64,000 bases of DNA from Natronococcus sp. A-GB1 (lineage in GTDB: Archaea; Halobacteriota; Halobacteria; Halobacteriales; Natrialbaceae), in assembly GCF_029688845.1 (NCBI RefSeq), contig NZ_JARUKW010000002.1, positions 1-64,000 on the forward strand. The letters run 5' to 3'. The position numbers were made by a program, and so were the translations under genes. Shown piece after piece: positions 1 to 64,000 of the stretch; position 1 is the first letter of the stretch, and each line of letters opens with the position of its first letter. The notes under the pieces were generated by a model. It was given only the letters and a program-made list of their open reading frames with translations. It was not told the DNA's origin and did not search any database.

Positions 1-38
1 TAACAGTGCAAGCGATTCGGCGATAAGTTCGGAACCCA

Positions 39-815
39 TTGTCCTCCGAGAGTCCCCCGGTGAAGGTAAACCTGTCCCTCGCTCTGCCGACGATCCGACC
101 GGCCTATACGCCTCGAGCCCCGAACGAGCCCGTGCCAGCTTCGAACGACGAGACCGACTCCGGCGTCGCTCCGGAGCCGCCGTTTCCCGACTCGAGGAAC
201 GTCATCGAGCCCGACTGTCGGCGCTGTCCCGCCCTCGCCGAGAACCGAAACTGCATCTCGTGGGGAACCGGGCCGCTCGACGCCGACGTGCTCGTCGTCG
301 GCGAGGCGCCCGGCTCCGGGAACCCCGACGCCGACCGCTGGAAGGGGGGTAACTGGACGGGCAAGGCCTATACCTCCCGCCACTCTGGTCGACGGATCCG
401 GCGAATGCTCGAGCGGGTCGGCTACGACGAACGGTCGTACTACACGAACGCCGTGAAGTGTTTTCCGGCGAGCGAGGAGGATCCGACCAGCAACCGCGAA
501 CCGACCGACGAGGAGCGGGCGAACTGCCGGGCCCACCTGGTGACCGAGGTCGAGACCCTCGAGCCCAATGTCGTCCTCGCGACGGGCAAGCACGCGACGA
601 AATCCGTACTGGCGGCCGAGGACCGTGGGCTCGAGGGGTTCATCGACTCGGTCCTCGAGCCCGTGCGCTGTGAGACGCTCGATACCTGGCTCGTGCCGAT
701 TCTGCATCCCTCCTACCAGGACGTCTGGATCGTCCGCATGGGGTACGAACCCGAGGAGTACCTCGCCGAGATCGGCGCGACGCTCGACGAACTCGTCGAT
801 GGCACCGACGCCTAA
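39..815 (+). CDS. Uracil-DNA glycosylase superfamily protein (family 4/5-like)
   Basis: Likely removes uracil or a related damaged base from DNA in base-excision repair. Motif GEAPG (about residues 88-92) is the catalytic-pocket motif of family 4/5 enzymes, and a late HPS (223-225) matches their C-terminal loop. Cys60, Cys63, Cys141 and Cys163 have the CxxC ... C ... C spacing of the [4Fe-4S] cluster in this family. After GEAPG there is an unusual Trp/Gly/Lys-rich stretch (about 100-118) instead of the usual short loop, so the substrate may differ. The start is uncertain: TTG at 39 or GTG at 60 are both in frame after a stop at 24-26. The first 55 residues look disordered. Family assignment is firm, substrate is not. 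Confidence 0.85.
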   Translation: MSSESPPVKVNLSLALPTIRPAYTPRAPNEPVPASNDETDSGVAPEPPFPDSRNVIEPDCRRCPALAENRNCISWGTGPLDADVLVVGEAPGSGNPDADRWKGGNWTGKAYTSRHSGRRIRRMLERVGYDERSYYTNAVKCFPASEEDPTSNREPTDEERANCRAHLVTEVETLEPNVVLATGKHATKSVLAAEDRGLEGFIDSVLEPVRCETLDTWLVPILHPSYQDVWIVRMGYEPEEYLAEIGATLDELVDGTDA

Positions 816-850
816 GCCCTTCGCCAGCCCCGACGCCTAAGCCGTTCGCC
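805..850. repeat. Imperfect 21-bp tandem duplication spanning the glycosylase stop codon
   Basis: Bases 805-825 recur at 830-850 with one mismatch (20 of 21), period 25. The first copy carries the last codons and TAA stop of the glycosylase gene; the second lies in the spacer before the Rieske gene. It looks like a slippage or short-duplication scar. Confidence 0.75.
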
Positions 851-864
851 GCCCAACTCGAGGT

Positions 865-1302
865 ATGGCGGTTCGACACCGGCTGACGAGCGTCGAAACG
901 GTTCTCGAGGAGGGGTCCTGGCTGTTTACAGTCCGGGACGCTCGCGGCGACGAGGAGGAGGAGGTGATCCTCGTCCCCTGCGACGACGACGATCGCGGTC
1001 CCGTCGAGGCGTGGGTCAACCGGTGTACCCACGAGGAACAGCGGCTCCACCGCGAGGACGTCGGCGCCGTGATTCGCGACGGTGGGATCGTCTGTCCGAA
1101 ACACGGCTCGGTGTTCGAGAGCTGCTCGGGCTACTGCGACAACGGCGAGGCCGCGAACACGACGCTTGTCGACGTCGGGATCGAGGTCGAGGACGGGGAG
1201 GTGTACCTGACCGACGACGACGCCAGCTTCCTTCGGGAGGGTGGGGCGGGCAACGACGAGGACGAGGGCGGACCGAGTTCGACGTCTCACATCCAGTTCT
1301 GA
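865..1302 (+). CDS. Rieske-type [2Fe-2S] protein
   Basis: Small stand-alone Rieske protein, 145 residues. The two cluster motifs are visible as C54-T-H56 and C77-P-K-H80 followed by GSVF, giving the classic two-Cys, two-His ligand set. There is no signal peptide or membrane segment, so it resembles soluble Rieske ferredoxins or dioxygenase-type components rather than the bc1 subunit. The C-terminal 20 residues are acidic. It is followed in the same direction by the HIT gene after about 50 bp. Partner oxidoreductase is not visible in the window; physiological role is therefore unknown. Confidence 0.85.
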   Translation: MAVRHRLTSVETVLEEGSWLFTVRDARGDEEEEVILVPCDDDDRGPVEAWVNRCTHEEQRLHREDVGAVIRDGGIVCPKHGSVFESCSGYCDNGEAANTTLVDVGIEVEDGEVYLTDDDASFLREGGAGNDEDEGGPSSTSHIQF

Positions 1303-1352
1303 GCGCGGATCGCCGGGTAACCTTCTTACGGCGAGCCGACACACACTGGCGT

Positions 1353-1772
1353 ATGGGTACGATCTTCACGCAGATCGTCGAGGGAGAGATCCCGGCACGC
1401 ATCGTCTACGAGGACGAGACGACCGTCGCCTTCCTCGACGCCAACCCGCTGGCGCCGGGTCACACGCTGGTGATCCCGAAAGAGGAGTACGAGCGACTGA
1501 ACGACGTCCCCGACGACGTCGCGACGGAGCTCTACGCGACGATCCACAGACTGGTTCCTGCCGTCGAAGAAGCCGTCGACGCCGACGCCTCCACGGTCGC
1601 CTTTAACAACGGCGAGGAAGCCGGTCAGGAAGTTCCCCACGTCCACTGCCACATCGTTCCCCGGTTCGAGGGCGACGGCGGCGGCCCGATCCACGGTATC
1701 GCGGGCGAGGCGCCCGATATCGCCGACGACGAACTCGACGACATCGCCGACGAGATCGAGTCCCGAAGCTGA
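1353..1772 (+). CDS. HIT family nucleotide hydrolase/transferase
   Basis: 139-residue histidine-triad protein of the Hint/HIT type, cytosolic, expected to hydrolyse nucleoside phosphoramidates or related nucleotide derivatives. The triad reads H96-V-H98-C-H100 and the N-terminal FL.A.P..PGH motif (about 28-37) contacts the nucleotide in known members. Start chosen at ATG 1353 because the family begins with a short MxTIF-like segment; the open frame extends upstream through the Rieske gene without homology. The third residue between the histidines is Cys, common in archaeal members. Confidence 0.9.
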   Translation: MGTIFTQIVEGEIPARIVYEDETTVAFLDANPLAPGHTLVIPKEEYERLNDVPDDVATELYATIHRLVPAVEEAVDADASTVAFNNGEEAGQEVPHVHCHIVPRFEGDGGGPIHGIAGEAPDIADDELDDIADEIESRS

Positions 1773-1814
1773 GCCGGCCGTGACAGTTTTGATCCCCTCG
1801 CTCGAGGGTCGCAT

Positions 1815-2045
1815 ATGGGAGTTCCCGACGTCGGCGCTCGGCTGCGAGCCAATCCCGTCGCGGCGACGATCGAACTCGCGAGCGTCTGCGTCGCCGCGCT
1901 GTTGCTCGTCGGCACCGTCTCGCTGCTGCTGGGTGGGCTGCCGATCGTCGCCGAGTGGCCCTGGCTGCTGATTATCGGCGTCGGCGCCGCGTTCGTCCTC
2001 TTCTGGACGGTCCTCGTCCCGGCGTACGAGCGGACCCTACAGTAG
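1815..2045 (+). CDS. Small two-helix membrane protein, unknown function
   Basis: 76 residues with two hydrophobic segments (about 20-40 and 48-68) and a short soluble N-terminus. I do not recognise a named family. Its 3' end overlaps the convergent prepilin peptidase gene by 9 bp (2037-2045). It follows the HIT gene by about 40 bp in the same direction and could be co-transcribed. No catalytic motif is visible. Confidence 0.65.
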   Translation: MGVPDVGARLRANPVAATIELASVCVAALLLVGTVSLLLGGLPIVAEWPWLLIIGVGAAFVLFWTVLVPAYERTLQ

Positions 2046-3038
2046 GGGTCCCAGCAGTACGTCGCCGTAGGTGAGCGCGACGACGAGTCCGAGAAACAGC
2101 GGAACGAGGAAGGGCATTCCCGGCGAGATCCAGATCCGGTCGCGGGTCGCCAGCGTCTCGAGTCCCCCTCGAAGCTCCGCTGGCGACGTTCCGTACGCCG
2201 TGCCCTCGATATCCTCGAGAAACGCCTCGGCGCCCCAGGGGTCGTCGTACTCGCGTGATCGGTCGCCCCCGTCCCGAACCGGCTCCTCGAGAGCGGAACC
2301 CGCGTCGCCGACCGGTCCGTCGGCGACGGCGCCGTCGGTCGGCGGGTTCGGCTCGTCGGGGAGCGTCGCGGGATCCCGGAACCGATCGGGCTGCTCCCGA
2401 AGTCGTGCAAGCGTCAGGCCGCGCCACCGAAGGTACATCCGAAGGGCGTCGAGGTCGAGTCCGCCACCCCCGTCGTCGCCGGGCGCCGAGAGCAGTTTGC
2501 CGTGGGTCGTCGGTACCCGCTCCCAGGGGACGGGTCGGCCGACGAAGGCGAGGCGAGTGAGGCGACCGGCGGCGACGTTTCGGACCGCCAGGGCGAGCGG
2601 AATCGCGAGTGCGACGACGACGGCGTTAGTCAGGATGACGAACGAGAACGCACCGATCGGCGACGCCGCGACGGGGATCGTCCAGGAGCCGAGTACGTAC
2701 TGCGGCGTCGTCGGGAACAGCAAGGCGAGTACCAGCAGCGCCTTCCCGTCCGCGCCGCCGAAGGCACCGAACCACCAGCACAGGTACGCGAAGGGGACGA
2801 CGAAGCCGAGGCTGATCGCTGCGGGAACGAGAAACTCGGACTGCCAGACGGCGGGACCGGCCGCCCGGGCTACGAGGGCGTCCCACAGCAGGAGGACGCC
2901 ACCGAGCAGCGCGAGCGGGATCCAGAGCGAACTCGAGACCCGCCTGGTTCTGACGTCGCGAACGGCCGCCCAGCCGAAGACCGGAACGGCGAGGAGCCTG
3001 AACAGATCCGGAACCGTCGCGACGTCGATGGGTGTCAC
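2037..3038 (-). CDS. A24-family prepilin/preflagellin peptidase (PibD-like)
   Basis: Membrane aspartyl protease that would cleave class III signal peptides of archaeal pilins and archaellins at the cytoplasmic face. Two catalytic aspartates are recognisable: D28 in the first cytoplasmic loop (DVRTRR) and D97 in the GGADGK loop, the archaeal version of the GxGD motif. About six hydrophobic helices surround a long acidic cytoplasmic insertion (about residues 185-290), which makes this protein larger (333 residues) than minimal FlaK/PibD. Start is GTG at 3038. It stands alone, with the molybdate/tungstate chimera upstream on the same strand. Confidence 0.85.
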   Translation of the reverse strand: MTPIDVATVPDLFRLLAVPVFGWAAVRDVRTRRVSSSLWIPLALLGGVLLLWDALVARAAGPAVWQSEFLVPAAISLGFVVPFAYLCWWFGAFGGADGKALLVLALLFPTTPQYVLGSWTIPVAASPIGAFSFVILTNAVVVALAIPLALAVRNVAAGRLTRLAFVGRPVPWERVPTTHGKLLSAPGDDGGGGLDLDALRMYLRWRGLTLARLREQPDRFRDPATLPDEPNPPTDGAVADGPVGDAGSALEEPVRDGGDRSREYDDPWGAEAFLEDIEGTAYGTSPAELRGGLETLATRDRIWISPGMPFLVPLFLGLVVALTYGDVLLGPLL

Positions 3039-3065
3039 AACCGGGTACTCTCGAGCGCGTCGGCG

Positions 3066-3782
3066 TTATCTTTTCGGCCCGGTTTCGGTTGTTTCCTCTC
3101 GGACTCGGTCAGATAAGAAGTGGCCGGAACCGGTCGCTCCTACCGGACGGATCGACACGGGTCGCCACCGGAGAGCGTTGCTGTGGGACTCACCCCCCGT
3201 TTCGTTTGCAGCGACGAGGCGGTCCCGTTCGTTTTTGTCGGCGTTGAACACCGCGATCCGGTCCCGTGTGAGTTCGATCGCGACGCGCTCGCCCGCCGTC
3301 GGCGGGTCGTCGGTGACCTCGGCGACGAGTTCGCCACCGGTTTCGGTGCGAACGGTCACGTCGTACCGGCGACCGACGTCCGTGACGGTCGCGACCTCAC
3401 CAGAGATCGAAGGCGTCGTTTCACCGGTTCCGGCGTCTGCAGAGGGGGTGAGCAACAGATCCTCCGGACGGACGTGACACGTGACCGACGCTCCCGCGGG
3501 CGGCGAACGGGCGCTGCTCCGCAGCGTGATCTCCTGTCCGCCTAGCGTGACGGTCGGCGGCTCGCGAGCGACGACGGTCGCCGGAAGCCCGATTTCGTCC
3601 TCGAACGCCGGCCCGACGTGATCTTCGAAGGTGTGAGCGAGGCTGCCGGCCGCCAGGACGTTCACCGACGTCCCGTCGCTTCCGAGACAGCCCGCCGCGG
3701 TCGTACCGACGAGACTGCCCGTTGCGGCGAGAACCGATCGACGGCTCCGGAGACCGCTGCCGTTCCCCTCGTCTCGAGTCAT
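3066..3782 (-). pseudogene. Chimeric relic: tungstate/molybdate binding-protein N-terminus fused to ABC-ATPase TOBE C-terminus
   Basis: The frame is open for 238 residues but reads as parts of two proteins. Residues 1-65 form a Tat lipoprotein leader (RSRRSVL, lipobox Cys32) and the first strand of a WtpA/ModA-type binding protein (VNVLAAGSLAHTF). From about residue 72 the sequence matches the C-terminal TOBE region of a molybdate/tungstate ABC ATPase, with HVRPEDLLL at 103-111 and the ending IAVFN at 176-180. The rest of the binding protein, the permease and the ATPase core are absent, as expected from a deletion across a wtpABC-type operon with a junction near 3560-3600. A tail of about 58 residues follows TOBE. 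A TATA-like box lies near 3805-3814, so it may still be expressed. Non-functional as a transporter. Confidence 0.75.
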
Positions 3783-4125
3783 ATACCATACTCTGCGTGC
3801 GGCCAGTATGAAATCTCACACAGTTTCTTGCTGAGTAAGAGGAAACTGAAAGTGGTTACTACTCCGTCGGCGCCAGGGCTCGAGCAAGGAGAAGTGGCCA
3901 CACCGATCCTCGAGCTGTAGGATCGATGTTAGGAAGTGTTACCGTTGATTCCCGCTCGACGCAACTGGACGAACTCGCGCTGCGAGCTTCGGAGCGGCTG
4001 CTGGGTCCCGGAGCGGCCAGCGGGAGAAGCAAACGAAGGACCGATCAGTACGCGGGAGGAGCCGTCACAGAGCTTCGTCTGTCGGACCTGTAAATAAAAG
4101 CGAAATCGCGCGGCCTCGTGGCCGA
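3783..4125. other. Intergenic region, no gene seen
   Basis: 343 bp between the chimera and the ferredoxin gene. The part next to the chimera is relatively AT-rich and includes a TATA-like stretch (3805-3814 on the minus strand, about 25-30 bp before the chimera start). The remainder shows no convincing open frame or RNA gene. The short reverse frame running through it into the ferredoxin region is a shadow. Confidence 0.5.
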
Positions 4126-4515
4126 TTAAATGACGCGGTTCTGCAGGTAGTCGAGGTGTTTCGCGTTGTAGACGATCTGAACCTCGTCGGTTTCGGCGGA
4201 GCCGATACAGGTCAGACGGACGTTCTTGTCCTCGACCTCCTCGTCCGAGAGGATCTGCTGCATGTCCATGTCGATCTCGCCCTCGTAGACGATCGCTGCG
4301 CAGTTCGCACAGGCACCCGCACGGCAGGAGAAGGGCCAGTCGTAGCCCTGCGCCTCGGCGGCCTCGAGGATGTACTCGCCCTCGGCGACGTCGAGGGTTC
4401 CGTAGTCCTCCTCGTCGAGACCGGCGTCGGCGGCTTCGTCGAAGAGGTCGTCGTCGTCCATTTCCCAGCCCTGGTCGTCCAGCACTTCGTAGTTGAGGTA
4501 TTCTACCGTGGGCAT
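4126..4515 (-). CDS. Halophilic plant-type [2Fe-2S] ferredoxin
   Basis: 129-residue soluble electron carrier. Cysteines C64, C69, C72 and C103 give the C-X4-C-X2-C-X~30-C ligand pattern of plant-type ferredoxins. An N-terminal hyperacidic insertion (about residues 13-45) is the hallmark of haloarchaeal ferredoxins, which serve 2-oxoacid:ferredoxin oxidoreductases. Start set at ATG 4515, the usual [10 protein letters not shown] beginning; a TATA-like element at 4541-4549 lies 26-34 bp upstream, fitting a leaderless message. Single-gene unit, probably highly expressed. Confidence 0.95.
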
Positions 4516-4540
4516 CACACGACGATTCGAGTCCCGCCTT

Positions 4541-4549
4541 GGTATAGCT
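4541..4549 (-). promoter_or_regulatory. TATA-like box of the ferredoxin gene
   Basis: Reads AGCTATACC on the minus strand, 26-34 bp before the ferredoxin ATG at 4515, the spacing expected for a leaderless archaeal promoter. Confidence 0.5.
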
Positions 4550-4707
4550 TGCTGTTCCGTCTGCAAGCAAGGGGTGCCGAGCCGACCGAAGCGCAGAGTC
4601 GACGGGCGCCGGTCGGTCGTCGTGACACCCCCGTCTCCTGACGAAGTTCGAGAGAGGCGTCGTAGCGAGTAGCATCACTTATCCCGAATCATCACTTCGT
4701 ACCGTCC

Positions 4708-5919
4708 GTGATTGAGCCGCTCTTACTGATCGGCGTACTGGTCGCGGTCTTCGTGGGGTACAACATCGGTGGAGCCACGACCGGCGTCTCGTTCGGCCCG
4801 GCCGTGGGTGCCCAGGTCCTCTCGAAGCTCGGCGCCGCGGCGCTGATGTCGATCTTCTTCTTCATCGGTGGGTGGTTCATCGGGCCGGCCGTCGTCGAGA
4901 CGCTCGGCGAGGGGATCATCGAGGAGGAAGGCCTTCTGACCCTCGAGACGGGGATCGCCGTCCTCTTTTTCATCGGGCTGGCGCTGTTCCTCGGGAACCT
5001 CTTCGGCGTGCCGGCGTCGACATCGATGACGGCCGTCGGCGCGATCGCCGGCCTCGGGCTCGCGACCGGGACGCTCAACTGGGCGACGATGGGCGAAATC
5101 GTCTCCTGGTGGATCGTCGCACCGATCATCGCGTTCTGGATCAGCGGCGTCATCGGTCGGTACTTCTACACGCGGATAAACGAGTGGGTCGCGATCTCCC
5201 GCCGGGACACCTCGCTCTGGACCGTCGATCGATCCTCGACGATCCCGAAGGTCGGCGTCGCCGAGGGGACCGACAGACGCGAGATTACGGGCTCGCTGAT
5301 CGTCGTCGGGATCGGCTGTTACATGGCGTTCAGCTCCGGCGCCTCGAACGTCGCGAACGCCGTCGCCCCGCTGGTCGGCGCCGGAGCCCTCGAGTTCGAC
5401 GACGGGGTCCTCGCCACCTTCTCGAACATGGAGTGGGGCGTGATCATCGCGGGCATCGCCGTCACCATCGGCGCGTTCACCATCGCCCGGCGAACCCTCG
5501 AGACGATGGGCAACGACATCACGAACCTGCCGCTTACGGCCGCGGTCGTCGTGATGACGGTGTCGGCGACGATCGTCAGCTTGCTGTCGGCGATCGGCAT
5601 CCCCGTTCAGCTGGTGATCGTCGCGACGATGAGTATCGTCGGTCTGGGCTGGGGTCGGGCGACGCGAACGACGACCGTCTCTGACGCCGTTCGAGGCGAG
5701 GGCGACGCCACCGTCTCGGTCGGCGCGTTGACCGCCGAGGAAGAGGGCGAAGCGGCGCCGGCGATCGGCGAGGAACGCCGTGAGGACATCCCGAAGGCGT
5801 CGGATCTGTTCGACCCGTCGACGACGGCACGGGTCATCCTCATCCAGAACTTCGTCCCGGTGCTCGCGACGATCGGGGCCTTCCTCACCTTCCGGTTCGT
5901 TCCGATCTTCGGATTCTGA
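4708..5919 (+). CDS. Inorganic phosphate transporter, Pit family (copy 1)
   Basis: 403-residue polytopic permease, expected to take up phosphate (or metal phosphate) with an ion. Two homologous halves are visible: GYNIGGATTGVSFGPAVGA near residue 16 and the related FSSGASNVANAVAPLVGAG near 208, matching the PitA/PHO4 signature repeats. Ten or more hydrophobic helices; an acidic soluble loop at about 330-365 (AEEEGEAAPAIGEE) precedes the last helices. Start is GTG 4708 with a TATA-like ACTTATCC at 4677-4684. It is closely similar to the Pit gene at 7080-8261. The repeat-tail membrane protein follows in the same direction. Confidence 0.9.
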   Translation: MIEPLLLIGVLVAVFVGYNIGGATTGVSFGPAVGAQVLSKLGAAALMSIFFFIGGWFIGPAVVETLGEGIIEEEGLLTLETGIAVLFFIGLALFLGNLFGVPASTSMTAVGAIAGLGLATGTLNWATMGEIVSWWIVAPIIAFWISGVIGRYFYTRINEWVAISRRDTSLWTVDRSSTIPKVGVAEGTDRREITGSLIVVGIGCYMAFSSGASNVANAVAPLVGAGALEFDDGVLATFSNMEWGVIIAGIAVTIGAFTIARRTLETMGNDITNLPLTAAVVVMTVSATIVSLLSAIGIPVQLVIVATMSIVGLGWGRATRTTTVSDAVRGEGDATVSVGALTAEEEGEAAPAIGEERREDIPKASDLFDPSTTARVILIQNFVPVLATIGAFLTFRFVPIFGF

Positions 5920-6024
5920 CGGCGAGACTTCCCAACAGACTTGGCCGTCCTCGTCGTTGAACGGAGTGATGCACTCGTCTGGAACGATACCGCGAGACGC
6001 AGTCAAACGGAGGTCGACGCGTTC

Positions 6025-6516
6025 GTGGCGCTGAGCCCGGTTCGCGTCGACGCCGCCGTCGACCTCGCGTACGGCGCGTTGATTATTCTCTCGATCGTCC
6101 TGATCGCGACGCTCGAGTTCGGCATCGGGATCGCGTTCGGAGTCGGTGTCTTCTCCGCATACGTCCTCCACGTCGTCTGGAAGATGGCCCGGTTCGATCC
6201 CGAGTGGATGACCCAGGCCGTCGAAGAGACGGTCGAAGAGGCAGTCGAGGAGTCGGTCGGCGAAACCGTCGGCAAACAGGTCGAAGAAACCGTCGAGGGC
6301 TCGGTCGGCGAAACCGTCGAAGAGGCCGTCGAACGACAGGTCGAGGAGACTGTCGGCGAGACCGTCGAGCGGACGGTCGGCGAAACCGTCGGCAAGCAGG
6401 TCGAGGAGGTACAGGCTCAGGTCGAGGCCGTCGACGAACGAATCGATCGGCGGCCGCGAGCCGAGGAGGTCGAGGAGATCGTCGAGGAGTCCGTCGAGGA
6501 CGACGCGAGCGAGTAG
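6025..6516 (+). CDS. Membrane-anchored protein with VEETV-type repeat tail
   Basis: Two hydrophobic helices (about residues 10-30 and 33-53) are followed by a highly repetitive acidic tail at residues 65-129, built from four-residue steps of the form V-E-x-(T/S/A/Q) with G/K variants such as VGETVGKQ. After the repeat comes a short charged C-terminus. The tail is expected to be helical or coiled-coil like. Start GTG 6025 places the first helix near the N-terminus; TTG 5941 would add 28 residues. It follows Pit copy 1 by about 100 bp on the same strand and may be co-transcribed. I do not recognise a family and infer no function. Confidence 0.65.
   Translation: MALSPVRVDAAVDLAYGALIILSIVLIATLEFGIGIAFGVGVFSAYVLHVVWKMARFDPEWMTQAVEETVEEAVEESVGETVGKQVEETVEGSVGETVEEAVERQVEETVGETVERTVGETVGKQVEEVQAQVEAVDERIDRRPRAEEVEEIVEESVEDDASE
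6217..6411 (+). repeat. Degenerate tandem repeat coding for the VEETV tail
   Basis: About 195 bp of 12-bp units (GTCGAA/GAG-GAG/GAC-type steps encoding V-E-E-T, V-G-E-T, V-G-K-Q and similar). Longer blocks repeat, for example the segment encoding GETVGKQVEE occurs at residues 79-88 and 119-128. Copy number could vary between strains. Confidence 0.7.
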
Positions 6517-6613
6517 CCGGGGACGTCCGCCTCATACGGATGGCTGTAACGATTTCCCGGCGCAACCGCCGCACGGGTCCGGTTACGCCGGTACTGACGT
6601 ACAGTAACCCGTA

Positions 6614-7042
6614 TCAGCGAACGATCGTCACCGGCACGGGCGAGCGCTTCGAGATCGTCTCGGCGACGTTTCCCACGAGGAAGCGGCGGGACGCCCGACC
6701 TCGGTCCGCCCCGTGGCTCCCCACGACGATCGTGTCGTACTCCTCCGCGCGATCGAGGACGTTCCGTGCGGGATGGCCGACGCCGACGACGGTGTCGATC
6801 TCTCGGCCCCGTTCGCTCGCGATCTCGCGGGCGCGTTCGAACACCGGTTCAGCGCGTCTGGCAGCCGCTTCGTCGAGATCGTCCTCAAGCGTGAGGCTGA
6901 CAGCGTCGCCCATCATCATCGACGGAACGCCGACGACGTGCAAAACGGTAATGTCCGTGTCCGGAAAGTTATCGAGGGCGTAGGCGAGGGCGTGTCCAGC
7001 CTGATCGGAGTCGTCCATCGGGACCAGGATTCGCGAGAGCAT
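6614..7042 (-). CDS. Universal stress protein (UspA family)
   Basis: 142-residue single-domain USP. It opens with the first strand SRILVPMDDSDQA and closes with the ATP-binding signature GSHGADRGRASRRFLVGNVA, the G-x2-G-x9-G motif, so it is likely an ATP-binding Usp. Start chosen at ATG 7042, directly before the first strand; an upstream ATG at 7066 adds eight unrelated residues. It lies 37 bp downstream of Pit copy 2 on the same strand and probably forms an operon with it, a pairing also common for other haloarchaeal transporters. Confidence 0.9.
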   Translation of the reverse strand: MLSRILVPMDDSDQAGHALAYALDNFPDTDITVLHVVGVPSMMMGDAVSLTLEDDLDEAAARRAEPVFERAREIASERGREIDTVVGVGHPARNVLDRAEEYDTIVVGSHGADRGRASRRFLVGNVAETISKRSPVPVTIVR

Positions 7043-7079
7043 GCGCCGACGTACGCGACCCAGCATCGTAATACCACGG

Positions 7080-8261
7080 TCAGACGACCCCCGGAACGAG
7101 CGTGAAGAAGCCGTACGCCAGGAGCGTCGACATCGACGGTCCGATGATCCACATCGAGACGTACTTGATGACGGCGCGTGGGTTGAATAGATCGCTCCCG
7201 TGGAGCACTTCTTCGGTCTCCGCTTCGCCGATGGCGGGCGCCGGTTTCCCTTCCTTTTCCTCGGCGACGATCACGCCCAGTTCGATATCGCGCTCTCGGG
7301 CCTCGTTGTCGCGGGTGACCGCCTCGCGGAAGGTGATCGGTCGGGTCGCTCGGCCCCAGCCGATTCCGACGATCGTCATCACCGTCGCCATCACGAGGCT
7401 GATCGGAATGCCGATGTACGAGAGCGCGGTCGTGATCGTCGACGCCGTTACCATGACGAACAGCGCCGCGAGCAGCGGAATGTCGCTCAGCTCGCCGCCG
7501 ACCGAGTCCATCGTCCGGCGGGCGATGGTGAACCCGCCGAGGCCGATAGCGAGGGTCGCGATAATGACTGCGGTGTTTACCTCCAGTCCCGCCTCGCCGA
7601 CCAGCGGCGCGGCGGCGTTCGGAACGTTGCTCGCGCCGGCGCTGAACGCCATATAACAGCCGATGGCGAGGACAACAGCGGTGGTACCGACCTCCGACCA
7701 GGTCGTGTTCGGGCCGAGTGCCGGTTTCGGAACCGTCCCGCCACGATCGAGGGTTAGCAACGGTCCATCTGTCTTTTCGATCTCCACCCGCCGGTTTATT
7801 TCCGGGTAGACGTACCGACCGATGATGCCGCCGATCCAGAAGCCAATGATCGGCGTCACGACCCACCACGAGATGATCTCGGCGATCGTCACGTAGTTGA
7901 GCGTCCCGGTCGCGAGCCCGAGGCCGGCGATCGCGCCGACCGTCGTCATCGACGTCGGCACGGGGACGCCGAAGAGGTTGGCGACGAGGATTCCCAACCC
8001 GATGAAAAAGAGGACGGCGACCCCCGACGCCAGCGTGAGTTCGGTGGTGATGATCCCCTCGCTGAGCGTCTCCATTACGTTCTGACCGACGGTGATCCCG
8101 CCGAGGAAGACGAAGACGGTCATGATCCCCGCAGCGGTCGTCTTCTTTACGATCCCGGCGCCGACCGACGGTCCCCACGTGATCCCGGTCGAGGAGCCGC
8201 CAATGTTAAAGCCGACAAAAATCGAAGCAATCACCCCGATCAGCAGAAGAGTTTCGACCAT
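7080..8261 (-). CDS. Inorganic phosphate transporter, Pit family (copy 2)
   Basis: 393-residue permease closely resembling copy 1. The two Pit repeats are GFNIGGSSTGITWGPSVGA near residue 22 and FSAGASNVPNAAAPLVGEA near 207, and the acidic loop AEEKEGKPAPAIGEAE recurs near 340. It is transcribed convergently to copy 1 and upstream of the Usp gene, so the two permease units face each other. Its start at 8261 touches the end of a truncated SLC13 gene, whose artificial tail covers the Pit promoter. Local duplication followed by inversion is a plausible history. Confidence 0.9.
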   Translation of the reverse strand: MVETLLLIGVIASIFVGFNIGGSSTGITWGPSVGAGIVKKTTAAGIMTVFVFLGGITVGQNVMETLSEGIITTELTLASGVAVLFFIGLGILVANLFGVPVPTSMTTVGAIAGLGLATGTLNYVTIAEIISWWVVTPIIGFWIGGIIGRYVYPEINRRVEIEKTDGPLLTLDRGGTVPKPALGPNTTWSEVGTTAVVLAIGCYMAFSAGASNVPNAAAPLVGEAGLEVNTAVIIATLAIGLGGFTIARRTMDSVGGELSDIPLLAALFVMVTASTITTALSYIGIPISLVMATVMTIVGIGWGRATRPITFREAVTRDNEARERDIELGVIVAEEKEGKPAPAIGEAETEEVLHGSDLFNPRAVIKYVSMWIIGPSMSTLLAYGFFTLVPGVV

Positions 8262-8749
8262 TAGCGAATAATCCGAGTGTCGTCATAAAATAACCACCGA
8301 ACCCTCTCTGGAGGGTATAGACATAATTGGGGTACCATCCGTATCTGAGCCCGCTCATCGCCTCCGATCTGCGGACTCAGAAAGCCCGAGGCAGGGCTCG
8401 TCGCGAACAGCTGTTTGTGGATGCTGTCGCCCGCGTAGGCGGCCATCCGCCAGCCGAGCTCCTGGACGAGTCCCGTGCGGGCGACCCCGCCGCTCAGGAT
8501 CAACATCGCGAGCACCGTGATCGTCGCGTCGTTCGAAAAGCCCGAGACGCCGGTGCTCGGATCGACCCCGGTCCAGGGCTCTAAGACGACCAGCACGACG
8601 ATGAGCAAGATTGCGGTGACCTCGATCGGCAGCCGCTCGGTGAGAAAAAGAACGAGCGCGAGGGCGACGACGCCGAGCACGACGAGGATGTCCGTCGTCA
8701 GCTCCGGCTGGGTCGTCACGTCCTGGGCGAGCACCAGGGGCTCCGGCAT
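8261..8749 (-). pseudogene. Truncated SLC13-family (anion:Na+ symporter-like) permease fragment
   Basis: Residues 1-115 match the N-terminus of haloarchaeal SLC13/TrkA-C permeases: helix 1 (about 20-36), TERLPIEVTAILLIVVLV, EPWTG, and ATITVLAMLILSGGVARTG. Full proteins of this type are about 600 residues; here homology ends at HKQLFAT and the remaining 45 residues are a meaningless tail translated through the promoter of Pit copy 2. The first two or three helices alone cannot transport. Most likely a deletion remnant created when the neighbouring Pit gene arrived or rearranged. Confidence 0.7.
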
Positions 8750-8865
8750 ACTGCGTTCTCACTCCCACTCCATAGGTAACAGTTCCGACGGACGCCGGAC
8801 GGTCGGCGTTCGATGGCGGTCGCCGAAACCGTCGCCTTTACTCGCCTCGGCCGCCGATCTCGAGT

Positions 8866-9594
8866 ATGCAATCAAACGGGTTCGAGGTGATCCCCGCGGT
8901 CGACGTCCAGGACGGCGAGGTCGTCCAGCTGGTCCAGGGCGAGCGCGGCACCGAGAAGACGTACGGTGACCCCGTCGAGGCCGCCGAGCGCTGGATCGAC
9001 GCCGGCGCCGAGACGCTCCACCTCGTCGACCTCGGCGGCGCCTTCGAAGGCGAGCGGGCCAACGCCGACGCGATCGACGCGGTGATCGACGCCGTCGACG
9101 TCCCCACGCAGCTAGGCGGGGGCATTCGGACTGCCGACGACGCCGTCGACCTGCTCGAGCGCGGCGTCGATCGGGTCATCCTCGGAACGGCGGCCGTCGA
9201 GAACCCGGATATCGTCGCCGAGATCAGCGAGGAGCATCCCGACAGCGTGGTCGTCAGCCTCGACGCGAAAGACGGCGAGGTCGTCGTCGAGGGCTGGACC
9301 CAGGGCGCCGGCGTGACACCCGTCGAGGCCGCCGAACGGTACGCAGAACTCGGTGCGGCCGCGATTCTCTTTACGAACGTCGACGTCGAGGGTCAGCTCG
9401 AGGGCGTCGCCACCGACCCCGTCCGAGAGCTCGTCGAGGCGACTGATATTCCGGTGATCGCAAGCGGCGGGGTCGCGACCCTCGAGGACATACGGGCGCT
9501 CGAGGAGACCGGTGCGGCCGCGGTCGTCGTCGGCAGTGCGCTGTACGAGGGCAACTTCACGCTCGAGGAGGCGCAAGCCGCGGTCGACGACTGA
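8866..9594 (+). CDS. hisA: HisA, ProFAR isomerase
   Basis: 242-residue (beta-alpha)8 barrel catalysing the Amadori isomerisation of ProFAR to PRFAR in histidine synthesis. The first catalytic Asp is D13 in IPAVDVQDGEVV, and the second lies in SLDAKDGEVVVEGW. Phosphate-binding glycines are in GGGIRTADD and ASGGVATLEDI. Length is normal. It is not next to other his genes except hisB 3.4 kb downstream, which fits the scattered his genes of haloarchaea. Confidence 0.95.
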   Translation: MQSNGFEVIPAVDVQDGEVVQLVQGERGTEKTYGDPVEAAERWIDAGAETLHLVDLGGAFEGERANADAIDAVIDAVDVPTQLGGGIRTADDAVDLLERGVDRVILGTAAVENPDIVAEISEEHPDSVVVSLDAKDGEVVVEGWTQGAGVTPVEAAERYAELGAAAILFTNVDVEGQLEGVATDPVRELVEATDIPVIASGGVATLEDIRALEETGAAAVVVGSALYEGNFTLEEAQAAVDD

Positions 9595-9658
9595 GACGGA
9601 CCGCTGTACGTCAGTGGCGGCCAAGCCACAGACGGATCGTGGTTTCTGAACACGGAAA

Positions 9659-9958
9659 CTACGTCTCACCCAGGCGCTCCCCGCAGAATCGACACTGCTC
9701 CAGGGTGGCGACCTCCTTTGATCGACAGTTCGGACACTCGAGGAGTTCCGGTGTCTGAACACCGGTTTCGCTCGGTGCTGCCGCCGTTCGATCTCGTCCG
9801 ACGTTCACGTAAAGCAATATTCCGGCGATACCGCCGAAGAACACCGTGAGCCCCCAGAGGAGCGGATCGTGTGAGCTGTGATCTCTCGCGTCGAGAGCTG
9901 CCCAGACGCTGACGAACAGCCACAGAACTGCGGCCGTCACTATGAGAGAGACTGGCAT
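9659..9958 (-). CDS. Membrane protein with C-terminal zinc ribbon
   Basis: 99 residues: helix at about 3-22, a second at about 33-52, then a soluble tail with two CxxC knuckles (CPNC and CRFC) that should bind one zinc ion. Proteins with this two-helix plus zinc-ribbon plan are common small membrane proteins with no established function. Start set at ATG 9958; longer in-frame starts at 10012 and 10066 add residues without homology. Upstream sequence is AT-rich (9960-9990), consistent with a promoter immediately before this start. Confidence 0.65.
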   Translation of the reverse strand: MPVSLIVTAAVLWLFVSVWAALDARDHSSHDPLLWGLTVFFGGIAGILLYVNVGRDRTAAAPSETGVQTPELLECPNCRSKEVATLEQCRFCGERLGET

Positions 9959-10109
9959 GAATTTTTGTGTTGTTTGATTGACAATAAATGTTTCGAACAG
10001 TCGAACACCCATTCGGCGGCGAACGGACGAGGTGTGAGCGGGACACACGCCAGCACGAACTTCCACCGAGTGTGGCCCCAGAGTGGCCGCACGCAGCGCA
10101 AAAGGTCGG

Positions 10110-11639
10110 TCAGGAGCGCCAGAACGCCGGCGTCAGCAGGACGAGCACGGGGATGATCTCGATGCGGCCGATCCACATCATGACGATCATCACCGCCCTG
10201 GAAGAGACGGCGAAGCCAGCGTAGTTGTCCATCGGTCCGGCCCGCTCGAAGGCGGGGCCGATGTTCAGAAAGATCGACGCGGAGGCTCCCATCGCCTCGA
10301 ACTCGCCGACGGGGTCGCTGGTGCGGGCCGCGTCGACGACCACGAAGATCGTCAGCAGGAAGAAGAGCACGAGCGTGAGCAGGATGTAGGCGTAGATGTC
10401 CCGCACCGTCTCCTCGTCGACGACCTCGTTGCCGAGCCGAAGCGGGCGGATCGCCTCCGGATGGACCGACGTAAAGAGGCTCCGTCGAAACGCCTTCAGC
10501 GTCACCAGCCAGCGCAGCGACTTGATCGAGCAGGTCGTCGAGCCGGCCATCCCGCCGATGAACATACAGAGAAACAGCAGGTGCTTCGCGCCGGGACCCC
10601 AGAGATCGAAGTCCGTCGACGCGTAGCCGGTCGTCGTTACCAGCGAGGCGACGTTGAACACCCCGTGGCGGATCGTCGGCTCGAGACCCGTGTTGACGTC
10701 GGGATCCAGCAGGAGGATCGCCACGACCAGCGCGGCGAAAAACGCCAGCACGCCGACGTAAAAGCGAAACTCCTGGGACTTGAGCGGGCGGCGGTAGTCG
10801 CCCTGCGTGACGTAGTACAGCAGGACGAAGTTCGTCGAGCCCAGGATCATGAAGGGGATAATCGCCCACTGGACGGCCGGCGAGAAGGCGCCGGCGCTGC
10901 CGGGCTCCGGTGAGAATCCCGCGGTGGCGACGCTGGTCATCGCGTGGGAGACGGCGTTGAAGGGATCCATATTGGGTCCGAGCCCCGCGAGGTGGAGCCC
11001 GTAGAACGTCGCGGCCGCGAGCAGCGTGAGGCCGACGTACAGCCCCCAGATGAGCCGGGCGGTGTCGCTGATGTGGGGACGCAGTTTGCGGACGTTTCGG
11101 GTTTGGGACTCGGTCTCCATCAGCTGGGCGCCACCGACCATCAGGTTCGAGAGCAGTCCAATCGCGACGATCAGGATACCGAGTCCCCCGAGCCACTGGA
11201 TCAGCTGGCGCCAGAGCATGATCGCACGCGACTGGTTCTCGAAGTCCCAGCCGCTCATCACGGTCGCACCCGTCGTCGTGAGCCCGCTTGTGCTCTCGAA
11301 CAGGGCGTTGACCGGGCCGCCAACCCCGCCGTAGAACGCCGATTGCGGACCGGCCGCGAGCCCGGCCAACAGGAAGGGGACGGCGCCGACCGCCGCGACG
11401 CCGAGCCAGGTGATCGCGACCATCAGAAACGCCTCCCGCTGGCCGAGCGAGCGCTCCTCGGAGAGGGACTCGAGTGCGAGTCCGATCGCCGCCGTGAGGA
11501 CGACCGCGACCAGAAACGGAATCGGGTCGTCGCCGTCGAGGGCCGCGAGCGCAAGCGGAGCCGCTAACGGAACGGCGAGCCACTTGAGCACCGTTCCCGT
11601 GAGGCTACAGCTCGAGCGCCAGTCGACGCGGATCGTCAC
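10110..11639 (-). CDS. trkH: TrkH-family potassium uptake protein
   Basis: 509-residue transmembrane subunit of Trk/Ktr-type K+ uptake. The superfamily's M1-P-M2 repeats are visible; selectivity-loop glycines occur in STSGLTTTGATV, MTSVATAGFSPEPGS, ASLVTTTGYASTDF and SIFLNIGPAFERAG. IQWLGGLGILIVAIGLL is a strong TrkH signature. Start GTG 11639. The cytosolic TrkA partner is not in this window. K+ uptake is central to salt-in osmoadaptation in haloarchaea. Confidence 0.93.
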   Translation of the reverse strand: MTIRVDWRSSCSLTGTVLKWLAVPLAAPLALAALDGDDPIPFLVAVVLTAAIGLALESLSEERSLGQREAFLMVAITWLGVAAVGAVPFLLAGLAAGPQSAFYGGVGGPVNALFESTSGLTTTGATVMSGWDFENQSRAIMLWRQLIQWLGGLGILIVAIGLLSNLMVGGAQLMETESQTRNVRKLRPHISDTARLIWGLYVGLTLLAAATFYGLHLAGLGPNMDPFNAVSHAMTSVATAGFSPEPGSAGAFSPAVQWAIIPFMILGSTNFVLLYYVTQGDYRRPLKSQEFRFYVGVLAFFAALVVAILLLDPDVNTGLEPTIRHGVFNVASLVTTTGYASTDFDLWGPGAKHLLFLCMFIGGMAGSTTCSIKSLRWLVTLKAFRRSLFTSVHPEAIRPLRLGNEVVDEETVRDIYAYILLTLVLFFLLTIFVVVDAARTSDPVGEFEAMGASASIFLNIGPAFERAGPMDNYAGFAVSSRAVMIVMMWIGRIEIIPVLVLLTPAFWRS

Positions 11640-11739
11640 GTGTACCCGACGGTGTGAGAGGAGGGAAGATAATCGGTTCGGAACGGAAGCAGGGCGATGA
11701 AATCCCTCTCACGCGGACGCGTTCGAGCGGAGGGCGGAT

Positions 11740-12009
11740 TCAGTCCTGGTTGTGTTCGTGCCCGACGTAGAGTGCAAGGACGTTGACCCCGAGCAACACG
11801 GAGAACGCAAGCAGGACGTTCGGATCACCGAGGCCACGCGCGAGCAGCGGGAGGTGGACGAACGGGAGGGCGATCGCGGCCCAGAACGCGACGAGCTGGG
11901 CCGGGGCTTTGACCGAGCGAACGAATCGACGACGGTATCGCTCGGGCGTGGACGCGTCCGGGTCGGCGGGCGTAATCGATTCGTTCGGAAGCGGGGAGTG
12001 GTTCGACAT
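11740..12009 (-). CDS. Small two-helix membrane protein, unknown function
   Basis: 89 residues: charged N-terminus of about 32 residues, then two hydrophobic segments (about 35-52 and 60-80) and a short His/Asp tail. No family recognised. It lies upstream of trkH on the same strand with a 100-bp gap, so it may or may not be co-transcribed. The AT-rich stretch at 12045-12100 probably contains its promoter. Confidence 0.6.
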   Translation of the reverse strand: MSNHSPLPNESITPADPDASTPERYRRRFVRSVKAPAQLVAFWAAIALPFVHLPLLARGLGDPNVLLAFSVLLGVNVLALYVGHEHNQD

Positions 12010-12271
12010 GGCCAGGGACTACCTCTTTGTATCCCTTACATTCACCATAACTATCATATAAGTGATCGAATATTAGATTAGGTTAGTTCTATTTTATCGC
12101 CGGTCCGTGCTGGAAGAGACGTTTCGAAACCGTTCCACAACTAGTTAGAAATTTTATAACCACTTCTGAGAGCCTCGTCCATGTGAATTACACTCATTCG
12201 CTGGAAACGGCCGCCGCCGTGACCCCGAGCCGAGCGGAACCACCTTGTACCGGCGGCGGCATCGATCCACC

Positions 12272-12859
12272 ATGAGCGAGCGAACGGCGACGGTAACCCG
12301 CGAGACGAGCGAGACGACCATCGACTGCACCCTCGCGATCGACGGCAGCGGCGACGCCGACGTCGAGACGGGTGTCGGCTTCTTCGATCACATGCTGAGC
12401 GCGCTCGCCAAACACGGGCTGTTCGACCTCGAGGTCGACTGCGACGGCGACCTCGAGATCGACGACCACCACACGGTCGAGGACGTCGCGATCGTTCTCG
12501 GGACGGCACTCGACGAGGCGCTCGGCGACCGAACGGGGATCGTCCGGTACGCCGATCGCCGCGTCCCCCTGGACGAAGCCGTCGCGGGCGCCGTCGTCGA
12601 CGTCAGCGGCCGACCCCGGTTTTACTTCGACGGCGCGTTCTCCCAGGACGCGATCGGCGACTTCACGAGCGACATGGCCCGCCACTTCGGGGAGTCGCTC
12701 GCGATGAACGCCGGCCTGACGCTCCACCTCGAGGTCGACGGGGAAAACGCCCACCACGAGGTCGAGGCGCTGTTCAAGGCCCTCGCGCGCACGCTCGACG
12801 ACGCGACCCGGATCGACGACCGTCGGGAGGGGACCCCGAGTACGAAGGGCGCCCTGTAG
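12272..12859 (+). CDS. hisB: HisB, imidazoleglycerol-phosphate dehydratase
   Basis: 195-residue monofunctional IGPD that dehydrates imidazole-glycerol phosphate in histidine synthesis. The metal-binding motifs are [14 protein letters not shown] near residue 73 and [16 protein letters not shown] near 164, and [16 protein letters not shown] near 34 is conserved. It lacks the HisB phosphatase domain found in enteric bacteria, as expected. Start ATG 12272; the open frame runs nine codons further upstream without homology. An ACT-domain regulator follows in the same direction after about 80 bp. Confidence 0.95.
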
Positions 12860-12938
12860 CGCAGCCTCGGACACCCACCGAGCTGCCGGCGCGCACCGAT
12901 CACCGATCCTTATAGTCCGGCCCGCGTACGCCCGGTAC

Positions 12939-13442
12939 ATGTTCGACGAGATTATGGAGAAGTTCGAGGGATCGCCCAGCCAGCAGGCGGTGATCCGTCT
13001 GCTGCTCGAGCGCGGGTTCTCCGTCAACGACGACGGGCGGGTCGTCTCCGGCGGCATCGAGATACCGAACACGGGCATCGCCCGCGAGATCGGCGTCGAC
13101 CGACGGGTCGTCGACTCGACGACCGACGTCATCCTCGAGGATCCCGAGCTGCGCCGGATCTTCCAGAACATCTCGCAGGTGCCGAGTCTGATGGATCTCG
13201 CGCCGGTTCTCGATCTGACGGTGCTGTCGATCGCGGTCGACGACGCCGACCAGGAGGGGATCGTCGCGACGATCACGGGGACGCTGGCCGAGCACGAGAT
13301 CTCGATCCGGCAGACGATCAGCGAGGACCCCGAGTTCACCGACGAGCCCCGGCTCTACCTCGTCACCGATCAGGACCTGCCGGGCGAAGTGATCACCGAG
13401 ATCCGCGACCTCGAGTTCGTTCGCAAGATCGAGCTCCAGTGA
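12939..13442 (+). CDS. ACT-domain regulator of amino-acid metabolism
   Basis: 167 residues. The first half (1-80) looks like a winged-helix-type DNA-binding region (SQQAVIRLLLERGFSV ... NTGIAREIGVDRRVVDSTTDVIL), and residues 92-167 form an ACT domain (LTVLSIAVDDADQEGIVATITGTLAEHEISIRQT). This combination is seen in archaeal COG2150-like regulators thought to sense amino acids. Location directly after hisB suggests a link to amino-acid supply. Its stop abuts the convergent next gene with no gap. Confidence 0.8.
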   Translation: MFDEIMEKFEGSPSQQAVIRLLLERGFSVNDDGRVVSGGIEIPNTGIAREIGVDRRVVDSTTDVILEDPELRRIFQNISQVPSLMDLAPVLDLTVLSIAVDDADQEGIVATITGTLAEHEISIRQTISEDPEFTDEPRLYLVTDQDLPGEVITEIRDLEFVRKIELQ

Positions 13443-13835
13443 TCAGCCGTCGGCCGGCTCGTGGTCCTCGAGGACGGCGCTGAGCGCGCTCGTCAGCTCC
13501 TCGAAGCGCTCCATCGACATGTTGTCGGTCGTCACCCAGACGCCGTGTGAGCCACGGATCACGCGACTCAGGTACCCGTTTTCGAACATTCGGATCGTCG
13601 CCTCGTACTCGCCGAGCTGTGTGTTTCGGTAGGCCGACTGGGAGTGAAAGCCGCGGCGTTCGTGTTCGGCGAACCCGATGAGGTCGGCGGTTCGGTCGAG
13701 ATCAGACCGCAGGTACACCTGCTCGACGTCCTCCTCGGTGAGGTAGGTGATGCTGCGGAGTTCGTCCCCGACGGTGGTTCGACAGGCGCTGCGGAGCTCG
13801 TCGGCGAACGTCTCGTCGATGATGGTATCGTCCAT
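13443..13835 (-). CDS. Conserved haloarchaeal protein, unknown function
   Basis: 130-residue soluble protein. It begins MDDTIIDETFADELRSACR and contains an alpha/beta pattern with YLRSDLDRTADLIGF and a C-terminal helix rich in acidic residues. The middle (GEYEATIRMFENGYLSRVI and WVTTDNMS) resembles small haloarchaeal proteins of unnamed families; I assign no function. Start ATG 13835 is the first sensible one: upstream in-frame sequence is arginine-rich shadow. It ends back to back with the ACT gene (13442/13443). Confidence 0.65.
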   Translation of the reverse strand: MDDTIIDETFADELRSACRTTVGDELRSITYLTEEDVEQVYLRSDLDRTADLIGFAEHERRGFHSQSAYRNTQLGEYEATIRMFENGYLSRVIRGSHGVWVTTDNMSMERFEELTSALSAVLEDHEPADG

Positions 13836-13969
13836 GCGACGACAGACCGTACCGAGGACCAATAACGTAGCGGATCCGGCACCGACCGGCACGACGACCG
13901 ACGGGCTCTTTTCACTCGCGTGTGTACGCCCCGCATGATCGATCCGGGACGGAGACGGAGTGGTCCCGC

Positions 13970-14578
13970 GTGACCGAGACGTACCAAACCGTCGCCGACG
14001 CTGCGACGGCGACGTTCGTCGTCCAGGGGTCCGAGTTCCTCGGCCACGTTCGGCCCATCGACTCCGTCGACGCCGCCGAGGCGTTCGTCGAGGACGTCGC
14101 CTCGGAGTACGACGACGCGACCCACAACGTTCCCGCCTACCGAGTGCGGGCCGACTCCGGCGGGGAGTTCCTCCGGGAGTACTCGAGCGACGACGGCGAA
14201 CCCTCCGGCTCGGCCGGCAAGCCGGCACTGAACGTCCTCGCCCAGCAAGAACTCGAGAACTGCGCGGTCGTCGTCACCCGCTACTACGGCGGGACGAACC
14301 TCGGCGTCGGCGGGCTCGTCCGGGCGTACTCCCGGGCGGTCAAGGAGGCCGTCGAGACAGCGGGAATCGTCGAACAACGGCCACACGAGCAGGTAACCGT
14401 CACCGTCGAGTACGACGACTCCGGGACCGTCCGTAGCATCTTGGAGAGCGAGGCCCTCGAGTTCGACGCTGACTACGAGGCCGAGGTCACCTTCGAGGTT
14501 CGGGTTCCGGTCGCGGAGGCCGAGGCGCTCCGGGATCGGCTCCGGAGCGCGACGAGCGGGCGGGCCGATCCGACGTAG
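13970..14578 (+). CDS. IMPACT / YigZ family (UPF0029) protein
   Basis: 202-residue protein with an N-terminal IMPACT domain: GSEFLGHVRPIDSV, then DDGEPSGSAGKPALNVL and VVVTRYYGGTNLGVGGLVRAYS, the family signature, followed by a C-terminal ferredoxin-like domain (about 125-195). Eukaryotic IMPACT regulates translation control through GCN1; the bacterial and archaeal role is uncertain. Start set at GTG 13970 because family members begin close to TETYQTVA; ATG-like starts further upstream give no homology. Confidence 0.85.
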   Translation: MTETYQTVADAATATFVVQGSEFLGHVRPIDSVDAAEAFVEDVASEYDDATHNVPAYRVRADSGGEFLREYSSDDGEPSGSAGKPALNVLAQQELENCAVVVTRYYGGTNLGVGGLVRAYSRAVKEAVETAGIVEQRPHEQVTVTVEYDDSGTVRSILESEALEFDADYEAEVTFEVRVPVAEAEALRDRLRSATSGRADPT

Positions 14579-14590
14579 CCGAACGACGGG

Positions 14591-15457
14591 CTACGGTACG
14601 GATCGGGCGTCCGAGCCCGCAGTCTCGAGGGTTCGTTCGATCGTCTCCCGGACGGCCTCGAGTTCGGCGAGTTCGGAGCGCTCGAAGCGGACGTCGAACA
14701 GCCCGCGATCGAGAACGAGTTCGTCCTCATGGAGCCGGACGTGGGAGACCTCGTCCCAGGGAACGAACGCCTTCGTGAACGGACGGCGCTTGACGAGTCC
14801 AGCCTCGTGAACCCGGATTTCGGGGTCGGCACCCCACGACGTTTGCCAGCGGCCCTCGATAGCACCGCCGACGATCCAGCCGACCGCGATCAGTAGCCAG
14901 ACGACCGCGGCGGCCCAATTCCCCCCAACAGCGTTGCTGAGCGCCAGAAATCCCCAGAGCCCTCCGAGTAAAACGTCGATCTTTCCACCACCGGGCGGCG
15001 TCCACCCCCAGGTTGCCGTCGGCTCGTCCACGGTGACCGCCTCCACGTATTCCGTTTGGGCGAGACCGCCGAGGACAAAGCCGAGGACGAGAACGGCAAG
15101 CGACGACCCGGTCGCGACGAGCGTCGAGGCGATCGGGGACCAGGCCATGGTAGCGGCCGCCGCGCCGAGCAAGCCCGGAATCCCTGGCAGGTACAGCAAC
15201 GCGCGACGGCGTCGGCTCCGTCCCAGACGGATCGCGAGATCGCCATCGAGCCGTGCGACGAGGACGCCGAGGATTCCACCGGTCGCGAGACCGCCGACGA
15301 AGGCGGCGGCGAGGACGGCGTCCGAGACCTGCTGAGTCGCCGCCATCGAGGCGGCGATTCCGGCGACGAGGACGCCGAGATAGAGCCCGAGAACGACCCG
15401 AAACCGGGTGCTCGGAGAACCTGCGGCGTCGTCGGTCGGCTCGCTCGAGTCGGACAT
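14591..15457 (-). CDS. Multi-helix membrane protein with C-terminal PH-like domain
   Basis: 288 residues. About seven hydrophobic segments occupy residues 18-220, arranged in pairs. The last 80 residues are soluble and read like a bacterial PH-like fold (ADPEIRVHEAGLVKRRPFTKAFVPWDEVSHVRLHEDELVL). No transport or catalytic motif recognised. Start ATG 15457. Gap to the IMPACT gene (convergent) is 12 bp. Function unknown. Confidence 0.65.
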   Translation of the reverse strand: MSDSSEPTDDAAGSPSTRFRVVLGLYLGVLVAGIAASMAATQQVSDAVLAAAFVGGLATGGILGVLVARLDGDLAIRLGRSRRRRALLYLPGIPGLLGAAAATMAWSPIASTLVATGSSLAVLVLGFVLGGLAQTEYVEAVTVDEPTATWGWTPPGGGKIDVLLGGLWGFLALSNAVGGNWAAAVVWLLIAVGWIVGGAIEGRWQTSWGADPEIRVHEAGLVKRRPFTKAFVPWDEVSHVRLHEDELVLDRGLFDVRFERSELAELEAVRETIERTLETAGSDARSVP

Positions 15458-15585
15458 ACCACCCACTACGTCGAACTGGTTGAAATAATGACGGGATCGG
15501 AGTCAGACGGACCGCCGTACGGCGGTGACGACACAATCGCGGAACGGGTCGCGGCTGTGGCAAGAGCCTGGGACGGAGGACCGTC

Positions 15586-18294
15586 TCAGGCGTCGCCGGG
15601 CGCCGGTGTGGAGGTGGCCGCGTCAGCGTCGGCTTCCTCGAGGTCGGCCCGCGAGCGGTTACGGTAGGTCAGTACCACGAGCATCGCCAGGCCAACGCCC
15701 CGCAGCGAGGCGGTGATCTCGAAGATCGTCAGCGCCGAGGGGACGCCCGCGAGCGCGAGCGCCGCTTCGGCGAGCAACAGCGGGATCTCGGGGACCATCA
15801 GCAGGATCGACGAGATCGAGTACAGCGCGCGGTTCACCTCGGAGACCGAGGCGTACTGGTAGCCGATGATCGTCACGCCGAGTGCGTAGACCCCGATGAA
15901 CATTCCGAGCACGGGGATCACGACCTCGGGAACGACGAAGCCGACATCGGCGACGTCGTTCCAGCCCATGATCTCGCCGTCGCGCAGGAACAGGATGCCC
16001 GGCGAGAAGACGAACGCGAACGGGACGAGGACCTTGTTCAGCGAGAGCAGGAACGCGATCGTCGCCGTCTTCATCTCCTCGGCTTTCGCGACGCCGGCCC
16101 CGGCGAACGCGGCGACCGCCACCGGCGGGGTGACGTCGGCCATCAGTCCCCAGTAGAGGACGAACAGGTGTGCAGCCAGGACGATGACGCCGGCCTCGAC
16201 CAGCGGCGCCTCGAGCATCGCGACGAGGATGATGTACATCGCGGTCGTCGGCATCCCCATCCCGAAGATGATCGCGGCGACGCCGGTCAGTCCGAGCAGG
16301 ATCAGCATCGAGTCGCCGCTGACCTGGCTGATGAGCGCGGCCAGGTTCGGCCCGAGCCCGGAGACGCTGATGACGCCGGGGACGACGCCGGCGGCGGCGA
16401 CGGCGACGACGACCGTCGTCGCTGTTCGTGCACCGGAGTCCATCGACTTCAGGACGAACGTCCCGAAGCGGTAGGCGCGGTTGCCCGACAGCGACGGGCG
16501 GTTGAACGCCTTCGCGCTTCGATTGGCCGCCTCGTCGACCTCGGGGTCGAAGTCGAGCAGCGGCGCGTCGGCCCGCGGTCGCAGGAGAATGAAGACCGCA
16601 CTGACGAGGATCGCGATCACCCCGAAGTCACCGATCGCGGCCACCGCCGCGTCGCCGATCGCCAGCGGTTCGCCGGTGGTCTCGAGACCGGCTGCCGCCT
16701 GTGCCGCGTCGAAGAGGCCGACACCGGCCGTCGCGTACGCGGCCGCTTGGGCGACGTACGCCGCCGCGAGCGTTCCCATCAGCGGAATCCGCGTGCGTTC
16801 GTCGTAGGCGGCGACGATCGCCAACAGCGCAACGACAGCGACGATGGTCAGCCAGCCGGCGCGGTTGATCGAGTACCGGGCGATCACCAGGAAGTACAGC
16901 AGCAGGATCAGCGGAATGAGATAGAACCAGCCGCTGCGCAGCGCCGAGCGGACGTCCGGCAGCTCCGAGCGGGGAAGCCCGCCGATGCCGCCGCGAACCG
17001 CCTCGAAGTGGACCATCACCCACATTCCGAAGAAGAAGGCGAGTGCGGGTAACGTTGCGGCGATTATCACGTCGGCGTACGGCGTGCCGGTAAACTCGAC
17101 GATGAGGAACGCCGCGGCGCCCATCACGGGCGGAAGCATCTGTCCGCCCGACGACGAGGAAGACTCGACCGCTCCCGAGAACTCCGGCGAGTAGCCCGAG
17201 CGCTTCATCAGCGGGATCGTGAACGCACCAGTCGTCACCGTGTTGGCGATCGACGAGCCGCTGAGCATCCCCATGAACCCACTCGAGACGACGCTGGCCT
17301 TTGCGGGACCACCCTCGCGGGTCCCCGTCGCGGAGTAGGCCATGTCGATGAACCAGCGGCCGGCCCCGCTCATCTCGAGGAAGGCGCCGAACAGGATGAA
17401 GATGTAGATAAAGCGGACGCTGACGGACACCGGCTGACTGTGGACTCCGGCCTCGACCGTATACCAGAGGTTGTACATGATGTTCCCCCAGTTGTCGGGT
17501 TGGATCGACAGCGCGCCGATCACGGAGTCACTGGGGATGTGGTAGCCCCACCGGGCGTAGACGATAAAGAGGGCGACCAGCGACGTCAGCAAGAGCCCGA
17601 GCGCTCGCCGGGTCGCCTCGAGCACGAGCAACATGCCGACGACGGCGAGAACGAACGCGGCCGAGGCGTCGGCCATCGGGATCCCGATCGCGGTCAGGCC
17701 CACCTCCACGGGAGCCAGAAACGGGAAGACCTCGCCCAGCGACTGGGTGTCTTCGAAGCGGTGGACGGCGATCTGCTGAATTTCGTCGTAGTTGGTCCCG
17801 ATGTAGTACGCCGGCATCATCGCGATACCGGCCAGGATCACGTCGGCCGGCGCGACCCGGTTCATATCGGGGTCGAGGAACACCCATCTGGTCGCGCCCG
17901 CAGCCTTCGCGGTCCCTCGAGTAATCGGGTGTTCGTCGCCGAGCCGACTCCTGACCGCTGGCTCGATCCGGCCGAGTCGTCGGACGACGAACCCGTCGCC
18001 ACGACTCGTCGGGAACAGCAAGAACGCGAGCACCAGCCCGAACGCGACGTGGATCGCGTTGACCTGGAGCTGCTGGAAGCCGATCAGTCGATACTCGCCG
18101 ACGACCGGCAACGTCCCGCCGAAGACGTAGCCGCGCGCGGCGATCCACATCTGGAACGCCGAGAACGTGATGGCGATCAGGGAGACGATCACGACCGCCA
18201 GTCCGCGGTGGGACCGGCGTCGCTGGACCTCCTCCATGAGTTCCTGTTGTTCCTCGTCGCTGAGTGCCTCTTCGTCCCCCCTGTCTACGCTCAT
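15586..18294 (-). CDS. TRAP transporter fused permease (DctQ-DctM type, TAXI system)
   Basis: 902-residue polytopic protein fusing the small and large membrane subunits of a TRAP transporter. Roughly residues 30-260 form the DctQ-like part and 260-880 the DctM-like part, with family motifs such as SGAGRWFIDMAYSATGTREGG, SGFMGMLSGSSIANTVTTG and FGMGMPTTAMYIILVAMLEAP. About 18-20 helices. Transport is expected to be Na+- or H+-driven. It overlaps the DUF1850 gene by 4 bp (18291-18294), so translation is probably coupled. Substrate unknown; TAXI systems elsewhere handle organic acids such as glutamate. Confidence 0.93.
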   Translation of the reverse strand: MSVDRGDEEALSDEEQQELMEEVQRRRSHRGLAVVIVSLIAITFSAFQMWIAARGYVFGGTLPVVGEYRLIGFQQLQVNAIHVAFGLVLAFLLFPTSRGDGFVVRRLGRIEPAVRSRLGDEHPITRGTAKAAGATRWVFLDPDMNRVAPADVILAGIAMMPAYYIGTNYDEIQQIAVHRFEDTQSLGEVFPFLAPVEVGLTAIGIPMADASAAFVLAVVGMLLVLEATRRALGLLLTSLVALFIVYARWGYHIPSDSVIGALSIQPDNWGNIMYNLWYTVEAGVHSQPVSVSVRFIYIFILFGAFLEMSGAGRWFIDMAYSATGTREGGPAKASVVSSGFMGMLSGSSIANTVTTGAFTIPLMKRSGYSPEFSGAVESSSSSGGQMLPPVMGAAAFLIVEFTGTPYADVIIAATLPALAFFFGMWVMVHFEAVRGGIGGLPRSELPDVRSALRSGWFYLIPLILLLYFLVIARYSINRAGWLTIVAVVALLAIVAAYDERTRIPLMGTLAAAYVAQAAAYATAGVGLFDAAQAAAGLETTGEPLAIGDAAVAAIGDFGVIAILVSAVFILLRPRADAPLLDFDPEVDEAANRSAKAFNRPSLSGNRAYRFGTFVLKSMDSGARTATTVVVAVAAAGVVPGVISVSGLGPNLAALISQVSGDSMLILLGLTGVAAIIFGMGMPTTAMYIILVAMLEAPLVEAGVIVLAAHLFVLYWGLMADVTPPVAVAAFAGAGVAKAEEMKTATIAFLLSLNKVLVPFAFVFSPGILFLRDGEIMGWNDVADVGFVVPEVVIPVLGMFIGVYALGVTIIGYQYASVSEVNRALYSISSILLMVPEIPLLLAEAALALAGVPSALTIFEITASLRGVGLAMLVVLTYRNRSRADLEEADADAATSTPAPGDA

Positions 18295-18875
18295 GAGTTC
18301 GTCTCAGTCATTTTTGCCGCCGTCGGTAATGTGTTCGTTTCGGTTCGTCGCCCCGAGTTACCGTCGGTGACGACCTCACCGATCCCCCGGTCGGCCAGAA
18401 ACAGGACGACGCGGCCGTCGGCAGCCTCGGCCAGCGCGTACCGTTCGTCACTCACGATCAGTTCGTGGCCGGCGATCTCGCCGGGGGCGACGAGCAGTTC
18501 GTCGTGGGTTTCCGATCCCCGGACTACGTACCCCTCCTCGGTTCGCTCGACGTCCGTCGTCGGCAGCCCGGCGCCGAACGAATGAAAGACCGATCGATCG
18601 GCACGCAGGCTCGAGCCGTCGACGACGTAGACGTCCTCGATCGGCGTCCGCTCGACGCTGTGCGTGTAGGCGATCGTCACCTCCTGGCCCTGATCGACCG
18701 GGATCTCGAACAGCCGCTCGTCGGACTCCGCGTCCGCGACAACGAGCGTGCTGTCGGCCGTCGCCGAAGAAACCACGGCGGTTGCTCCGGAGACGGCAAC
18801 CGCGGAGACGAGGAACGCGCGTCGGGTCAGGTGGTCCACGGTGATGCTCCGGAGATCTCCCGATATCGCGGTCAA
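18291..18875 (-). CDS. DUF1850 protein of the TAXI-TRAP operon
   Basis: 194 residues with an N-terminal Tat-like or Sec leader (TRRAFLVSAVAVSGATAV, about 17-34) and a small extracytoplasmic beta domain. The signature IAYTHSVERTPIEDVYVVDG near 80-99 identifies DUF1850, a family that typically sits beside TAXI TRAP permeases. It lies 6 bp after the binding protein gene and overlaps the permease gene by 4 bp, making a clean three-gene operon. Its role in transport is not established; an accessory or gating function is an inference from location. Confidence 0.8.
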   Translation of the reverse strand: MTAISGDLRSITVDHLTRRAFLVSAVAVSGATAVVSSATADSTLVVADAESDERLFEIPVDQGQEVTIAYTHSVERTPIEDVYVVDGSSLRADRSVFHSFGAGLPTTDVERTEEGYVVRGSETHDELLVAPGEIAGHELIVSDERYALAEAADGRVVLFLADRGIGEVVTDGNSGRRTETNTLPTAAKMTETNS

Positions 18876-18881
18876 GCGGCG

Positions 18882-19979
18882 TTACTCGTCCTCTTCGTCG
18901 TCCTCACCGTTTTCGTCCTCAGCGTCGTCCTCGGCATCCTCCTCGTCGACGTCCTGCTCGTCGAAGTACGCCGCCGCGCCCTCGTGGAGATCGATCGGCA
19001 TCGCCTCCTGGGCGGTCTCGAGGTCGATGAAGTCCGCCTGGGTCGTGAAGTCGTCGACGTTGTCGAACATCGCCGCCGTAACCTCCTCGACGATCTCCGC
19101 GTCGACCCCCTCGTGGGTCGCGAGCATCGCCTGCACCGAGACCGTCTCGACGTCGTCGTCGACGCCGTCGTAGGTGCCGCCGGGAATCTCGTCCTCGGCG
19201 AGCCACTCCGCGTCGTCGAGCAGGTTGTCGCGGGCCTCGTCGGTGATCTCGACGAACGAGATGTCCTGGGTCGCCGAGAGGTCCTCGATCGCACCCAGCG
19301 GGTAGCCGCCCACGGTGATCGCGGCGTCGACGTCGCCGTCGCCGATCTGGTCGGCCGCGGTCCCGAAGTCGGTGTTCTGCTCGTCGAACTCCTCGACGCC
19401 CGCCGACTCGAGGATCTGCAGGGCGTTGACCTGCGTCCCGCTGCCGGCGTCGCCGGTGTTGATCGATGCACCCTCGAGGTCCTCGACGGTCTCGATACCG
19501 GAGTCCTCCTGGGTGACGATGTGGATCGTCTCCGGGTACAGCGAGGCGATACCGCGGATGTTCTCGAGCGGTTCGCCCTCGAACTCGTCGAGCTCGACGC
19601 CGTTGTACGCGAAGTACGTGATGTCGTTCTGGACCAGCGCGAGTTCGGCCTCCTCGCGGCCGAGGCTGGCCGCGTTCTCGACGCTGGCACCCGTCGACTG
19701 CACCTGAATGCCGTGTGGCGTCTGGTCCTCGACGATGGACTTCATGTCACCCGCGAGCGGGTAGTACGTTCCCTCGGTTCCGCCAGCGTGCAGCGAGAGC
19801 GTCTCGCCGCCCTCCTCGGGCTGAGCTTCCTCGAGGTCGTCCTCGCCGTTTTCGTCGTCGCCGTTGTCGTCTCCGTTCGCCTCGTCTTCAGCGTCTTCGC
19901 CGATACAGCCGGCGAAACCCACGATTCCAGCAGCCCCACCGAGCGCAATGAACTTGCGCCGCTTGATGTGTCGAACCAT
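18882..19979 (-). CDS. TAXI-family TRAP transporter solute-binding lipoprotein
   Basis: 365 residues. Tat signal RRKFIALGG and lipobox Cys25 (GFAGC), then an acidic linker (27-58) tethering it to the membrane. The mature domain has the TAXI features LHAGGTEGTYYPLAGDMKSIV, NDITYFAYNG and GSGTQVNALQILESAG. The last 25 residues are almost purely acidic. First gene of the three-gene TRAP operon. A TATA-like CTATTAAC (minus strand, 20003-20010) lies 24-31 bp before the start, consistent with a leaderless message. Confidence 0.93.
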   Translation of the reverse strand: MVRHIKRRKFIALGGAAGIVGFAGCIGEDAEDEANGDDNGDDENGEDDLEEAQPEEGGETLSLHAGGTEGTYYPLAGDMKSIVEDQTPHGIQVQSTGASVENAASLGREEAELALVQNDITYFAYNGVELDEFEGEPLENIRGIASLYPETIHIVTQEDSGIETVEDLEGASINTGDAGSGTQVNALQILESAGVEEFDEQNTDFGTAADQIGDGDVDAAITVGGYPLGAIEDLSATQDISFVEITDEARDNLLDDAEWLAEDEIPGGTYDGVDDDVETVSVQAMLATHEGVDAEIVEEVTAAMFDNVDDFTTQADFIDLETAQEAMPIDLHEGAAAYFDEQDVDEEDAEDDAEDENGEDDEEDE

Positions 19980-20162
19980 GCAGGATATATAATGCGGAAT
20001 TCGTTAATAGCTGCTTCGGATTTTTTCCGTTCGGCGAGGGCGAGCCAGATCGGACGAAAGATCCCACATCTCGGGTCGAAGCCGTGTGGTTTCGTCTCGA
20101 GCCGCAGCCTGAGCCCTCCTCGTACCGTTCCGTCGCTCGAGCGGCCGAGACGATTACGAATC

Positions 20163-20173
20163 GAAATATTTTC
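20163..20173 (+). promoter_or_regulatory. TATA-like box of the S9 peptidase gene
   Basis: GAAATATTTTC lies 25-35 bp before ATG 20198, the spacing of a leaderless haloarchaeal promoter, and supports that start over the longer open frame. Confidence 0.5.
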
Positions 20174-20197
20174 ACGGGCTCCACGGTGCCTGTTGGC

Positions 20198-22357
20198 ATG
20201 AACCGAATCGAGGCGGCCGACTACCACGACCTCGTACAGCCCGCGAACCCCCAACTCTCGCCGGAGGGCGACCGCGTTGCGTTCGTTCGTCGGACGCCGG
20301 AGGACGACGAGACGACCGCGGCGACGATCCACGTCGTTCCCGTCGGTGGCGACGAGCCGCGACAGTTCACCGCGTCCGACGGCGTCGACGGCCAGCCCCG
20401 CTGGAGCCCCGACGGCTCCCGGCTCGCGTTCGCCAGCACGCGCGGCGACGGCGACCGACAGCAGGTGTGGGTTCTCCCGACCGACGGCGGCGAGGCCCGG
20501 CGAGTTACGGGCGTCGTCGGCGGGGTCGACGGTCTCGAGTGGAGCCCCGACGGCTCCCGGCTGCTGTTCACTCAGCGGGTGACCGCGGTCGACCGCGAGA
20601 CGGGACGCGACGTCGCAGTCGAGCCGGAGTACGAGCCCGACGAGCCCGATCCGCGCGTGATCGATCGGATGATCTACCGCGCCGGAACGGAGTACCTCGA
20701 CGGGCGACGGAGCCACGTCTACGTCCTCGACGTCGAGGCGGCCCTCGAGGACGGGGTCGATGCCTCGGCGGACGGCGAGGACGACACCGACGCGGGAGCG
20801 GCGGTCACTCGGCTCACCGACGGCGACGCCGACCACGTCGGCCCGACGTGGGGCGACTCGGAAACCGTCTACTACGCGACGAAAGTAGGCGAGCAGCCCG
20901 ACGATTCGGTGACGTACGACCTCGTCGAGCACGACATCGGAACCGACGAGCGCACCGAATTCACGCAGACGACGGGCTGGATCAGCGGACTCGAGGCGAC
21001 GGCCGACGCTCGGGTCGCCTTCGAGTACACTGACGAAGAACGGCTGACGCTCGGCCAGACCGAACTCCGCGTCCACGACCGCTCGACTGGAGACGAGACG
21101 ACGCCGACGGAACCGCTCGATCGGACGATCGGTCACAACTCGACGTTCGAGTGGGGTCCCGAGGGCGAGTCGCTGTACTTCACGACGCCCGACGAGGGGT
21201 CGCGGGTGCTCTGGTCGGTCCCCGGCGACGCGAGCGAGGAACCGACTCGAGTGTACGGCGAGGGCGTCACCGTCGAGTCGTTCTCGGTGGGGAGCGACGC
21301 CGTCGCCGTCGCTCAGAGCGAGTGGGACCACCCCGGCGATCTGTTCCTCACGACCCGCGGCGGCGCCGAGACGGTCAGGTTGACCAGGGTCAACCACGAG
21401 TACCTCTCGGATCGGCCCGTCCGTCAGCCCGAGGAGGTGTGGTTCGAGAGCGACGGACACGAGGTCCAGGGCTGGCTGCTCACGCCCCCGGAGTTCGGCG
21501 GCGAGGTGCGGTCCACCTCGGAAGCGCCGAGCGAGGGGGAGTCGCGGGCCGCCGAGGAGACGTACCCGCTGGTCGTCGAGATCCACGGCGGCCCCCATTC
21601 CCAGTGGACGACGTCGGGAACGATGTGGCACGAGTTCCAGACCCTGGCCGCACGGGGGTACGTCGTCTTCTGGTCGAATCCTCGAGGCTCGACGGGCTAC
21701 GGCGAGACCCACGCCAGCGCCATCGAGCGCGACTGGGGCGACGTGACGCTGACCGACGTCCTCGCCGGCGTCGACGCCGTCTGCGAGCGCGAGTACGTCG
21801 ACGAAGACGAACTGTTCGTCACCGGCGGCAGCTTCGGCGGGTTCATGACCGCCTGGACGGTGACCCAGACCGACCGCTTTCGGGCTGCCGTCTCCCAGCG
21901 TGGCGTCTACGATCTCTCCAGCTTCTACGGCTCGACGGACGCATTTAAGCTCATCGAGGGTGATTTCGGCACCACTCCCTGGGCGGAACCCGAGTTCCTC
22001 TGGGAACAGTCGCCCGTCGCCCACGTTCCGAACGTCGAGACCCCGACGCTCGTGGTGCACTCCGATCGGGACTACCGAACCCCCGCGAACACCGCCGAGC
22101 TGTTCTATCTCGGACTCAAAAAACACGGTGTCGACACGCGACTCGTCCGCTACCCCCGCGAGGGTCACGAACTCTCCCGCAGCGGCGAACCGGGGCACAT
22201 CGTCGATCGCATCGAACGGATCGCCCGCTGGTTCGACGGCTACTCGAGCTATCACGAGGCGTCGCCGGCCCTCGAGCGCGAGCGCGATGCAGGGCTCTCG
22301 AGCGCGGCGGACGACAACGAGGGCGCGACGGACGAAACGAGCGAAACCGACGCGTAG
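20198..22357 (+). CDS. S9-family peptidase (acylaminoacyl-peptidase/oligopeptidase-like)
   Basis: 719-residue serine peptidase with an N-terminal beta-propeller (about 15-420, recognisable TolB/WD-like SPDGSRLAFAS blades) and a C-terminal alpha/beta hydrolase. Triad: Ser545 in GGSFGG, Asp625 in SDRDYRTP and His657 in EGHELS. HGGPHSQW forms the oxyanion region. No signal peptide, so it is cytosolic and probably degrades peptides or removes blocked N-termini. Start ATG 20198 is supported by a TATA-like element 25-35 bp upstream. The C-terminus is acidic. Confidence 0.93.
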   Translation: MNRIEAADYHDLVQPANPQLSPEGDRVAFVRRTPEDDETTAATIHVVPVGGDEPRQFTASDGVDGQPRWSPDGSRLAFASTRGDGDRQQVWVLPTDGGEARRVTGVVGGVDGLEWSPDGSRLLFTQRVTAVDRETGRDVAVEPEYEPDEPDPRVIDRMIYRAGTEYLDGRRSHVYVLDVEAALEDGVDASADGEDDTDAGAAVTRLTDGDADHVGPTWGDSETVYYATKVGEQPDDSVTYDLVEHDIGTDERTEFTQTTGWISGLEATADARVAFEYTDEERLTLGQTELRVHDRSTGDETTPTEPLDRTIGHNSTFEWGPEGESLYFTTPDEGSRVLWSVPGDASEEPTRVYGEGVTVESFSVGSDAVAVAQSEWDHPGDLFLTTRGGAETVRLTRVNHEYLSDRPVRQPEEVWFESDGHEVQGWLLTPPEFGGEVRSTSEAPSEGESRAAEETYPLVVEIHGGPHSQWTTSGTMWHEFQTLAARGYVVFWSNPRGSTGYGETHASAIERDWGDVTLTDVLAGVDAVCEREYVDEDELFVTGGSFGGFMTAWTVTQTDRFRAAVSQRGVYDLSSFYGSTDAFKLIEGDFGTTPWAEPEFLWEQSPVAHVPNVETPTLVVHSDRDYRTPANTAELFYLGLKKHGVDTRLVRYPREGHELSRSGEPGHIVDRIERIARWFDGYSSYHEASPALERERDAGLSSAADDNEGATDETSETDA

Positions 22358-22398
22358 CGCTCGAGTCCGTACTCCGACGGACCTGCCAACCCACAAAC

Positions 22399-22407
22399 AA
22401 TATTATC
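22399..22407 (+). promoter_or_regulatory. TATA-like box of the M48 protease gene
   Basis: AATATTATC lies 23-31 bp before the GTG start at 22430. Confidence 0.45.
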
Positions 22408-22429
22408 GACCGGACATAAACGTTGGTAC

Positions 22430-23572
22430 GTGCCGCTTTCGCCCGACCGGCGACTCCAGCTCAGAATCGCTGGCGCGCTCGTGCTGGTGATCGCCGTCAA
22501 CGGCGCCCTCCTTGCGCTACTCGCCTGGATCGCGAGCCACGCGCTCTCCGCGAGCGGGCGGTCGGTGTCGATCGAACTCGGCCTCCCGCTTTCGGTCGGG
22601 GTCGTGCTTCTCGGCGCGATCGGGCTCGTCGCCACGCAGGCGCGGTACGGCTCGCGAACGGCCGTCTCCGGACTCGAACTCGAGCCGGTCGACGGCGATG
22701 GGCCACGAAACGTCGCGAGTCGGGTCCGGCGGCTGGCGGCACAGGCGGACGTCCCGGATCCGTCGGTGGCCGTCGCCGACCGCTCCGAGCCGGGCTGTCT
22801 GACCGTCGGGCGCCAGCGCTCGCCGACGATCGTCCTCACCAGGGGACTGCTCGAGGAACTCGACGACGACGAACTCGAGGCGGCGCTGGCCCACGAAGTC
22901 GCCCACGTCGCGAACCGCGACCTGCCGGTCGTCACCGCCGTCGCTGCGGCCGTCGCGATCGGCGATCGACTGCTCGAGCGCGAGGAGTTGCTACGGCGCG
23001 TCCTCGAGAACACGGTGATGATCGCCTTCGTGACCGGGATCGGCGTGATCGTCTTCGCGATTCCGATTCTCGTGCTCGGCGTGTGCTACCTCCTCCTGAG
23101 CGCGGTCGCTCGTGCGGTCCTCGGGGCGAACGCGATCGTCCTCGGACTGTTCTCGCGAGCCCGCGAGTACGCCGCCGATCGCGGCGCGAGCCGACTCACC
23201 GGGAAGCCGGCGGCGCTGGCGAGTACACTGGAGACGCTCGACGACGGGGCGCGTCCTCGACGAGACGCGCGGGTACACGCCAGCGCGACCCTCGGGATCG
23301 TTCCGCAGCCGCTCGGCCTCGAGAACGCGACTGAGAACGGAGAGGAGAGCTGGGTCGAGCGGTTCCTCTCGCCCGTCTCCCTCGAGCGAATCGGCGAACC
23401 GACCCTCTTCGACCGGGCGGTGACCGGAGTCGGCAAGTGGCTCCGCGAGCGACTCGTCGCGCCGACGGCAGCCGCCGTCCGTCGGCTGCTGGGCTGGCGG
23501 CCCTCGACACATCCGCCGACCGAGGCGCGGGTCGATCGGCTGCGGGCGCTCGAGCGACGGCGGCGTGAGTAA
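22430..23572 (+). CDS. M48-family membrane metalloprotease (HtpX-like)
   Basis: 380-residue zinc protease in the membrane. Zinc motif H155-E-V-A-H159 with the downstream glutamate in SRAREYAADRGASRLTG. Two N-terminal helices (about 12-33 and 48-68) and two central helices (about 195-245) match the HtpX plan, in which the active site faces the cytosol for membrane protein quality control. The C-terminal segment carries THPPTEARVDRLRAL, common to M48 proteins. Start GTG 22430. Confidence 0.92.
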   Translation: MPLSPDRRLQLRIAGALVLVIAVNGALLALLAWIASHALSASGRSVSIELGLPLSVGVVLLGAIGLVATQARYGSRTAVSGLELEPVDGDGPRNVASRVRRLAAQADVPDPSVAVADRSEPGCLTVGRQRSPTIVLTRGLLEELDDDELEAALAHEVAHVANRDLPVVTAVAAAVAIGDRLLEREELLRRVLENTVMIAFVTGIGVIVFAIPILVLGVCYLLLSAVARAVLGANAIVLGLFSRAREYAADRGASRLTGKPAALASTLETLDDGARPRRDARVHASATLGIVPQPLGLENATENGEESWVERFLSPVSLERIGEPTLFDRAVTGVGKWLRERLVAPTAAAVRRLLGWRPSTHPPTEARVDRLRALERRRRE

Positions 23573-23738
23573 CGGTCGTTTCAGCTAGTCGAGCGACGAA
23601 TGAGCGGTGCGATGGGAACGGTCCGGGACCGTTTCCACTCGAGATCGTGGGAGTAAACCACCCGACGTGGCGGGGGTTCGACCGGAAACGGAGGGGTCAG
23701 GGGACAGAGTGACGTGCGTGGCCTCCTTCCGGTGGCGC

Positions 23739-23933
23739 ATGAATCCGAACGTCGGCAGACTCGACCGACTGCTGCGTGTCGTCGTCGGAGTCGCCCTGCT
23801 CGTCGTCGGCTACCGCAACCGCGGCCAAACGTTCGGGACGCTTGCGTTCGTCGCCGGTAGCGACGTTTTCGCGACCGCGGTCATCCAACGCTGTCCCGCC
23901 AACGAGCTGCTTGGGATCGACACCTGCAGCTAG
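23739..23933 (+). CDS. Small DUF2892-like membrane protein
   Basis: 64 residues with two hydrophobic segments: MNPNVGRLDRLLRVVVGVAL at the N-terminus and a second helix around 38-52, then CPANELLGIDTC at the end. This matches DUF2892 (YgaP C-terminal-like) proteins, often found with sulfurtransferases and rhodaneses, which also carry the terminal Cys. No rhodanese is next to it here. Start ATG 23739; upstream in-frame sequence is not conserved-looking. Confidence 0.75.
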   Translation: MNPNVGRLDRLLRVVVGVALLVVGYRNRGQTFGTLAFVAGSDVFATAVIQRCPANELLGIDTCS

Positions 23934-23960
23934 CTCGCTCGAGCGTTGCCGTTCGAGCCG

Positions 23961-24638
23961 CTACGTCGTTCGGAACGCCCGATCGCCGGCGTCGCCCAGC
24001 CCGGGGACGATGAAGCCGTCGTCATCGAGTCGGTCGTCGATCGAGACCGTCAGCAGATCGGCCTCGGGGTGGGTCTCGTCGACCCGAAGCAGCCCTTCAG
24101 GGGCAGACACGGCCGAGAGGACGATCAGATGCTCCGGCTCGGGCGAGTTCTCGATGACGTGGTCCAGAACCGTACACATCGTACTCCCGGTCGCGAGCAT
24201 CGGGTCGGCGATGATCACCGTATCCTCCTCGTGGATCTCGGGCAGTTTGACGTAGTCGACCGTGATCGGGAACGAGCCGTCCTCCTCGCGGCCGGCCTCC
24301 TCGTCGCGGCTCGCGCTGATGACACCCTGGCGCGCGCGGGGGAACGCCTTCAGCAGTCCCTCGACGAACGGCGTCGCCGCGCGCAGGACGTTGATGATAA
24401 CGACGTCGTCGAGCCCGCGGACCCGCTCGCCCATCGTCGGCTCGAGGGGCGTGTCGATCTCGACGTACTCGGTCTCCATCCGGCCGTCGATGATCTCGTA
24501 GCCACAGATCCGGCCGAGTTTGACCAGTCCCTTCCGGAAGCTGACCTGCTCGGTTTCGACGTCCCGAAGCTGCGAGAGCGTGTGCTTCGCGAGCGCGTGC
24601 GTTATCAGGTGTGCGTCGTCCCGGTCTTCGATCGTCAT
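23961..24638 (-). CDS. upp: Uracil phosphoribosyltransferase
   Basis: 225-residue salvage enzyme that makes UMP from uracil and PRPP. The PRPP-binding loop reads [19 protein letters not shown], and the uracil-binding C-terminal region is [29 protein letters not shown] is also typical. Start ATG 24638 gives the common MTIEDR beginning; five codons upstream are possible. Single gene, divergent from the unknown acidic protein at 24784. Confidence 0.95.
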
Positions 24639-24783
24639 TACTCGAACAGGCACGCGCCGGCACTTTCACGGTGTCGGTCCGCCTCGACGGCCGAACCGGC
24701 GTGTGTTCACGCCACACGGGAGTGGCGGTCTCACGCAGCGACGAGACTTATGTCGGTTCGACGCATAGCAGTCGCCCAGCCGA

Positions 24784-25500
24784 ATGGAAGAGAGCATCTC
24801 GGGATTCAAGGTTCGCGGCGACTGGGGCGACGTCGTCGAGCACGGCGAGCGGATCACGCAGGCGCTCCGAAAGGCGGGTGTCCACGACCCCGACCACGAC
24901 TACGGCGCCAGCTTCGCTCGCGCCTTCGAAGAGTGGGACGAGTGGCGCCCGAAGGCCCACGAAACGCTCGAAAGAGACGTCAGTGAAAAGACATCCGACC
25001 AGGCGAGCGTCGAGGAGGGAAAGGGCGAACGAGCGGGAAAAGAACCCGACGAGGACATCCAGACCGCCGGCGAGAAACTCTCGGAATCGTACGAGCACCT
25101 AGAAAAGGACGACGCCGACGCGGCGGTCAACGACTGGAAGGAGTCGATCGACTACGTGGCGCGCGCGGCCGACTCGGCGAGCCGAAAGGCGCTCCGGCGG
25201 GTCGAGGACACGGTCTACCAGAACGTGATGACCCAGCTCGCGCCGTACTACTTCGACAACGAGCTCGTCAGCGCGAACATCCAGCAGTCGACCCGCGGCG
25301 AGGGCGAACAGTTCATCTTCGAGGTCAACGTCAACGACGACGTTCTGAAGGAGGACGTCTCCGGACAGCTCAGCGAGTTCGAGGACACGATCGACCGCTG
25401 GCACGTCGAGGTCGAGAAGGACACGGAGGCCGCGGAGGCGATCGAGGGTGCCGAGCCGCCACCGGAGCCCGCCGACAACTCGAAGTCGACACGGAACTGA
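24784..25500 (+). CDS. Conserved acidic haloarchaeal protein (DUF5828-like)
   Basis: 238 residues, soluble. N-terminal helical segment (about 1-60) with GDWGDVVEHGERITQALRKA, a highly charged linker (65-105), and a C-terminal domain with VEDTVYQNVMTQLAPYYFDNELVSANI and an alternating beta/alpha pattern. It resembles haloarchaeal proteins I recall as DUF5828; function unknown. A TATA-like ACTTATG lies just over 30 bp before the ATG. Confidence 0.65.
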   Translation: MEESISGFKVRGDWGDVVEHGERITQALRKAGVHDPDHDYGASFARAFEEWDEWRPKAHETLERDVSEKTSDQASVEEGKGERAGKEPDEDIQTAGEKLSESYEHLEKDDADAAVNDWKESIDYVARAADSASRKALRRVEDTVYQNVMTQLAPYYFDNELVSANIQQSTRGEGEQFIFEVNVNDDVLKEDVSGQLSEFEDTIDRWHVEVEKDTEAAEAIEGAEPPPEPADNSKSTRN

Positions 25501-25597
25501 CCGAGCGGGGCCGAGACGTGGCGCTCGTCTCTCGAAACCCACAGCTACAGCTGCAGGTCGGCACACACTTGTAGGGGCCTCGACTACTGTTCGATAA

Positions 25598-26785
25598 ATG
25601 GTCGACATCGCGACGATTGGACTGTTCTTGATCGCCGCGACCGCGAGTCTCTTTATGGCCTGGGCGATCGGCGCCGGCTCAAGCGGATCGACGCCGTTCG
25701 CGCCGGCCGTCGGGGCGAACGCGATTTCGGTGATGCGGGCCGGCTTCGTCGTCGGCCTCTGTTGTTTTCTGGGTGCCGTTTTGCAGGGAGCGAACGTCTC
25801 CGAGGCCGTCGGCGAGGATCTCATCATCGGCGTTACCCTCTCGGCGGAGGCGGCGACGATCGGACTGACGATCGCCGCAGGACTGGTCGTTATCGGGATC
25901 TTCACCGGCTACCCGATCGCCACCGCGTTCACCGTTACCGGCGCAGTAATCGGTGCCGGCTTCGCGATGGGCGGCGATCCCGCCTGGGCGAAGTACCAGG
26001 AGATCGCCGCCCTCTGGTTGCTTACACCGTTCGTCGGCGGTGGGATCGCGTACCTGACTGCGCGCGCCCTGCGCGAGGAGCCGATTCCCGAGCGCCAGGT
26101 CGTCCTCATCCTGGCCGCGATCGTCGGCATGTTACTCGCAAACATCGAGTTCGCAATGCTCGGGCCGCCAGACGGCGGTGCCTCGATCGCCGTTACCGCC
26201 GCCGGCTCCCTCCCCGGATCGACGGTGCTCGGCAGCGCGGCGACGACTGGCGCGATCGCGGCGGCCTGTGCGGGCGGACTTCGATGGGACATGCGCCACG
26301 GAACGAAAGTCGCCGAGCGTCACTTCCTGCTCGCGATGGGTGCGCTCGTCGCCTTCTCCGCCGGCGGGAGCCAGGTCGGCCTGGCGGTCGGTCCCCTCGT
26401 TCCGCTCATAGACGACATCGGACTGTCGATTACCGCCCTGTTGCTCGGCGGCGGCGTCGGCCTGCTCGTCGGCGCGTGGACCGGCGCGACACGGATGATA
26501 AAGGCGATATCCCAGGACTACTCTTCGCTTGGTCCGCGACGGTCGATCGCCGCGCTCATCCCATCGTTCGCAATCGCGCAGGTCGCGATCCTGTTCGGTA
26601 TTCCGGTATCGTTCAACCAGATTGTCGTCAGCGCGATCATCGGCAGCGGGTACGCCGCCGCAAGCAGCGGCGGCGTCAGCGCCCGCAAGATGGGATTTAC
26701 CGTTCTCGCCTGGGTGCTCTCGCTTGCCGGGTCGATCATCATCACGTACGGCGGCTACCGCGCCGTCGACGTGCTCTTGCTCTGA
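25598..26785 (+). CDS. Inorganic phosphate transporter, Pit family (copy 3)
   Basis: 395-residue permease. The two Pit repeats are AWAIGAGSSGSTPFAPAVGANA near residue 23 and FSAGGSQVGLAVGPLVPL near 250. It is divergent from copies 1 and 2: it lacks the acidic APAIGE loop and the first repeat has no Asn at the position usually occupied (GAGSSGS rather than GYNIGG). About 11 helices. A membrane protein of unknown function follows in the same direction after about 50 bp. Substrate could be phosphate or sulfate; the family handles both. Confidence 0.85.
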   Translation: MVDIATIGLFLIAATASLFMAWAIGAGSSGSTPFAPAVGANAISVMRAGFVVGLCCFLGAVLQGANVSEAVGEDLIIGVTLSAEAATIGLTIAAGLVVIGIFTGYPIATAFTVTGAVIGAGFAMGGDPAWAKYQEIAALWLLTPFVGGGIAYLTARALREEPIPERQVVLILAAIVGMLLANIEFAMLGPPDGGASIAVTAAGSLPGSTVLGSAATTGAIAAACAGGLRWDMRHGTKVAERHFLLAMGALVAFSAGGSQVGLAVGPLVPLIDDIGLSITALLLGGGVGLLVGAWTGATRMIKAISQDYSSLGPRRSIAALIPSFAIAQVAILFGIPVSFNQIVVSAIIGSGYAAASSGGVSARKMGFTVLAWVLSLAGSIIITYGGYRAVDVLLL

Positions 26786-26837
26786 GTGATCGGCACACAT
26801 CGAACAGCCTTTACACGGCCGGTGGCGAAGGTCGAGT

Positions 26838-27542
26838 ATGGGCGCGACCGAACCGATCCAGTGGCGACGGGATCCCGACACCTCTCGCACCGTTCGGCTC
26901 CTCTGGTCGCTCGGCGTCGGGACCTTCTTCGCCGTAACCGTCATCATCGTCTTCTGGCGGCTGTTCGATATGGCCACCCAGGTCGGCGGTCAGTCGATCG
27001 TCGCCGCCGCGCTGGTCGCACTCCTCATTACCGCGCTCGCGTTCGCCGTCTCGGACAACGCCGAACGACAGCTCGAGCGGATCTTCGGTCGGCTGTCAGT
27101 ATCGGTTCCCTCCGGCACCTCGCTCAGCCGGGCGAGAGACGCCACGCTGGGAACGGTAGCGATGGTCGTCCTCATCGGCTCGCTGATGATCGCCGGTCGC
27201 ATCGTCTCACAGCAGGGGTTGCTGGGCGGCGTCGGTGCCGGCCCGTTCACCGGACTGGCCGCGCTGTCCCTGCCACTGGCGCTCGTCGCGATCCTGCTCG
27301 CGTCGTTCCTGCGCTCGGTCGGCGCCTACAACCCCGACGAACGCACGGTCTACCTCTACGATCCCGACCAGTCGATCGATCTCGACCTAATAACGGACGC
27401 TTCCGTCCGTCAGATCGGCGACGTCGCGATCGTCAACTTCGACTACGCACAGCCCGACGGCCGGTACGTCCAGGGTCCGCGGCGGATCGTCGTTCCGCCT
27501 CGAGTCGCTCGGGAGGTCGTCGCCGCTGTCGACGCCCGCTAG
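26838..27542 (+). CDS. Haloarchaeal membrane protein, unknown function
   Basis: 234 residues. Four hydrophobic helices (about 22-44, 50-68, 98-118, 130-154) and a soluble C-terminal domain (165-234) with NPDERTVYLYDPDQSIDLDLI and the strand GRYVQGPRRIVVPPRV. No recognised family. It follows Pit copy 3 and overlaps the convergent CNNM/CorC gene by 4 bp. Confidence 0.65.
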   Translation: MGATEPIQWRRDPDTSRTVRLLWSLGVGTFFAVTVIIVFWRLFDMATQVGGQSIVAAALVALLITALAFAVSDNAERQLERIFGRLSVSVPSGTSLSRARDATLGTVAMVVLIGSLMIAGRIVSQQGLLGGVGAGPFTGLAALSLPLALVAILLASFLRSVGAYNPDERTVYLYDPDQSIDLDLITDASVRQIGDVAIVNFDYAQPDGRYVQGPRRIVVPPRVAREVVAAVDAR

Positions 27543-28927
27543 TTCGCGTCGGTCTCCTCGAGTTCGTCGGCCTCGTCCTCGCTTCCCTCGTGGCGCTCGA
27601 GCTTGTGCAGTCGCGCCTTCATGATGCGGGTGTTCTCGACGGCCTCGACCGTGATGCGGACGCCGTCAAACTCGATCTCCTCGCCTTCCTCGACGAGTCG
27701 GCCCGCGCGGTTGAAGATGAAGCCGGCGATCGTCTCGAACTCCTCGCCCTCCGGAAGCTCGATCTCGAGGGCCTCGTTGACGTCCTCGATGTTGACCTCG
27801 CCGCGGACGAGGACGGTGTCGGCGTCGATCTCCTCGATCGGCAGATCCTCGCCACCCTCCAGGATCTCGCCGATGATCTCCTCGACCATGTCCTCCATTG
27901 TCACGAGCCCCTCAGTGGTGCCGAACTCGTCGATTACGATCGCCATGTGCATCCGGTTTTCGCGCATCTCGGTCAGCAGTTCGTCGACGTTCTTCGACTC
28001 GGGGACGTGCAGCGTCGGCTGGATCAGGTCGACGAGCTCGAGGTCGTCGGCCTCGGTCTCGCCGTAGTTGAGATCCCGAACGAGGTCGCGGATGTGGACG
28101 ACACCCTGGACGTTGTCGAGGCTTCCCTCGTACACCGGAACGCGAGCGTGACCGCTCTGGATACAGGTCTCGATCGCCTCGTCGATCGTCGCATCCTTTG
28201 GAACCGCCGTCATGTCGAGTCGCGGCGTCATCACCTCCTTGACGATCGTCTGGTTGAACCGGAAGATCCGGGTGAGCATCTCGTGTTCTTCCTCCTCCAG
28301 GACGCCCTCCCGTTCGCCCGACTCGATCATCTCCTGGATCTCGTCGCGGGTGACGTAGGGCGTCTCGATCGCCCCCGTCGAGCCGGTGAGCTTGTTCACC
28401 TGTCGTGTCAGGTAGTCGAAGAGAACGATCAGGGGATACAGCACGTACTCGGTGGTCTTGAGCGGCTTCGAGATGCGGACCGCCCACGACTCGGTGTTCT
28501 CGACCGCGTAGGACTTGGGAACGCTCTCGCCGAACAGCAACACGATCGCCGTGATACCGAACGTCGCGAGCAACACGCCGACCAGCCCGCCGAAGTGAAT
28601 CGAAAGGACGGCTGTGGCGATCGAGGACATCGCGATGTTGACGATGTTGTTGCCGACGAGGATCGTCACGAGCAGCCGGTGGGGGTCGTCCTTGAGCGCC
28701 TTCACCAGCTCGGCGCCCTCGACGCCGTCCTCGACCATCCCGTCGAGGCGGTGTTTCGCGAGGTTGAACATCGCGATCTCCGACGAGGAGAAGAATCCCG
28801 ACAGCAGAATGAGCACCGTGACAGCGAGAACGCCGAAGATCGTCACGGTCGACTCGTCGAACTCGAGATCCAGAAACGGGACCTCGTAGGCGGCGAGCAC
28901 GACCTCGAGCAGCGGAGACAACGCCAT
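27539..28927 (-). CDS. CNNM/CorC-type membrane protein (DUF21-CBS-CorC_HlyC)
   Basis: 462 residues. Order: short N-terminal helix, DUF21 domain with three or four helices (about 20-200, FFSSSEIAMFNLAKHRL is the hallmark), a CBS pair (about 225-350, including MTPRLDMTAVPKDATIDE and FGTTEGLVTMEDMVEEIIGEI), and a C-terminal CorC_HlyC domain (about 365-440). Such proteins are linked to Mg2+/Co2+ efflux and are often misnamed hemolysins. Start ATG 28927 preferred to GTG 28945. Confidence 0.9.
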   Translation of the reverse strand: MALSPLLEVVLAAYEVPFLDLEFDESTVTIFGVLAVTVLILLSGFFSSSEIAMFNLAKHRLDGMVEDGVEGAELVKALKDDPHRLLVTILVGNNIVNIAMSSIATAVLSIHFGGLVGVLLATFGITAIVLLFGESVPKSYAVENTESWAVRISKPLKTTEYVLYPLIVLFDYLTRQVNKLTGSTGAIETPYVTRDEIQEMIESGEREGVLEEEEHEMLTRIFRFNQTIVKEVMTPRLDMTAVPKDATIDEAIETCIQSGHARVPVYEGSLDNVQGVVHIRDLVRDLNYGETEADDLELVDLIQPTLHVPESKNVDELLTEMRENRMHMAIVIDEFGTTEGLVTMEDMVEEIIGEILEGGEDLPIEEIDADTVLVRGEVNIEDVNEALEIELPEGEEFETIAGFIFNRAGRLVEEGEEIEFDGVRITVEAVENTRIMKARLHKLERHEGSEDEADELEETDAN

Positions 28928-29022
28928 GATGTCCTGACTTGACACCCGATCGGTTAACCGTTTACCATTCTTTGCCCTTTCCCGACGACACGTTTACCCC
29001 GCCCGTTCCCCAACGAACGGCC

Positions 29023-29355
29023 ATGTCCGAAGCCACCAGCCGCGACGACGAGCCGGCGATCACCTTCTATCGGCTCCAGGCGTGTCCGTACTGCGAGCGC
29101 GTCGCTCGCACGCTCGGAGAGCTGGGACTCGAGTACCGCTCGCGGTTCGTCGAGCCGTTGCACTCCCGCCGGGACGTCGTCAAGCGCGTCGCCGGCGTCC
29201 GCACCGTGCCGGTCATCGTCGACGACGAGACCGGCGTGACGATGGCCGAGAGCCCTAACATCGTCGACTACCTCGAGTCGACCTATGGCGACGGCCCGCC
29301 GACCGGCTCGGCTGCCGCCGACAGGGCGACCGCCGAAACCGGAGGTGACGACTGA
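29023..29355 (+). CDS. Glutaredoxin / GST N-terminal-like thiol oxidoreductase
   Basis: 110 residues with the CPYC active site at C21-C24 (LQACPYCERVARTLGELGLEY), the cis-Pro loop VRTVPVIVDDETG and the NIVDYL motif for thiol binding. Haloarchaea use gamma-glutamylcysteine rather than glutathione, so the partner thiol may differ. Its TGA stop shares one base with the ATG of the next gene, so the two are translationally coupled. Start ATG 29023. Confidence 0.9.
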   Translation: MSEATSRDDEPAITFYRLQACPYCERVARTLGELGLEYRSRFVEPLHSRRDVVKRVAGVRTVPVIVDDETGVTMAESPNIVDYLESTYGDGPPTGSAAADRATAETGGDD

Positions 29356-29861
29356 TGCCCGAGTTCGACGTCGTCGAACTCGGGCCGGCCGATCACCTCG
29401 AGCCCGGCGAGACGGCGCCCGACTTCACCAGACCCCTCGTTACCGACGAGTTCTGGGAGGATCGGTCGCTGGCGGAGCTGGTCGACGGCCGAACGGTCCT
29501 CGTCTTCACGCCGATGATCGGCTCGTTCGTCGCCAAGTACGTCTGGAGCGAGCTGGCCGAGCGAGGCTGGCTCGAGCGCGGGGAGCGGATCGTCGGAGTT
29601 ACGGCCTCGACGCCCTACGGGGTCTCGAGGTTCCTCGACGAGAACGACCTGCCAGTCGAGGTTTTCGCCGATCCGACCAACGAGGTCGCCGACGACTACG
29701 GGATCGCCCACGATCTCGACGGGATGGCCGGCGTCAGCGAGCCCCGACTCGCGTTCGTCGCCCTCGACGCCGACCGATCGATCGAGACGGTCTGGGTCGC
29801 CGACGAGTGGCCCGAGTTTCCCGACTACGACGAGGTCGAGACCGAGTTCGGCCTCGACTGA
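29355..29861 (+). CDS. Peroxiredoxin-like redoxin lacking cysteine
   Basis: 168 residues with an AhpC/TSA-like fold: GETAPDFTRPLV at the start, the strand RTVLVFTPMIGSF (46-58), then VSRFLDENDLPVEVFADPTNEVADDYGI. Known peroxiredoxins have a peroxidatic Cys just after the strand, in a (T/S)xxC motif; here that region reads MIGSFVAKYVW and the whole protein contains no cysteine. It therefore cannot use the usual thiol chemistry. It overlaps the glutaredoxin gene by one base, suggesting the two act together. A binding or regulatory role is an inference. Confidence 0.8.
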   Translation: MPEFDVVELGPADHLEPGETAPDFTRPLVTDEFWEDRSLAELVDGRTVLVFTPMIGSFVAKYVWSELAERGWLERGERIVGVTASTPYGVSRFLDENDLPVEVFADPTNEVADDYGIAHDLDGMAGVSEPRLAFVALDADRSIETVWVADEWPEFPDYDEVETEFGLD

Positions 29862-29900
29862 CGCGGTGCGTTTTTGGCGTCGCCGAACCGATCGAGAGCT

Positions 29901-30485
29901 ATGAGCGAACTCGAGTCGGCCGCTACCGCTATCCGAGAGGGCGAGCTGATCGTCTACCCGACGGAGACCGTCTACGGGCTCGGTGCGAACGCCGTCGATC
30001 CCGACGCCGTCGAGCGGGTGTTCGAAGCGAAAGGGCGGGACCGATCCAAACCAGTCTCGATGGCGGTTCCGTCGGTCCCGTCGGCGCTCGACTACGTCCG
30101 CGCGACCGACCGCGAGCGCGAGTTCATGGCGAGGTTCCTCCCGGGTCCCGTGACCGTCCTCTGTCGGCGACGCGAGGTCGTCCCCGACGAGCTAACTGCG
30201 GGCGAGGATCGGGTCGGGGTCAGGGTTCCGGACCACGACCTCGCGCTCCGGCTCTGCGAGCGGGCCGGGACGCCGATCACGTCGACGAGCGCGAACGTCA
30301 GCGGGAGCGGAAGCGTCCGCCGGATCGACGACCTCGAGCCGTCGATCCGCGAGGCCGTCGCGGTGACGATCGACGGCGGCGAGACGGCAGGGACCGAAAG
30401 CACCGTCGTCGACGTCTCGAGCGGGACGATCCACCGCCGCGGTGCGCGGGCCGACGAGATCGAACACTGGCTCGACGCTCGGTGA
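29901..30485 (+). CDS. Threonylcarbamoyl-AMP synthase, TsaC/YrdC type
   Basis: 194-residue enzyme making threonylcarbamoyl-AMP from Thr, bicarbonate and ATP for the t6A37 modification of ANN-decoding tRNAs. Signature IREGELIVYPTETVYGLGANA near residue 13, KGRDRSKPVSMAV near 47 and ITSTSANVSGSG near 128. It is the short form without the C-terminal Sua5 domain. Start ATG 29901. It would feed the Kae1/Bud32 complex, not present in the window. Confidence 0.93.
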   Translation: MSELESAATAIREGELIVYPTETVYGLGANAVDPDAVERVFEAKGRDRSKPVSMAVPSVPSALDYVRATDREREFMARFLPGPVTVLCRRREVVPDELTAGEDRVGVRVPDHDLALRLCERAGTPITSTSANVSGSGSVRRIDDLEPSIREAVAVTIDGGETAGTESTVVDVSSGTIHRRGARADEIEHWLDAR

Positions 30486-30510
30486 CCGACCGCCGCCTAC
30501 TCGAGATCCG

Positions 30511-31218
30511 CTACCCGAGTCCGAGCAACGACCGCAGCGTCCGCGTTCGAACGCCACACTGCTCGGCGAACTCGCAGGCGCCGCACTTCGCCCGGTTGTC
30601 GATCCGCGCCGGCGGCCCGTCGAGTTCCTGGACCGCCCGTAACGTCCGACGATATCCCGCCTTCCGTCGGGTCGTGAGATCGATCCGGCGGATCGCACCG
30701 TAGGCGGGGTACTCGAGCCAGGCTCGTTCGACCGGCCGCTCGTGCTCCCAGGCCAGCGCCTTCGCGGCCGCGACGGCGTGGACCGACTGGGACTCCCAGA
30801 CGCCGTTCTCGGGGGGCTTTCCGGCCGAGACGAGAACGGGCTCGAGGGGGTCCTGGAGAACTTTGTGGACGATCCCGCGACAGTGGCGCCCGGTCGCGAG
30901 GACGGTTCGGGCGTCGGGCTCGCGGAGGCGCTGCCAGTGGCTTGCTTCCTCGAGTCGTCGTCGGGTCTCGGCGAGTCGGTCGCGGTAGGCTGCCGGCGGA
31001 AGATCGATCGGTTCGGATGCGAGGTCGTCGATCGACGCCTCGAGCAGGGACTCGTATCGGAGCTCGAGCCCCCGGATTTCCGTAACCTCGGGCGGAGGTT
31101 CGCGCTCGTCGGCGTCCTGACGGCGCTGGTAGTAACACTTCCGCGGGCAGTAGGCGGCGGTCCGGAGATCGCTGAAGGCGACGTGTGACACGGGCGGTCT
31201 GGCCGCGCCTTCGGACAA
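30511..31218 (-). CDS. Cas4/Dna2-like iron-sulfur protein without nuclease residues
   Basis: 235 residues of Cas4-like layout: N-terminal YCPRKCYYQ (C24, C28) and C-terminal KCGACEFAEQCG (C212, C215, C221), suggesting a [4Fe-4S] cluster. In active Cas4 the PD-(D/E)XK core reads G-x-(I/V)-D-x-(V/L) ... E-x-K. Here the first Asp is His118 (GIVHKV) and the ExK strand is PVLVSAGKPP (about 127-136), so Asp, Glu and Lys all appear replaced. No CRISPR array or other cas gene is nearby. It is probably a housekeeping Cas4 homologue, nuclease-dead, perhaps a DNA-binding or structural factor. Confidence 0.7.
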   Translation of the reverse strand: MSEGAARPPVSHVAFSDLRTAAYCPRKCYYQRRQDADEREPPPEVTEIRGLELRYESLLEASIDDLASEPIDLPPAAYRDRLAETRRRLEEASHWQRLREPDARTVLATGRHCRGIVHKVLQDPLEPVLVSAGKPPENGVWESQSVHAVAAAKALAWEHERPVERAWLEYPAYGAIRRIDLTTRRKAGYRRTLRAVQELDGPPARIDNRAKCGACEFAEQCGVRTRTLRSLLGLG

Positions 31219-31252
31219 AAACCCTCGTCTACTCCCTGCGGAGCTCGTCGCG

Positions 31253-31843
31253 CTAGAAGTCGACGTCCGTCTCCATCCCCTCGGTCGCGTCCTCGAGGCC
31301 GTCCTCGCGGACGTCGGTCGCCATACGCTCGGAGAGGTCGGCGTCGGCGAGGACGCTGTCGAACTCGTCGCGGTAGCGGTCGTTGGCCGCGCGGGACTCG
31401 TCCTGGGCCGCGGCGACGCGACGGTAGCGACCGATCCGTTCCTCGCTGACGTCGTACTCCTCGGCGAGCGCGGCGTCGTCCTCCTCGCGCTCGCGGATCG
31501 CGGCGAGGTCGACCTCGTCCGCGTCGCTCTCGTCGATCAGGTGCAGCGACATTCGGGCCTCGAAGACGTCGTCCTCGGCGACGTCGAGCTCCTCGGCCAG
31601 CTCCGCGTCGGAGCGATCGTCGTAGAACCCCTCCGCGATCTGGAGGTAGTCGTCGGTCGAGAACGGCCCCTCGAGTCCGTAGCGCTCGTTCATCTGCGTG
31701 ACGACGCTCTCGAGGCGCTCCCGGTCCGTGCGTTCGTCCTTCTCGAGGGAGCCACGGTCGTCCTCCTGGGCCTCCGTGACGGTCTCCTCGCCGTCGGTAA
31801 CCTCGGTGAAGATGTCACGGAGTTCTTCCGTTTTTTCGTTCAT
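31253..31843 (-). CDS. Acidic helical haloarchaeal protein (possible conditioned-medium-induced protein 4 family)
   Basis: 196 residues, highly charged and mostly helical. MNEKTEELRDIFTEVTDGEETV at the N-terminus, then LESVVTQMNERYGLEGPFSTDDYLQIAEGFYDDRSDAELAEEL in the middle, reminiscent of a helix-turn-helix-like segment (SDAELAEELDVAEDDVFEAR and DDAALAEEYDVSEERIGRYR). It resembles proteins I remember as conditioned medium-induced protein 4, but this name is uncertain. The paired helix-turn-helix-like segments suggest nucleic-acid binding; this is inference. Start ATG 31843. Confidence 0.65.
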   Translation of the reverse strand: MNEKTEELRDIFTEVTDGEETVTEAQEDDRGSLEKDERTDRERLESVVTQMNERYGLEGPFSTDDYLQIAEGFYDDRSDAELAEELDVAEDDVFEARMSLHLIDESDADEVDLAAIREREEDDAALAEEYDVSEERIGRYRRVAAAQDESRAANDRYRDEFDSVLADADLSERMATDVREDGLEDATEGMETDVDF

Positions 31844-32008
31844 GGGTGGACACTCGCGGGGGGCGGCTATATAAGCCTGTTGGCAGAACGGGTAGCGGCC
31901 GGCAGTTCGTGAACTCACAATATCTGGTTAATTTACGCAAGACAACGGAGGGGTACGTGGGACAATCTCGTGACAAGAATTAAGTCACGGCTCCCCGCCT
32001 AATTGAAC

Positions 32009-34210
32009 ATGAACGTCCTCGCGCAGACGGAGGTGACGAGGGAGACGTACTGGGGACTCAGCAGCACGGAGTACGCGCTGTTCTATCTCCTGGCAACAGT
32101 GACGATTCTCGTCTTCCTCTACGGGGTGTACAGACGATTTACGCGGTACACGGCCGGCGACGACGATCCGTTCGCCCGGCTCGACGACCTCGCGGGCCGG
32201 ATCGTCTCGAGTACGAAGATCGTGCTCTCGAACGAGAAGCAGTTCGACAGGGATCTCTACGGCGGGCTGATGCACGCCTTCATCATGTGGGGCTTTCTGA
32301 CCCTGCTGATCGCGACGACGATCCTGTTCGTCGACGGCTACTTCTGGGAACCGTTCCAGGGCTCGTTCTGGGTCGGCGACTTCTATCTCGCCTACCAGTT
32401 CATGGTCGACGCGATGGGGCTGCTGTTCGTCGTCGGGATCGGGATGGCGATGTATCGGCGCTACTGGGTTCGCAACGAACGCCTCTGGGATCGCCACACC
32501 TCGAGCGAGGACGACATCTTCATCTGGACGCTGTTCGCGCTGGGCGTCGGCGGCTTCCTGCTCGAGGGACTGCGCATCTACGCGACGGGGATGCCCGACC
32601 ACGAGATTGTCAGCTTCGTCGGCTGGGGGCTCGCCCTGCTGTTCCAGACGATCGGCCTCCCCGTCGTCGAGGGGACCGCCACGGATCCGAACTACACCGC
32701 ACTCGGCGTCCTCGGTTTCAATGCGGAGACCTTCCACTGGCTGGCCTGGTGGTCCCACTCGCTGATCGCCTTCTTCTTCATCGCGTGGATCCCCTACGCC
32801 AAGCCGTTCCACATGCTTTCCTCGTTCGCGAACGTCGTCACCCGCGACGAGAAGGCCGGCAAGCGACTGCCGAACGTCCCTGCCGATCTGGACGCCACGA
32901 ACGCCGAGTCCATCGAGGACTTCACCTGGAAGGAGATGCTCGACCAGGACGCCTGTACCAAGTGCGGACGCTGTTCTGCCGTCTGTCCCGCCAAGGCCTC
33001 GGACCGTCCGCTCGATCCGCGCAACGTCATCCTCGACCTCAAGAAGTACCGCGAACACCGCGCCGAGGGCGGCGAGGAACAACCGATCATCGCCGACGGC
33101 GGCACTTCGGTGATCGACACCGAGACGATGGAGTCCTGCATGGCCTGTATGGCCTGCATGGACGCCTGCCCCGTCGAGATCGAACACCTCCAGTCGTTTA
33201 CCCGGCTCAACCGCCAGATGACCGACCAGGGCGACGTCGACCCAGGAATGCAGGACGTCTTCCAGAACGTCATGCAGAACGGCAACACCTTCGGCGACAG
33301 CCCGCGCAACCGGGCCGACTGGGCCGACGACCTCAAGTTCGACGTTACCGACGCCCGCGAAGAGGAGGTCGACTACCTCTGGTACGTCGGCGACTACCCC
33401 AGCTACGACGACCGCAACAAGCAGGTCGCCCGCTCGCTGGCGGCCATCCTCCAGGAGGCCGACGTCAGCTTCGGCATCCTCTTCGACGACGAAAAGTACG
33501 ACGGCAACGACATCCGCCGGGTCGGCGAGGAGTTCCTCTACGTCGAACTCGCCGGCCACCACGTCGAGACCTGGGAGGACTGCGAGTTCGACACGATCGT
33601 CTGTACGGACCCCCACTCCTACAACACGTTCAAAAACGAATACCCGGAGGTCGACTTCGAGGAGTTCGCCGACGATCCGATGATGCCCTTCGACTACGAG
33701 GAGCAATGGAACGCCGACGGTGAAGTCGACGTACTCCACTGGACCCAGGCTGTCGAGGAACTCGTCTCCGAGGGCCGACTCGAGCTGTCGGGGACGGAAC
33801 TCGACTACACGGTCACCTACCACGACCCCTGTCACCTGGGGCGGTACAACGACGAGTACGAGGCCCCCCGCGAGATCATCGAAGCGACGGGCTGTGAACT
33901 CGAGGAGATGCCCCGCAACCGCGGCGATTCCTTTTGCTGTGGTGGCGGCGGCGGTGGCCTCTGGATGGAGTTCGACGAGGAGCCAAAGCCCAGCGAGGAG
34001 CGGCTTCGGGAGGCCCTTGAGGATACCGCTGCTGGGGCGGGGATCGAGAAATTCGTCGTCGCCTGTCCGATGTGTATGACGATGTACGAGGACGGCCGCA
34101 AGACCGGCGGTTTCGAGGACGAGATCGAGATCGTCGACGTCGCCGAACTGCTCGTCGAGGCGATTGGCGCGCGGGAGAAAGCGGGGCTCGAGACCGCGGC
34201 GGCCGACTGA
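32009..34210 (+). CDS. Membrane iron-sulfur oxidoreductase (NarI-like cytochrome b + HdrD-like CCG domain)
   Basis: 733 residues. The N-terminal third has six hydrophobic segments (about 17-40, 75-110, 125-148, 170-190, 205-225, 245-270) with a NarI-like heme-b plan. Two [4Fe-4S] motifs follow: CTKCGRCSAVCP near 318 and CMACMACMDACP near 377. The C-terminus carries CCG-type motifs, including DPCHLGRYNDEY and SFCCGGGGGGLW and the final CPMC. This is a fused HdrDE-like or GlpC-like quinone-linked oxidoreductase. In haloarchaea such proteins probably transfer electrons between an organic acid or FAD partner and menaquinone. Start ATG 32009, with AATTAAG about 25-31 bp upstream. Confidence 0.88.
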   Translation: MNVLAQTEVTRETYWGLSSTEYALFYLLATVTILVFLYGVYRRFTRYTAGDDDPFARLDDLAGRIVSSTKIVLSNEKQFDRDLYGGLMHAFIMWGFLTLLIATTILFVDGYFWEPFQGSFWVGDFYLAYQFMVDAMGLLFVVGIGMAMYRRYWVRNERLWDRHTSSEDDIFIWTLFALGVGGFLLEGLRIYATGMPDHEIVSFVGWGLALLFQTIGLPVVEGTATDPNYTALGVLGFNAETFHWLAWWSHSLIAFFFIAWIPYAKPFHMLSSFANVVTRDEKAGKRLPNVPADLDATNAESIEDFTWKEMLDQDACTKCGRCSAVCPAKASDRPLDPRNVILDLKKYREHRAEGGEEQPIIADGGTSVIDTETMESCMACMACMDACPVEIEHLQSFTRLNRQMTDQGDVDPGMQDVFQNVMQNGNTFGDSPRNRADWADDLKFDVTDAREEEVDYLWYVGDYPSYDDRNKQVARSLAAILQEADVSFGILFDDEKYDGNDIRRVGEEFLYVELAGHHVETWEDCEFDTIVCTDPHSYNTFKNEYPEVDFEEFADDPMMPFDYEEQWNADGEVDVLHWTQAVEELVSEGRLELSGTELDYTVTYHDPCHLGRYNDEYEAPREIIEATGCELEEMPRNRGDSFCCGGGGGGLWMEFDEEPKPSEERLREALEDTAAGAGIEKFVVACPMCMTMYEDGRKTGGFEDEIEIVDVAELLVEAIGAREKAGLETAAAD

Positions 34211-34665
34211 GCCAGGGGCGGTTCGAATAGCAGCAGATCGTAGTATCGTTTCTTTGTTCGATCCTACCGCGTGAAACTCGCGTTACGTACAGGCGAAGGC
34301 GATATCACGGCCAGCATCCGCGAGTAGCGCGGAACGTTCCGTTCCGCGGACCGTTCGCGCGGCGCCGCGCGAAGACGAAGCGAGCGGTTCCCCGCCGAAG
34401 CGGGCGAAGCTCGCGGAGGCAGCTTTTTAGCGTAGATTTTTGGAGTCGAGTGGGACCGGCGGTCCCACTGACCATGCGAACGGGCGCGAAGCGCCCGTGA
34501 GCAGAGAGTGGTGAGCGAGCAACGCGAGCGAACCCGACGAGAAAAAGGTACGTGTGCATCGCTACGTACTGAATCGACCAATTCGGATTCAGCACCGCAA
34601 CTGAGTGCGGACGTAGTGCCAACTACTGTTAGCTCGTTCCGTGTTTGTCCTGACGCGAGTGCCGA
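34211..34665. other. Intergenic region containing a hairpin array
   Basis: 455 bp between the oxidoreductase stop and the vapC stop. No credible gene is present; reverse frames through it reflect GC bias. The stretch 34328-34530 is packed with perfect inverted repeats (described separately). The remainder next to vapC (34540-34665) is less structured. Confidence 0.6.
34328..34530. repeat. Dense array of perfect hairpins, possible structured RNA or MITE-like element
   Basis: Five strong inverted repeats in 170 bp: an 8-bp stem with 5-nt loop at 34328-34348; a 20-bp perfect palindrome at 34354-34373; a nested pair in which GCGAGC 34380-34385 pairs with GCTCGC 34409-34414 around a CGAA-capped 5-bp stem (34391-34404); a 9-bp stem with 3-nt loop at 34449-34469; and a 7-bp stem with GAA loop at 34481-34497. 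A T-rich patch lies at 34423-34442. Such density is unlike ordinary spacers. It could be a processed RNA, a long termination region or a small non-autonomous mobile element. Confidence 0.6.
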
Positions 34666-35097
34666 CTATATCGACCGCGGATCGATCCGATCGACGATTC
34701 CATCGAAATCATCGTCGAAGCTGAGCACGGCGTCGATTCCGTCGTTCTCGATCAGCGAAACGAGACTCGCATCGGTGAAGCTGAGGTCGTGGTCGTCGTA
34801 CCGTTCGAAGGTCCGAACCGTCCGTTCGAACCGATCCCGGGTTACGATCAGGAGTTCGATTCCACCGGGAAACGAACCACGACCTGCAATCCGGTCCCCA
34901 ACGAGACGGGCTTCGCGGTGCGTTCCGGTTCGTTTCCGAGCGAGCGTGACGGCCTCATCGTAGACGTAATCGGTAGTGTACGGCGCTCCAAACTCACCAG
35001 CCAAAACGGCCGCCAGTGCCCCCGTCGCGGCGTCGTGATGGTGGTCTCGATCGTTCTGCACAGCGACGAAAACGCCCGTATCGATGAGAACACTCAT
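34666..35097 (-). CDS. vapC: VapC-type PIN-domain toxin
   Basis: 143-residue PIN ribonuclease, toxin of a VapBC pair. Acidic metal-site residues are visible: D6 in VLIDTGVF, D47/E48 in YVYDEAV, D109 in SFTDAS and the SFDDDFD cluster at 127-132. Target RNA is not predictable. Its start overlaps the end of the upstream antitoxin gene by 4 bp, typical for these operons. Confidence 0.9.
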   Translation of the reverse strand: MSVLIDTGVFVAVQNDRDHHHDAATGALAAVLAGEFGAPYTTDYVYDEAVTLARKRTGTHREARLVGDRIAGRGSFPGGIELLIVTRDRFERTVRTFERYDDHDLSFTDASLVSLIENDGIDAVLSFDDDFDGIVDRIDPRSI

Positions 35098-35372
35098 TCT
35101 CCGTACAGCACGTCATCGATGTCGTCTTCGCTCGTCTCGACGCCCCAGTCCGAGCTTCCGGCGAGCCACTGCTCGATCTCGTCGTCGGACAGCGGCTCGA
35201 AATCGTCGCGAAACGACTCGATCAGTTCCTCCTTCGACTCGTACGTGTCGGTGACGATTCGTTCGAGCAGCTCCTGTTGGGTGACGTTCTGACCCGTCTC
35301 GAGCCGGATCTCAGCCTGTAACTCCTCGAGTCGAGATTTCGTCGTGTCCGTGACTTTGACCGAGGTGCTCAT
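35094..35372 (-). CDS. vapB: VapB-type antitoxin
   Basis: 92 residues. N-terminal ribbon-helix-helix-like DNA-binding segment (STSVKVTDTTKSRLEELQAEI then NVTQQELLERIVTDTY) and an acidic C-terminus (DWGVETSEDDIDDVLYGE) that would wrap the toxin active site. It is first in the operon and would autorepress the promoter near 35380-35400. Haloarchaeal VapB of this length is common. Confidence 0.85.
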   Translation of the reverse strand: MSTSVKVTDTTKSRLEELQAEIRLETGQNVTQQELLERIVTDTYESKEELIESFRDDFEPLSDDEIEQWLAGSSDWGVETSEDDIDDVLYGE

Positions 35373-35479
35373 AGCGGCTAGTAGCGGATGCTACTGAGAA
35401 AACTGTTCCGCCGAGTTCCGCCGGGCTACTCGAAAATCGAAGCCGGGAGTGTAGATCGAGCGAATCCGAAAACGTATAC

Positions 35480-36211
35480 TCAGTCCGAGGATCCGGCTCG
35501 CGTCGACGTCGCTCCGCTCGAGGTGGCCTCGGCCGACTGCAGTTCCGCGACGTACTCGAGGAAGTTCTCGAAGACGAGCTTCGCCTCGCCCGCCTTCCGA
35601 TAGTTCTCGTCGGTGATCTCAGCGAGCACCGAGTCGCGGCGCTCGTCCGATAGCTCCTTGCGATGAACGAGTTCGCGGGCCGTCTTCTGGTCGTACTCCG
35701 GGTGGAACTGGACGCCGAAGACCCGATCTTTGCGGAAGCCGTGGTTGGAGTAGTCGTTCTCGGCGAGCGGTTCGGCGCCGTCGGGCAGCGTCGAGACCTC
35801 GTCGGCGTGACTCGTAAAGACGGTGAACTCGCTCGAGATCCCGTCGAACAGTCGAGATCCCCCGAAGTGTTCGACCCGACTGTAGCCCACTTCGTAGGTA
35901 CCCATATCCTCGACCGTTCCCCCGAGGACGTCCGCGAGCAGCTGGTGGCCCCAACAGATCCCCAGGAACGGCACGTCGCGAGCGATCGCCTCGTCGACCC
36001 ACTCCTTGGTCGCGTGGATCCACTCCTCGTCCCAGTAGACGGACGTTCGCGATCCCGTGACGACGGCGCCGTCGAAGGCGAACGTCTCGGGTAGTTCCCC
36101 CTGTGTGATATCGAACTCCGCCAGCGAGGCGTCGAGTTCGCGTCGAAAGTTTCTCGTGGTGTTCGCGTCCTCGTGAGCCGCGTTCAGGACGGCGATGCGT
36201 AGCTGACCCAT
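35480..36211 (-). CDS. Class I glutamine amidotransferase-like protein
   Basis: 243 residues, stand-alone GATase1 domain. The catalytic triad is present: C86 in GICWGHQLLADVLGG, with H170 and E172 in GVQFHPEYDQ. It resembles GMP-synthase-like amidotransferases of unknown acceptor. No synthetase partner is adjacent, so the acceptor of the ammonia is unclear; gamma-glutamyl hydrolysis is possible. Start ATG 36211; the longer open frame upstream is arginine-rich shadow. The C-terminal 18 residues are Ser/Thr/Ala-rich. Confidence 0.85.
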   Translation of the reverse strand: MGQLRIAVLNAAHEDANTTRNFRRELDASLAEFDITQGELPETFAFDGAVVTGSRTSVYWDEEWIHATKEWVDEAIARDVPFLGICWGHQLLADVLGGTVEDMGTYEVGYSRVEHFGGSRLFDGISSEFTVFTSHADEVSTLPDGAEPLAENDYSNHGFRKDRVFGVQFHPEYDQKTARELVHRKELSDERRDSVLAEITDENYRKAGEAKLVFENFLEYVAELQSAEATSSGATSTRAGSSD

Positions 36212-36314
36212 CACCACTCCCTGGCCGCTCGGAGGAAAAATGCCTTCTGCTACGGCCGGGCGTTGCCGGAAGTTTGGAGCCACGGAATCGAGTAGTCGTG
36301 AGCCGATAACGTCC

Positions 36315-37532
36315 TCACGGCCGGTGGTAGCTCCCATCGTCGCGCCGGCGGAACCGCTCGCCGGTGTCGAACCAGCCGTCGACGAACCCCGGTGCCGACC
36401 TCGAGTCCGTCTCGCTGCCGTCACCGTCGTCGGCAGGTGTTGCGTACCCATCGGCGACCACCGGGCCGGAGAGTCGCAACTGTCCCGTCGCCTCGCCCTC
36501 GAGTACGCCCCCCTCGTCGTCGACCAGTCGCGCGTCACAGTCGAGCACTGGCCTCCCGATCGCGTCGTCGTCCGTCGGTCCCGCCACCGTCCGAGTCGCC
36601 GCTGTGGGGCACACCGGCGCGCCGTAGGCCCGTGAAACCGTGACGCCGTACTCGAGCAGCGGCTCCACGGACTCTTCTTCGACGGTGTGGTCGCAGATCG
36701 CGCGCTCGAGACCTGCGAGCGCGTCGGCGTTCTCGTGGGTTGTGAGTTCGCGGATCGGGGCCTGTCGGCCGGAGACGACCGTCACCCCGCTCCCGTCGAT
36801 CGCCCGCAGCGTGTCACCGGGATCGAACGCACGGTCGATCAGGAGCCGGCCGCCGGCGTACAGCACGGGGAGCGCGGTTCGGAACAGTCCGTCGGCCGTC
36901 GAGAGCGGATCGAGGACGAACCCCGAGTCCTCGCGGGAGAGGTCCCACTCGAGGACGGCGTCGATACAGTTCCACTCGACGGTCTCCGACGAGAGGATCG
37001 CCACCGACTCGCCCGAGTCGTCGTGGATCGCGAGCAACGGTCCGGCGTCGTCGGTCCGCTCCGTTCCGGCGTCGACGGCGGACGCGTCGGTCTTCGCGAG
37101 CTCCTCGAGCGTGACGGTTCGATCGTGGGGGATCGAGCGCACGAGGTCCCGCTGGGCCGCCTCGGCGACGACGATGGCGGGCTCGAGCACCTCGAACGGG
37201 CGAGTCACCGTCGCGGGCGTCAGCCGGTGCGAGATCGGGGCGAGCGTCGCCCCGAGTCGGCGACAGGCGAAGACGAGCGCCAGCGACGCTACCCGGTTTC
37301 GAGTGACGAGACAGACGGTGTCGTCGGAGACGACGCCCCGTTGCTCGAGCGCGCCGGCGAGCCGGCCCGCGATGCGGGACAGCTCCGCGTAGGTGACGCG
37401 GTCCTCGTGGACGGTCTCGGCCGGCGCGTGGAGACGGTCCTCGGAGACGTCGACGATCGCCGTCCGATCCGGGAAACGCTCGGCGCGGCGGGCCAGCGAG
37501 AGAGTCACGACGGCGTCTTCGACGGCTGACAC
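36315..37532 (-). CDS. Degenerate, truncated AMP-forming ligase-like protein
   Basis: 405 residues resembling the N-terminal domain of ANL acyl-CoA synthetases (VTYAELSRIAGRLAGALEQRGV; RLGATLAPISHRL). The ATP P-loop, normally YTSGTTGxPKG, is replaced by AIHDDSGESVAILSSETVEW; the YGxTE motif reads AYGAPVCPTA; and TGD reads TGERF. The protein ends at that point, so the mobile C-terminal domain with the catalytic Lys is missing. It cannot adenylate in the standard way. Start GTG 37532 preferred; TTG 37559 would place it 15 bp after the hydrolase gene. Probably a pseudoenzyme partner of the adjacent hydrolase-fold protein, or a decaying gene. Confidence 0.7.
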   Translation of the reverse strand: MSAVEDAVVTLSLARRAERFPDRTAIVDVSEDRLHAPAETVHEDRVTYAELSRIAGRLAGALEQRGVVSDDTVCLVTRNRVASLALVFACRRLGATLAPISHRLTPATVTRPFEVLEPAIVVAEAAQRDLVRSIPHDRTVTLEELAKTDASAVDAGTERTDDAGPLLAIHDDSGESVAILSSETVEWNCIDAVLEWDLSREDSGFVLDPLSTADGLFRTALPVLYAGGRLLIDRAFDPGDTLRAIDGSGVTVVSGRQAPIRELTTHENADALAGLERAICDHTVEEESVEPLLEYGVTVSRAYGAPVCPTAATRTVAGPTDDDAIGRPVLDCDARLVDDEGGVLEGEATGQLRLSGPVVADGYATPADDGDGSETDSRSAPGFVDGWFDTGERFRRRDDGSYHRP

Positions 37533-37574
37533 CGTAGTAGCACGGGTGGACAGGCGCAAGCCGTCCCTCGGCCG

Positions 37575-38360
37575 TCACCGATCGTCGGCCGAGCGGTTCT
37601 CGAGAAAGCCAAGCAGCTGATCGTTGACCGTCCGCGAGCGCTCGATCCCGACGAGGTGGCCCGCGCCCTCGAGCGGGACGAACTCGCCGCGGGGCAGTCC
37701 GGACGCCAGCTCGCGGCTCGCCTCGGGTGAGACGAGGTCGTCGGCGGTGCCGTGGATAACGCGTGCAGGTTGGGTCACCTCGACGAGCCAGTCGCGGGCG
37801 TCGAACCCCTCGAGGGCGGCGAGCTGTGCCTCCCACCCCCCACTGGTGGCGTCGCCGTCGGCTCGCCAGTCGACGATGCCGTCGACGACCTCGGGCTGTG
37901 ACTCGCGGAACTCCGCGGAAAGGGCCGACTCGAGCGAGGTCCGGAGCGCCGCGCGGTCGTCGGGCGAGGCGAGCAGGGGCTCGAGGTCGAACGCCGATCC
38001 GTGGGCCGCCGTGCCGAGCAGCGACAGCGTCGCGATCCGCGTCGACTCGCGAGCCGCGGCGAGCGCGACCGCGCCGCCGAGCCCCGCACCGACGAGGTGG
38101 GCGTTCCGGGCGTCAACGGCGGCGAGAATCGTCTCGAGATCGTCGACGAGCGTCGCCATCGAGTACGGCCCGGACGGTGCGTCGGATCGACCGGTTCCGC
38201 GGAAATCCCAGACGACGGTCTCGTAGGGACCGGTCAGCGCGGCGTGTTGCCACCCCCACGACCAGCCGCCAAGGCCGGCCTCGGAGACGAAGAGGACGGG
38301 CGGACCGTCGCCCTCGCGGCGGTAGTACAGCGAGACGCCGTCGTTCGAAACGGTTGACAT
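37575..38360 (-). CDS. Alpha/beta-hydrolase-fold protein with altered nucleophile elbow
   Basis: 261 residues with a normal alpha/beta hydrolase plan: WDFRGTGRSDAPSGPYS, elbow region HLVGAGLGGAVALAAA, Asp208 in HGTADDLVSP and His235 in GAGHLVGIE. In active members the elbow is G-x-S-x-G; here it is G91-A-G93-L-G95, so the serine nucleophile is Gly. The other triad positions are retained. It is the first gene of a two-gene unit with the ligase-like protein. Either a non-hydrolytic member or a gene under relaxed selection. Confidence 0.78.
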   Translation of the reverse strand: MSTVSNDGVSLYYRREGDGPPVLFVSEAGLGGWSWGWQHAALTGPYETVVWDFRGTGRSDAPSGPYSMATLVDDLETILAAVDARNAHLVGAGLGGAVALAAARESTRIATLSLLGTAAHGSAFDLEPLLASPDDRAALRTSLESALSAEFRESQPEVVDGIVDWRADGDATSGGWEAQLAALEGFDARDWLVEVTQPARVIHGTADDLVSPEASRELASGLPRGEFVPLEGAGHLVGIERSRTVNDQLLGFLENRSADDR

Positions 38361-38408
38361 ACTCGAGGAGTGGCGTTCACAGCTCAGGTCGGTTTCGGTT
38401 CGCGAGGG

Positions 38409-39647
38409 TCAGGCCGCGAGGTACGACTCGGCGGCCGCGGCGAGGGTCTCGCTCGCGACGAGCACGTCGTCCCACGCGATCGTCTCCTCGGGGAAGTGCG
38501 CCTGCTCGATGTTCCCCGGGCCGAACAACACCGTCGGAATTCCGGCCTCGACGTAGTGGCGGCTGTCGGCGCCGTAGGTTCCGGCCCGGGGGTCGGTCCC
38601 CTCGAGCCCCTGGGCCGTCATCGCCGCCCGCACCGCCCGGACCACCGGCTCGTCGGCCTCGATCTCGGCGGGTTCGAACTGGATCGAGAATCGCTCGAAC
38701 TCGCAGTCGACGTCGGTTTCGGCGACGACCTCGGCCAGCCGCCGGTCGAACTCCCGCTCGACCTCGTCGACGGTCTCGCCCGGCGCGACGCCGATTCGGA
38801 TCTCGGCGACGAGCTCGTCGGCGACCGATGACGCCCAGCGTCCCGCCTCGAGACGGCCGACACAGACCGGCCACGGGATCGGGAACCCCTCGTACAGCGG
38901 GTGGGTGACGCGTTCGCCGCGTTCGGCCTCGAGTTCCTCGAGTGCCCGACGGATTCGCTCGAACGCGGGCAGCACCGACTCGCCGCGCCAGCGCATCGCC
39001 GCGTGAGCGGAACGGCCCTCGAGCCGGAGCCGCTTCATGAGGCTTCCCTCGGTCGCGATTACCGGGCTGCAGTCGGTCGGCTCGGCGACGATTGCCACGT
39101 CCCGCTCGAACGGGTAGGGGTTATCCAGGGCCGCGGCGGCCGCCCCGATCCCGCCCTCCTCCTCGCCGGCGACGCTCTCGACGACGAGCCGGCCGTCGAT
39201 CTCGGGGCTCGAGGCCTCGAGGTGGCGCGCCGCGAACACGCAGGCCGCCAGCCCGCACTTCATGTCCGCGGCGCCCCGAACGGTGAGCTTTCCGTCTGCC
39301 CACCGGGGTTCGAACGGATCCCCCTCCCAGCCGCTGCCCGCCGGCACCACGTCGATATGGCCGTTCAAGACGAGCGTCCGTCCCGCATGGGGATCGCCGA
39401 ACTCGAGCACGCCGCCGACGCTCGGCCTGTCAGTCGTCTCGATCTCGGCGGGATCGTCGGGAAACGAGGGGTGGTCGGCGAGCGTCTCCGCGTCGGCCTC
39501 CCATCGGTAGGTTTCGAAACCGGCCGACTCGAGGGTGTCGCGGACCCACTGCTGGGCGGGCGCCTCGTTTCCCGCGGTCGTATCGAACCGGCACAGCTCG
39601 TCGACGAACGACTTCAGATCAGCCTCCCACGTCGTCGCGAAGGTCAT
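38409..39647 (-). CDS. M20-family deacylase/amidohydrolase (ArgE/DapE-like)
   Basis: 412-residue zinc enzyme. Metal ligands: H97 in LNGHIDVVPA, D128 in RGAADMKCG, E163 region in VAGEEEGG (E162/E163), E189 in VAEPTD and a C-terminal His in NIEQAHFPEE. It should cleave an amide or N-acyl bond of an amino-acid-like substrate. It ends immediately before the hydrolase-fold gene region and lies downstream of tctA, forming one side of the transporter/amidohydrolase island. Confidence 0.88.
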   Translation of the reverse strand: MTFATTWEADLKSFVDELCRFDTTAGNEAPAQQWVRDTLESAGFETYRWEADAETLADHPSFPDDPAEIETTDRPSVGGVLEFGDPHAGRTLVLNGHIDVVPAGSGWEGDPFEPRWADGKLTVRGAADMKCGLAACVFAARHLEASSPEIDGRLVVESVAGEEEGGIGAAAAALDNPYPFERDVAIVAEPTDCSPVIATEGSLMKRLRLEGRSAHAAMRWRGESVLPAFERIRRALEELEAERGERVTHPLYEGFPIPWPVCVGRLEAGRWASSVADELVAEIRIGVAPGETVDEVEREFDRRLAEVVAETDVDCEFERFSIQFEPAEIEADEPVVRAVRAAMTAQGLEGTDPRAGTYGADSRHYVEAGIPTVLFGPGNIEQAHFPEETIAWDDVLVASETLAAAAESYLAA

Positions 39648-39728
39648 ACTCGAGAGAGCGACGGACGGACCAAAAGAGCAGCGACAGGCCGTCGAGCGGT
39701 AGAAATCGAGTATGGTAGCTGGAGCGGG

Positions 39729-41240
39729 TCAGGCCGCTTGTCGCCGCTCCCACCACTGCTTGACGTACGGCCCGAAGATGAGCAGGACGATCAGGACGCT
39801 CAGGATAAACGACAGCCACCGTCCGTACTCGAGCGGGTTCACGAAGATCATGAACGAGCCGTCCGAGAGCTGCAACGCGGTGTAGAGGTTCTCCTCGGCG
39901 ATATCGCCCAGCACGACTCCGAGAACGAACGCGATCACGGAGTAGTTGTACCGGACCATGTAGAAGCCGATGATCCCGAAGACGATCACGGTGAGGATGT
40001 CGATCGGGTTGATCCGCAGGGCGTAGGTGCCCAGGAACGAGAGGACGACGACCATCGGGATGATGTAGTCCGTGTCGATCTTGGTGAGGTAGCCGAGCTG
40101 GGTCACCATCGACAGTCCGAACAGCAGGATGACGACGTTGCCGACGAGCAGCGCCAGCAACATCGTGTACGTCAGCGTCAGTTCGCCGCTGGGATCGAAC
40201 ATGCTCGGCCCCGGCCGGAGGTCGTGCATGAGTAGGCCGCCGATGAGGACGGCCGTCGACGAACTCCCCGGAATACCAAAGGAGATGGCGGGGACGAGCG
40301 ACCCCGCGACGGTCCCGTTGTTCGACGCCTCCGAGGCGATGACGCCGATCTCGTTGCCCGAGCCGAACGAGTCAGGGTCGCTCGAGGAGCGGACCGCCTC
40401 GGAGTAGGCGACGAAGTTAGATACCGTCGCGCCTGCACCGGGGATCGCGCCGACGATCATCCCGATGTTCGCGGACTTGAACACCGTGATCGGATGGTTG
40501 AGCGTCGACCGGACCCCTTCGGTGATGCCGGCTCTGTCGATCGTGACCTCGCCCTTGGCGATGCCGCCCTCCTGGCCGGCGAGTTTCATCATCTCCGCGA
40601 TCGCGAACAGCCCGATCAGGACGGCGACGAAGTCGATGCCGTCGTAGAGGTACATCGTCTCGCTGTAGCGCTGGTCGAGCGACATCGGTGCGATGCCCAC
40701 GGTCGTGACCAGCAACCCCGCGACGCCCGCGAGGAGCCCCTTTGCGAACGATCCACGGGTGACGACCGTAATCATCGCCAGTCCAAGGATCGCCACGAGG
40801 AACCGCTCGGGCGTTCCGACCGCCAGGACCATCTCGATCAGCGCGGGCGAGAACAGAATCAACGCGGCGATCGTAAAGAGGCCGGCGAACGCCGAGGCGG
40901 TCGCCGAGATGGCGAGTGCCGTCGCCGCTCGTCCCTGTTGGGACATCGGATAGCCGTCGAACATCGTCGCTGCCGAGGAGGACACCCCCGGCGTGTTGAT
41001 CAGGATCGCAGCGATCGAGCCGCCGTACATCGAACCACTGTAGACCCCGACCAACAGAATAATCGCGTTTGCCGCGTCGAGCGGTAACGTCAGCGGCAGA
41101 ATAATCGCCATTCCCAGCGGTGGCCCGAGCCCGGGCAGTCCGCCAACGATAATGCCGATAATGACACCGGCCAGCAGCCAGATCATCGTCTCGACCGTCA
41201 GAAGTGCCTCGATCGCACCGACGAACGATTCGACCGTCAT
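39729..41240 (-). CDS. Tripartite tricarboxylate transporter large permease (TctA)
   Basis: 503 residues, about 12 helices. Family hallmarks: GLPGLGPPLGMAIILPLTLPL near residue 36, YGGSIAAILINTPGVSSSAATMFDGYP near 70 and IPGSSSTAVLIGGLLMHDLRPGP near 320. Start ATG 41240, overlapping the TctB gene by 4 bp. It would use a sodium or proton gradient to import substrate delivered by TctC. Substrate unpredictable from sequence; TTT systems elsewhere carry tricarboxylates, dicarboxylates, aromatic acids and others. Confidence 0.92.
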   Translation of the reverse strand: MTVESFVGAIEALLTVETMIWLLAGVIIGIIVGGLPGLGPPLGMAIILPLTLPLDAANAIILLVGVYSGSMYGGSIAAILINTPGVSSSAATMFDGYPMSQQGRAATALAISATASAFAGLFTIAALILFSPALIEMVLAVGTPERFLVAILGLAMITVVTRGSFAKGLLAGVAGLLVTTVGIAPMSLDQRYSETMYLYDGIDFVAVLIGLFAIAEMMKLAGQEGGIAKGEVTIDRAGITEGVRSTLNHPITVFKSANIGMIVGAIPGAGATVSNFVAYSEAVRSSSDPDSFGSGNEIGVIASEASNNGTVAGSLVPAISFGIPGSSSTAVLIGGLLMHDLRPGPSMFDPSGELTLTYTMLLALLVGNVVILLFGLSMVTQLGYLTKIDTDYIIPMVVVLSFLGTYALRINPIDILTVIVFGIIGFYMVRYNYSVIAFVLGVVLGDIAEENLYTALQLSDGSFMIFVNPLEYGRWLSFILSVLIVLLIFGPYVKQWWERRQAA

Positions 41241-42127
41241 CCGATCACCACGCCCCACTGGAACAGGTCACCAGCGTGGATCCAGAGACCGAGCAGATCG
41301 TCCGGCGCTGGGAGCTCCCAGCCGGTGAGCCACCCTTCGGCGATATCGTCCTGAATCAGGTCGTAGAAGAGGTAGGCAGTGACGAAGCTGAGAACGGTGA
41401 GCGCGACCGCTTTGGGGACGTCCATCCGAACCCAGAGCGTCCAGGCGATAACGAAGATCGGTGTCGCGTACAGCATTCCGATCGTGAACGTCAACAGCAT
41501 GTACCCGACACAGAGCGCCCCGGTAACCACCGGTCCCTTCGGATCGTCGATCTCGTAGACGTACATCGCTGCCGAATCGCTCTCCTCGCCGCTCGACGCT
41601 CGGTCAGCGTCGGCCGTTTCCGAGTCGGCCTCGTCGGCCGGCGGTTCCTCGTGTTCGGTCTCGCTCTCCGGTATGGCATCGGTCGTATCCGTATCTCCCA
41701 TCACCTGCATCGGCTCGGCGACGAACGACTCGACGCCCTCGCCGAACCGCTCACGGAAACCGACGACCACGACCAGAAGTCCGACACCCGCCACGAGCGA
41801 CACCAGCCCGCCGCCGTCGGCGAGGAACGTGGTAACGCCGTCGTACGTGAGGTACGCACCCAGGCCGGCGCCGACCAGCGGGGCGACGACGGTCAGGTAG
41901 TTACGAGCAAGCAGGAGGAAAGCGAGAACGGCCGTCCCGCCGGCCATGAGCCGTGGGAACGTCTGAGCGTCCGGCGCGAACTCGGAAGCGCCCTGGTACA
42001 TGTAGACCCCGACGACGAGAAACAACAGCAACAGGACGTGTTCCATCGTCGGTCGCTCGCCCAGCACCGTCTCGAGGGGGGCTCGAACGCGGTCCGCGAT
42101 CGAGCCTACGGTGTCGTCCTGTTCCAT
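41237..42127 (-). CDS. Tripartite tricarboxylate transporter small permease (TctB-like)
   Basis: 296 residues. Two helices (about 30-48, 60-78), two more (about 85-125), a large acidic cytosolic insertion (about 140-205) and three C-terminal helices (about 212-290), giving the four-helix TctB (DUF1468) core with an acidic loop. It overlaps tctA by 4 bp. About 200 bp separate it from the tctC stop, so all three genes likely form one operon read from the promoter near 43411. Confidence 0.85.
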   Translation of the reverse strand: MEQDDTVGSIADRVRAPLETVLGERPTMEHVLLLLFLVVGVYMYQGASEFAPDAQTFPRLMAGGTAVLAFLLLARNYLTVVAPLVGAGLGAYLTYDGVTTFLADGGGLVSLVAGVGLLVVVVGFRERFGEGVESFVAEPMQVMGDTDTTDAIPESETEHEEPPADEADSETADADRASSGEESDSAAMYVYEIDDPKGPVVTGALCVGYMLLTFTIGMLYATPIFVIAWTLWVRMDVPKAVALTVLSFVTAYLFYDLIQDDIAEGWLTGWELPAPDDLLGLWIHAGDLFQWGVVIG

Positions 42128-42324
42128 GGCTGGTTCCGTCTAACGGCGTTGAGTTCGACCGAATCTCGATCGGTGCTGGTCTCGGTACGGCGTCGTTCGC
42201 GAGAGCTTCGAGTGGCGTCGGTAGCAGTAAACTTGTTCTGTGACATCTCTCTTTTTCGTGGCCTCGAAAGCAACGTAGTCGGCGTCTCGAGTCGGGATCG
42301 GCTTCGATGTTCCGGCTCCGAAGG

Positions 42325-43386
42325 CTACTCCTCTTCGTCCTCTTCCTCTTCGACCATCTGCTGGAACTCGTCGAAGCCGCCGATCGACTCGTCGACCTGT
42401 GATTCGATTTCCTCGACGCTGCCGACGTACTGGTCTGCGGCGTCGTCCATGTCGCCGAACTCGACGATGTTTCCGGTCTCCTCTTCCCACTCCTGGGTCT
42501 CTTCGTGTTCGGTCGCCTCCTGGATCGCGTCCATGAGAATCTCCCGTTCCTCCTCGGGGGTGTCCGGCGGCGCGACCTGTACCTGGTAGAACTCCGTGAT
42601 CCAGGCGAGGCTGTCACCGTAGTCCGTGATCGGATCGATATCGGGGAAGACGTGGTCGAGGTCGATATCCATCAGGTTGACGATAGCGGTCGCCTCGCCG
42701 GACTCCTCGGCGGCGACGGCGGAGGTGTTCGTCGCGAACCCGGCCGCCACCTCGCCGCCGATCACCGCCTCCATGGTGGGACCGCCCCCGTCGTAGGGGA
42801 CGGCGCTGTCGTAGTCGAGATCGTACTCTTCGCGTAGCAACAGCGTCGTCAGGTGACTGTCGCTGCCGGCGCCCTGATAGCCGAAGCCGCTGATCTCGTC
42901 GTCGGCGTACGCGTCCCGAAGCGACTCGAAGTCGTCGATTCCGCCGGCATCCTCGGCGGCATCGTCGTTTACGATGAGCGTGTAGCCGAAGACGCCGGAG
43001 TAGGCGATCGGCTCGAGATCCTCCGGTTCCCAGGCGTCCACCTCCTGGGCCCGCCAGGTGAAACTCCATCCCGGCGGGTTGACGGTCCCGAACGTGTAGC
43101 CGTCGGGGTCCTGCTGGACGAGCCACTCGCTTCCGAGCATGCTGCCGGCGCCCTCCCGGTTATCGATCTCGATCGACTGATCGAGCGGGTCCTCCATCAG
43201 CGGCGCCATCTGACGGGCGTACGTGTCCGTTCCGCCACCCTCTCCCCAGGGGATCATCCACGTCAGCGACTCCGAGGGGAAGTCGTCAGCGTCCCCGTTA
43301 TCATCCTCGCCGAGGCATCCGGCAAGACCGGTCAGTCCCACAGCCCCAACTGCACCCGTTGTCTGGACAAACGTTCGACGGTCCAT
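42325..43386 (-). CDS. Tripartite tricarboxylate transporter binding lipoprotein (TctC/Bug family)
   Basis: 353 residues. Tat signal RRTFVQTTGAVGAVGL and lipobox Cys24 (LAGC), an acidic linker, then the Bug-family fold: WMIPWGEGGGTDTYARQMAPLM and ENREGAGSMLGSEWLVQQDPDGYTFG-like region (IDNREGAGSMLGSEW). The C-terminus ends with acidic residues. Start ATG 43386 is supported by TATA-like TATTATATAC on the minus strand at 43411-43420; ATG 43401 would be too close. First gene of the TctCBA operon. Confidence 0.92.
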   Translation of the reverse strand: MDRRTFVQTTGAVGAVGLTGLAGCLGEDDNGDADDFPSESLTWMIPWGEGGGTDTYARQMAPLMEDPLDQSIEIDNREGAGSMLGSEWLVQQDPDGYTFGTVNPPGWSFTWRAQEVDAWEPEDLEPIAYSGVFGYTLIVNDDAAEDAGGIDDFESLRDAYADDEISGFGYQGAGSDSHLTTLLLREEYDLDYDSAVPYDGGGPTMEAVIGGEVAAGFATNTSAVAAEESGEATAIVNLMDIDLDHVFPDIDPITDYGDSLAWITEFYQVQVAPPDTPEEEREILMDAIQEATEHEETQEWEEETGNIVEFGDMDDAADQYVGSVEEIESQVDESIGGFDEFQQMVEEEEDEEE

Positions 43387-43410
43387 GATAGCCGAGAACA
43401 TGAATCAAGA

Positions 43411-43420
43411 GTATATAATA
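43411..43420 (-). promoter_or_regulatory. TATA-like box of the tctC operon
   Basis: TATTATATAC on the minus strand, 25-34 bp before ATG 43386. It decides the start in favour of 43386 over 43401 and suggests a leaderless transcript. Confidence 0.6.
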
Positions 43421-43564
43421 GTTTTGGATGCGATGCTCGGGAACAGGAAAAATCATTAGCAGAATGGTTAGAATAAGACCTCGTGTAAATAATTGCACAA
43501 GATCTGTAGTGTCTGTTTAGTATATTTGTATTTGCCCTCTGATATATATGGCCCCTACTGTCCG

Positions 43565-43574
43565 TACATATATC
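43565..43574 (+). promoter_or_regulatory. TATA-like box of the M20 deacylase gene
   Basis: TACATATATC lies 24-33 bp before ATG 43598. A second AT-rich motif (43541-43550, GATATATATG) lies further upstream. The 211-bp spacer thus carries divergent leaderless promoters. Confidence 0.55.
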
Positions 43575-43597
43575 GTTCGTACCACCCATCACCCCTC

Positions 43598-44902
43598 ATG
43601 AGCGAACGAACGGCGAGGAACCGAGTCGAAGAGGCGATCACTGATCGAGAGGACGAACTGCTGGGTCTGCTCGAGGATCTCGTCGCCGCGAAGTCGGTGA
43701 CCGGTCACGAACCCCGCGGACAGGGCGTGATGCTCGAGGCGTTCGACGACCTAGGTCTCGAGGTCGACACGTGGGAACCGAGCGTCGAGGATCTCGAGGG
43801 CCATCCCGGGTTCTTCCGGACGTCGTCGTACGACGAGCACGGGTACGACGGCCGGAAGAACGCGGTGGCCACCCTCCCGAGTTCCGGTGACGGACCGACG
43901 CTCGCCCTGTCGGGACACATCGACGTCGTTCCCGCGGCTCCCGAATCCGCCTGGGAGTCCGATCCCTGGACACTCCGCCGAGAGGGTGACGAACTCTACG
44001 GCCGCGGCGTCTCGGATATGAAGGGCGGACTCGCCGCGATGCTCGTCGCGGTCGAGGCCCTGCAGGACGAGTGGATCGACCTCGCAGGCGACCTCTACGT
44101 CCAGAGCACGATCGAAGAAGAGGCGGGCGGCGTCGGCGGCCTGCTCTCTGTCCTCGAGCGCGGGTACGTCCCCGACGCGGCGATCGTTCCCGAACCGTTC
44201 GGCCTGCCGAACGTCGGCATCGCCAGCGCCGGCGTAATGTTCTTCGACGTCACCGTTCCGGGAAAGAAGGCCCACGCCGCCTGGGGCCACCAGGGCGTCA
44301 GCGCCTTCGACAAGGCCTGTCTCGTTCGGAAAGCTCTCGAGGAACTGAACGACGAACGGCAGGCCAGGATCGACTTTCCGCCGGCCTACGGCGCCGATCC
44401 CGACCTCGAGGGCCACGTCACGAACATCAATCTGGGCGTCGTCGAGGGCGGCGACTGGCCCGCCTCGGTGCCCGCCGAGATGTTGTTGCAGGGTCGGGTG
44501 GGGTGGCCGCCTGGCGAGACGCGAGCCGAGGTTCGCGAGTCGATCGAGGGGGCGATTGCCGACGCCGCGAGCGAGGACGAGTGGCTCGCCGAGAACCCGC
44601 CGACCGTCGAGTGGACGGGCTGGAACGCCGCACCCCACGAGGTGTCTCGCGACGCCGAGATCGTCGAAATCGCGAAACGAAACGCCGAGTCCATTATCGG
44701 CGAGGAGGGGACGTTCGTCGGCGGCAACGCCGCCCTCGACGAACGCTTCTACCAGCGTTACTACGACGTGCCGGTCGTCACCGCGGGGCCGTACGGCCCG
44801 AACCTCCACGGCGTGGACGAGTACACGACCGTCACGTCGCTGCTCGAGACGGCACAGACCATCGCGACGTCTGCGATCGATTACTGCGGACTCGCGGAGT
44901 GA
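43598..44902 (+). CDS. M20-family deacylase/amidohydrolase, second copy
   Basis: 434 residues. Metal-site residues: H107 in LSGHIDVVPA, D140 in GRGVSDMKGG, E173/E174 in TIEEEAGG, E199 in VPEPFG and the late His in GPNLHGVDEY. It is divergent from tctC across a 211-bp promoter region and followed on the same strand by the acetamidase/formamidase gene. Both M20 proteins of the island share general motifs but differ in length and loops, so they may act on different acylated substrates. Confidence 0.88.
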   Translation: MSERTARNRVEEAITDREDELLGLLEDLVAAKSVTGHEPRGQGVMLEAFDDLGLEVDTWEPSVEDLEGHPGFFRTSSYDEHGYDGRKNAVATLPSSGDGPTLALSGHIDVVPAAPESAWESDPWTLRREGDELYGRGVSDMKGGLAAMLVAVEALQDEWIDLAGDLYVQSTIEEEAGGVGGLLSVLERGYVPDAAIVPEPFGLPNVGIASAGVMFFDVTVPGKKAHAAWGHQGVSAFDKACLVRKALEELNDERQARIDFPPAYGADPDLEGHVTNINLGVVEGGDWPASVPAEMLLQGRVGWPPGETRAEVRESIEGAIADAASEDEWLAENPPTVEWTGWNAAPHEVSRDAEIVEIAKRNAESIIGEEGTFVGGNAALDERFYQRYYDVPVVTAGPYGPNLHGVDEYTTVTSLLETAQTIATSAIDYCGLAE

Positions 44903-45013
44903 CTCGGGCGACTCGAGCGTTCTCGACGCCATCCTTCAGGGTCCGGGGGTCACTACATATCGGCGACAGGAGAAGCCGTACTTATTTCCCGAAAGACAGT
45001 ATCGTGAGATGAG

Positions 45014-46000
45014 ATGGCAACGCAACATGACGGACACCGCGTCGACTACCACCTCAGCGACGCCGACCACAACATCCACAACGCGTGGGACAACAGCCTC
45101 GAGCCCGTGCTCACGGTCGAACCCGGCGACGTCGTCCGGTTCGAGTGCCGCGACGCCGTCGACGGCCAGGTAACCGTCGAGTCCGGTCCCGAGGAGTTCT
45201 CGAACGTCAGCTTCGATCCGGTACACCCCCTGACCGGACCGGTCGCCGTCGAGGGCGCCGAACCGGGCGACGCCCTCGTCGTCGAACTGCGCAGCTTCCA
45301 GCACAAGGGCTGGGGGTACACCGGCTTCCTCCCCGGCGAGATGGGGCTCGGCCTCCTTCCCGAGGACTTTCCCGAGGCAGGGGTTCACATCTGGGACCTC
45401 GAGGGCGACGTCGGTCACTTCGTCAACGGGATCGAGGTTCCGCTCGACCCGTTCCCCGGGACGATCGGCGTCGCGCCGGCCGAGTCGGGCGAACACGACA
45501 CGCTCCCGCCCCGGCGCGTCGGCGGCAACATGGACGTCAAACACATGACCGCGGGCTCGACCGTTCGCCTTCCCGTCGAGGTCGACGACGCCCTCTTTTC
45601 GATCGGCGACTGCCACGCCGCACAGGGCGACGGCGAGGTCTCGGTGACGGGGATCGAGGCGCCGATGTTCGTCACCGCCCGGTTCGACCTGCAGAAAGAC
45701 GCCGAGATCAAACAGCCCCAGTTCGAGACCGACGGCCCGTTTACGCCGACCGGGCGCGACGAGCGGATGTACGGGACGACCGGAATCGCCGACGACCTGA
45801 TGGAGGCGGCGCGGCTCGCAGTGCGACACATGATCGATCACCTCCACGAGGAGCGCGACCTCACCCGCGGGGAGGCCTACATCCTCTGTTCGGCCGCGGT
45901 CGATCTGAAAATCAACGAGATCGTCGACGCCCCGAACTGGGTCGTCTCGGCGTACCTGCCCGAGAGCATCTTCCCCGACTCGGGCGTCGACACGATCTGA
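45014..46000 (+). CDS. Acetamidase/formamidase family protein
   Basis: 328-residue FmdA_AmdA-family amidase that would release ammonia from a short amide such as formamide or acetamide. Family motifs: GGNMDVKHMTAGS from residue 170 and GDCHAAQGDGEV at 198-209 (usually GDPHAAQGDGE). It follows the second M20 gene by about 110 bp on the same strand and likely shares its regulation. Placement suggests that imported nitrogen-containing acids are stripped of acyl or amide groups. Confidence 0.9.
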   Translation: MATQHDGHRVDYHLSDADHNIHNAWDNSLEPVLTVEPGDVVRFECRDAVDGQVTVESGPEEFSNVSFDPVHPLTGPVAVEGAEPGDALVVELRSFQHKGWGYTGFLPGEMGLGLLPEDFPEAGVHIWDLEGDVGHFVNGIEVPLDPFPGTIGVAPAESGEHDTLPPRRVGGNMDVKHMTAGSTVRLPVEVDDALFSIGDCHAAQGDGEVSVTGIEAPMFVTARFDLQKDAEIKQPQFETDGPFTPTGRDERMYGTTGIADDLMEAARLAVRHMIDHLHEERDLTRGEAYILCSAAVDLKINEIVDAPNWVVSAYLPESIFPDSGVDTI

Positions 46001-46028
46001 GCTGACTGGTCGCTCGGTTCGACGCCGA

Positions 46029-48809
46029 TCAGGCGTCGAGAATCTGTCGAACGACGTCAGGGGCGTCCTCGAGCGCCTCGTCCAGTTCGTCGACGTTCGG
46101 GCCGCCGCCCTGGGCGAAGTCCGGCGGGCCGCCCCCGCCGCCGCCGACCTTCGCGGCGAGCTCGCCGACGACCTCGCCGGCGTTGACGCCGACGCCGTCG
46201 GGAACAGCGACGACGAACTGGGCGCCGCTCTCGCCGCTACCCAGAATCGCGATATTGCCCTCGTCGCGGATGGCGGTCGCCGTCGCTCGAAGCTCGTCCA
46301 TGTCGGCGTCGATCCGGTCGACGACCGCCGCAGTGTCGCCGACCTCGATCTCGTCGCCGCCGCCACCGCCGCCCGCGCGGGCCGTGGCGAGCTGTTCTTT
46401 CAGGTCCTCGATCTCCTTGCCGCGGGCCTTCCACTCCTCGAAGAACCGCTCGGCGGTGTCGGGAACCTCCTCGGGCGAGACGTCGAGGACCTCGGCGGCC
46501 CCGTAGAGGGCGTCCTCGGTCTCCTGGGTCGCCGCGATGGCGGCCTCGCCCGCGGCGAAGGTGAGTCGCTCGACCCCGTCCTGGACCCGCTCGCTCGAGC
46601 GGATCTTGATCGTGCCGATCTCGCCGGTTCGGGCGACGTGGGTCCCTCCGCAGGCCTGGACGTCCTCGTCGACGTGGATCAGCCGGATCTGCTCGCCCGG
46701 CGGGATCCCGCCCTGATAGAGGTCGAACCCGTGCTCGCTCTCGGCGTCGTGGCGGTCGGGCCACTCCTGGGTCACCGGAGCGTTGTCCATCACGATCTCG
46801 TTTGCCTCCCGTTCGATTCGCTTGACGTCCTCGCGGGAGATCCGATCGTAGTGGCGCAGGTCGATCCGCGAGGAGTCGACGCCCTTCTGGGCGCCGGCCT
46901 GACGGACGTGCTCGCCGAGCACCTGGCGGGCGGCGTGGATGACGATGTGGGTCGCCGTGTGGTGGCGCATCAGCTGCCGGCGCCGATCGACGTCGAGATA
47001 CCCCTTCACGAACTCGCCCTTGTCCGGGTGGGCGTCGGTCCGGTGGAGAACGACGCCGTCCTCGATCTGGACGTCCTCGACCTCGACGGTGGCGTCGTCG
47101 GTCGAGAGCGTCCCGGTGTCGGCGGGCTGGCCTCCGCCCTCGGGGTAGAACATCGTCTGGTCGAGCACGACGTCGTACCCGTCCTCGCGCTCGAAGACGT
47201 CCAGGACAACCGCCTCGAACTCGGTGCGTTGCTGGTCGTCGTAGTACAGCTTCTCCGTCTCGGGGAGGTCCTCGAATCGGGCGTCGGTCTCGCCGGTCGC
47301 CTCCTCGAGTGCCTCGACGGTGTCGTGGCGCTGTGCGACGAGACTGTAGAAGTCGTCGGGAACGTCGACGTCTGCGCCGGCCTCGGCGGCGATACCCTCG
47401 ACCATGTCGGGCTGGATCCCGTGGGAGTCGTAGAGTTCGATCAGCTCCTCGGTCGGGATCGGCTCGCTCTTCTTTGCGTACTCCGTCGCGAGGGCTTCGA
47501 CCCGTCGACCGCCGCGCTCGAGGGTCTCGCGGTACTTCTCGACCTCGGTCCGGACGATGTCGCGGATCGTGTCGCGGTTCTCGTACTCGAGGCGTTCGGC
47601 CTGCATGTCGACGAGCTCGTCCAGCGGCGCGTCGACGCCGACGTTGTCACAGAGCCGTTTCGTTCGGCGAAGCACCATCCGGGCGAGATACCCCGTCCCG
47701 ACGTTCGAGGGGACGATCCCGTCGCCGAGCATGTACGCGAGGGTCCGGCAGTGGTCGGCGATCGCGTAGATGTCCTCGAGGGGCTCCATCAGTTGCTCGA
47801 GCTCGCCGGCGTCGACGCCGAGTTCGTCCGCGATCTCCCCGCGGGCGGTCTCCATATCCTCGGCCTCGTCGATGTCCATGTGGCCCGCCAGCTTGGCGGC
47901 ACGGTGGACCAGCTCGCTCTCGTCGTCGGAGTGATCGAGCTCGGCGTTGTTCTTCAGGAACTCGATCATGTCGGGGTAGATCGCCTCGTAGACGGTCGGC
48001 GTCCCCTGGGACACCCAGGTCCAGCGCTCGAGACCGTAGCCCGTGTCGACGATGTAGGTGTCCATGTAGGAGTAGCGGTTCCCGTCTTTCATCTCGAACT
48101 CGCCGTCGGGATCCTGCTCCATACACATGAAGACGAGCGTCGCGAGCTCGACGCCCTTGAAGATGACCTCGATCGCGGGGCCGGCGTTGCCGCCACCGAC
48201 CCACGGATCCTCGATGTAGATGACCTCCTCGAGGTCGACGCCCATCGAGTCGAAGAACTCGTCGCAGAGTTCTACTGTTCGGTCCTTCCAGTAGACCTCG
48301 CCCTGGTAGGCGTACTGATCTGGGTTCTCGAGGTCCTCGCGGGCGTTGAACGCGTGGTGGGCCATCATCTCGAACGCCATCGTGTGTCGACCCGTCTTCC
48401 CGACGTTGTCGATGTCCTGCATCCGGATACAGGGCTGGCTGATCGTCAGGGGATTCGCCGGCGGCGGCGTCTCCCCGCTCGTCACCAGCGGCTGGAAGTC
48501 GTAGATCGACGCCTGGGTCAACAGGACGTCGTCGCGCCAGCGGTTCGCCGCGACGGGGTAGGGCTCGATCCGCTCGTGGTCGTGGCCCTCGAAAAAGGAG
48601 AGGAACGTCTCCCGCATCTCTTCCAGACTGTGCTCCTCGTCGAACCCGGGGTTGCCGATGAAGTCGTACTCCTCGCAGGGCGGCTCGCCGCAGGTCTCTC
48701 GCTCGTAGTCGCGCGTCCAGAAGTGTGCGCCACAGGAGGGACACTCCTTGCGCTCGAAGCCTTCCTCCTCGAAGTACTCGAGGCGGTACTCCTCCTCCAG
48801 TTCACTCAT
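46029..48809 (-). CDS. alaS: Alanyl-tRNA synthetase (archaeal type)
   Basis: 926 residues. N-terminal archaeal extension with [19 protein letters not shown], the class II core, the editing domain with [13 protein letters not shown] and [11 protein letters not shown] zinc motifs, and the C-terminal DHHA1-like region with a glycine-rich stretch ([16 protein letters not shown]). It charges tRNA-Ala and edits Ser/Gly. Length and architecture are normal. Start ATG 48809; the upstream 14 codons are not family-like. Confidence 0.97.
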
Positions 48810-48928
48810 TACACGTGTGTTGGCCCCGCAGCGGGTAAAATAGTTCCGCAACCGTTATTCGGGATAGATTGCCTCACGGCGGCGGTCTCGGGCTCGGAAC
48901 GTCGATCGACCACCCTCGAAAGCGGGCA

Positions 48929-49423
48929 TCAGCGGTAGCCAAACGCCACCGCCAGGAGGACGACGAACGTACTCGCCAGCGCGCCGACAGCGACGACGGC
49001 GTCGTCGACCTCGAGCCAGACGAGGGGAACGAACCCGAGCAATAAGACGCCACAGCCGATAACGACGAACCCCAGCCGACGGCCAGTCTTCCGGTCGACA
49101 TCGGGCGTCGTCAACAGCTCCCGTTGATCGCGAACCGCGACGAGCCAGCCGAGAACGAAACACAACAGCGCGCTCGCGAGGATCGTCCCCGTCCCGACGA
49201 TCGTCGACGGGAGCTCGAGGACGATCGCCCCGGCCAGCGCGAACAGTCCGACGCCGACGATCCCGAGGACGGCAGCGTTCGCTCGAGCGCTCGCGTCATT
49301 GTCCGGCTCGAGGCCGTACAGCCGTCGCGTCCAGCTTCCGGCCCGAAGCGAGGCGAGGGCGAGCGCGAGACAGCCAGCGCCGACGGCGAGGAGAACGGCG
49401 ATTCCGCCAGTCGAGGGAGACAC
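48929..49423 (-). CDS. Membrane protein of unknown function
   Basis: 164 residues with about five helices (4-24, 48-68, 74-94, 116-134, 140-160). Start GTG 49423. A cytosolic loop near 95-115 holds DVDRKTGRRLG. No family recognised. It is 120 bp upstream of alaS on the same strand, perhaps separate. Confidence 0.55.
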   Translation of the reverse strand: MSPSTGGIAVLLAVGAGCLALALASLRAGSWTRRLYGLEPDNDASARANAAVLGIVGVGLFALAGAIVLELPSTIVGTGTILASALLCFVLGWLVAVRDQRELLTTPDVDRKTGRRLGFVVIGCGVLLLGFVPLVWLEVDDAVVAVGALASTFVVLLAVAFGYR

Positions 49424-50020
49424 GGCTGGCGAGCGGTACGTTCCGAACTGCGAAAGCTACGTCGAACGGATCGATACCAGTAGCGTGGGTCTCCTTTGAG
49501 AACCGTTTCTGGGACTCCGTTGGGCAGCTCGGTCACTACACGTGCGAATGGAACAGCCGGCATTGAGGCTGCAGCCTCAACTATCCACCGCTGGGTGGGA
49601 CTGAAAGGGGCTGGCGTTCTCGACCGTTCCGCCGACGCAAGCACGCGACTTCAAGGAGCGCGCGCAGCGAGTCAGAACGGTCGAGAACGGCAGGGGCTTT
49701 CGAGGTGAGACTGACGAGCAGCAGGTCCTGCTCGCACGAACACAGGGGATCGCCACACCCTCCCCAGCCAATTCGCTCGCTTCGCTCACGGCTTCCGCCG
49801 TTCGCATTGCCGCGGCGCACAGCGCCGCGCTCCGCTCGCTCATCCCTCGCGCAGTACCGTCTACCGTCCTCACTGGTGTTCGGCCGGTCGACAGCGCGCG
49901 CCACCGCAGAAAGAATGGTCGGACCGAAGTGATACGTCGTTCACCTGTACGGAACGCGAGGTTCACGGCCACACTGGATAACGAACTCGCAGCCCCGGCT
50001 ACCGATACCGAACGTCGCGT
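49424..50020. other. Intergenic region with structured element
   Basis: 597 bp between the membrane protein and rfcS. No credible gene. The part 49563-49830 is rich in perfect inverted repeats (described separately). ORFs of about 100-130 codons on the minus strand across 49577-49972 have biased Ser/Arg composition and follow the repeat structure rather than a protein family, so I reject them. Confidence 0.6.
49563..49829. repeat. Structured non-coding element with several perfect inverted repeats
   Basis: An 18-bp perfect palindrome (49563-49580), a CCACC-GCTG-GGTGG hairpin (49585-49598), a 15-bp perfect stem pairing 49615-49629 with 49675-49689 around a 45-nt loop, a 7-bp stem at 49715-49734 and an 8-bp stem with ACA loop at 49811-49829. 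The flanking sequence CTGAAAGGGGC is one I associate with recurring haloarchaeal intergenic elements, but I cannot confirm this. It may be a structured RNA or a small repeated element. Confidence 0.6.
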
Positions 50021-51013
50021 TCAGTCCTCGTTCTCGAGGGCCAGCGACGCCAGCATCGCCTCGAGTTGGAGCCGTTCGTTCGCGCCCTCCGTGATGCGGT
50101 AGTCGACCTCGCCGAGGCGCTCGAGCAGCCGCACGGTCGCCTTCTCGGGGATGTCGAACTGCCACGCGGAACGGTGAAGCTGGTCGATAACGTCCCCGCC
50201 AGCCAGCCCGCGTTCGGTCAGCAGATCCTCGAGGGCCGCGCGGGCGGCCGTGAAGTCGCCGTCGATGGCCTGGTCGACCATCGCCTCGACCTCCTCGGGT
50301 CGAGCGGTGGAGGTGATCGCGAAGACGGTCTCCTCGTCGACGACCTCGCCCATCACGGCCGCGGCCTGGAGGCCGTTGATCGCCTTGCGCATGTCGCCGT
50401 CGGCGGCGTAGACGAGCGCGTCGACGCCGTCGTCGGTGACCTCGATACCCTCGTTTTCGGCGATGTCGCGGATCTGCGCTTCGACGGCGTCCTCGGTGAG
50501 TTCGGTAAACCGGAAGACCGCACACCGAGACTGGATGGGGTCGATGATCTGGCTCGAGTAGTTACACGAGAGGATGAAGCGGGTGTTGTTCGAGAACTGC
50601 TCCATCGTCCGGCGCAGCGCAGACTGGGCGTCGCTGGTCAGTGCGTCGGCCTCGTCGAGGAAGATGATGCGGTGGTCGTATCCACCGAAAGAAGAGCGCG
50701 CGAAGTCCTTGATCCGATCGCGGACGACGTCGATCCCGCGCTGGTCGGAGGCGTTCAGCTCGAGGAAGTTCTCGCGCCAGTCGTCGTCGTAGACCTCGCG
50801 GGCGATCGCCTGGGCCGCGGTCGTTTTCCCGGTTCCGGCTGGCCCCGCGAACATGAGGTGGGGCAGGTCGTCCTGCTCGACGTAGCGCTGGAGGCGCGGC
50901 ACGATGTTCTCGTGGCCCTTGATCTCGTCGAGCCGCTCCGGGCGATACTTCTCGATCCAGACCTCGGTCTTGCCGGGAGTCGGCTCCGCCGCCTCGGCGT
51001 CGGCCTCGCTCAT
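50021..51013 (-). CDS. rfcS: Replication factor C small subunit
   Basis: 330-residue AAA+ clamp-loader subunit that loads PCNA with the large subunit RfcL. Walker A GPAGTGKT at 57-64, Walker B LDEAD at 119-123, sensor 1 around SCNYSS and the SRC motif at 162-164. No intein is present, whereas several haloarchaeal rfcS genes carry one. Start ATG 51013, three codons inside a longer frame. Confidence 0.96.
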
Positions 51014-51171
51014 ACCCACCACGAGGGGGAGCCGCCAGATAAATCGCCCGAAGGTCGTCCTCGAGGCGTCAGTGTGGTTCCGCCGGCTGGCTCGAGGACC
51101 ACCACGTTGAACGTCTCGAGTTCGTGGACGCGGGTGTCATGTTTTTCAGTTCACACGACGAGAGGGGAGCT

Positions 51172-52266
51172 ATGGCGTCCGAAACGTCCGTCCGGAAGCG
51201 ACTCGCCGTCGTTCTACTCGTCGTCGTCCTCCTCGGTGCAGTGCCAACGGGGGTCGCCGCCCAGTCCGAGTCGACCGTCGGCGGGACGGTCGTCGTCGAA
51301 GAGGGAGAGACGATCGACGACCTCGAGGCCGTCGCCGGCACCGTCGTCGTCGAAGGGACGGTGACGGGCGACGTCTCGGCCGCGGCCGGCGACGTCCGGA
51401 TCGAGAGCGGGGGCGAGGTCGGGGGCGACCTCGAGACCGCGTCGGGAAGCGTAACGATCGACGGCATCGTCGCCGGCGACGTCGACGTCGGAGCGGGCAA
51501 CGTCGCGGTCGGCGAGGACGGAACCGTCGGCGGCGACTTTACGGCCGGGGCGGGGAACGTCGTCGTCGACGGCACCCTCGAGGGCGACGCGGCGATCGGC
51601 GCCGAGACGATCACCCTGGGCGAGGGAGCATCGATCGCGGGCGACCTGCGCTACAACGGCGACCTGCAGGGTAACACCGACGCGGTCGCGGGCTCGATTA
51701 CCGAGGATTCCACGCTCGGGTTCGACATCGCACCGACGCTGCAACCGCTGGCGTCGTGGTTGGTTTCGCTGTATACCCTCGCGCTGAACCTGCTACTGGG
51801 TGCCGCCCTGCTCGCGTTGTTCCCGCGCTTTTCCGACGGCGTCGCCGAACGGGTCGCGACCGACCCCCTCCGGACCGGCGCGGTCGGCTTCGGCGTGCTG
51901 ATCGGCGTGCCAATCCTGCTCGTCGCCGCGGCGATCACGATAATCGGCATCCCGTTCTCGATCGTCGGCGGGTTCGCGTTTGCCCTCGTGATCTGGATCG
52001 GGATCGTCTACGGACGGTTCGCCGTCGCCGCCTGGCTGTTGGGGTACGCCGACCTCGAGAACCGGTGGCTCGCGCTGGTCATCGGCATGATCGGCGGCGC
52101 GATCCTCGCCCAGCTTCCGTTCGTTGGCGGGCTGTTGAACTTCCTGATCCTCCTGCTCGGGCTGGGTGCGTTGGCCTGGGGGCTGTACGCGCACCGACGA
52201 ACGCCGGGGGCTCGAGAGCCCGAGCACCGCGATCGGATCGGGCCCGACGAGCCGGCGAGCGACTGA
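51172..52266 (+). CDS. Bactofilin-like membrane protein
   Basis: 364 residues. Signal peptide (about 8-30), then a stretch of about 130 residues with short glycine-rich repeats (GTVVVEG, GDVSAAAGDV, GGDLETASGSV, GDVDVGAGNV) that would form a right-handed beta-helix as in bactofilins. Four or five helices follow (about 190-345) and an acidic tail. Polymer-forming domain outside or in the periplasm-like space combined with a membrane region resembles haloarchaeal polymer-forming proteins; cell-surface structural role is inference. Start ATG 51172. Confidence 0.78.
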   Translation: MASETSVRKRLAVVLLVVVLLGAVPTGVAAQSESTVGGTVVVEEGETIDDLEAVAGTVVVEGTVTGDVSAAAGDVRIESGGEVGGDLETASGSVTIDGIVAGDVDVGAGNVAVGEDGTVGGDFTAGAGNVVVDGTLEGDAAIGAETITLGEGASIAGDLRYNGDLQGNTDAVAGSITEDSTLGFDIAPTLQPLASWLVSLYTLALNLLLGAALLALFPRFSDGVAERVATDPLRTGAVGFGVLIGVPILLVAAAITIIGIPFSIVGGFAFALVIWIGIVYGRFAVAAWLLGYADLENRWLALVIGMIGGAILAQLPFVGGLLNFLILLLGLGALAWGLYAHRRTPGAREPEHRDRIGPDEPASD

Positions 52267-52322
52267 GACTCGGACACACCCGCAGTCGACGCGCTCAAGT
52301 CCGCCCTCGAGCAAGCACCGCC

Positions 52323-52541
52323 ATGCGCGTCACCGTCGACGTCAAAGGCGAGGGGAGCCACGAACTCGAACTTGGAGAGGTGGCGACCGACGCCCCCGAG
52401 CCGACCTACGCGGACCTGCTTCGGGAGATCGGTCTCAGCCCCCACGAGGTGAGCGTGCTGGTCGACGGCCGTCCCGTCCCCGAGGACCAACCCGTCGAGA
52501 GCGAGCGCGTGACCGTCCTCCGACTGATCAAGGGGGGCTGA
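52323..52541 (+). CDS. samp2: SAMP2-like ubiquitin-fold small archaeal modifier protein
   Basis: 72 residues, hidden inside a longer shadow frame. The sequence MRVTVDVKGEG ... LSPHEVSVLVDGRPVPEDQ ... VTVLRLIKGG closely resembles Haloferax SAMP2, including the terminal Gly71-Gly72 needed for activation by the E1-like enzyme UbaA. SAMP2 is both a protein modifier and a sulfur carrier for tRNA wobble uridine thiolation. Compared with the Haloferax protein it appears to have an extra ELGEVATDAPEP-type insertion near residues 17-28. Located between the bactofilin-like gene and the HTH-TOBE regulator. Confidence 0.9.
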   Translation: MRVTVDVKGEGSHELELGEVATDAPEPTYADLLREIGLSPHEVSVLVDGRPVPEDQPVESERVTVLRLIKGG

Positions 52542-52550
52542 TTCCGCGTC

Positions 52551-52616
52551 GCTACTCCTCGGTCTCAGACGTCACTACTCCTGAGATCGGACGTCCCTAC
52601 TCCTCGGTCTCGATCG
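52551..52616. repeat. Three tandem 22-bp units across the 3' end of the HTH-TOBE gene
   Basis: Units 52551-52572, 52573-52594 and 52595-52616 share the core CTACTCCT and similar flanks. The third unit contains the reverse-strand stop codon of the HTH-TOBE gene (52597-52599); the other two are its duplicates downstream. Period is not a multiple of three. Confidence 0.7.
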
Positions 52617-53304
52617 ACTCGAGCCCCGTCGCCCGTGCCGCGGTCGCCTTGAACGAGGCGACGACCTCGCGACCCGGCTCGAGTTCCAGTCGCTCGCGGC
52701 TCGAGCGCGTGACGAGTGCCTCGAGGTCGATTCCCTCGGCCAGCAAAAGCGTGACGCTGGCGATCGCCTCGCCGTCGTCGATCGCCGCGACTGTCCCGGA
52801 AAACCGGTTCCGCAGGCTCGTTCCGTCGGGTTCGGGCGTCTCCGTCGGATCCGTCAGGACGACGGCGTCCGACCGAACCGCGACCTGCACCTCGCGTGCG
52901 CCCGGCGGGACGAGCGCTGTAACCGGGCCGACGGCGGTCTCGACGGTCGCGAGCTCGCCGGTTCGCTCGGCGACAGTGCCCCGAAGGACGGACTCCGTCG
53001 CGGTGGCCACGCCGTCGAGTTCGCTCTCGTGGCGGTCGAACTGCCGGCGGAGCTCGTAGGCGGTCTCCGTCAGCCGGGTGCCGCCGCCGTCCCGACCGCC
53101 CCGCGTTCGCTCCGTGAGCTCGCCGAGTTCGTCCTCGAGTTCGACGACCCGATTCTGCAGTCGCGCGTAGGAACGGCCGAGCGACTCGGCCGCGCCGTGT
53201 AACGATCCTTGCCGGTCGATCGCCTCGAGCATCTCGATATCGCGGCGATCGATCGTGAGGTCACCCGCCGAGAGCTTGGTGCTGAAGTCCTTCTGGATCC
53301 CCAT
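52597..53304 (-). CDS. ModE-type transcription regulator with HTH and TOBE domains
   Basis: 235 residues. An N-terminal LysR/ModE-like winged helix (TIDRRDIEMLEAIDRQGSLHGAAESLGRSYARLQNRV, about 15-55) followed by two TOBE-like segments (about 105-165, and SGTVAAIDDGEAIASVTLLLAEGIDLEALVTRSSRERLELEPGREVVASFKA-type region 168-220). ModE proteins sense molybdate or tungstate through TOBE and repress transport genes. A relic of a wtp/mod transporter lies 49 kb away in this window, but no intact target operon is visible. Start ATG 53304. Confidence 0.85.
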   Translation of the reverse strand: MGIQKDFSTKLSAGDLTIDRRDIEMLEAIDRQGSLHGAAESLGRSYARLQNRVVELEDELGELTERTRGGRDGGGTRLTETAYELRRQFDRHESELDGVATATESVLRGTVAERTGELATVETAVGPVTALVPPGAREVQVAVRSDAVVLTDPTETPEPDGTSLRNRFSGTVAAIDDGEAIASVTLLLAEGIDLEALVTRSSRERLELEPGREVVASFKATAARATGLESIETEE

Positions 53305-53412
53305 CGTTCCTCCTTGCGTGATCCGACAGACCAGCCCGCGATCGATAAACGTCCGGGTTCGTCGAAGAGGTAACCGACGAACTGTTGGCGAACAGCGACG
53401 TACGATCGACCG

Positions 53413-53820
53413 ATGCACGTCCGAGTCGCGGGCCCCGACGACGCCCTCGAGGTCCGGCGGATGCTGGACGCCGCGATGCTCGAGCCAGGCGACGTCGAAG
53501 GTCGGATCGGGGACGGCGACGTCCTCGTCGCCGGCGACCGGAAGGGCGGATCCGACGGAACCGACGAACGGCTTCTGGGCGCGCTCGTGCTCGAGCCCCG
53601 AGAGCGAGGCGCCCACGTCGCGAGCGTCGGCGTTCGCCGTCGCCACCGCGGCCGGGGGATCGGCCGGCGGCTGGTCGAACAAGCGCTCGAGCGCGAACGC
53701 CGGCTCACCGCGCGGTTCGACGACGGCGTACGGCCGTTCTACGAGGCGCTCGAGTTCGCGATCGAACCGATCGGCGAAGACCGACACCGCGGTGTCGCCG
53801 TAGCGGACCGAGGCGAGTGA
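53413..53820 (+). CDS. GNAT-family N-acetyltransferase
   Basis: 135 residues. The acetyl-CoA pyrophosphate-binding motif A is RRRHRGRGIGRRLVEQAL near 74-91. The second half (about 95-120) has the strand and helix of the fold, DDGVRPFYEALEF. Acceptor unknown. Start ATG 53413, divergent from the HTH-TOBE gene with a 108-bp spacer. Confidence 0.85.
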   Translation: MHVRVAGPDDALEVRRMLDAAMLEPGDVEGRIGDGDVLVAGDRKGGSDGTDERLLGALVLEPRERGAHVASVGVRRRHRGRGIGRRLVEQALERERRLTARFDDGVRPFYEALEFAIEPIGEDRHRGVAVADRGE

Positions 53821-53881
53821 GGGGCGTCCCCGTCTCGTGCCGGCGGAAGTTTAACACCGAGAGCGTGGTACGATTCGTCGC

Positions 53882-54247
53882 ATGGCGCTCCAACGGATGC
53901 TCAGCGGAGACCCGTCGAAGAGTTCGAAGCTGTACATCGCGATCGGTCTGCTCTCGCTCGTGAAGGCGATCGTCGTCTACAAGGACCGAAACCGATTCCG
54001 GCGGGAGCTGATCGACGCCGCCCTCTTCCTCGGCGTCGGTATCACGCTCCGGAAGTACAGCCAGCTCAAGGCCGAAAAGCGCGAGGAGATCGAGTCGCAG
54101 GTGCCGGACTGGCTGGCCAGCGCTGCCCAGTCCGAGGCCACCAGGCAGGGCGTCCGTTCGGTCGCGAAACGAAAGCTCGGCGGGGAATCCGAGCCAGAGC
54201 CGGAGCCGACGTTCCGCGATCGCGCTCGAGACGCCGTCTCGCGGTAA
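53882..54247 (+). CDS. Conserved small haloarchaeal protein, unknown function
   Basis: 121 residues with one or two moderately hydrophobic segments (about 17-33, 42-58) and a charged C-terminus (QLKAEKREEIESQVPDWLASAAQSEA ...). It likely associates with the membrane. No family assigned. It follows the GNAT gene in the same direction by about 60 bp. Confidence 0.6.
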   Translation: MALQRMLSGDPSKSSKLYIAIGLLSLVKAIVVYKDRNRFRRELIDAALFLGVGITLRKYSQLKAEKREEIESQVPDWLASAAQSEATRQGVRSVAKRKLGGESEPEPEPTFRDRARDAVSR

Positions 54248-54300
54248 TCGCAGATTCTGTCCGCGGCTTTTTCTCGCGGTGCTGCCACAGTTTGCTCGGC

Positions 54301-55650
54301 TCAGGAGGAGTCCGTCGGCTCGAGCGTCGCCGTGAAGTGGCGGATCTCGGCCATCTCGGGCTCGTCGACGATCTCGAGTCCGGAGACGTCCTCCCGTCGC
54401 TCGAGGACTGCGGCAGCGGTCTCGGCGACGTGCTCCAAGTGCTCGCGGTGGTAGGTCCTGCGGGGTAGCGCCAGCCGAACGAGCTCCGGTCGGTCGGTTT
54501 CGGGAAACGCGAAACTGCCCAGTTCGACCCCGCGGACGCCGCCCTCCCGGTAGAGCTCACAGACCAGCGCCTGGCCCGGGAACGCCTCGGGCTCGAGGTG
54601 AGGGAGGAAGGCGCCGGCGTCGAGGTAGACCGCGTGTCCGCCCGCGGGCGTGTAGATCGGCACGCCGACGGACTCGAGGGCGTCGGCGAGTTCCTGTACC
54701 TGTCCGACGCGGTCGGTAACGTAGGCCTCGTCGACTGCTTCTCGGAGACCGACGGCCATCGCGGCGATATCCCGACCTGCCATCCCGCCGTAGGTGGGAA
54801 ACCCCTCGTAGAGGATCGCACGCTGCTTGCAGGACTCGTACAGCGCGTCGCTGCCGGTGGCGACGAACCCGCCGGCGTTGGCGAGCCCGTCTTTCTTCCC
54901 GCTCATCACGACGGCGTCGGCCAGGCCGAGCTGTTCGCGGGCGACGTCGGCGACCGACGCGTCGGCGAACTCCGCCTCGCGTTCGGTGACGAAGTAGGCG
55001 TTCTCGGCGAACCGACAGGCGTCGATCACGAACGTCGCGCCAATCTCGTCAGCGAACTCGCGAACCGCTCGGGTGTTCTCGACGCTGACGGGCTGGCCCG
55101 CCGCGGAGTTGTTCGTGATCGTCTGGACGACGACTGGCACCCGTTCGGGCCCGTACTCCTCGACGACCGTGCGGGCGCGCTCGAGCGAGGTATTCCCCTT
55201 GAACGGGCCGTCCGCGTCTGGGTCGCGGGCGTCGTCGACCGGGCAGTCGACGGGGTCGGCGCCCTGGTTTGCGATGTGGGCCCGCGTGGTGTCGAAGTGG
55301 GTGTTGTTCGGAACGACGTCGCCCTCTTCGACGAGGGTGCCGTAGAGGACGTTCTCGGCGCCCCGGCCCTGGTGGGCCGGAACGACGTGCGAAAAGCCCA
55401 TCACGTCGGCGACGGCGTCCTCGAGTTCGCCGAAGCTTCGCGAGCCCGCGTAGGCCTCGTCGCCCCGGAACAGCGCCGCCCACTGCTCGTCGCTCATCGC
55501 GCCCGTCCCGCTGTCGGTGAGCAGATCGACGAAGACGTCCGCCGAGTCGAGGTTGAAGACGTTGTACCCGGCCTCCTCGAGGGCGCGCTCGCGCTTCGTC
55601 CTCGAGGGGAGGTGGATCTGCTCGGCGACTTTCGACTTGTATCCGACCAT
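54301..55650 (-). CDS. tnaA: Tryptophanase / tyrosine phenol-lyase family
   Basis: 449-residue PLP enzyme. The PLP lysine is K253 in VMSGKKDGLAN. Other family features: SGTGAMSDEQWAALFRGDEAYAGS near 47, GRGAENVLYGTL near 95 and NNSAAGQPVSVENTRAV near 180. It would cleave Trp to indole, pyruvate and ammonia, or Tyr to phenol, pyruvate and ammonia. The exact substrate cannot be told by eye. Start ATG 55650. Next to an acyl-CoA ligase on the opposite strand. Confidence 0.9.
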   Translation of the reverse strand: MVGYKSKVAEQIHLPSRTKRERALEEAGYNVFNLDSADVFVDLLTDSGTGAMSDEQWAALFRGDEAYAGSRSFGELEDAVADVMGFSHVVPAHQGRGAENVLYGTLVEEGDVVPNNTHFDTTRAHIANQGADPVDCPVDDARDPDADGPFKGNTSLERARTVVEEYGPERVPVVVQTITNNSAAGQPVSVENTRAVREFADEIGATFVIDACRFAENAYFVTEREAEFADASVADVAREQLGLADAVVMSGKKDGLANAGGFVATGSDALYESCKQRAILYEGFPTYGGMAGRDIAAMAVGLREAVDEAYVTDRVGQVQELADALESVGVPIYTPAGGHAVYLDAGAFLPHLEPEAFPGQALVCELYREGGVRGVELGSFAFPETDRPELVRLALPRRTYHREHLEHVAETAAAVLERREDVSGLEIVDEPEMAEIRHFTATLEPTDSS

Positions 55651-55875
55651 ACGACCCCTTCGAGAGCCGCGCAGTTCAATTCGAGTGACGGAACGTGCTC
55701 ACGAACGGTTCGGATCGACCCTCGGCGGATCGATTCGGCGTTCGACGGCCGAATACCGCCATCAGCAGACGGGTTCGCGGACCGAGGTGTTCTCCGAAGC
55801 AACGCTCCGCGAAACAATGTAAGCGTACTGTTCGATAGACGTGCCATTATTAAACCCCGATAATAATTGTCGAGT

Positions 55876-57504
55876 ATGGCTGGCTACGACCAGACGCTGC
55901 GACCGTTCCTCTGGCGCGCCGAACGACTGCATCCCGACCAGGAGGTCGTCTCGCGGACCCACGACGGGATCGTCCGCAACACCTACGCGGAGTACGGCGA
56001 CCGCACTCGGCAGTTGGCGAACGCCCTCGAGGACGCCGGAGTCGAGGACGGCGACCGCGTCGGTACGTTCTGCTGGAACCACCACCGCCACGCGGAGGCC
56101 TACTTCGCGGTGCCAAACATCGGAAGTCAGCTCCACACGATCAACCCGCTGCTTCCGGCCGAGCACATCCAGTACATCGTCGAGAACGCCGAAGACCGGC
56201 TGCTGTTCGTCGATCAGTCGTTGCTCGAACCACTCGAGGCGGCCTACGATCCAGAAGCGTTCGACAGCGTCGAGCAGTTCGTCGTGATGGACGATTCGGT
56301 TCCGGAGACCGGTCTCGAGCCGGTCACCGACTACGAATCGTTCATCGGGGACCAGACGGCGGCGTACGAGTGGCCCGAACTCGACGAGGAGAGTCCGGCA
56401 GGGATGTGTTACACGTCGGGAACGACGGGCAAGCCCAAGGGCGTCGAGTACACTCAGCAGATGCTCTGGAGCCACACGATGATGACGCTGACCCCGCAGG
56501 GACTGGGCATCGCCGAGGACGACGTCATCATGCCGGTCGTCCCGATGTTCCACGTCAACGCGTGGGGGCTGCCGTTCTCGACGACCGCTGCGGGCGCGAA
56601 ACACGTCTATCCTGGGCCTTCGCCCGATCCCGCAGACCTCGTCGAGCTCATCGAGGAGGAAGGCGTCACGATCACCGCAGGCGTGCCGACGGTGTGGTTC
56701 GGCGTTCTGGAGTACGTCGAGGAACACGACGCCGACCTCTACTCGCTCGACCAGATCGTCATCGGCGGCAGCGCGGCCCCCGAGAGCCTGATCCGCGAGT
56801 TCGACGACCGCGGCGTCGAGGTCGTCCACGCCTGGGGGATGACCGAGATGTCCCCGCTCGGCACCGTCGCCCACCTCAAGGCCGATCTCGAGGACCTGCC
56901 CGCCGAGGAGCGCTACGAGAAGCAGGCCAAACAGGGACTGGTCGTCCCAGGCCTCGAGTTCAAGGTCGTCGACGACGACGGCGAGGAAGTCGAGTGGAAC
57001 GGCGAGGAGTTCGGCGAACTCTACGTCCGCGGGCCGTGGGTCACCGACTCCTACTTCGAGCGCCCCGACGCCAACGAAGCCGACTTCGAGGGATCGTGGC
57101 TCAAGACGGGCGACATCGTCACCGTCGACGAGGACGGCTACGTCAAGATCGTCGACCGCGCGAAGGACGTGATCAAGTCCGGCGGCGAATGGATCTCCTC
57201 GGTCGAACTCGAGAACGCCATCATGGCCCACGACGACGTCAGCGAGGCGACCGTCATCGGCGCTCCCCACGAGAAGTGGCAGGAACGGCCCGTCGCGTTC
57301 GTCGTGCCCACCGCCGACGCCGAACTGGGGGAGGACGAACTCCACGACGAGATTCAGGCGTTCGTCGCCGATGACTACCCCGACTGGTGGACCCCCGACG
57401 CGGTCGTCCGCATCGACGAGGTGCCCAAGACCGCCACCGGCAAGTTCGACAAGAAGACGCTCCGCGAGGAGTACGAGACCGAGAGCCTGCTCGAGGACGA
57501 GTAG
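55876..57504 (+). CDS. Long-chain fatty-acid--CoA ligase (AMP-forming)
   Basis: 542-residue ANL enzyme. ATP P-loop [11 protein letters not shown] at about 179-189, A5-like [12 protein letters not shown]7 TGD in [17 protein letters not shown] and the catalytic Lys in [13 protein letters not shown] near the C-terminus. It activates carboxylic acids to acyl-CoA, probably fatty or aromatic. An AT-rich element (ATTATTAAAC, 55846-55855) lies 21-30 bp upstream of ATG 55876. Neighbour of the tryptophanase on the other strand. Confidence 0.92.
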
Positions 57505-57668
57505 GGCGTCGTCGTCTCTCTTTCGACTCGAGGCGAGTGAACCCCTCGAGCACGAGCGGGTTGATCACGACCCGAAGGGGCTCCAGCGGTCGCTCGGCTG
57601 TCGGATGTTGCGAGCGCAAGAATCGGATCGGTTGCCGCGACGATGCACCCGTCAGTACCGCCCTGCCG

Positions 57669-57815
57669 TCACAGCAGCAGCGACAGCACGGCCAGGACCA
57701 GGAACGCGAGGACGAGCCACTTCGCGATGGCCATGGACATACCTGCGACGCCGCCCGCACCGAGCGCCGCGGCGATCAGCGCGATGACGAAGAACACGAT
57801 TGCCAGTTCTAGCAT
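57669..57815 (-). CDS. DUF1328 small membrane protein
   Basis: 48-residue gene below usual length cut-offs. It encodes two helices, [20 protein letters not shown] followed by a GGVAG turn and [18 protein letters not shown], the typical DUF1328 (YtjA-like) pattern of very small hydrophobic proteins. Function unknown; such proteins are often stress-related. Start ATG 57815, stop TGA at 57669-57671. Confidence 0.8.
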
Positions 57816-57959
57816 ACTCCTCTCTTCGAGAGGTTACTAAAAGTGCGTTGAGCCTGAATCTGCCATACAGTAACTTTTCGAGAACGGGTTTGTAGCGACG
57901 GAATCGCCGAGAGCGGAGCGAACGCCGTCCAACGGAGTTCTCTCGCTCTCGGGTGGCCT

Positions 57960-59138
57960 TTAGAAGAGCCCCTGCGTTAGCTCGAGGGTTTCCTCACGAT
58001 CGTCCCAATCGACGAAGATGGCGACGCTGGTCGCGCTCGTGATGATGTCGTGGACGTTGATCCGGGCATCGGAGAGGGGGTTGACGATGTCGCTGATGAT
58101 CCCCGGCTGATTGGGGAGTTCGCCGCCAGTGACGCGGACGACGGCGAGGGACTCGTCGACGGTGACACTCGAGAGTTCGTCGCGGGCGATGACCTCGCGG
58201 TGGAGGATGTTTTCGGCGCGCTCGGCGTCCTCCTCGTCGACGTAGAAGGTGACGCTGTCGAGTCCGCTAGCGACGGCATCGACGTTGATGTCGCTCTCGC
58301 TGAGCGGTTTCGAGAGGTGGTTGAAGACGCCGGGCTGGTTTCGGATCGCCCGTCCGGCGATCGTCAGGCAGGCGAGCGGGCGCTCGCGCAGGTCGACGAG
58401 GTTCTCGAACTCCCCTTCGATGCTCGTGCCGCCCGAGAGGAGATCGCCGTGCTGGTAGTGGACGACCCGAACGGAAAGCGTGCCCTCCTTGTAAGACAGC
58501 GCGGAGGGCGCGACGACTTCGGCGCCGCGAAACGAGAGGTTTCGTAGCTCGTCGACCGAAATCTCGCCGACGTTGCGGGCCCCTTCGACGACGTTTGGGT
58601 CACCGGTCATGACGCCCTCGACGTCGGTGACGATGACGACCTCGTCGGCGTCCATATACTTGCCCATCATCACGGCGGTCGTGTCGCTGCCTCCACGACC
58701 GAGCGTCGTCACCGAGCCGTCCGGTCCCTCGGCCAGGAAGCCGGTGATCACCGGCACCGTTCCGTCGAGGTCGGCGGCGACCTCGCGGGCGCGGCGCTGG
58801 GTCTCCTCGACGTCGACCTCGCCGTACTCGTCGGTGACGATGGGCCAGTTCTCGCTGCCGGGCTCAAGGAAAACCGCGTCGACACCCCGCGCGGTCAGGG
58901 CCGCCTTGAGCATCCGGACCGAGGTCCGCTCGCCCATGCTGACGATCTGGGCTCGATCGGCCTCGTCGGTTTCGAACGTGATCTCGTCGAGCAGTTCGTC
59001 CGTGGTCGACCCCATAGCGCTGGCGACGACCGCGATTTCGTGGCCGTCCTCGACGGCCGCGGCGATCGAGTTCGCGGCGCGGTTGATCCGGTCCCCGCTA
59101 CCGAGACTCGTCCCGCCGAACTTCGCTACGACCCGCAT
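57960..59138 (-). CDS. Aspartate kinase
   Basis: 392 residues. N-terminal amino-acid-kinase fold with KFGGTSLGSGDRINRA, followed by VASAMGSTTDELLDE and VTDVEGVMTGDPNVV. Two ACT domains are visible at the C-terminus (GRAIRNQPGVFNHLSKPLSESDINVDAV and GGELPNQPGIISDIVNPLSDARINVHDI), so it should be feedback regulated by Lys, Thr or Met. First step of the aspartate pathway to Thr, Met and Lys. Confidence 0.95.
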   Translation of the reverse strand: MRVVAKFGGTSLGSGDRINRAANSIAAAVEDGHEIAVVASAMGSTTDELLDEITFETDEADRAQIVSMGERTSVRMLKAALTARGVDAVFLEPGSENWPIVTDEYGEVDVEETQRRAREVAADLDGTVPVITGFLAEGPDGSVTTLGRGGSDTTAVMMGKYMDADEVVIVTDVEGVMTGDPNVVEGARNVGEISVDELRNLSFRGAEVVAPSALSYKEGTLSVRVVHYQHGDLLSGGTSIEGEFENLVDLRERPLACLTIAGRAIRNQPGVFNHLSKPLSESDINVDAVASGLDSVTFYVDEEDAERAENILHREVIARDELSSVTVDESLAVVRVTGGELPNQPGIISDIVNPLSDARINVHDIITSATSVAIFVDWDDREETLELTQGLF

Positions 59139-59326
59139 GCTGACACCTCACAGTCCGCCGGCAACCTGGTGGATTGACTCATGCGAAGTCGTTGCAAGGG
59201 CGGGCAGATAACTGTGTCTCATCGCCCGCATTTTTACCCACACCGATCCGCTTCCCGCAGACTCGGTCCGCTTCCCGCGTCGATGTCGAAGACGACGCAC
59301 GTTCGAACTCCTCGATTCCAACTGGA

Positions 59327-59334
59327 TTTATATT
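59327..59334 (+). promoter_or_regulatory. TATA-like box of the GNAT-like gene
   Basis: TTTATATT lies 25-32 bp before ATG 59359, the spacing of a leaderless promoter. Confidence 0.6.
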
Positions 59335-59358
59335 TGTGGGTGCCATTACCACACCCTA

Positions 59359-59796
59359 ATGAACGTACGGGACGCACTCGAGGCCGACGCCGACGCGATC
59401 GCGGCTATCGCCGACTCCCCGACCGACGTGATGCGGAACCTGGTTCACGATCGAACGGTCCGAGTCGCCGAGGACGGCACCCACGACCCGAACGCCGACG
59501 TCTCGGAGTCCCAGTACGCCGGTTCGGATCCGGAGGATCTACTGGGGTTCGTCAGCTTCGATGCCCGCGAGGATACCGTCCACGTCACTCAGCTCGACGG
59601 GACGCCCGAGGCGTGCAAGCGTTTGCTCGCCGAGCCGGTCCGGTTCGCCGAGCGCGAGGGAATGGCCGTCGAGGTGCTGATCGCGACCGACGCCGACCTC
59701 ATCGAGGACGCCGCTCAGGAGTTAGGGTTCGATCGCTACGGCCCGGGCCCACAGTTTAACGGCGCCTCGACGGTCCGGTTTCGCCTCGAGTCGTAG
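59359..59796 (+). CDS. GNAT-like protein
   Basis: 145 residues beginning MNVRDALEADADAIAAIADSP, a standard GNAT N-terminus, with DLLGFVSFDAREDTVHVTQL as a central strand pair. The usual motif A (Q/R-x-x-G-x-G/A) is weak here; the region EACKRLLAEPVRFAEREGM lacks the GxG. It may be a non-catalytic or divergent GNAT. Its ATG is preceded by a clear TATA-like box. Confidence 0.6.
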   Translation: MNVRDALEADADAIAAIADSPTDVMRNLVHDRTVRVAEDGTHDPNADVSESQYAGSDPEDLLGFVSFDAREDTVHVTQLDGTPEACKRLLAEPVRFAEREGMAVEVLIATDADLIEDAAQELGFDRYGPGPQFNGASTVRFRLES

Positions 59797-59846
59797 ACTG
59801 GTCGTCTCGAACATCGTTCCGTCCGCCGACGATCGCTGACCGACAT

Positions 59847-60329
59847 ATGTCAAACGGATATATAACGTCCGAAGAAAGCCTTCCGAACGCTGAAGAGACA
59901 GAAACAGTACTACAGGTGCGTGACGCTGAGACGAAGGAAATCTTCCACTCTCGGGCGCGTATCGCGAGGGACCCTGCACAGCTCGAACAACCGAAACCAC
60001 TCTCGGTCGTGAGAGGACCCCACGAGACGACAAAAGAACAGTGGTACATCGAGTTCGTTGATGAGACGACGACCACCGAGGAACGCCTCGAGCAGCTGCT
60101 CGAGAAGCAGGCCGACCGATCGAACGTTATTAACACGCGGTCGGGTGATTTAGACGTGTTGCTCCAGTATCTCGTCGAGACCGGACAGTACGAATCGACG
60201 GCAGACGCGACTCGCGAACTCCTGTTCAAGCAGCTCGCCGACGAGTATCCGTCGTTGCTCGAAACTTACGTGGATCTCAAAAACAGGCACGAGTCTGACC
60301 CGCTTCGGAACGTCCTCGAGGACGAATAG
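59847..60329 (+). CDS. Small protein with ribbon-helix-helix-like C-terminus, first gene of the UbiD operon
   Basis: 160 residues. The first half (20-75) is a small beta-rich domain; the second half (about 95-131, VINTRSGDLDVLLQYLVETGQYESTADATRELLFKQL) resembles a ribbon-helix-helix motif, with QYESTADATRELL matching the helix pair. It could bind DNA or act as a small subunit. The stop TAG is followed directly by the ATG of the UbiD gene. A TATA-like TATATAACG occurs inside the first codons (59860-59868), leaving a small doubt over the start. Confidence 0.55.
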   Translation: MSNGYITSEESLPNAEETETVLQVRDAETKEIFHSRARIARDPAQLEQPKPLSVVRGPHETTKEQWYIEFVDETTTTEERLEQLLEKQADRSNVINTRSGDLDVLLQYLVETGQYESTADATRELLFKQLADEYPSLLETYVDLKNRHESDPLRNVLEDE

Positions 60330-61838
60330 ATGTCGGCAAGCTCGTTTCGGACGTTTATCGACGTCCTCGAGCGCAGCGGCGCAATTACGCGGATCACCGA
60401 CGATGTCTCCTGGGATCTCGAGGCGAGCGCGATCACGATGATGGCAATCGAAACCGACGACCGGATCCCGGTTTTCGAGTCGGTTCAGAACCGTCAGTCG
60501 GATACCGACGCTCGGCTCGTCGGAGACCCCTATCGAGGTCCCCAACAGCGTCCCTGGAAGTGGTTCAGTCGTGCGTTCGATCTGCCGGGTGGTTCCGGAC
60601 CAGCCTACTACGAGGGGGTGATCGATCGACTCCGCGAACCGATCGAGCCGCGGATCATCCCCGACACGGAGGCCCCCTGCAAGGAGGTCATCCGGACAGA
60701 CGATGATGCGAGTTTGCTCGAGTTTCCCTGGCCGTATATCCACCAGGGAGACGGCGGTCGGTACGCGACGCTCACAACACTCGTCGCACCGGATCCGGAC
60801 AGCGAGTGGGGAAGCTGGTCGCGCCATCGCGCGATGATCCATGGCGCCTCACGGGCAAGTCTGCTCCTTTTGGCGGGTGAACAGGTCCCCAACCACTACT
60901 ATTTCAACTACGAGCTCGACGACGAACCGATGCCCGTCGCACTGACGATCGGTGCCGGCCCAGCCGTCGAGTCTACTGCAGAGATGTGGATACCCGTCGG
61001 ACGGAGCGAGGTATCCTTTGCTGGCGGGCTACAAGAGTCACCGGTCGACCTCGTTAGGTGTGAGACGAACGACCTCGCCGTCCCGGCCTCCGCCGAGGTC
61101 GTCATCGAAGGTCGGGTACTGCCGAACGAGCGCCTCCACGAGGGACCGTTCGGCGATTACTTCGGGTATATGAACGGTCCCCGCCGATCGATGCCGATAC
61201 TCGAGGTTGACGCGATCACCCACCGCAGCGACCCCTACGTTCCCTTCTGTGTCGAAGGGGCCGGTATCGGATACGGCGAAAACTCCTCGAGTACGTTCGC
61301 GGTCGCGGCGAGCGGCCCGGATGCAACACTCGGGCTACGGATCGCCGGCTTCGACGTCGAACTGGCCGCCCCGTGGCCGTTCACCTCTCGAACGGTCTGG
61401 GTCATCGCGGTTGATCCCGCCTATCCCGGCGTCCTCCACGAACTCGCTAACTTCATCTTCACGACCTGGGGGATGCTCCACATCGACTTCTTCGTCTTCG
61501 TCGACAGCGACGTTAATCCACTGTCGCCCCGTGCGGTGATCGAGGCGATCTCCCTTCATGCCGACCCCTCCTCGGACTTTCACCAGTTCGGCGTCGAGCG
61601 TATGCCGAAAGTTCCGCTCAACATCTACCAGACGCCCGATGAGAAGGGAAGCGCGACGGTCGGCACCTCGAAAACGAAGACGTCGAAGGCGTACATCGAC
61701 GCCTGCGCCGGCAGCGACCGGCCGGCACAGGTGGTCGGCGATCCCGACGCGCGCAAGCAGGCTCGCGAGTTGCTCGTCGAGGCAGGCGTTCCCGAAGCAG
61801 CGTTCGAACCACCGAACACGATCGGAGGGGATCGATGA
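60330..61838 (+). CDS. UbiD-family prenylated-FMN decarboxylase
   Basis: 502 residues. Compared with Fdc1/UbiD, the catalytic Arg is R167 in SWSRHRAMIHG and the acid pair is E271 ... D276 in HEGPFGDYFGY, i.e. the R-E-D/E triad is intact. H189 and E227 match metal-binding positions; the usual metal-binding Asn is Ser162. It should need prFMN from a UbiX not in this window and would (de)carboxylate an aromatic or alpha,beta-unsaturated acid. It starts directly after the small gene and overlaps the next UbiD-like gene by 4 bp. Confidence 0.88.
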   Translation: MSASSFRTFIDVLERSGAITRITDDVSWDLEASAITMMAIETDDRIPVFESVQNRQSDTDARLVGDPYRGPQQRPWKWFSRAFDLPGGSGPAYYEGVIDRLREPIEPRIIPDTEAPCKEVIRTDDDASLLEFPWPYIHQGDGGRYATLTTLVAPDPDSEWGSWSRHRAMIHGASRASLLLLAGEQVPNHYYFNYELDDEPMPVALTIGAGPAVESTAEMWIPVGRSEVSFAGGLQESPVDLVRCETNDLAVPASAEVVIEGRVLPNERLHEGPFGDYFGYMNGPRRSMPILEVDAITHRSDPYVPFCVEGAGIGYGENSSSTFAVAASGPDATLGLRIAGFDVELAAPWPFTSRTVWVIAVDPAYPGVLHELANFIFTTWGMLHIDFFVFVDSDVNPLSPRAVIEAISLHADPSSDFHQFGVERMPKVPLNIYQTPDEKGSATVGTSKTKTSKAYIDACAGSDRPAQVVGDPDARKQARELLVEAGVPEAAFEPPNTIGGDR

Positions 61839-63223
61839 CGGCATTTCGGAACCACATCCATTTTCTCCGGAAGACCGACGACTGCTGTTGGCTCGAGCGG
61901 CCCAAGTCGCCGTCACCCCAGGTTCTCGCCGGTGAGGCGCTTCGGGCGAACGGGCCGGCGCTGCGATGTACGACCGCCGACTCCCGTCTCGACCTCGTAA
62001 GCGGAGTCTACGGCGGTGTCGATGGGCTGAGTCGGCGAAGCCGATACCCCTGGAGCCGTCTCGGAATCGGTCTGGGTATCGATCAGGAGCCGGAGTACGT
62101 CGCTGTCCTCGAGGCGGTCACCGAACTGACAGACCGAGTCGACGAACACGGCATTACCTACGTCGAACGCGCGGCGACCGCCACGGATCTGAGCGTTCGG
62201 GAGCTCGGATTTCCGACGCCGCCGGACGGGACCTGGCCCAGACTGACACTCGGACTTCTCTCGGTTGGGACAGACGATGGTTCGTACTGGACGCCGATCC
62301 ACGGAACAGTTCTCGACGATGAAACGATTCGCGCTCGCGTCCCCGACGCGATCACCGATCGATTCGCTCGCGGCGGTATCGTCAGCGTCGCACTTGGAGT
62401 CCCGGCGGAAGCGCTCGCAGCGGCGTACCACCTGACGGTCACTGACGGTCTCTCGGTGCCAGTCGAGGATCGGCGCGTCGGCTCGACAGTCCCGGTGATT
62501 CCCACCTCTGGCGGACTCGTTCCCAGCTCTTCGGAGGTCGTCATTGAGGCTGAGATCGCGGATCAGCAGCCCGAAACCCGGTCGGAAAAACGTGAGTTCT
62601 GGGAACGGATCGCCGACAGCACGACGTTGACACTCGACGTAACCAATGTATTCACTCGTGATGGCGCCGTCGTTCCGTTTACGCCGCTCGACGTCCCGCT
62701 TTCGGACGATCTCCAGCTCGTCGCGCTAGCTCTGGCGGCACAGCTTTACGATCGGGTCAACAGCTACTGGGGCGTCGCGCCGGTCGAGTGGCTCTTGCTC
62801 CCGGCGAGCGGGCGACTCGGAATCTGTGTGGTTTCGGCGAAGATGCTGTACGCCGGCTTCGAGTGGCAGCTCTCGAATTTCCTGTTTTCGTTCTCGAACT
62901 GTTATGACACCGTCATTATCGTCGACGACGAAGCCAGCCCTCGCGACCTCGGACAGGTGCTTGCGGATATCTGGGTCAAAGCCCACCCGTCCCGAGACTG
63001 GCTGTTCAGCGAGTCCGACGCTCCCGTCGCCCGAATGCCGACGTACAGCCGTGAGGGGACCGGGGCGCGCCTCTATATCGACGCGACGTGGGATCCCCGG
63101 TGGGACGAAGAGTACATCGCTCCGCAGGTTTCGTTTACCGACTCGTATCCTCCAAATCTCCGGGCGGCCGTCCGCAGTTCGTGGGCCGAATTCGGATTTA
63201 ACACCAATCCTGACGGGCTGTGA
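61835..63223 (+). CDS. UbiD-fold paralogue without catalytic triad
   Basis: 462 residues, same overall fold as the preceding gene: WGVAPVEWLLLPASGRLGICVVSAKMLYAGFEWQLSNFLFSFSN and the terminal TWDPRWDEEYIAPQVSF. The VPSSSEVVIEAEI segment (229-241) is the counterpart of the UbiD VPASAEVVIEGRV, but the following EGPFGD motif is absent, and the catalytic Arg position is His156 (YWTPIHGTVL). It is therefore likely non-catalytic and a partner subunit of the upstream UbiD. Translationally coupled by the 4-bp overlap. About 260 bp of AT-rich DNA follow. Confidence 0.72.
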   Translation: MTAFRNHIHFLRKTDDCCWLERPKSPSPQVLAGEALRANGPALRCTTADSRLDLVSGVYGGVDGLSRRSRYPWSRLGIGLGIDQEPEYVAVLEAVTELTDRVDEHGITYVERAATATDLSVRELGFPTPPDGTWPRLTLGLLSVGTDDGSYWTPIHGTVLDDETIRARVPDAITDRFARGGIVSVALGVPAEALAAAYHLTVTDGLSVPVEDRRVGSTVPVIPTSGGLVPSSSEVVIEAEIADQQPETRSEKREFWERIADSTTLTLDVTNVFTRDGAVVPFTPLDVPLSDDLQLVALALAAQLYDRVNSYWGVAPVEWLLLPASGRLGICVVSAKMLYAGFEWQLSNFLFSFSNCYDTVIIVDDEASPRDLGQVLADIWVKAHPSRDWLFSESDAPVARMPTYSREGTGARLYIDATWDPRWDEEYIAPQVSFTDSYPPNLRAAVRSSWAEFGFNTNPDGL

Positions 63224-63378
63224 GCGTTCCCTGAAAGAAGGAGGGCTCGGCGGCAGGAGGTCCGAAGTAGTATCCCTGAACTAACGAAGTTGAGCATCCT
63301 TTCTATGAGTTACTATCATAGACGATCATATTGGTGGACTCATAGGTGTTTTCGAAAGTGTTTACGCAAGACTGCGCT

Positions 63379-63398
63379 GTGGTGTCTATATATACCAC
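63379..63398. promoter_or_regulatory. Possible operator/promoter: GTGGT-N10-ACCAC around a TATA-like core
   Basis: Inverted repeat GTGGT (63379-63383) and ACCAC (63394-63398) surround GTCTATATAT. It lies in the AT-rich 63300-63440 spacer upstream of the acyl-CoA synthetase gene and about 80 bp before its ATG. A closer TATA-like GTTATTAC (63450-63457) lies 25-32 bp before the ATG. The palindrome could bind a regulator. Confidence 0.4.
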
Positions 63399-63481
63399 TC
63401 TCAAAATTAAATTATATTTTTATTTTATTGTTCGAATTTAACCGATGCAGTTATTACGGAAAACGAGACCAGCGAAGTTGT

Positions 63482-64000
63482 ATGACGGGCAGCCACAACA
63501 TGCCGGGGTACGAGGAAGTGTACGACGAGTTCTCGTGGGACGAAATCTACGAGGCCGCTGACTGGAACGCACCCACCGAACTGAACATTGCACACGAAGT
63601 CTGTGACCGCCACGCCGAGAACAAGGAGAAGGTCGCGCTCTATCAGGTGAGCGAGGACGGCGAGTTGACGACGATGACGTTCTGGGAACTCGCCGATCGG
63701 ACCGATCGGTTTGCGAACGTCCTCGAGTCGCTCGGCATCGAACAGGGCGACCGCGTCTTCTCGTACATGCCACGGATCCCCGAACACTACGTGGCGCTGG
63801 TGGGAACGCTCAAGCGCGGCGCCGTCTTCGGCGGCGTCAACGAGCGGTTCGGCCCCGACGGCATCTCCTATCGACTCTCCGACTGCGACGCGAAAGCGAT
63901 CGTCACGACTCCCGAAAACCGCGACACCGTCGCGGACGCCCTTGAGGACGCCCCTTCGGTCGAGCACGTCATCGTCGTCAGCGACGATGGAACGGGCATT
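63482..64000 (+). CDS. Acyl/acetyl-CoA synthetase (AMP-forming), 5' part
   Basis: 173 codons in the window; the gene runs off the right edge. N-terminus SHNMPGYEEVYDEFSWDEIYEAADWNAPTELNIAHEVCDRHAENK matches acetyl-CoA-synthetase-like enzymes, then the ANL core begins with MTFWELADRTDRFANVLESLGIEQGDRV and IVTTPENRDTVADALEDAP. The P-loop is outside the window. It would activate an acid to its CoA ester. It follows the UbiD pair on the same strand across a 258-bp spacer with its own promoter signals. Confidence 0.85.
   Translation, partial: MTGSHNMPGYEEVYDEFSWDEIYEAADWNAPTELNIAHEVCDRHAENKEKVALYQVSEDGELTTMTFWELADRTDRFANVLESLGIEQGDRVFSYMPRIPEHYVALVGTLKRGAVFGGVNERFGPDGISYRLSDCDAKAIVTTPENRDTVADALEDAPSVEHVIVVSDDGTGI

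Follow-up and report, generated by a model that had tools for sequence, protein, structure and literature searches.

A probable deletion-fusion remnant of a WtpABC-like molybdate/tungstate importer operon in Natronococcus sp. A-GB1

The analysed stretch of DNA, referred to here as the window, comprises the first 64,000 nucleotides of contig NZ_JARUKW010000002.1 of Natronococcus sp. A-GB1. It carries a 238-residue open reading frame (ORF) with an ATG start, in which the beginning of a substrate-binding protein gene is joined in frame to the end of an ABC-ATPase gene. The coordinates of this fusion and of the associated features are collected in Table 1. The stretch of Natronococcus amylolyticus DSM 10524 that carries the corresponding intact genes (entered as G087 in the protein search and, by coordinates, the same contig stretch as locus L031) matches fusion residues 1–66 (94% identity) and 65–198 (81%) at two places on the same strand, approximately 2.3 kb apart. 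The initial annotation, made from the sequence, had taken residues 1–65 for the start of a WtpA-type protein, in agreement with the 94% identity to the wtpA start of this relative. Of the 316 residues of the binding protein, these 65 are left, and both a twin-arginine motif (RRSVLAA) and a lipobox-like motif (TAAGC) were spotted by eye at the N-terminus.

Table 1. Coordinates of the fusion, its upstream region and the intact operon of N. amylolyticus. Positions refer to the window unless L031 is given.
Feature	Position	Strand	Basis or remark
Fusion ORF, wtpA + wtpC deletion-fusion remnant (probable)	3066..3782	-	ORF list, family search; reads from 3782 down to 3066
WtpA-derived part, fusion residues 1–65, start of binding protein	3588..3782	-	94% identity with G087 over residues 1–66
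WtpC-derived part, fusion residues 66–197 = WtpC 239–370 (C-terminal OB/TOBE region)	3192..3587	-	Pfam, alignment
41-residue tail and new stop, once non-coding DNA 3' of wtpC	3066..3191	-	Alignment
Deletion breakpoint; L031, L032 and L033 each have 2281 bp more here	3588..3589	-	Changeover from A-side to C-side
1-bp loss removing the wtpC stop codon (approximate site)	3192..3193	-	Base and stop present in L031 and L032
TATA-like box TTTCATAC	3806..3813	-	~28 bp upstream of ATG; read by eye
Inverted repeat GTTTC-N14-GAAAC, upstream of the fusion	3823..3846		Alignment, motif search
wtpA of L031	3528-4478		Consecutive with wtpB and wtpC
wtpB of L031	4475-5293		Consecutive
wtpC of L031	5290-6402		Consecutive

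For the second part of the protein, a WtpC C-terminal origin had been assigned to residues 72–180. The origin is confirmed, and the extent is larger, since the segment comprises the whole region behind the ATPase domain. The Pfam profile TOBE_2 matches fusion residues 104–179 (E 7.4e-10; 39.3 bits against a curated cut-off of 21) and is covered from position 3 to 76 of its 76 positions. No Pfam match to ABC_tran was found in the fusion ORF, a domain that the WtpC-like protein of N. amylolyticus does match. The first 65 codons of wtpA and the last 132 of wtpC are the sole coding sequence of the operon left in the window. The frame had been claimed to have stayed open, and indeed a single ORF spans the junction, its last 41 residues being encoded by former non-coding DNA. 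A predicted structure of the fusion, computed with seven sequences, is poor (mean pLDDT 49.5, with residues 1–63 and 183–238 below 50), and displays strands at residues 64–180, as expected of an OB/TOBE region.

The upstream region is kept with respect to the relatives, consistent with the earlier statement that a promoter-like box remains. The letters of the TATA-like box are identical in L032 and in N. amylolyticus, and read TTTCATAT in L033; a sigma-70 promoter scan is unsuited to archaea. The outer arms of the inverted repeat are exact in L031 and L032 and imperfect in L033, and a zero-mismatch search of the genome gave a single occurrence of its inner pattern. The repeat is a possible operator. 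By eye, no inverted repeat common to this region and the region upstream of the Tup-like operon described below was seen.

Several other loci in the surroundings were recorded. A 162-residue ORF (window 8261-8749, minus strand) matches the first 92 of 336 CitMHS positions and ends where a PHO4-like gene (7080-8261) begins; it is probably another truncated transporter gene, lying ~4.5 kb from the fusion. A 191-residue ORF (5941-6516, plus strand) begins with a hydrophobic segment followed by numerous VEETVGETVEE-like repeats and has no Pfam match. An 882-residue MEDS/histidine-kinase gene at 8310-10958 of L031 is missing from the window, where its two flanks lie next to each other near 1304. 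L032 and L033 align without interruption here, as the window does, so this gene is probably an insertion in L031. There was no Rfam match in window 1-10000, and a plasmid search returned no match.

At the syntenic place, N. amylolyticus carries an intact wtpA-wtpB-wtpC-like operon, whose order A, B, C agrees with the earlier proposal that the parts of the fusion correspond to the two ends of such an operon. In NCBIfam searches, its binding protein is WtpA-like (134 bits, below the cut-off of 355), its permease matches Mo_ABC_porter (236 bits, above the cut-off of 210.3), and its ATPase matches WtpC among many ATPase models (239 bits, below the cut-off of 440). All three proteins fall under the NCBI equivalog cut-offs for Wtp, and WtpABC-like is accordingly the right name for the operon, its ligand being putative. 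A PDB search with the WtpC-like protein confirmed ATPase family membership and nothing further. An orthologue of the permease is present in six of eight congeners (68–100% identity), and none was found in Natronococcus sp. A-GB1 itself or in G093 and G094 among the genus genomes searched.

At the nucleotide level, L031 and the window align on either side of the gap (95.2% identity across 3732 bases and 93.8% across 2290). Alignment to the intact operons, as recommended in the initial annotation, placed the junction at window 3588/3589. The same best breakpoint and the same loss of 2281 bp were obtained against each of the three intact relatives, L031, L032 and L033, with an ambiguity of one base. 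This result, together with the synteny of L031, agrees with the single deletion that had been proposed. The deleted DNA contains the remainder of wtpA, the complete wtpB and wtpC codons 1–238, and the wtpC frame continues behind wtpA because 2281 bp is the right length. The junction has a microhomology of 1 bp and no long repeat, and two bases near it differ in the window from all three relatives. The pattern of A-side and C-side matches is far beyond chance. At the other end of the remnant, wtpC terminates in a TGA at the same place in L031 and L032, whereas the window is one base short and reads on for 41 residues; among these three, the base is lost in the window only (L033, with no comparable stop at that place, was left out of the comparison). 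The lesion sits within a run of six G, and a sequencing error is therefore possible.

The fused architecture was found in none of 124 other genomes of the family, and none was seen among 391 other genomes of a sample of the order, which are partly the same genomes. A few rows of the family search extend slightly past residue 66, the furthest covering residues 4–91 and 4–87. In the order sample, two rows cross residue 66, namely G226 (residues 43–183, in a 663-residue ORF) and G280 (residues 11–159, in a 343-residue ORF); since each is accompanied by another match at a distance of ~2 to 2.7 kb, the two were interpreted as intact operons whose alignments run on too far. With both halves seen in one ORF in no other genome searched, the idea of a fused protein family was rejected, and the reading as a single deletion stands. 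In the WtpC part, polarised by L032, the synonymous/non-synonymous counts are 9/12 on the window branch and 8/11 on the L031 branch; with L033 added, they are 5/7 and 4/7. The WtpA part has too few changes for a rate comparison. The comparison shows neither decay of the fusion nor selection on it. No paper on this fusion was found in the literature, judged by title.

The assembly is 99.96% complete and is a draft of 57 contigs. The missing middle of the operon was not found elsewhere in it at high identity, the other rows (66–88%) being short or ATPase-like. An intact second copy, for which a search had been suggested, was rejected: genome-wide searches for wtpA, wtpB and wtpC returned no other orthologue. 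For WtpA, the next match has an E value of 8e-4; for WtpB, the best match shows 34% identity (E 1.7e-20) and lies in a 557-residue ORF. Nothing in the genome scored over the cut-off of TIGR01581.

A search of the genome with PF13531 revealed four other binding proteins, one of which was identified as Tup-like. It belongs to a TupABC-like operon of three genes on contig C34, which encode a binding protein, a permease and an ATPase. The binding protein is a sub-threshold match to TupA (190 bits, cut-off 400); the permease is over the cut-off of the ABC_perm1 subfamily and gives a sub-threshold match to TupB as well (133 bits, cut-off 320). A TupA orthologue is present in eight of nine genus genomes, including that of Natronococcus sp. 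A-GB1, with 61–93% identity in seven of the eight congeners; the exception is G091, a 96% complete genome. The genome also contains six genes of the AOR family, implying that tungsten is probably still used. Given the persistence of the TupABC-like transporter together with these six genes, loss of the operon probably removed a redundant route for tungsten. According to a survey (PMC6147048), 153 of 249 molybdenum-using archaea have WtpABC and 124 have TupABC, and many organisms possess two or more such systems.

The fusion is very probably a deletion-fusion pseudogene, the scar of a molybdate/tungstate ABC importer with its promoter region still attached. In this reading the ancestral locus was wtpA-wtpB-wtpC, like that of N. 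amylolyticus, and, as the comparison shows, one deletion of 2281 bp joined wtpA codon 65 to wtpC codon 239, with the frame kept by luck (1 in 3). This cost WtpA its ligand-binding body and WtpC its entire ATPase domain, and took out WtpB completely; with these parts missing, the transporter is presumably dead. At some time, a base was also lost at the former stop codon, which extended the frame by 41 residues in this assembly. The presence of a second, TupABC-like tungstate importer is the probable reason why the loss of the operon was tolerated. Transcription may still start from the retained promoter region, although no function is expected of the product. Against a pseudogene, the reading frame is uninterrupted in both halves, the upstream region has been conserved, and the WtpC part has evolved no faster on the window branch than on the intact L031 branch, so that decay after the deletion is not visible; moreover, the judgement comes from the contigs of a draft assembly.

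The draft state of the genome and the position of the stop lesion, in a homopolymer of a kind where sequencing indels occur, would also suit an assembly artefact, in which the organism retains the operon and 2.3 kb were dropped by the assembler. We consider this very improbable, because leftovers of wtpB and wtpC are absent from all contigs, the junction offers no long repeat, the substitutions beside it are absent from three relatives, and the flanks are syntenic. Alternatively, the fusion could be a newly born, expressed protein in which an exported, lipid-anchored OB/TOBE domain, with expression driven by the former wtp promoter, captures extracellular molybdate or tungstate and holds it at the cell surface. 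The retained signal and lipobox-like start, the complete TOBE_2 match, the upstream inverted repeat and TATA-like box, and the strands predicted over the OB/TOBE part are in line with such a chimera. It is nevertheless very improbable: the architecture occurs in one genome only, the predicted model is poor, and the lost stop with its added tail speaks mildly against it. In MalK/ModC-type ATPases, furthermore, the C-terminal region normally acts on the cytoplasmic ATPase dimer.

Read as a pseudogene, the locus represents one lineage that loses a Wtp-like importer and retains a Tup-like one along with its AOR-family genes, and so offers an easy test case for transporter redundancy in haloarchaea. 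The fusion protein itself is most likely inconsequential, and automatic annotation should not call it part of a transporter.

In comparison with known systems, the operon of N. amylolyticus resembles the WtpABC tungstate/molybdate ABC transporter in gene order and in its WtpA-, Mo_ABC_porter/WtpB- and WtpC-like matches, whereas the window lacks a complete binding protein, a permease and an ABC ATPase domain. The fusion shares with the TOBE_2/MalK-type C-terminal regulatory region the match over residues 104–179, but has a secretion-signal-like start in front of it and no ATPase domain. Deletion-fusion pseudogenes are gene remnants of operon deletions. The locus is like these in that it involves two genes of an operon and one deletion, with a related transporter elsewhere and a second lesion, and differs from them in that the frame is open across the junction.

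Follow-up and report, generated by a model that had tools for sequence, protein, structure and literature searches.

Organization and conservation of the locus

The 64,000-nucleotide stretch that we analysed (the window; start of contig NZ_JARUKW010000002.1 of Natronococcus sp. A-GB1) carries near its end a catalytic-type UbiD gene placed between a small gene and a second gene of degenerate UbiD type, and this raises the question of what such a set of genes does in a genome with no UbiX. Our answer, to which we give a probability of about 0.6, is that the trio encodes one obligate three-component UbiD-family (de)carboxylase system; this (de)carboxylase most likely serves CoA-dependent acid catabolism, and its complex, substrate and cofactor are what we infer.

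All genes of the locus are on the + strand. The small first gene of the trio (59847–60329, 160 aa, from the ORF call) ends with a TAG whose last base, 60329, directly precedes the ATG at 60330 of the catalytic UbiD-family gene (60330–61838, 502 aa; ORF call, Pfam/NCBIfam and PDB phmmer), and the TGA of the latter (61836–61838) overlaps the ATG at 61835 of the pseudo-UbiD gene (61835–63223, 462 aa) in the string ATGA, so that both the abutting start and the 4-bp overlap described in the first-pass annotation are confirmed. The gap between the small gene and UbiD is ≤4 bp in 25 of 28 loci, and the UbiD/pseudo-UbiD junction is −4 or −1 in 26 of 28. An A+T-rich gap of 258 bp (63224–63481) lies between the end of pseudo-UbiD and an AMP-forming acyl-CoA synthetase (Pfam AMP-binding; 560 aa), which starts at 63482, fills the window to 64000 and is complete in the contig past it; given this gap, the synthetase may be transcribed from a promoter of its own. 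Terminator and promoter patterns were found at no more than chance level, and no inverted repeats that might form an operator were found near the small gene.

A single pattern-based scan across bacterial and archaeal genomes yielded 27 loci, all of them haloarchaeal, and in 27/27 the small gene, UbiD and pseudo-UbiD are contiguous and in the same order. Hence the earlier view of UbiD and its degenerate relative as a conserved pair is borne out at every locus found, but it overlooked the equally strict tie of the small gene to the pair. The dN/dS values of 0.05–0.32 across all three genes indicate purifying selection, and together with the contiguity in every locus they show that the trio is not a chance arrangement. 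The same trio is present on annotated haloarchaeal plasmids, and two of these records label the small gene ‘ubiD operon protein’. A survey of the class Halobacteria covered 292 genomes, whose species may overlap with those of the 27 loci. Pseudo-UbiD (scored at E < 1e-100) is present in 67 of them, about a quarter, and the small gene in those same 67, and the pair is distributed among five families and numerous genera; the one extra match to the small gene outside these 67 was weak and partial (E 2.7e-4). Pairwise protein distances also correlate (r 0.91 for UbiD with pseudo-UbiD and 0.95 for UbiD with the small protein), to which shared species history contributes. Pseudo-UbiD was found neither elsewhere in our sample of the phylum nor at any non-haloarchaeal locus of the bacterial and archaeal scan, and the sole non-haloarchaeal match in the plasmid collection was Azoarcus ppcA at 24% identity. 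Two genomes (G240 and G318) carry two copies of the pair each; in G240 the small gene beside one copy is partial, and the intact one is located on another part of the contig, away from both copies. A search of the open-access literature, which leaves most subscription journals uncovered, returned nothing on haloarchaeal UbiD pairs, ‘ubiD operon protein’ or a UbiX-less UbiD.

The catalytic subunit

The first UbiD matches the Pfam families UbiD (E 9.8e-62), UbiD_C (2.2e-14) and UbiD_N (2.3e-7), all above cut-off, with a PF01977 score of 208 bits against a cut-off of 23.3, and it matches ferulic acid decarboxylase in a PDB phmmer search with E 7.3e-45. The nearest solved relatives by sequence, for this protein and for pseudo-UbiD, are ferulic acid decarboxylases and PA0254. 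The triad R167/E271/D276, noted from the window alone, is invariant in 28/28 homologues and matches that of 13 UbiX-associated or solved UbiDs. Moreover, the EGP-GDYFGY motif is invariant in the subfamily, 176 residues are invariant across the 28 homologues, and E227 is retained at the Glu metal-ligand position. The roles of these metal-ligand and catalytic residues are ones that we take from general knowledge of Fdc1. The R/E/D chemistry implies that the predicted enzyme would bind and use a prFMN-like cofactor.

Other positions have changed. The Asn metal-ligand position holds Asn in just 1 of the 28 homologues, which is not decisive since PA0254 has Ser there, and PA0254 is active despite this Ser. 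Aligned with UbiX-associated UbiDs, the subfamily shows Trp replaced by Glu405, Pro by Ile432 and a basic residue by Asp386, together with an invariant Trp220; Glu405 and Ile432 set it apart from nearly the whole comparison set, and position 386 is sensitive to the alignment in the PA0254 and Fdc rows. As read from the alignment, these substitutions of metal and phosphate ligands are suggestive, short of decisive.

Separation from UbiX

UbiX was held to be obligatory for all UbiDs in earlier work (PMC8379154). The genome of the window (99.96% complete) encodes a single UbiD; UbiX is absent, and the sole PF02441 protein is CoaBC. Across the 292 Halobacteria genomes UbiD is present in 90 (E 1e-10 or better), and UbiX, scored as present above the curated cut-off, in exactly 23: it was found in 0 of the 67 genomes with pseudo-UbiD versus 23 of the 23 remaining UbiD genomes, none of which has pseudo-UbiD. 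The Fisher p of 6e-22 for this split ignores relatedness and so counts more events as independent than it should. Outside Halobacteria, the phylum's other classes have UbiX in 153 of 156 UbiD genomes, and the three exceptions are 83–87% complete. Within the collection of 27 loci, PF02441 gives CoaBC alone in 26 of 27 genomes. Halobellus rufus (L031, L109) is the sole pair-bearing genome that we met with a UbiX; there the UbiX gene adjoins ABC transporter genes, and no UbiD lies in the 12 kb fetched around it.

That UbiX was missed through assembly gaps is unlikely, because all 67 genomes are 94–100% complete and all are negative, and the 26 of 27 PF02441 results agree. We also rejected CoaBC as UbiX in another form: all the pair genomes checked have it, as do UbiD-less controls, which points to ordinary coenzyme A synthesis. 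Haloferax volcanii matched neither UbiD nor UbiX when searched as a control. The UbiX-supplied prFMN named in the earlier proposal cannot come from these hosts by the known route, since the carriers, Halobellus rufus apart, lack UbiX, and no known prFMN-making enzyme is present in the host genome. This separation of the trio from UbiX is the surprising part of the present results. With the link to UbiX lost, this UbiD may have ceased to work as a decarboxylase.

We consider the odds about even that this UbiD has been freed from UbiX, obtaining prFMN by a non-UbiX route or using another cofactor, with the dead UbiD-fold partner and the small protein dedicated to it. The alternative that survives best, and which we regard as credible if somewhat short of even odds, is an ordinary prFMN-dependent heteromeric UbiD whose prFMN is made by a flavin prenyltransferase of non-UbiX origin or is taken up from other members of the brine community. 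The full conservation of R167/E271/D276 and E227, amid so many invariant residues, would suggest that prFMN-type chemistry is retained, and prFMN is to our knowledge the sole cofactor that supports such chemistry in the UbiD family (PMC8379154). However, neither 26 of the 27 pair genomes nor the window's own genome encodes a UbiX-family protein beyond CoaBC, the Asn metal-ligand position is almost always changed (as it is in PA0254, which still works), and we know of no description of prFMN uptake. More tentatively, the trio could be a UbiD-fold system that works with plain FMN, with another cofactor or with none, and catalyses a different reaction, pseudo-UbiD completing the active site. The clean split from UbiX and the altered Glu405, Ile432, Asp386 and Trp220 would fit this, but the invariant R/E/D network and EGP-GDYFGY motif argue against it, and the substitutions come from an alignment in which position 386 is unstable.

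The degenerate partner and the small protein

Pseudo-UbiD matches Pfam UbiD_C (4.1e-11), and its match to the UbiD rift domain, at 14.1 bits, is below cut-off. An AF2 model based on 28 homologues (pTM 0.76; mean pLDDT 72.7, but poor past residue 371) aligned structurally with HmfF at Z 30.6 over 369 residues and with PA0254 at Z 28.7, at identities of 17–19%, which agrees with the proposal that the second protein keeps the UbiD fold. The reported loss of EGPFG(D/E) is general (absent in 28/28), and no hidden R-E-E/D triad was found in the alignments. The His reported at the catalytic Arg position is seen in the window's clade (WTPIHG), whereas most other clades have Arg (W-PVRG or W-PIRG); judged from the alignment it is a trait of the clade, not of the partner in general. 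Decay of the second UbiD into a pseudogene was rejected, as it has dN/dS of about 0.06–0.25 and is full length at all loci. Only 7.6% of residues in its middle domain are invariant versus 29.9% in its C-terminal domain, compared with 39% and 42% for the catalytic UbiD (Fisher p 2.5e-5). Conservation is thus centred on the C-terminal domain, as expected of a protein whose active site is gone and whose binding role remains.

For a model of the interface we read the two genes of Halopenitus persicus (L027), which are in the same frame with one TGA between them, through as one chain; those of the window overlap in different frames. About 155 row subsets were aligned in MAFFT, and one was kept, before folding and solely on the placement of rows by half. 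With only 4 UbiD rows in the alignment, the fusion reached pTM 0.49 (versus 0.76 for pseudo-UbiD alone). Hence, for the proposed heteromeric enzyme with a non-catalytic partner, the conserved pair speaks in favour, but the relative placement of the two halves is unsupported in the fusion model.

The small protein has a conserved GPHExxxExW motif, contains 0 cysteines in its 160 residues and has no Pfam match above cut-off. Its C-terminal half aligned with ParD antitoxin over 29 residues at E 0.79; the earlier label ‘RHH-like’ is therefore plausible but weak, and the protein may simply be an RHH autoregulator. An operon of separate functions, in which an active UbiD, a UbiD-like protein with its own binding role and an RHH autoregulator stand side by side, would be in keeping with the ParD-like match, with the frequency at which operons begin with their own regulator and with the detached intact small gene of G240, but we think it unlikely given that the same 67 of the 292 genomes contain all three and that reading frames overlap.

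Catabolic context and a working model

All 36 loci examined lie within CoA-dependent catabolic clusters, and these are of two kinds. Type A comprises 15 loci (the window, L004–L014, L060, L061 and L064) and has acyl-CoA dehydrogenase, biotin carboxylase and carboxyltransferase genes in one order, often with MaoC. The acyl-CoA synthetase, to which the first-pass annotation gave a possible role in activating the product, is the first gene of the type-A downstream set and stands outside the core trio: it is present in 12 of the 15 type-A loci, but the 21 type-B loci (L015–L030, L059, L062, L063, L065 and L066) have another gene set instead. Type B has PaaABCD-like oxygenase genes and ferredoxin and/or thiolase/DUF35 genes, with a metallo-beta-lactamase-fold gene nearby in most, and its further genes are for acyl-CoA dehydrogenase and enoyl-CoA hydratase. 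By analogy, the dehydrogenase, carboxylase and hydratase order recalls the leucine/isovalerate route, and type B has the look of CoA-dependent breakdown of aromatics.

Past the window, its own contig (L003:2307-13469) continues with acyl-CoA dehydrogenase, biotin carboxylase with BCCP, carboxyltransferase, a Liv-type ABC transporter and a PF04909 amidohydrolase; the transporter, which follows the synthetase set, is of the branched-chain-amino-acid type, and the region is likely an island dedicated to importing and degrading an acid. At L059:15415-20929 and its type-B equivalents the metallo-beta-lactamase-fold gene overlaps the end of pseudo-UbiD and adjoins the PaaABCD-like di-iron oxygenase genes, a set suggestive of an aerobic haloarchaeal pathway for CoA-dependent breakdown of aromatics.

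In the three-component system that we favour, the catalytic UbiD would associate with pseudo-UbiD by way of the C-terminal domains, which serve homo-oligomer formation in ordinary UbiDs, and each complex would then consist of working and non-working protomers. VdcD and LpdD suggest by analogy that the small protein may be a third subunit, an activator or a regulator. The reaction that we would expect of the UbiD subunit is the reversible decarboxylation of an aromatic or unsaturated acid or of the corresponding CoA ester, and the acid would be taken up and processed by the downstream CoA-dependent genes. For the cofactor step, prFMN may be made by another enzyme or acquired from outside, or a different cofactor may be used. 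If the UbiD is active, then prenylated flavin must be made or obtained in a way not yet discovered, or else decarboxylation by the UbiD fold can do without it, and either answer would alter the annotation and engineering of UbiD genes. Moreover, the pair is a clean case of a dead paralogue retained as a constant partner, and the subfamily can be recognised by its degenerate UbiD partner and small protein.

Comparison with known systems

The clusters for phenylphosphate carboxylase (Ppc, PpcABCD) and for benzene and naphthalene carboxylases, like the trio, hold more than one UbiD-like gene and a small subunit in one operon. The likeness to phenylphosphate carboxylase drawn earlier is only a partial analogy. 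PpcB retains the Arg and PEGPFAEY, whereas the haloarchaeal partner has no such motif; the Azoarcus Ppc cluster includes UbiX, whereas carriers of the trio lack it; and no ppcC- or ppcD-like genes were seen near the trio. Scores against the NCBIfam equivalogs for the Ppc alpha and beta subunits are also far below the cut-offs, at 151 versus 564.6 bits and 83.6 versus 468.95 bits for the window UbiD, and at 34 and 20 bits for pseudo-UbiD.

In VdcCD, as in the trio, the UbiD is encoded with a small partner, and this obligatory partner, VdcD, activates the UbiD subunit (PMC8379154); however, VdcD has a zinc ribbon and CXXC motifs, unlike the cysteine-free small protein of the window, and Vdc has no second UbiD-like subunit. 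LpdD, a chaperone of prFMNH2 for the gallate decarboxylase LpdC that acts downstream of UbiX-made prFMNH2 (PMC10865409), is likewise small and encoded with its UbiD, and neither Pfam nor PDB sequence searches gave similarity between it and the small protein. Both VdcD and LpdD work with the UbiX-made cofactor, and they therefore leave a UbiX-less trio unexplained. PA0254/HudA and Fdc1 are homodimers dependent on UbiX, in contrast to the haloarchaeal proteins, whose carriers have none, yet they are the closest solved relatives of the catalytic subunit and have the R/E/E(D) network in common with it.
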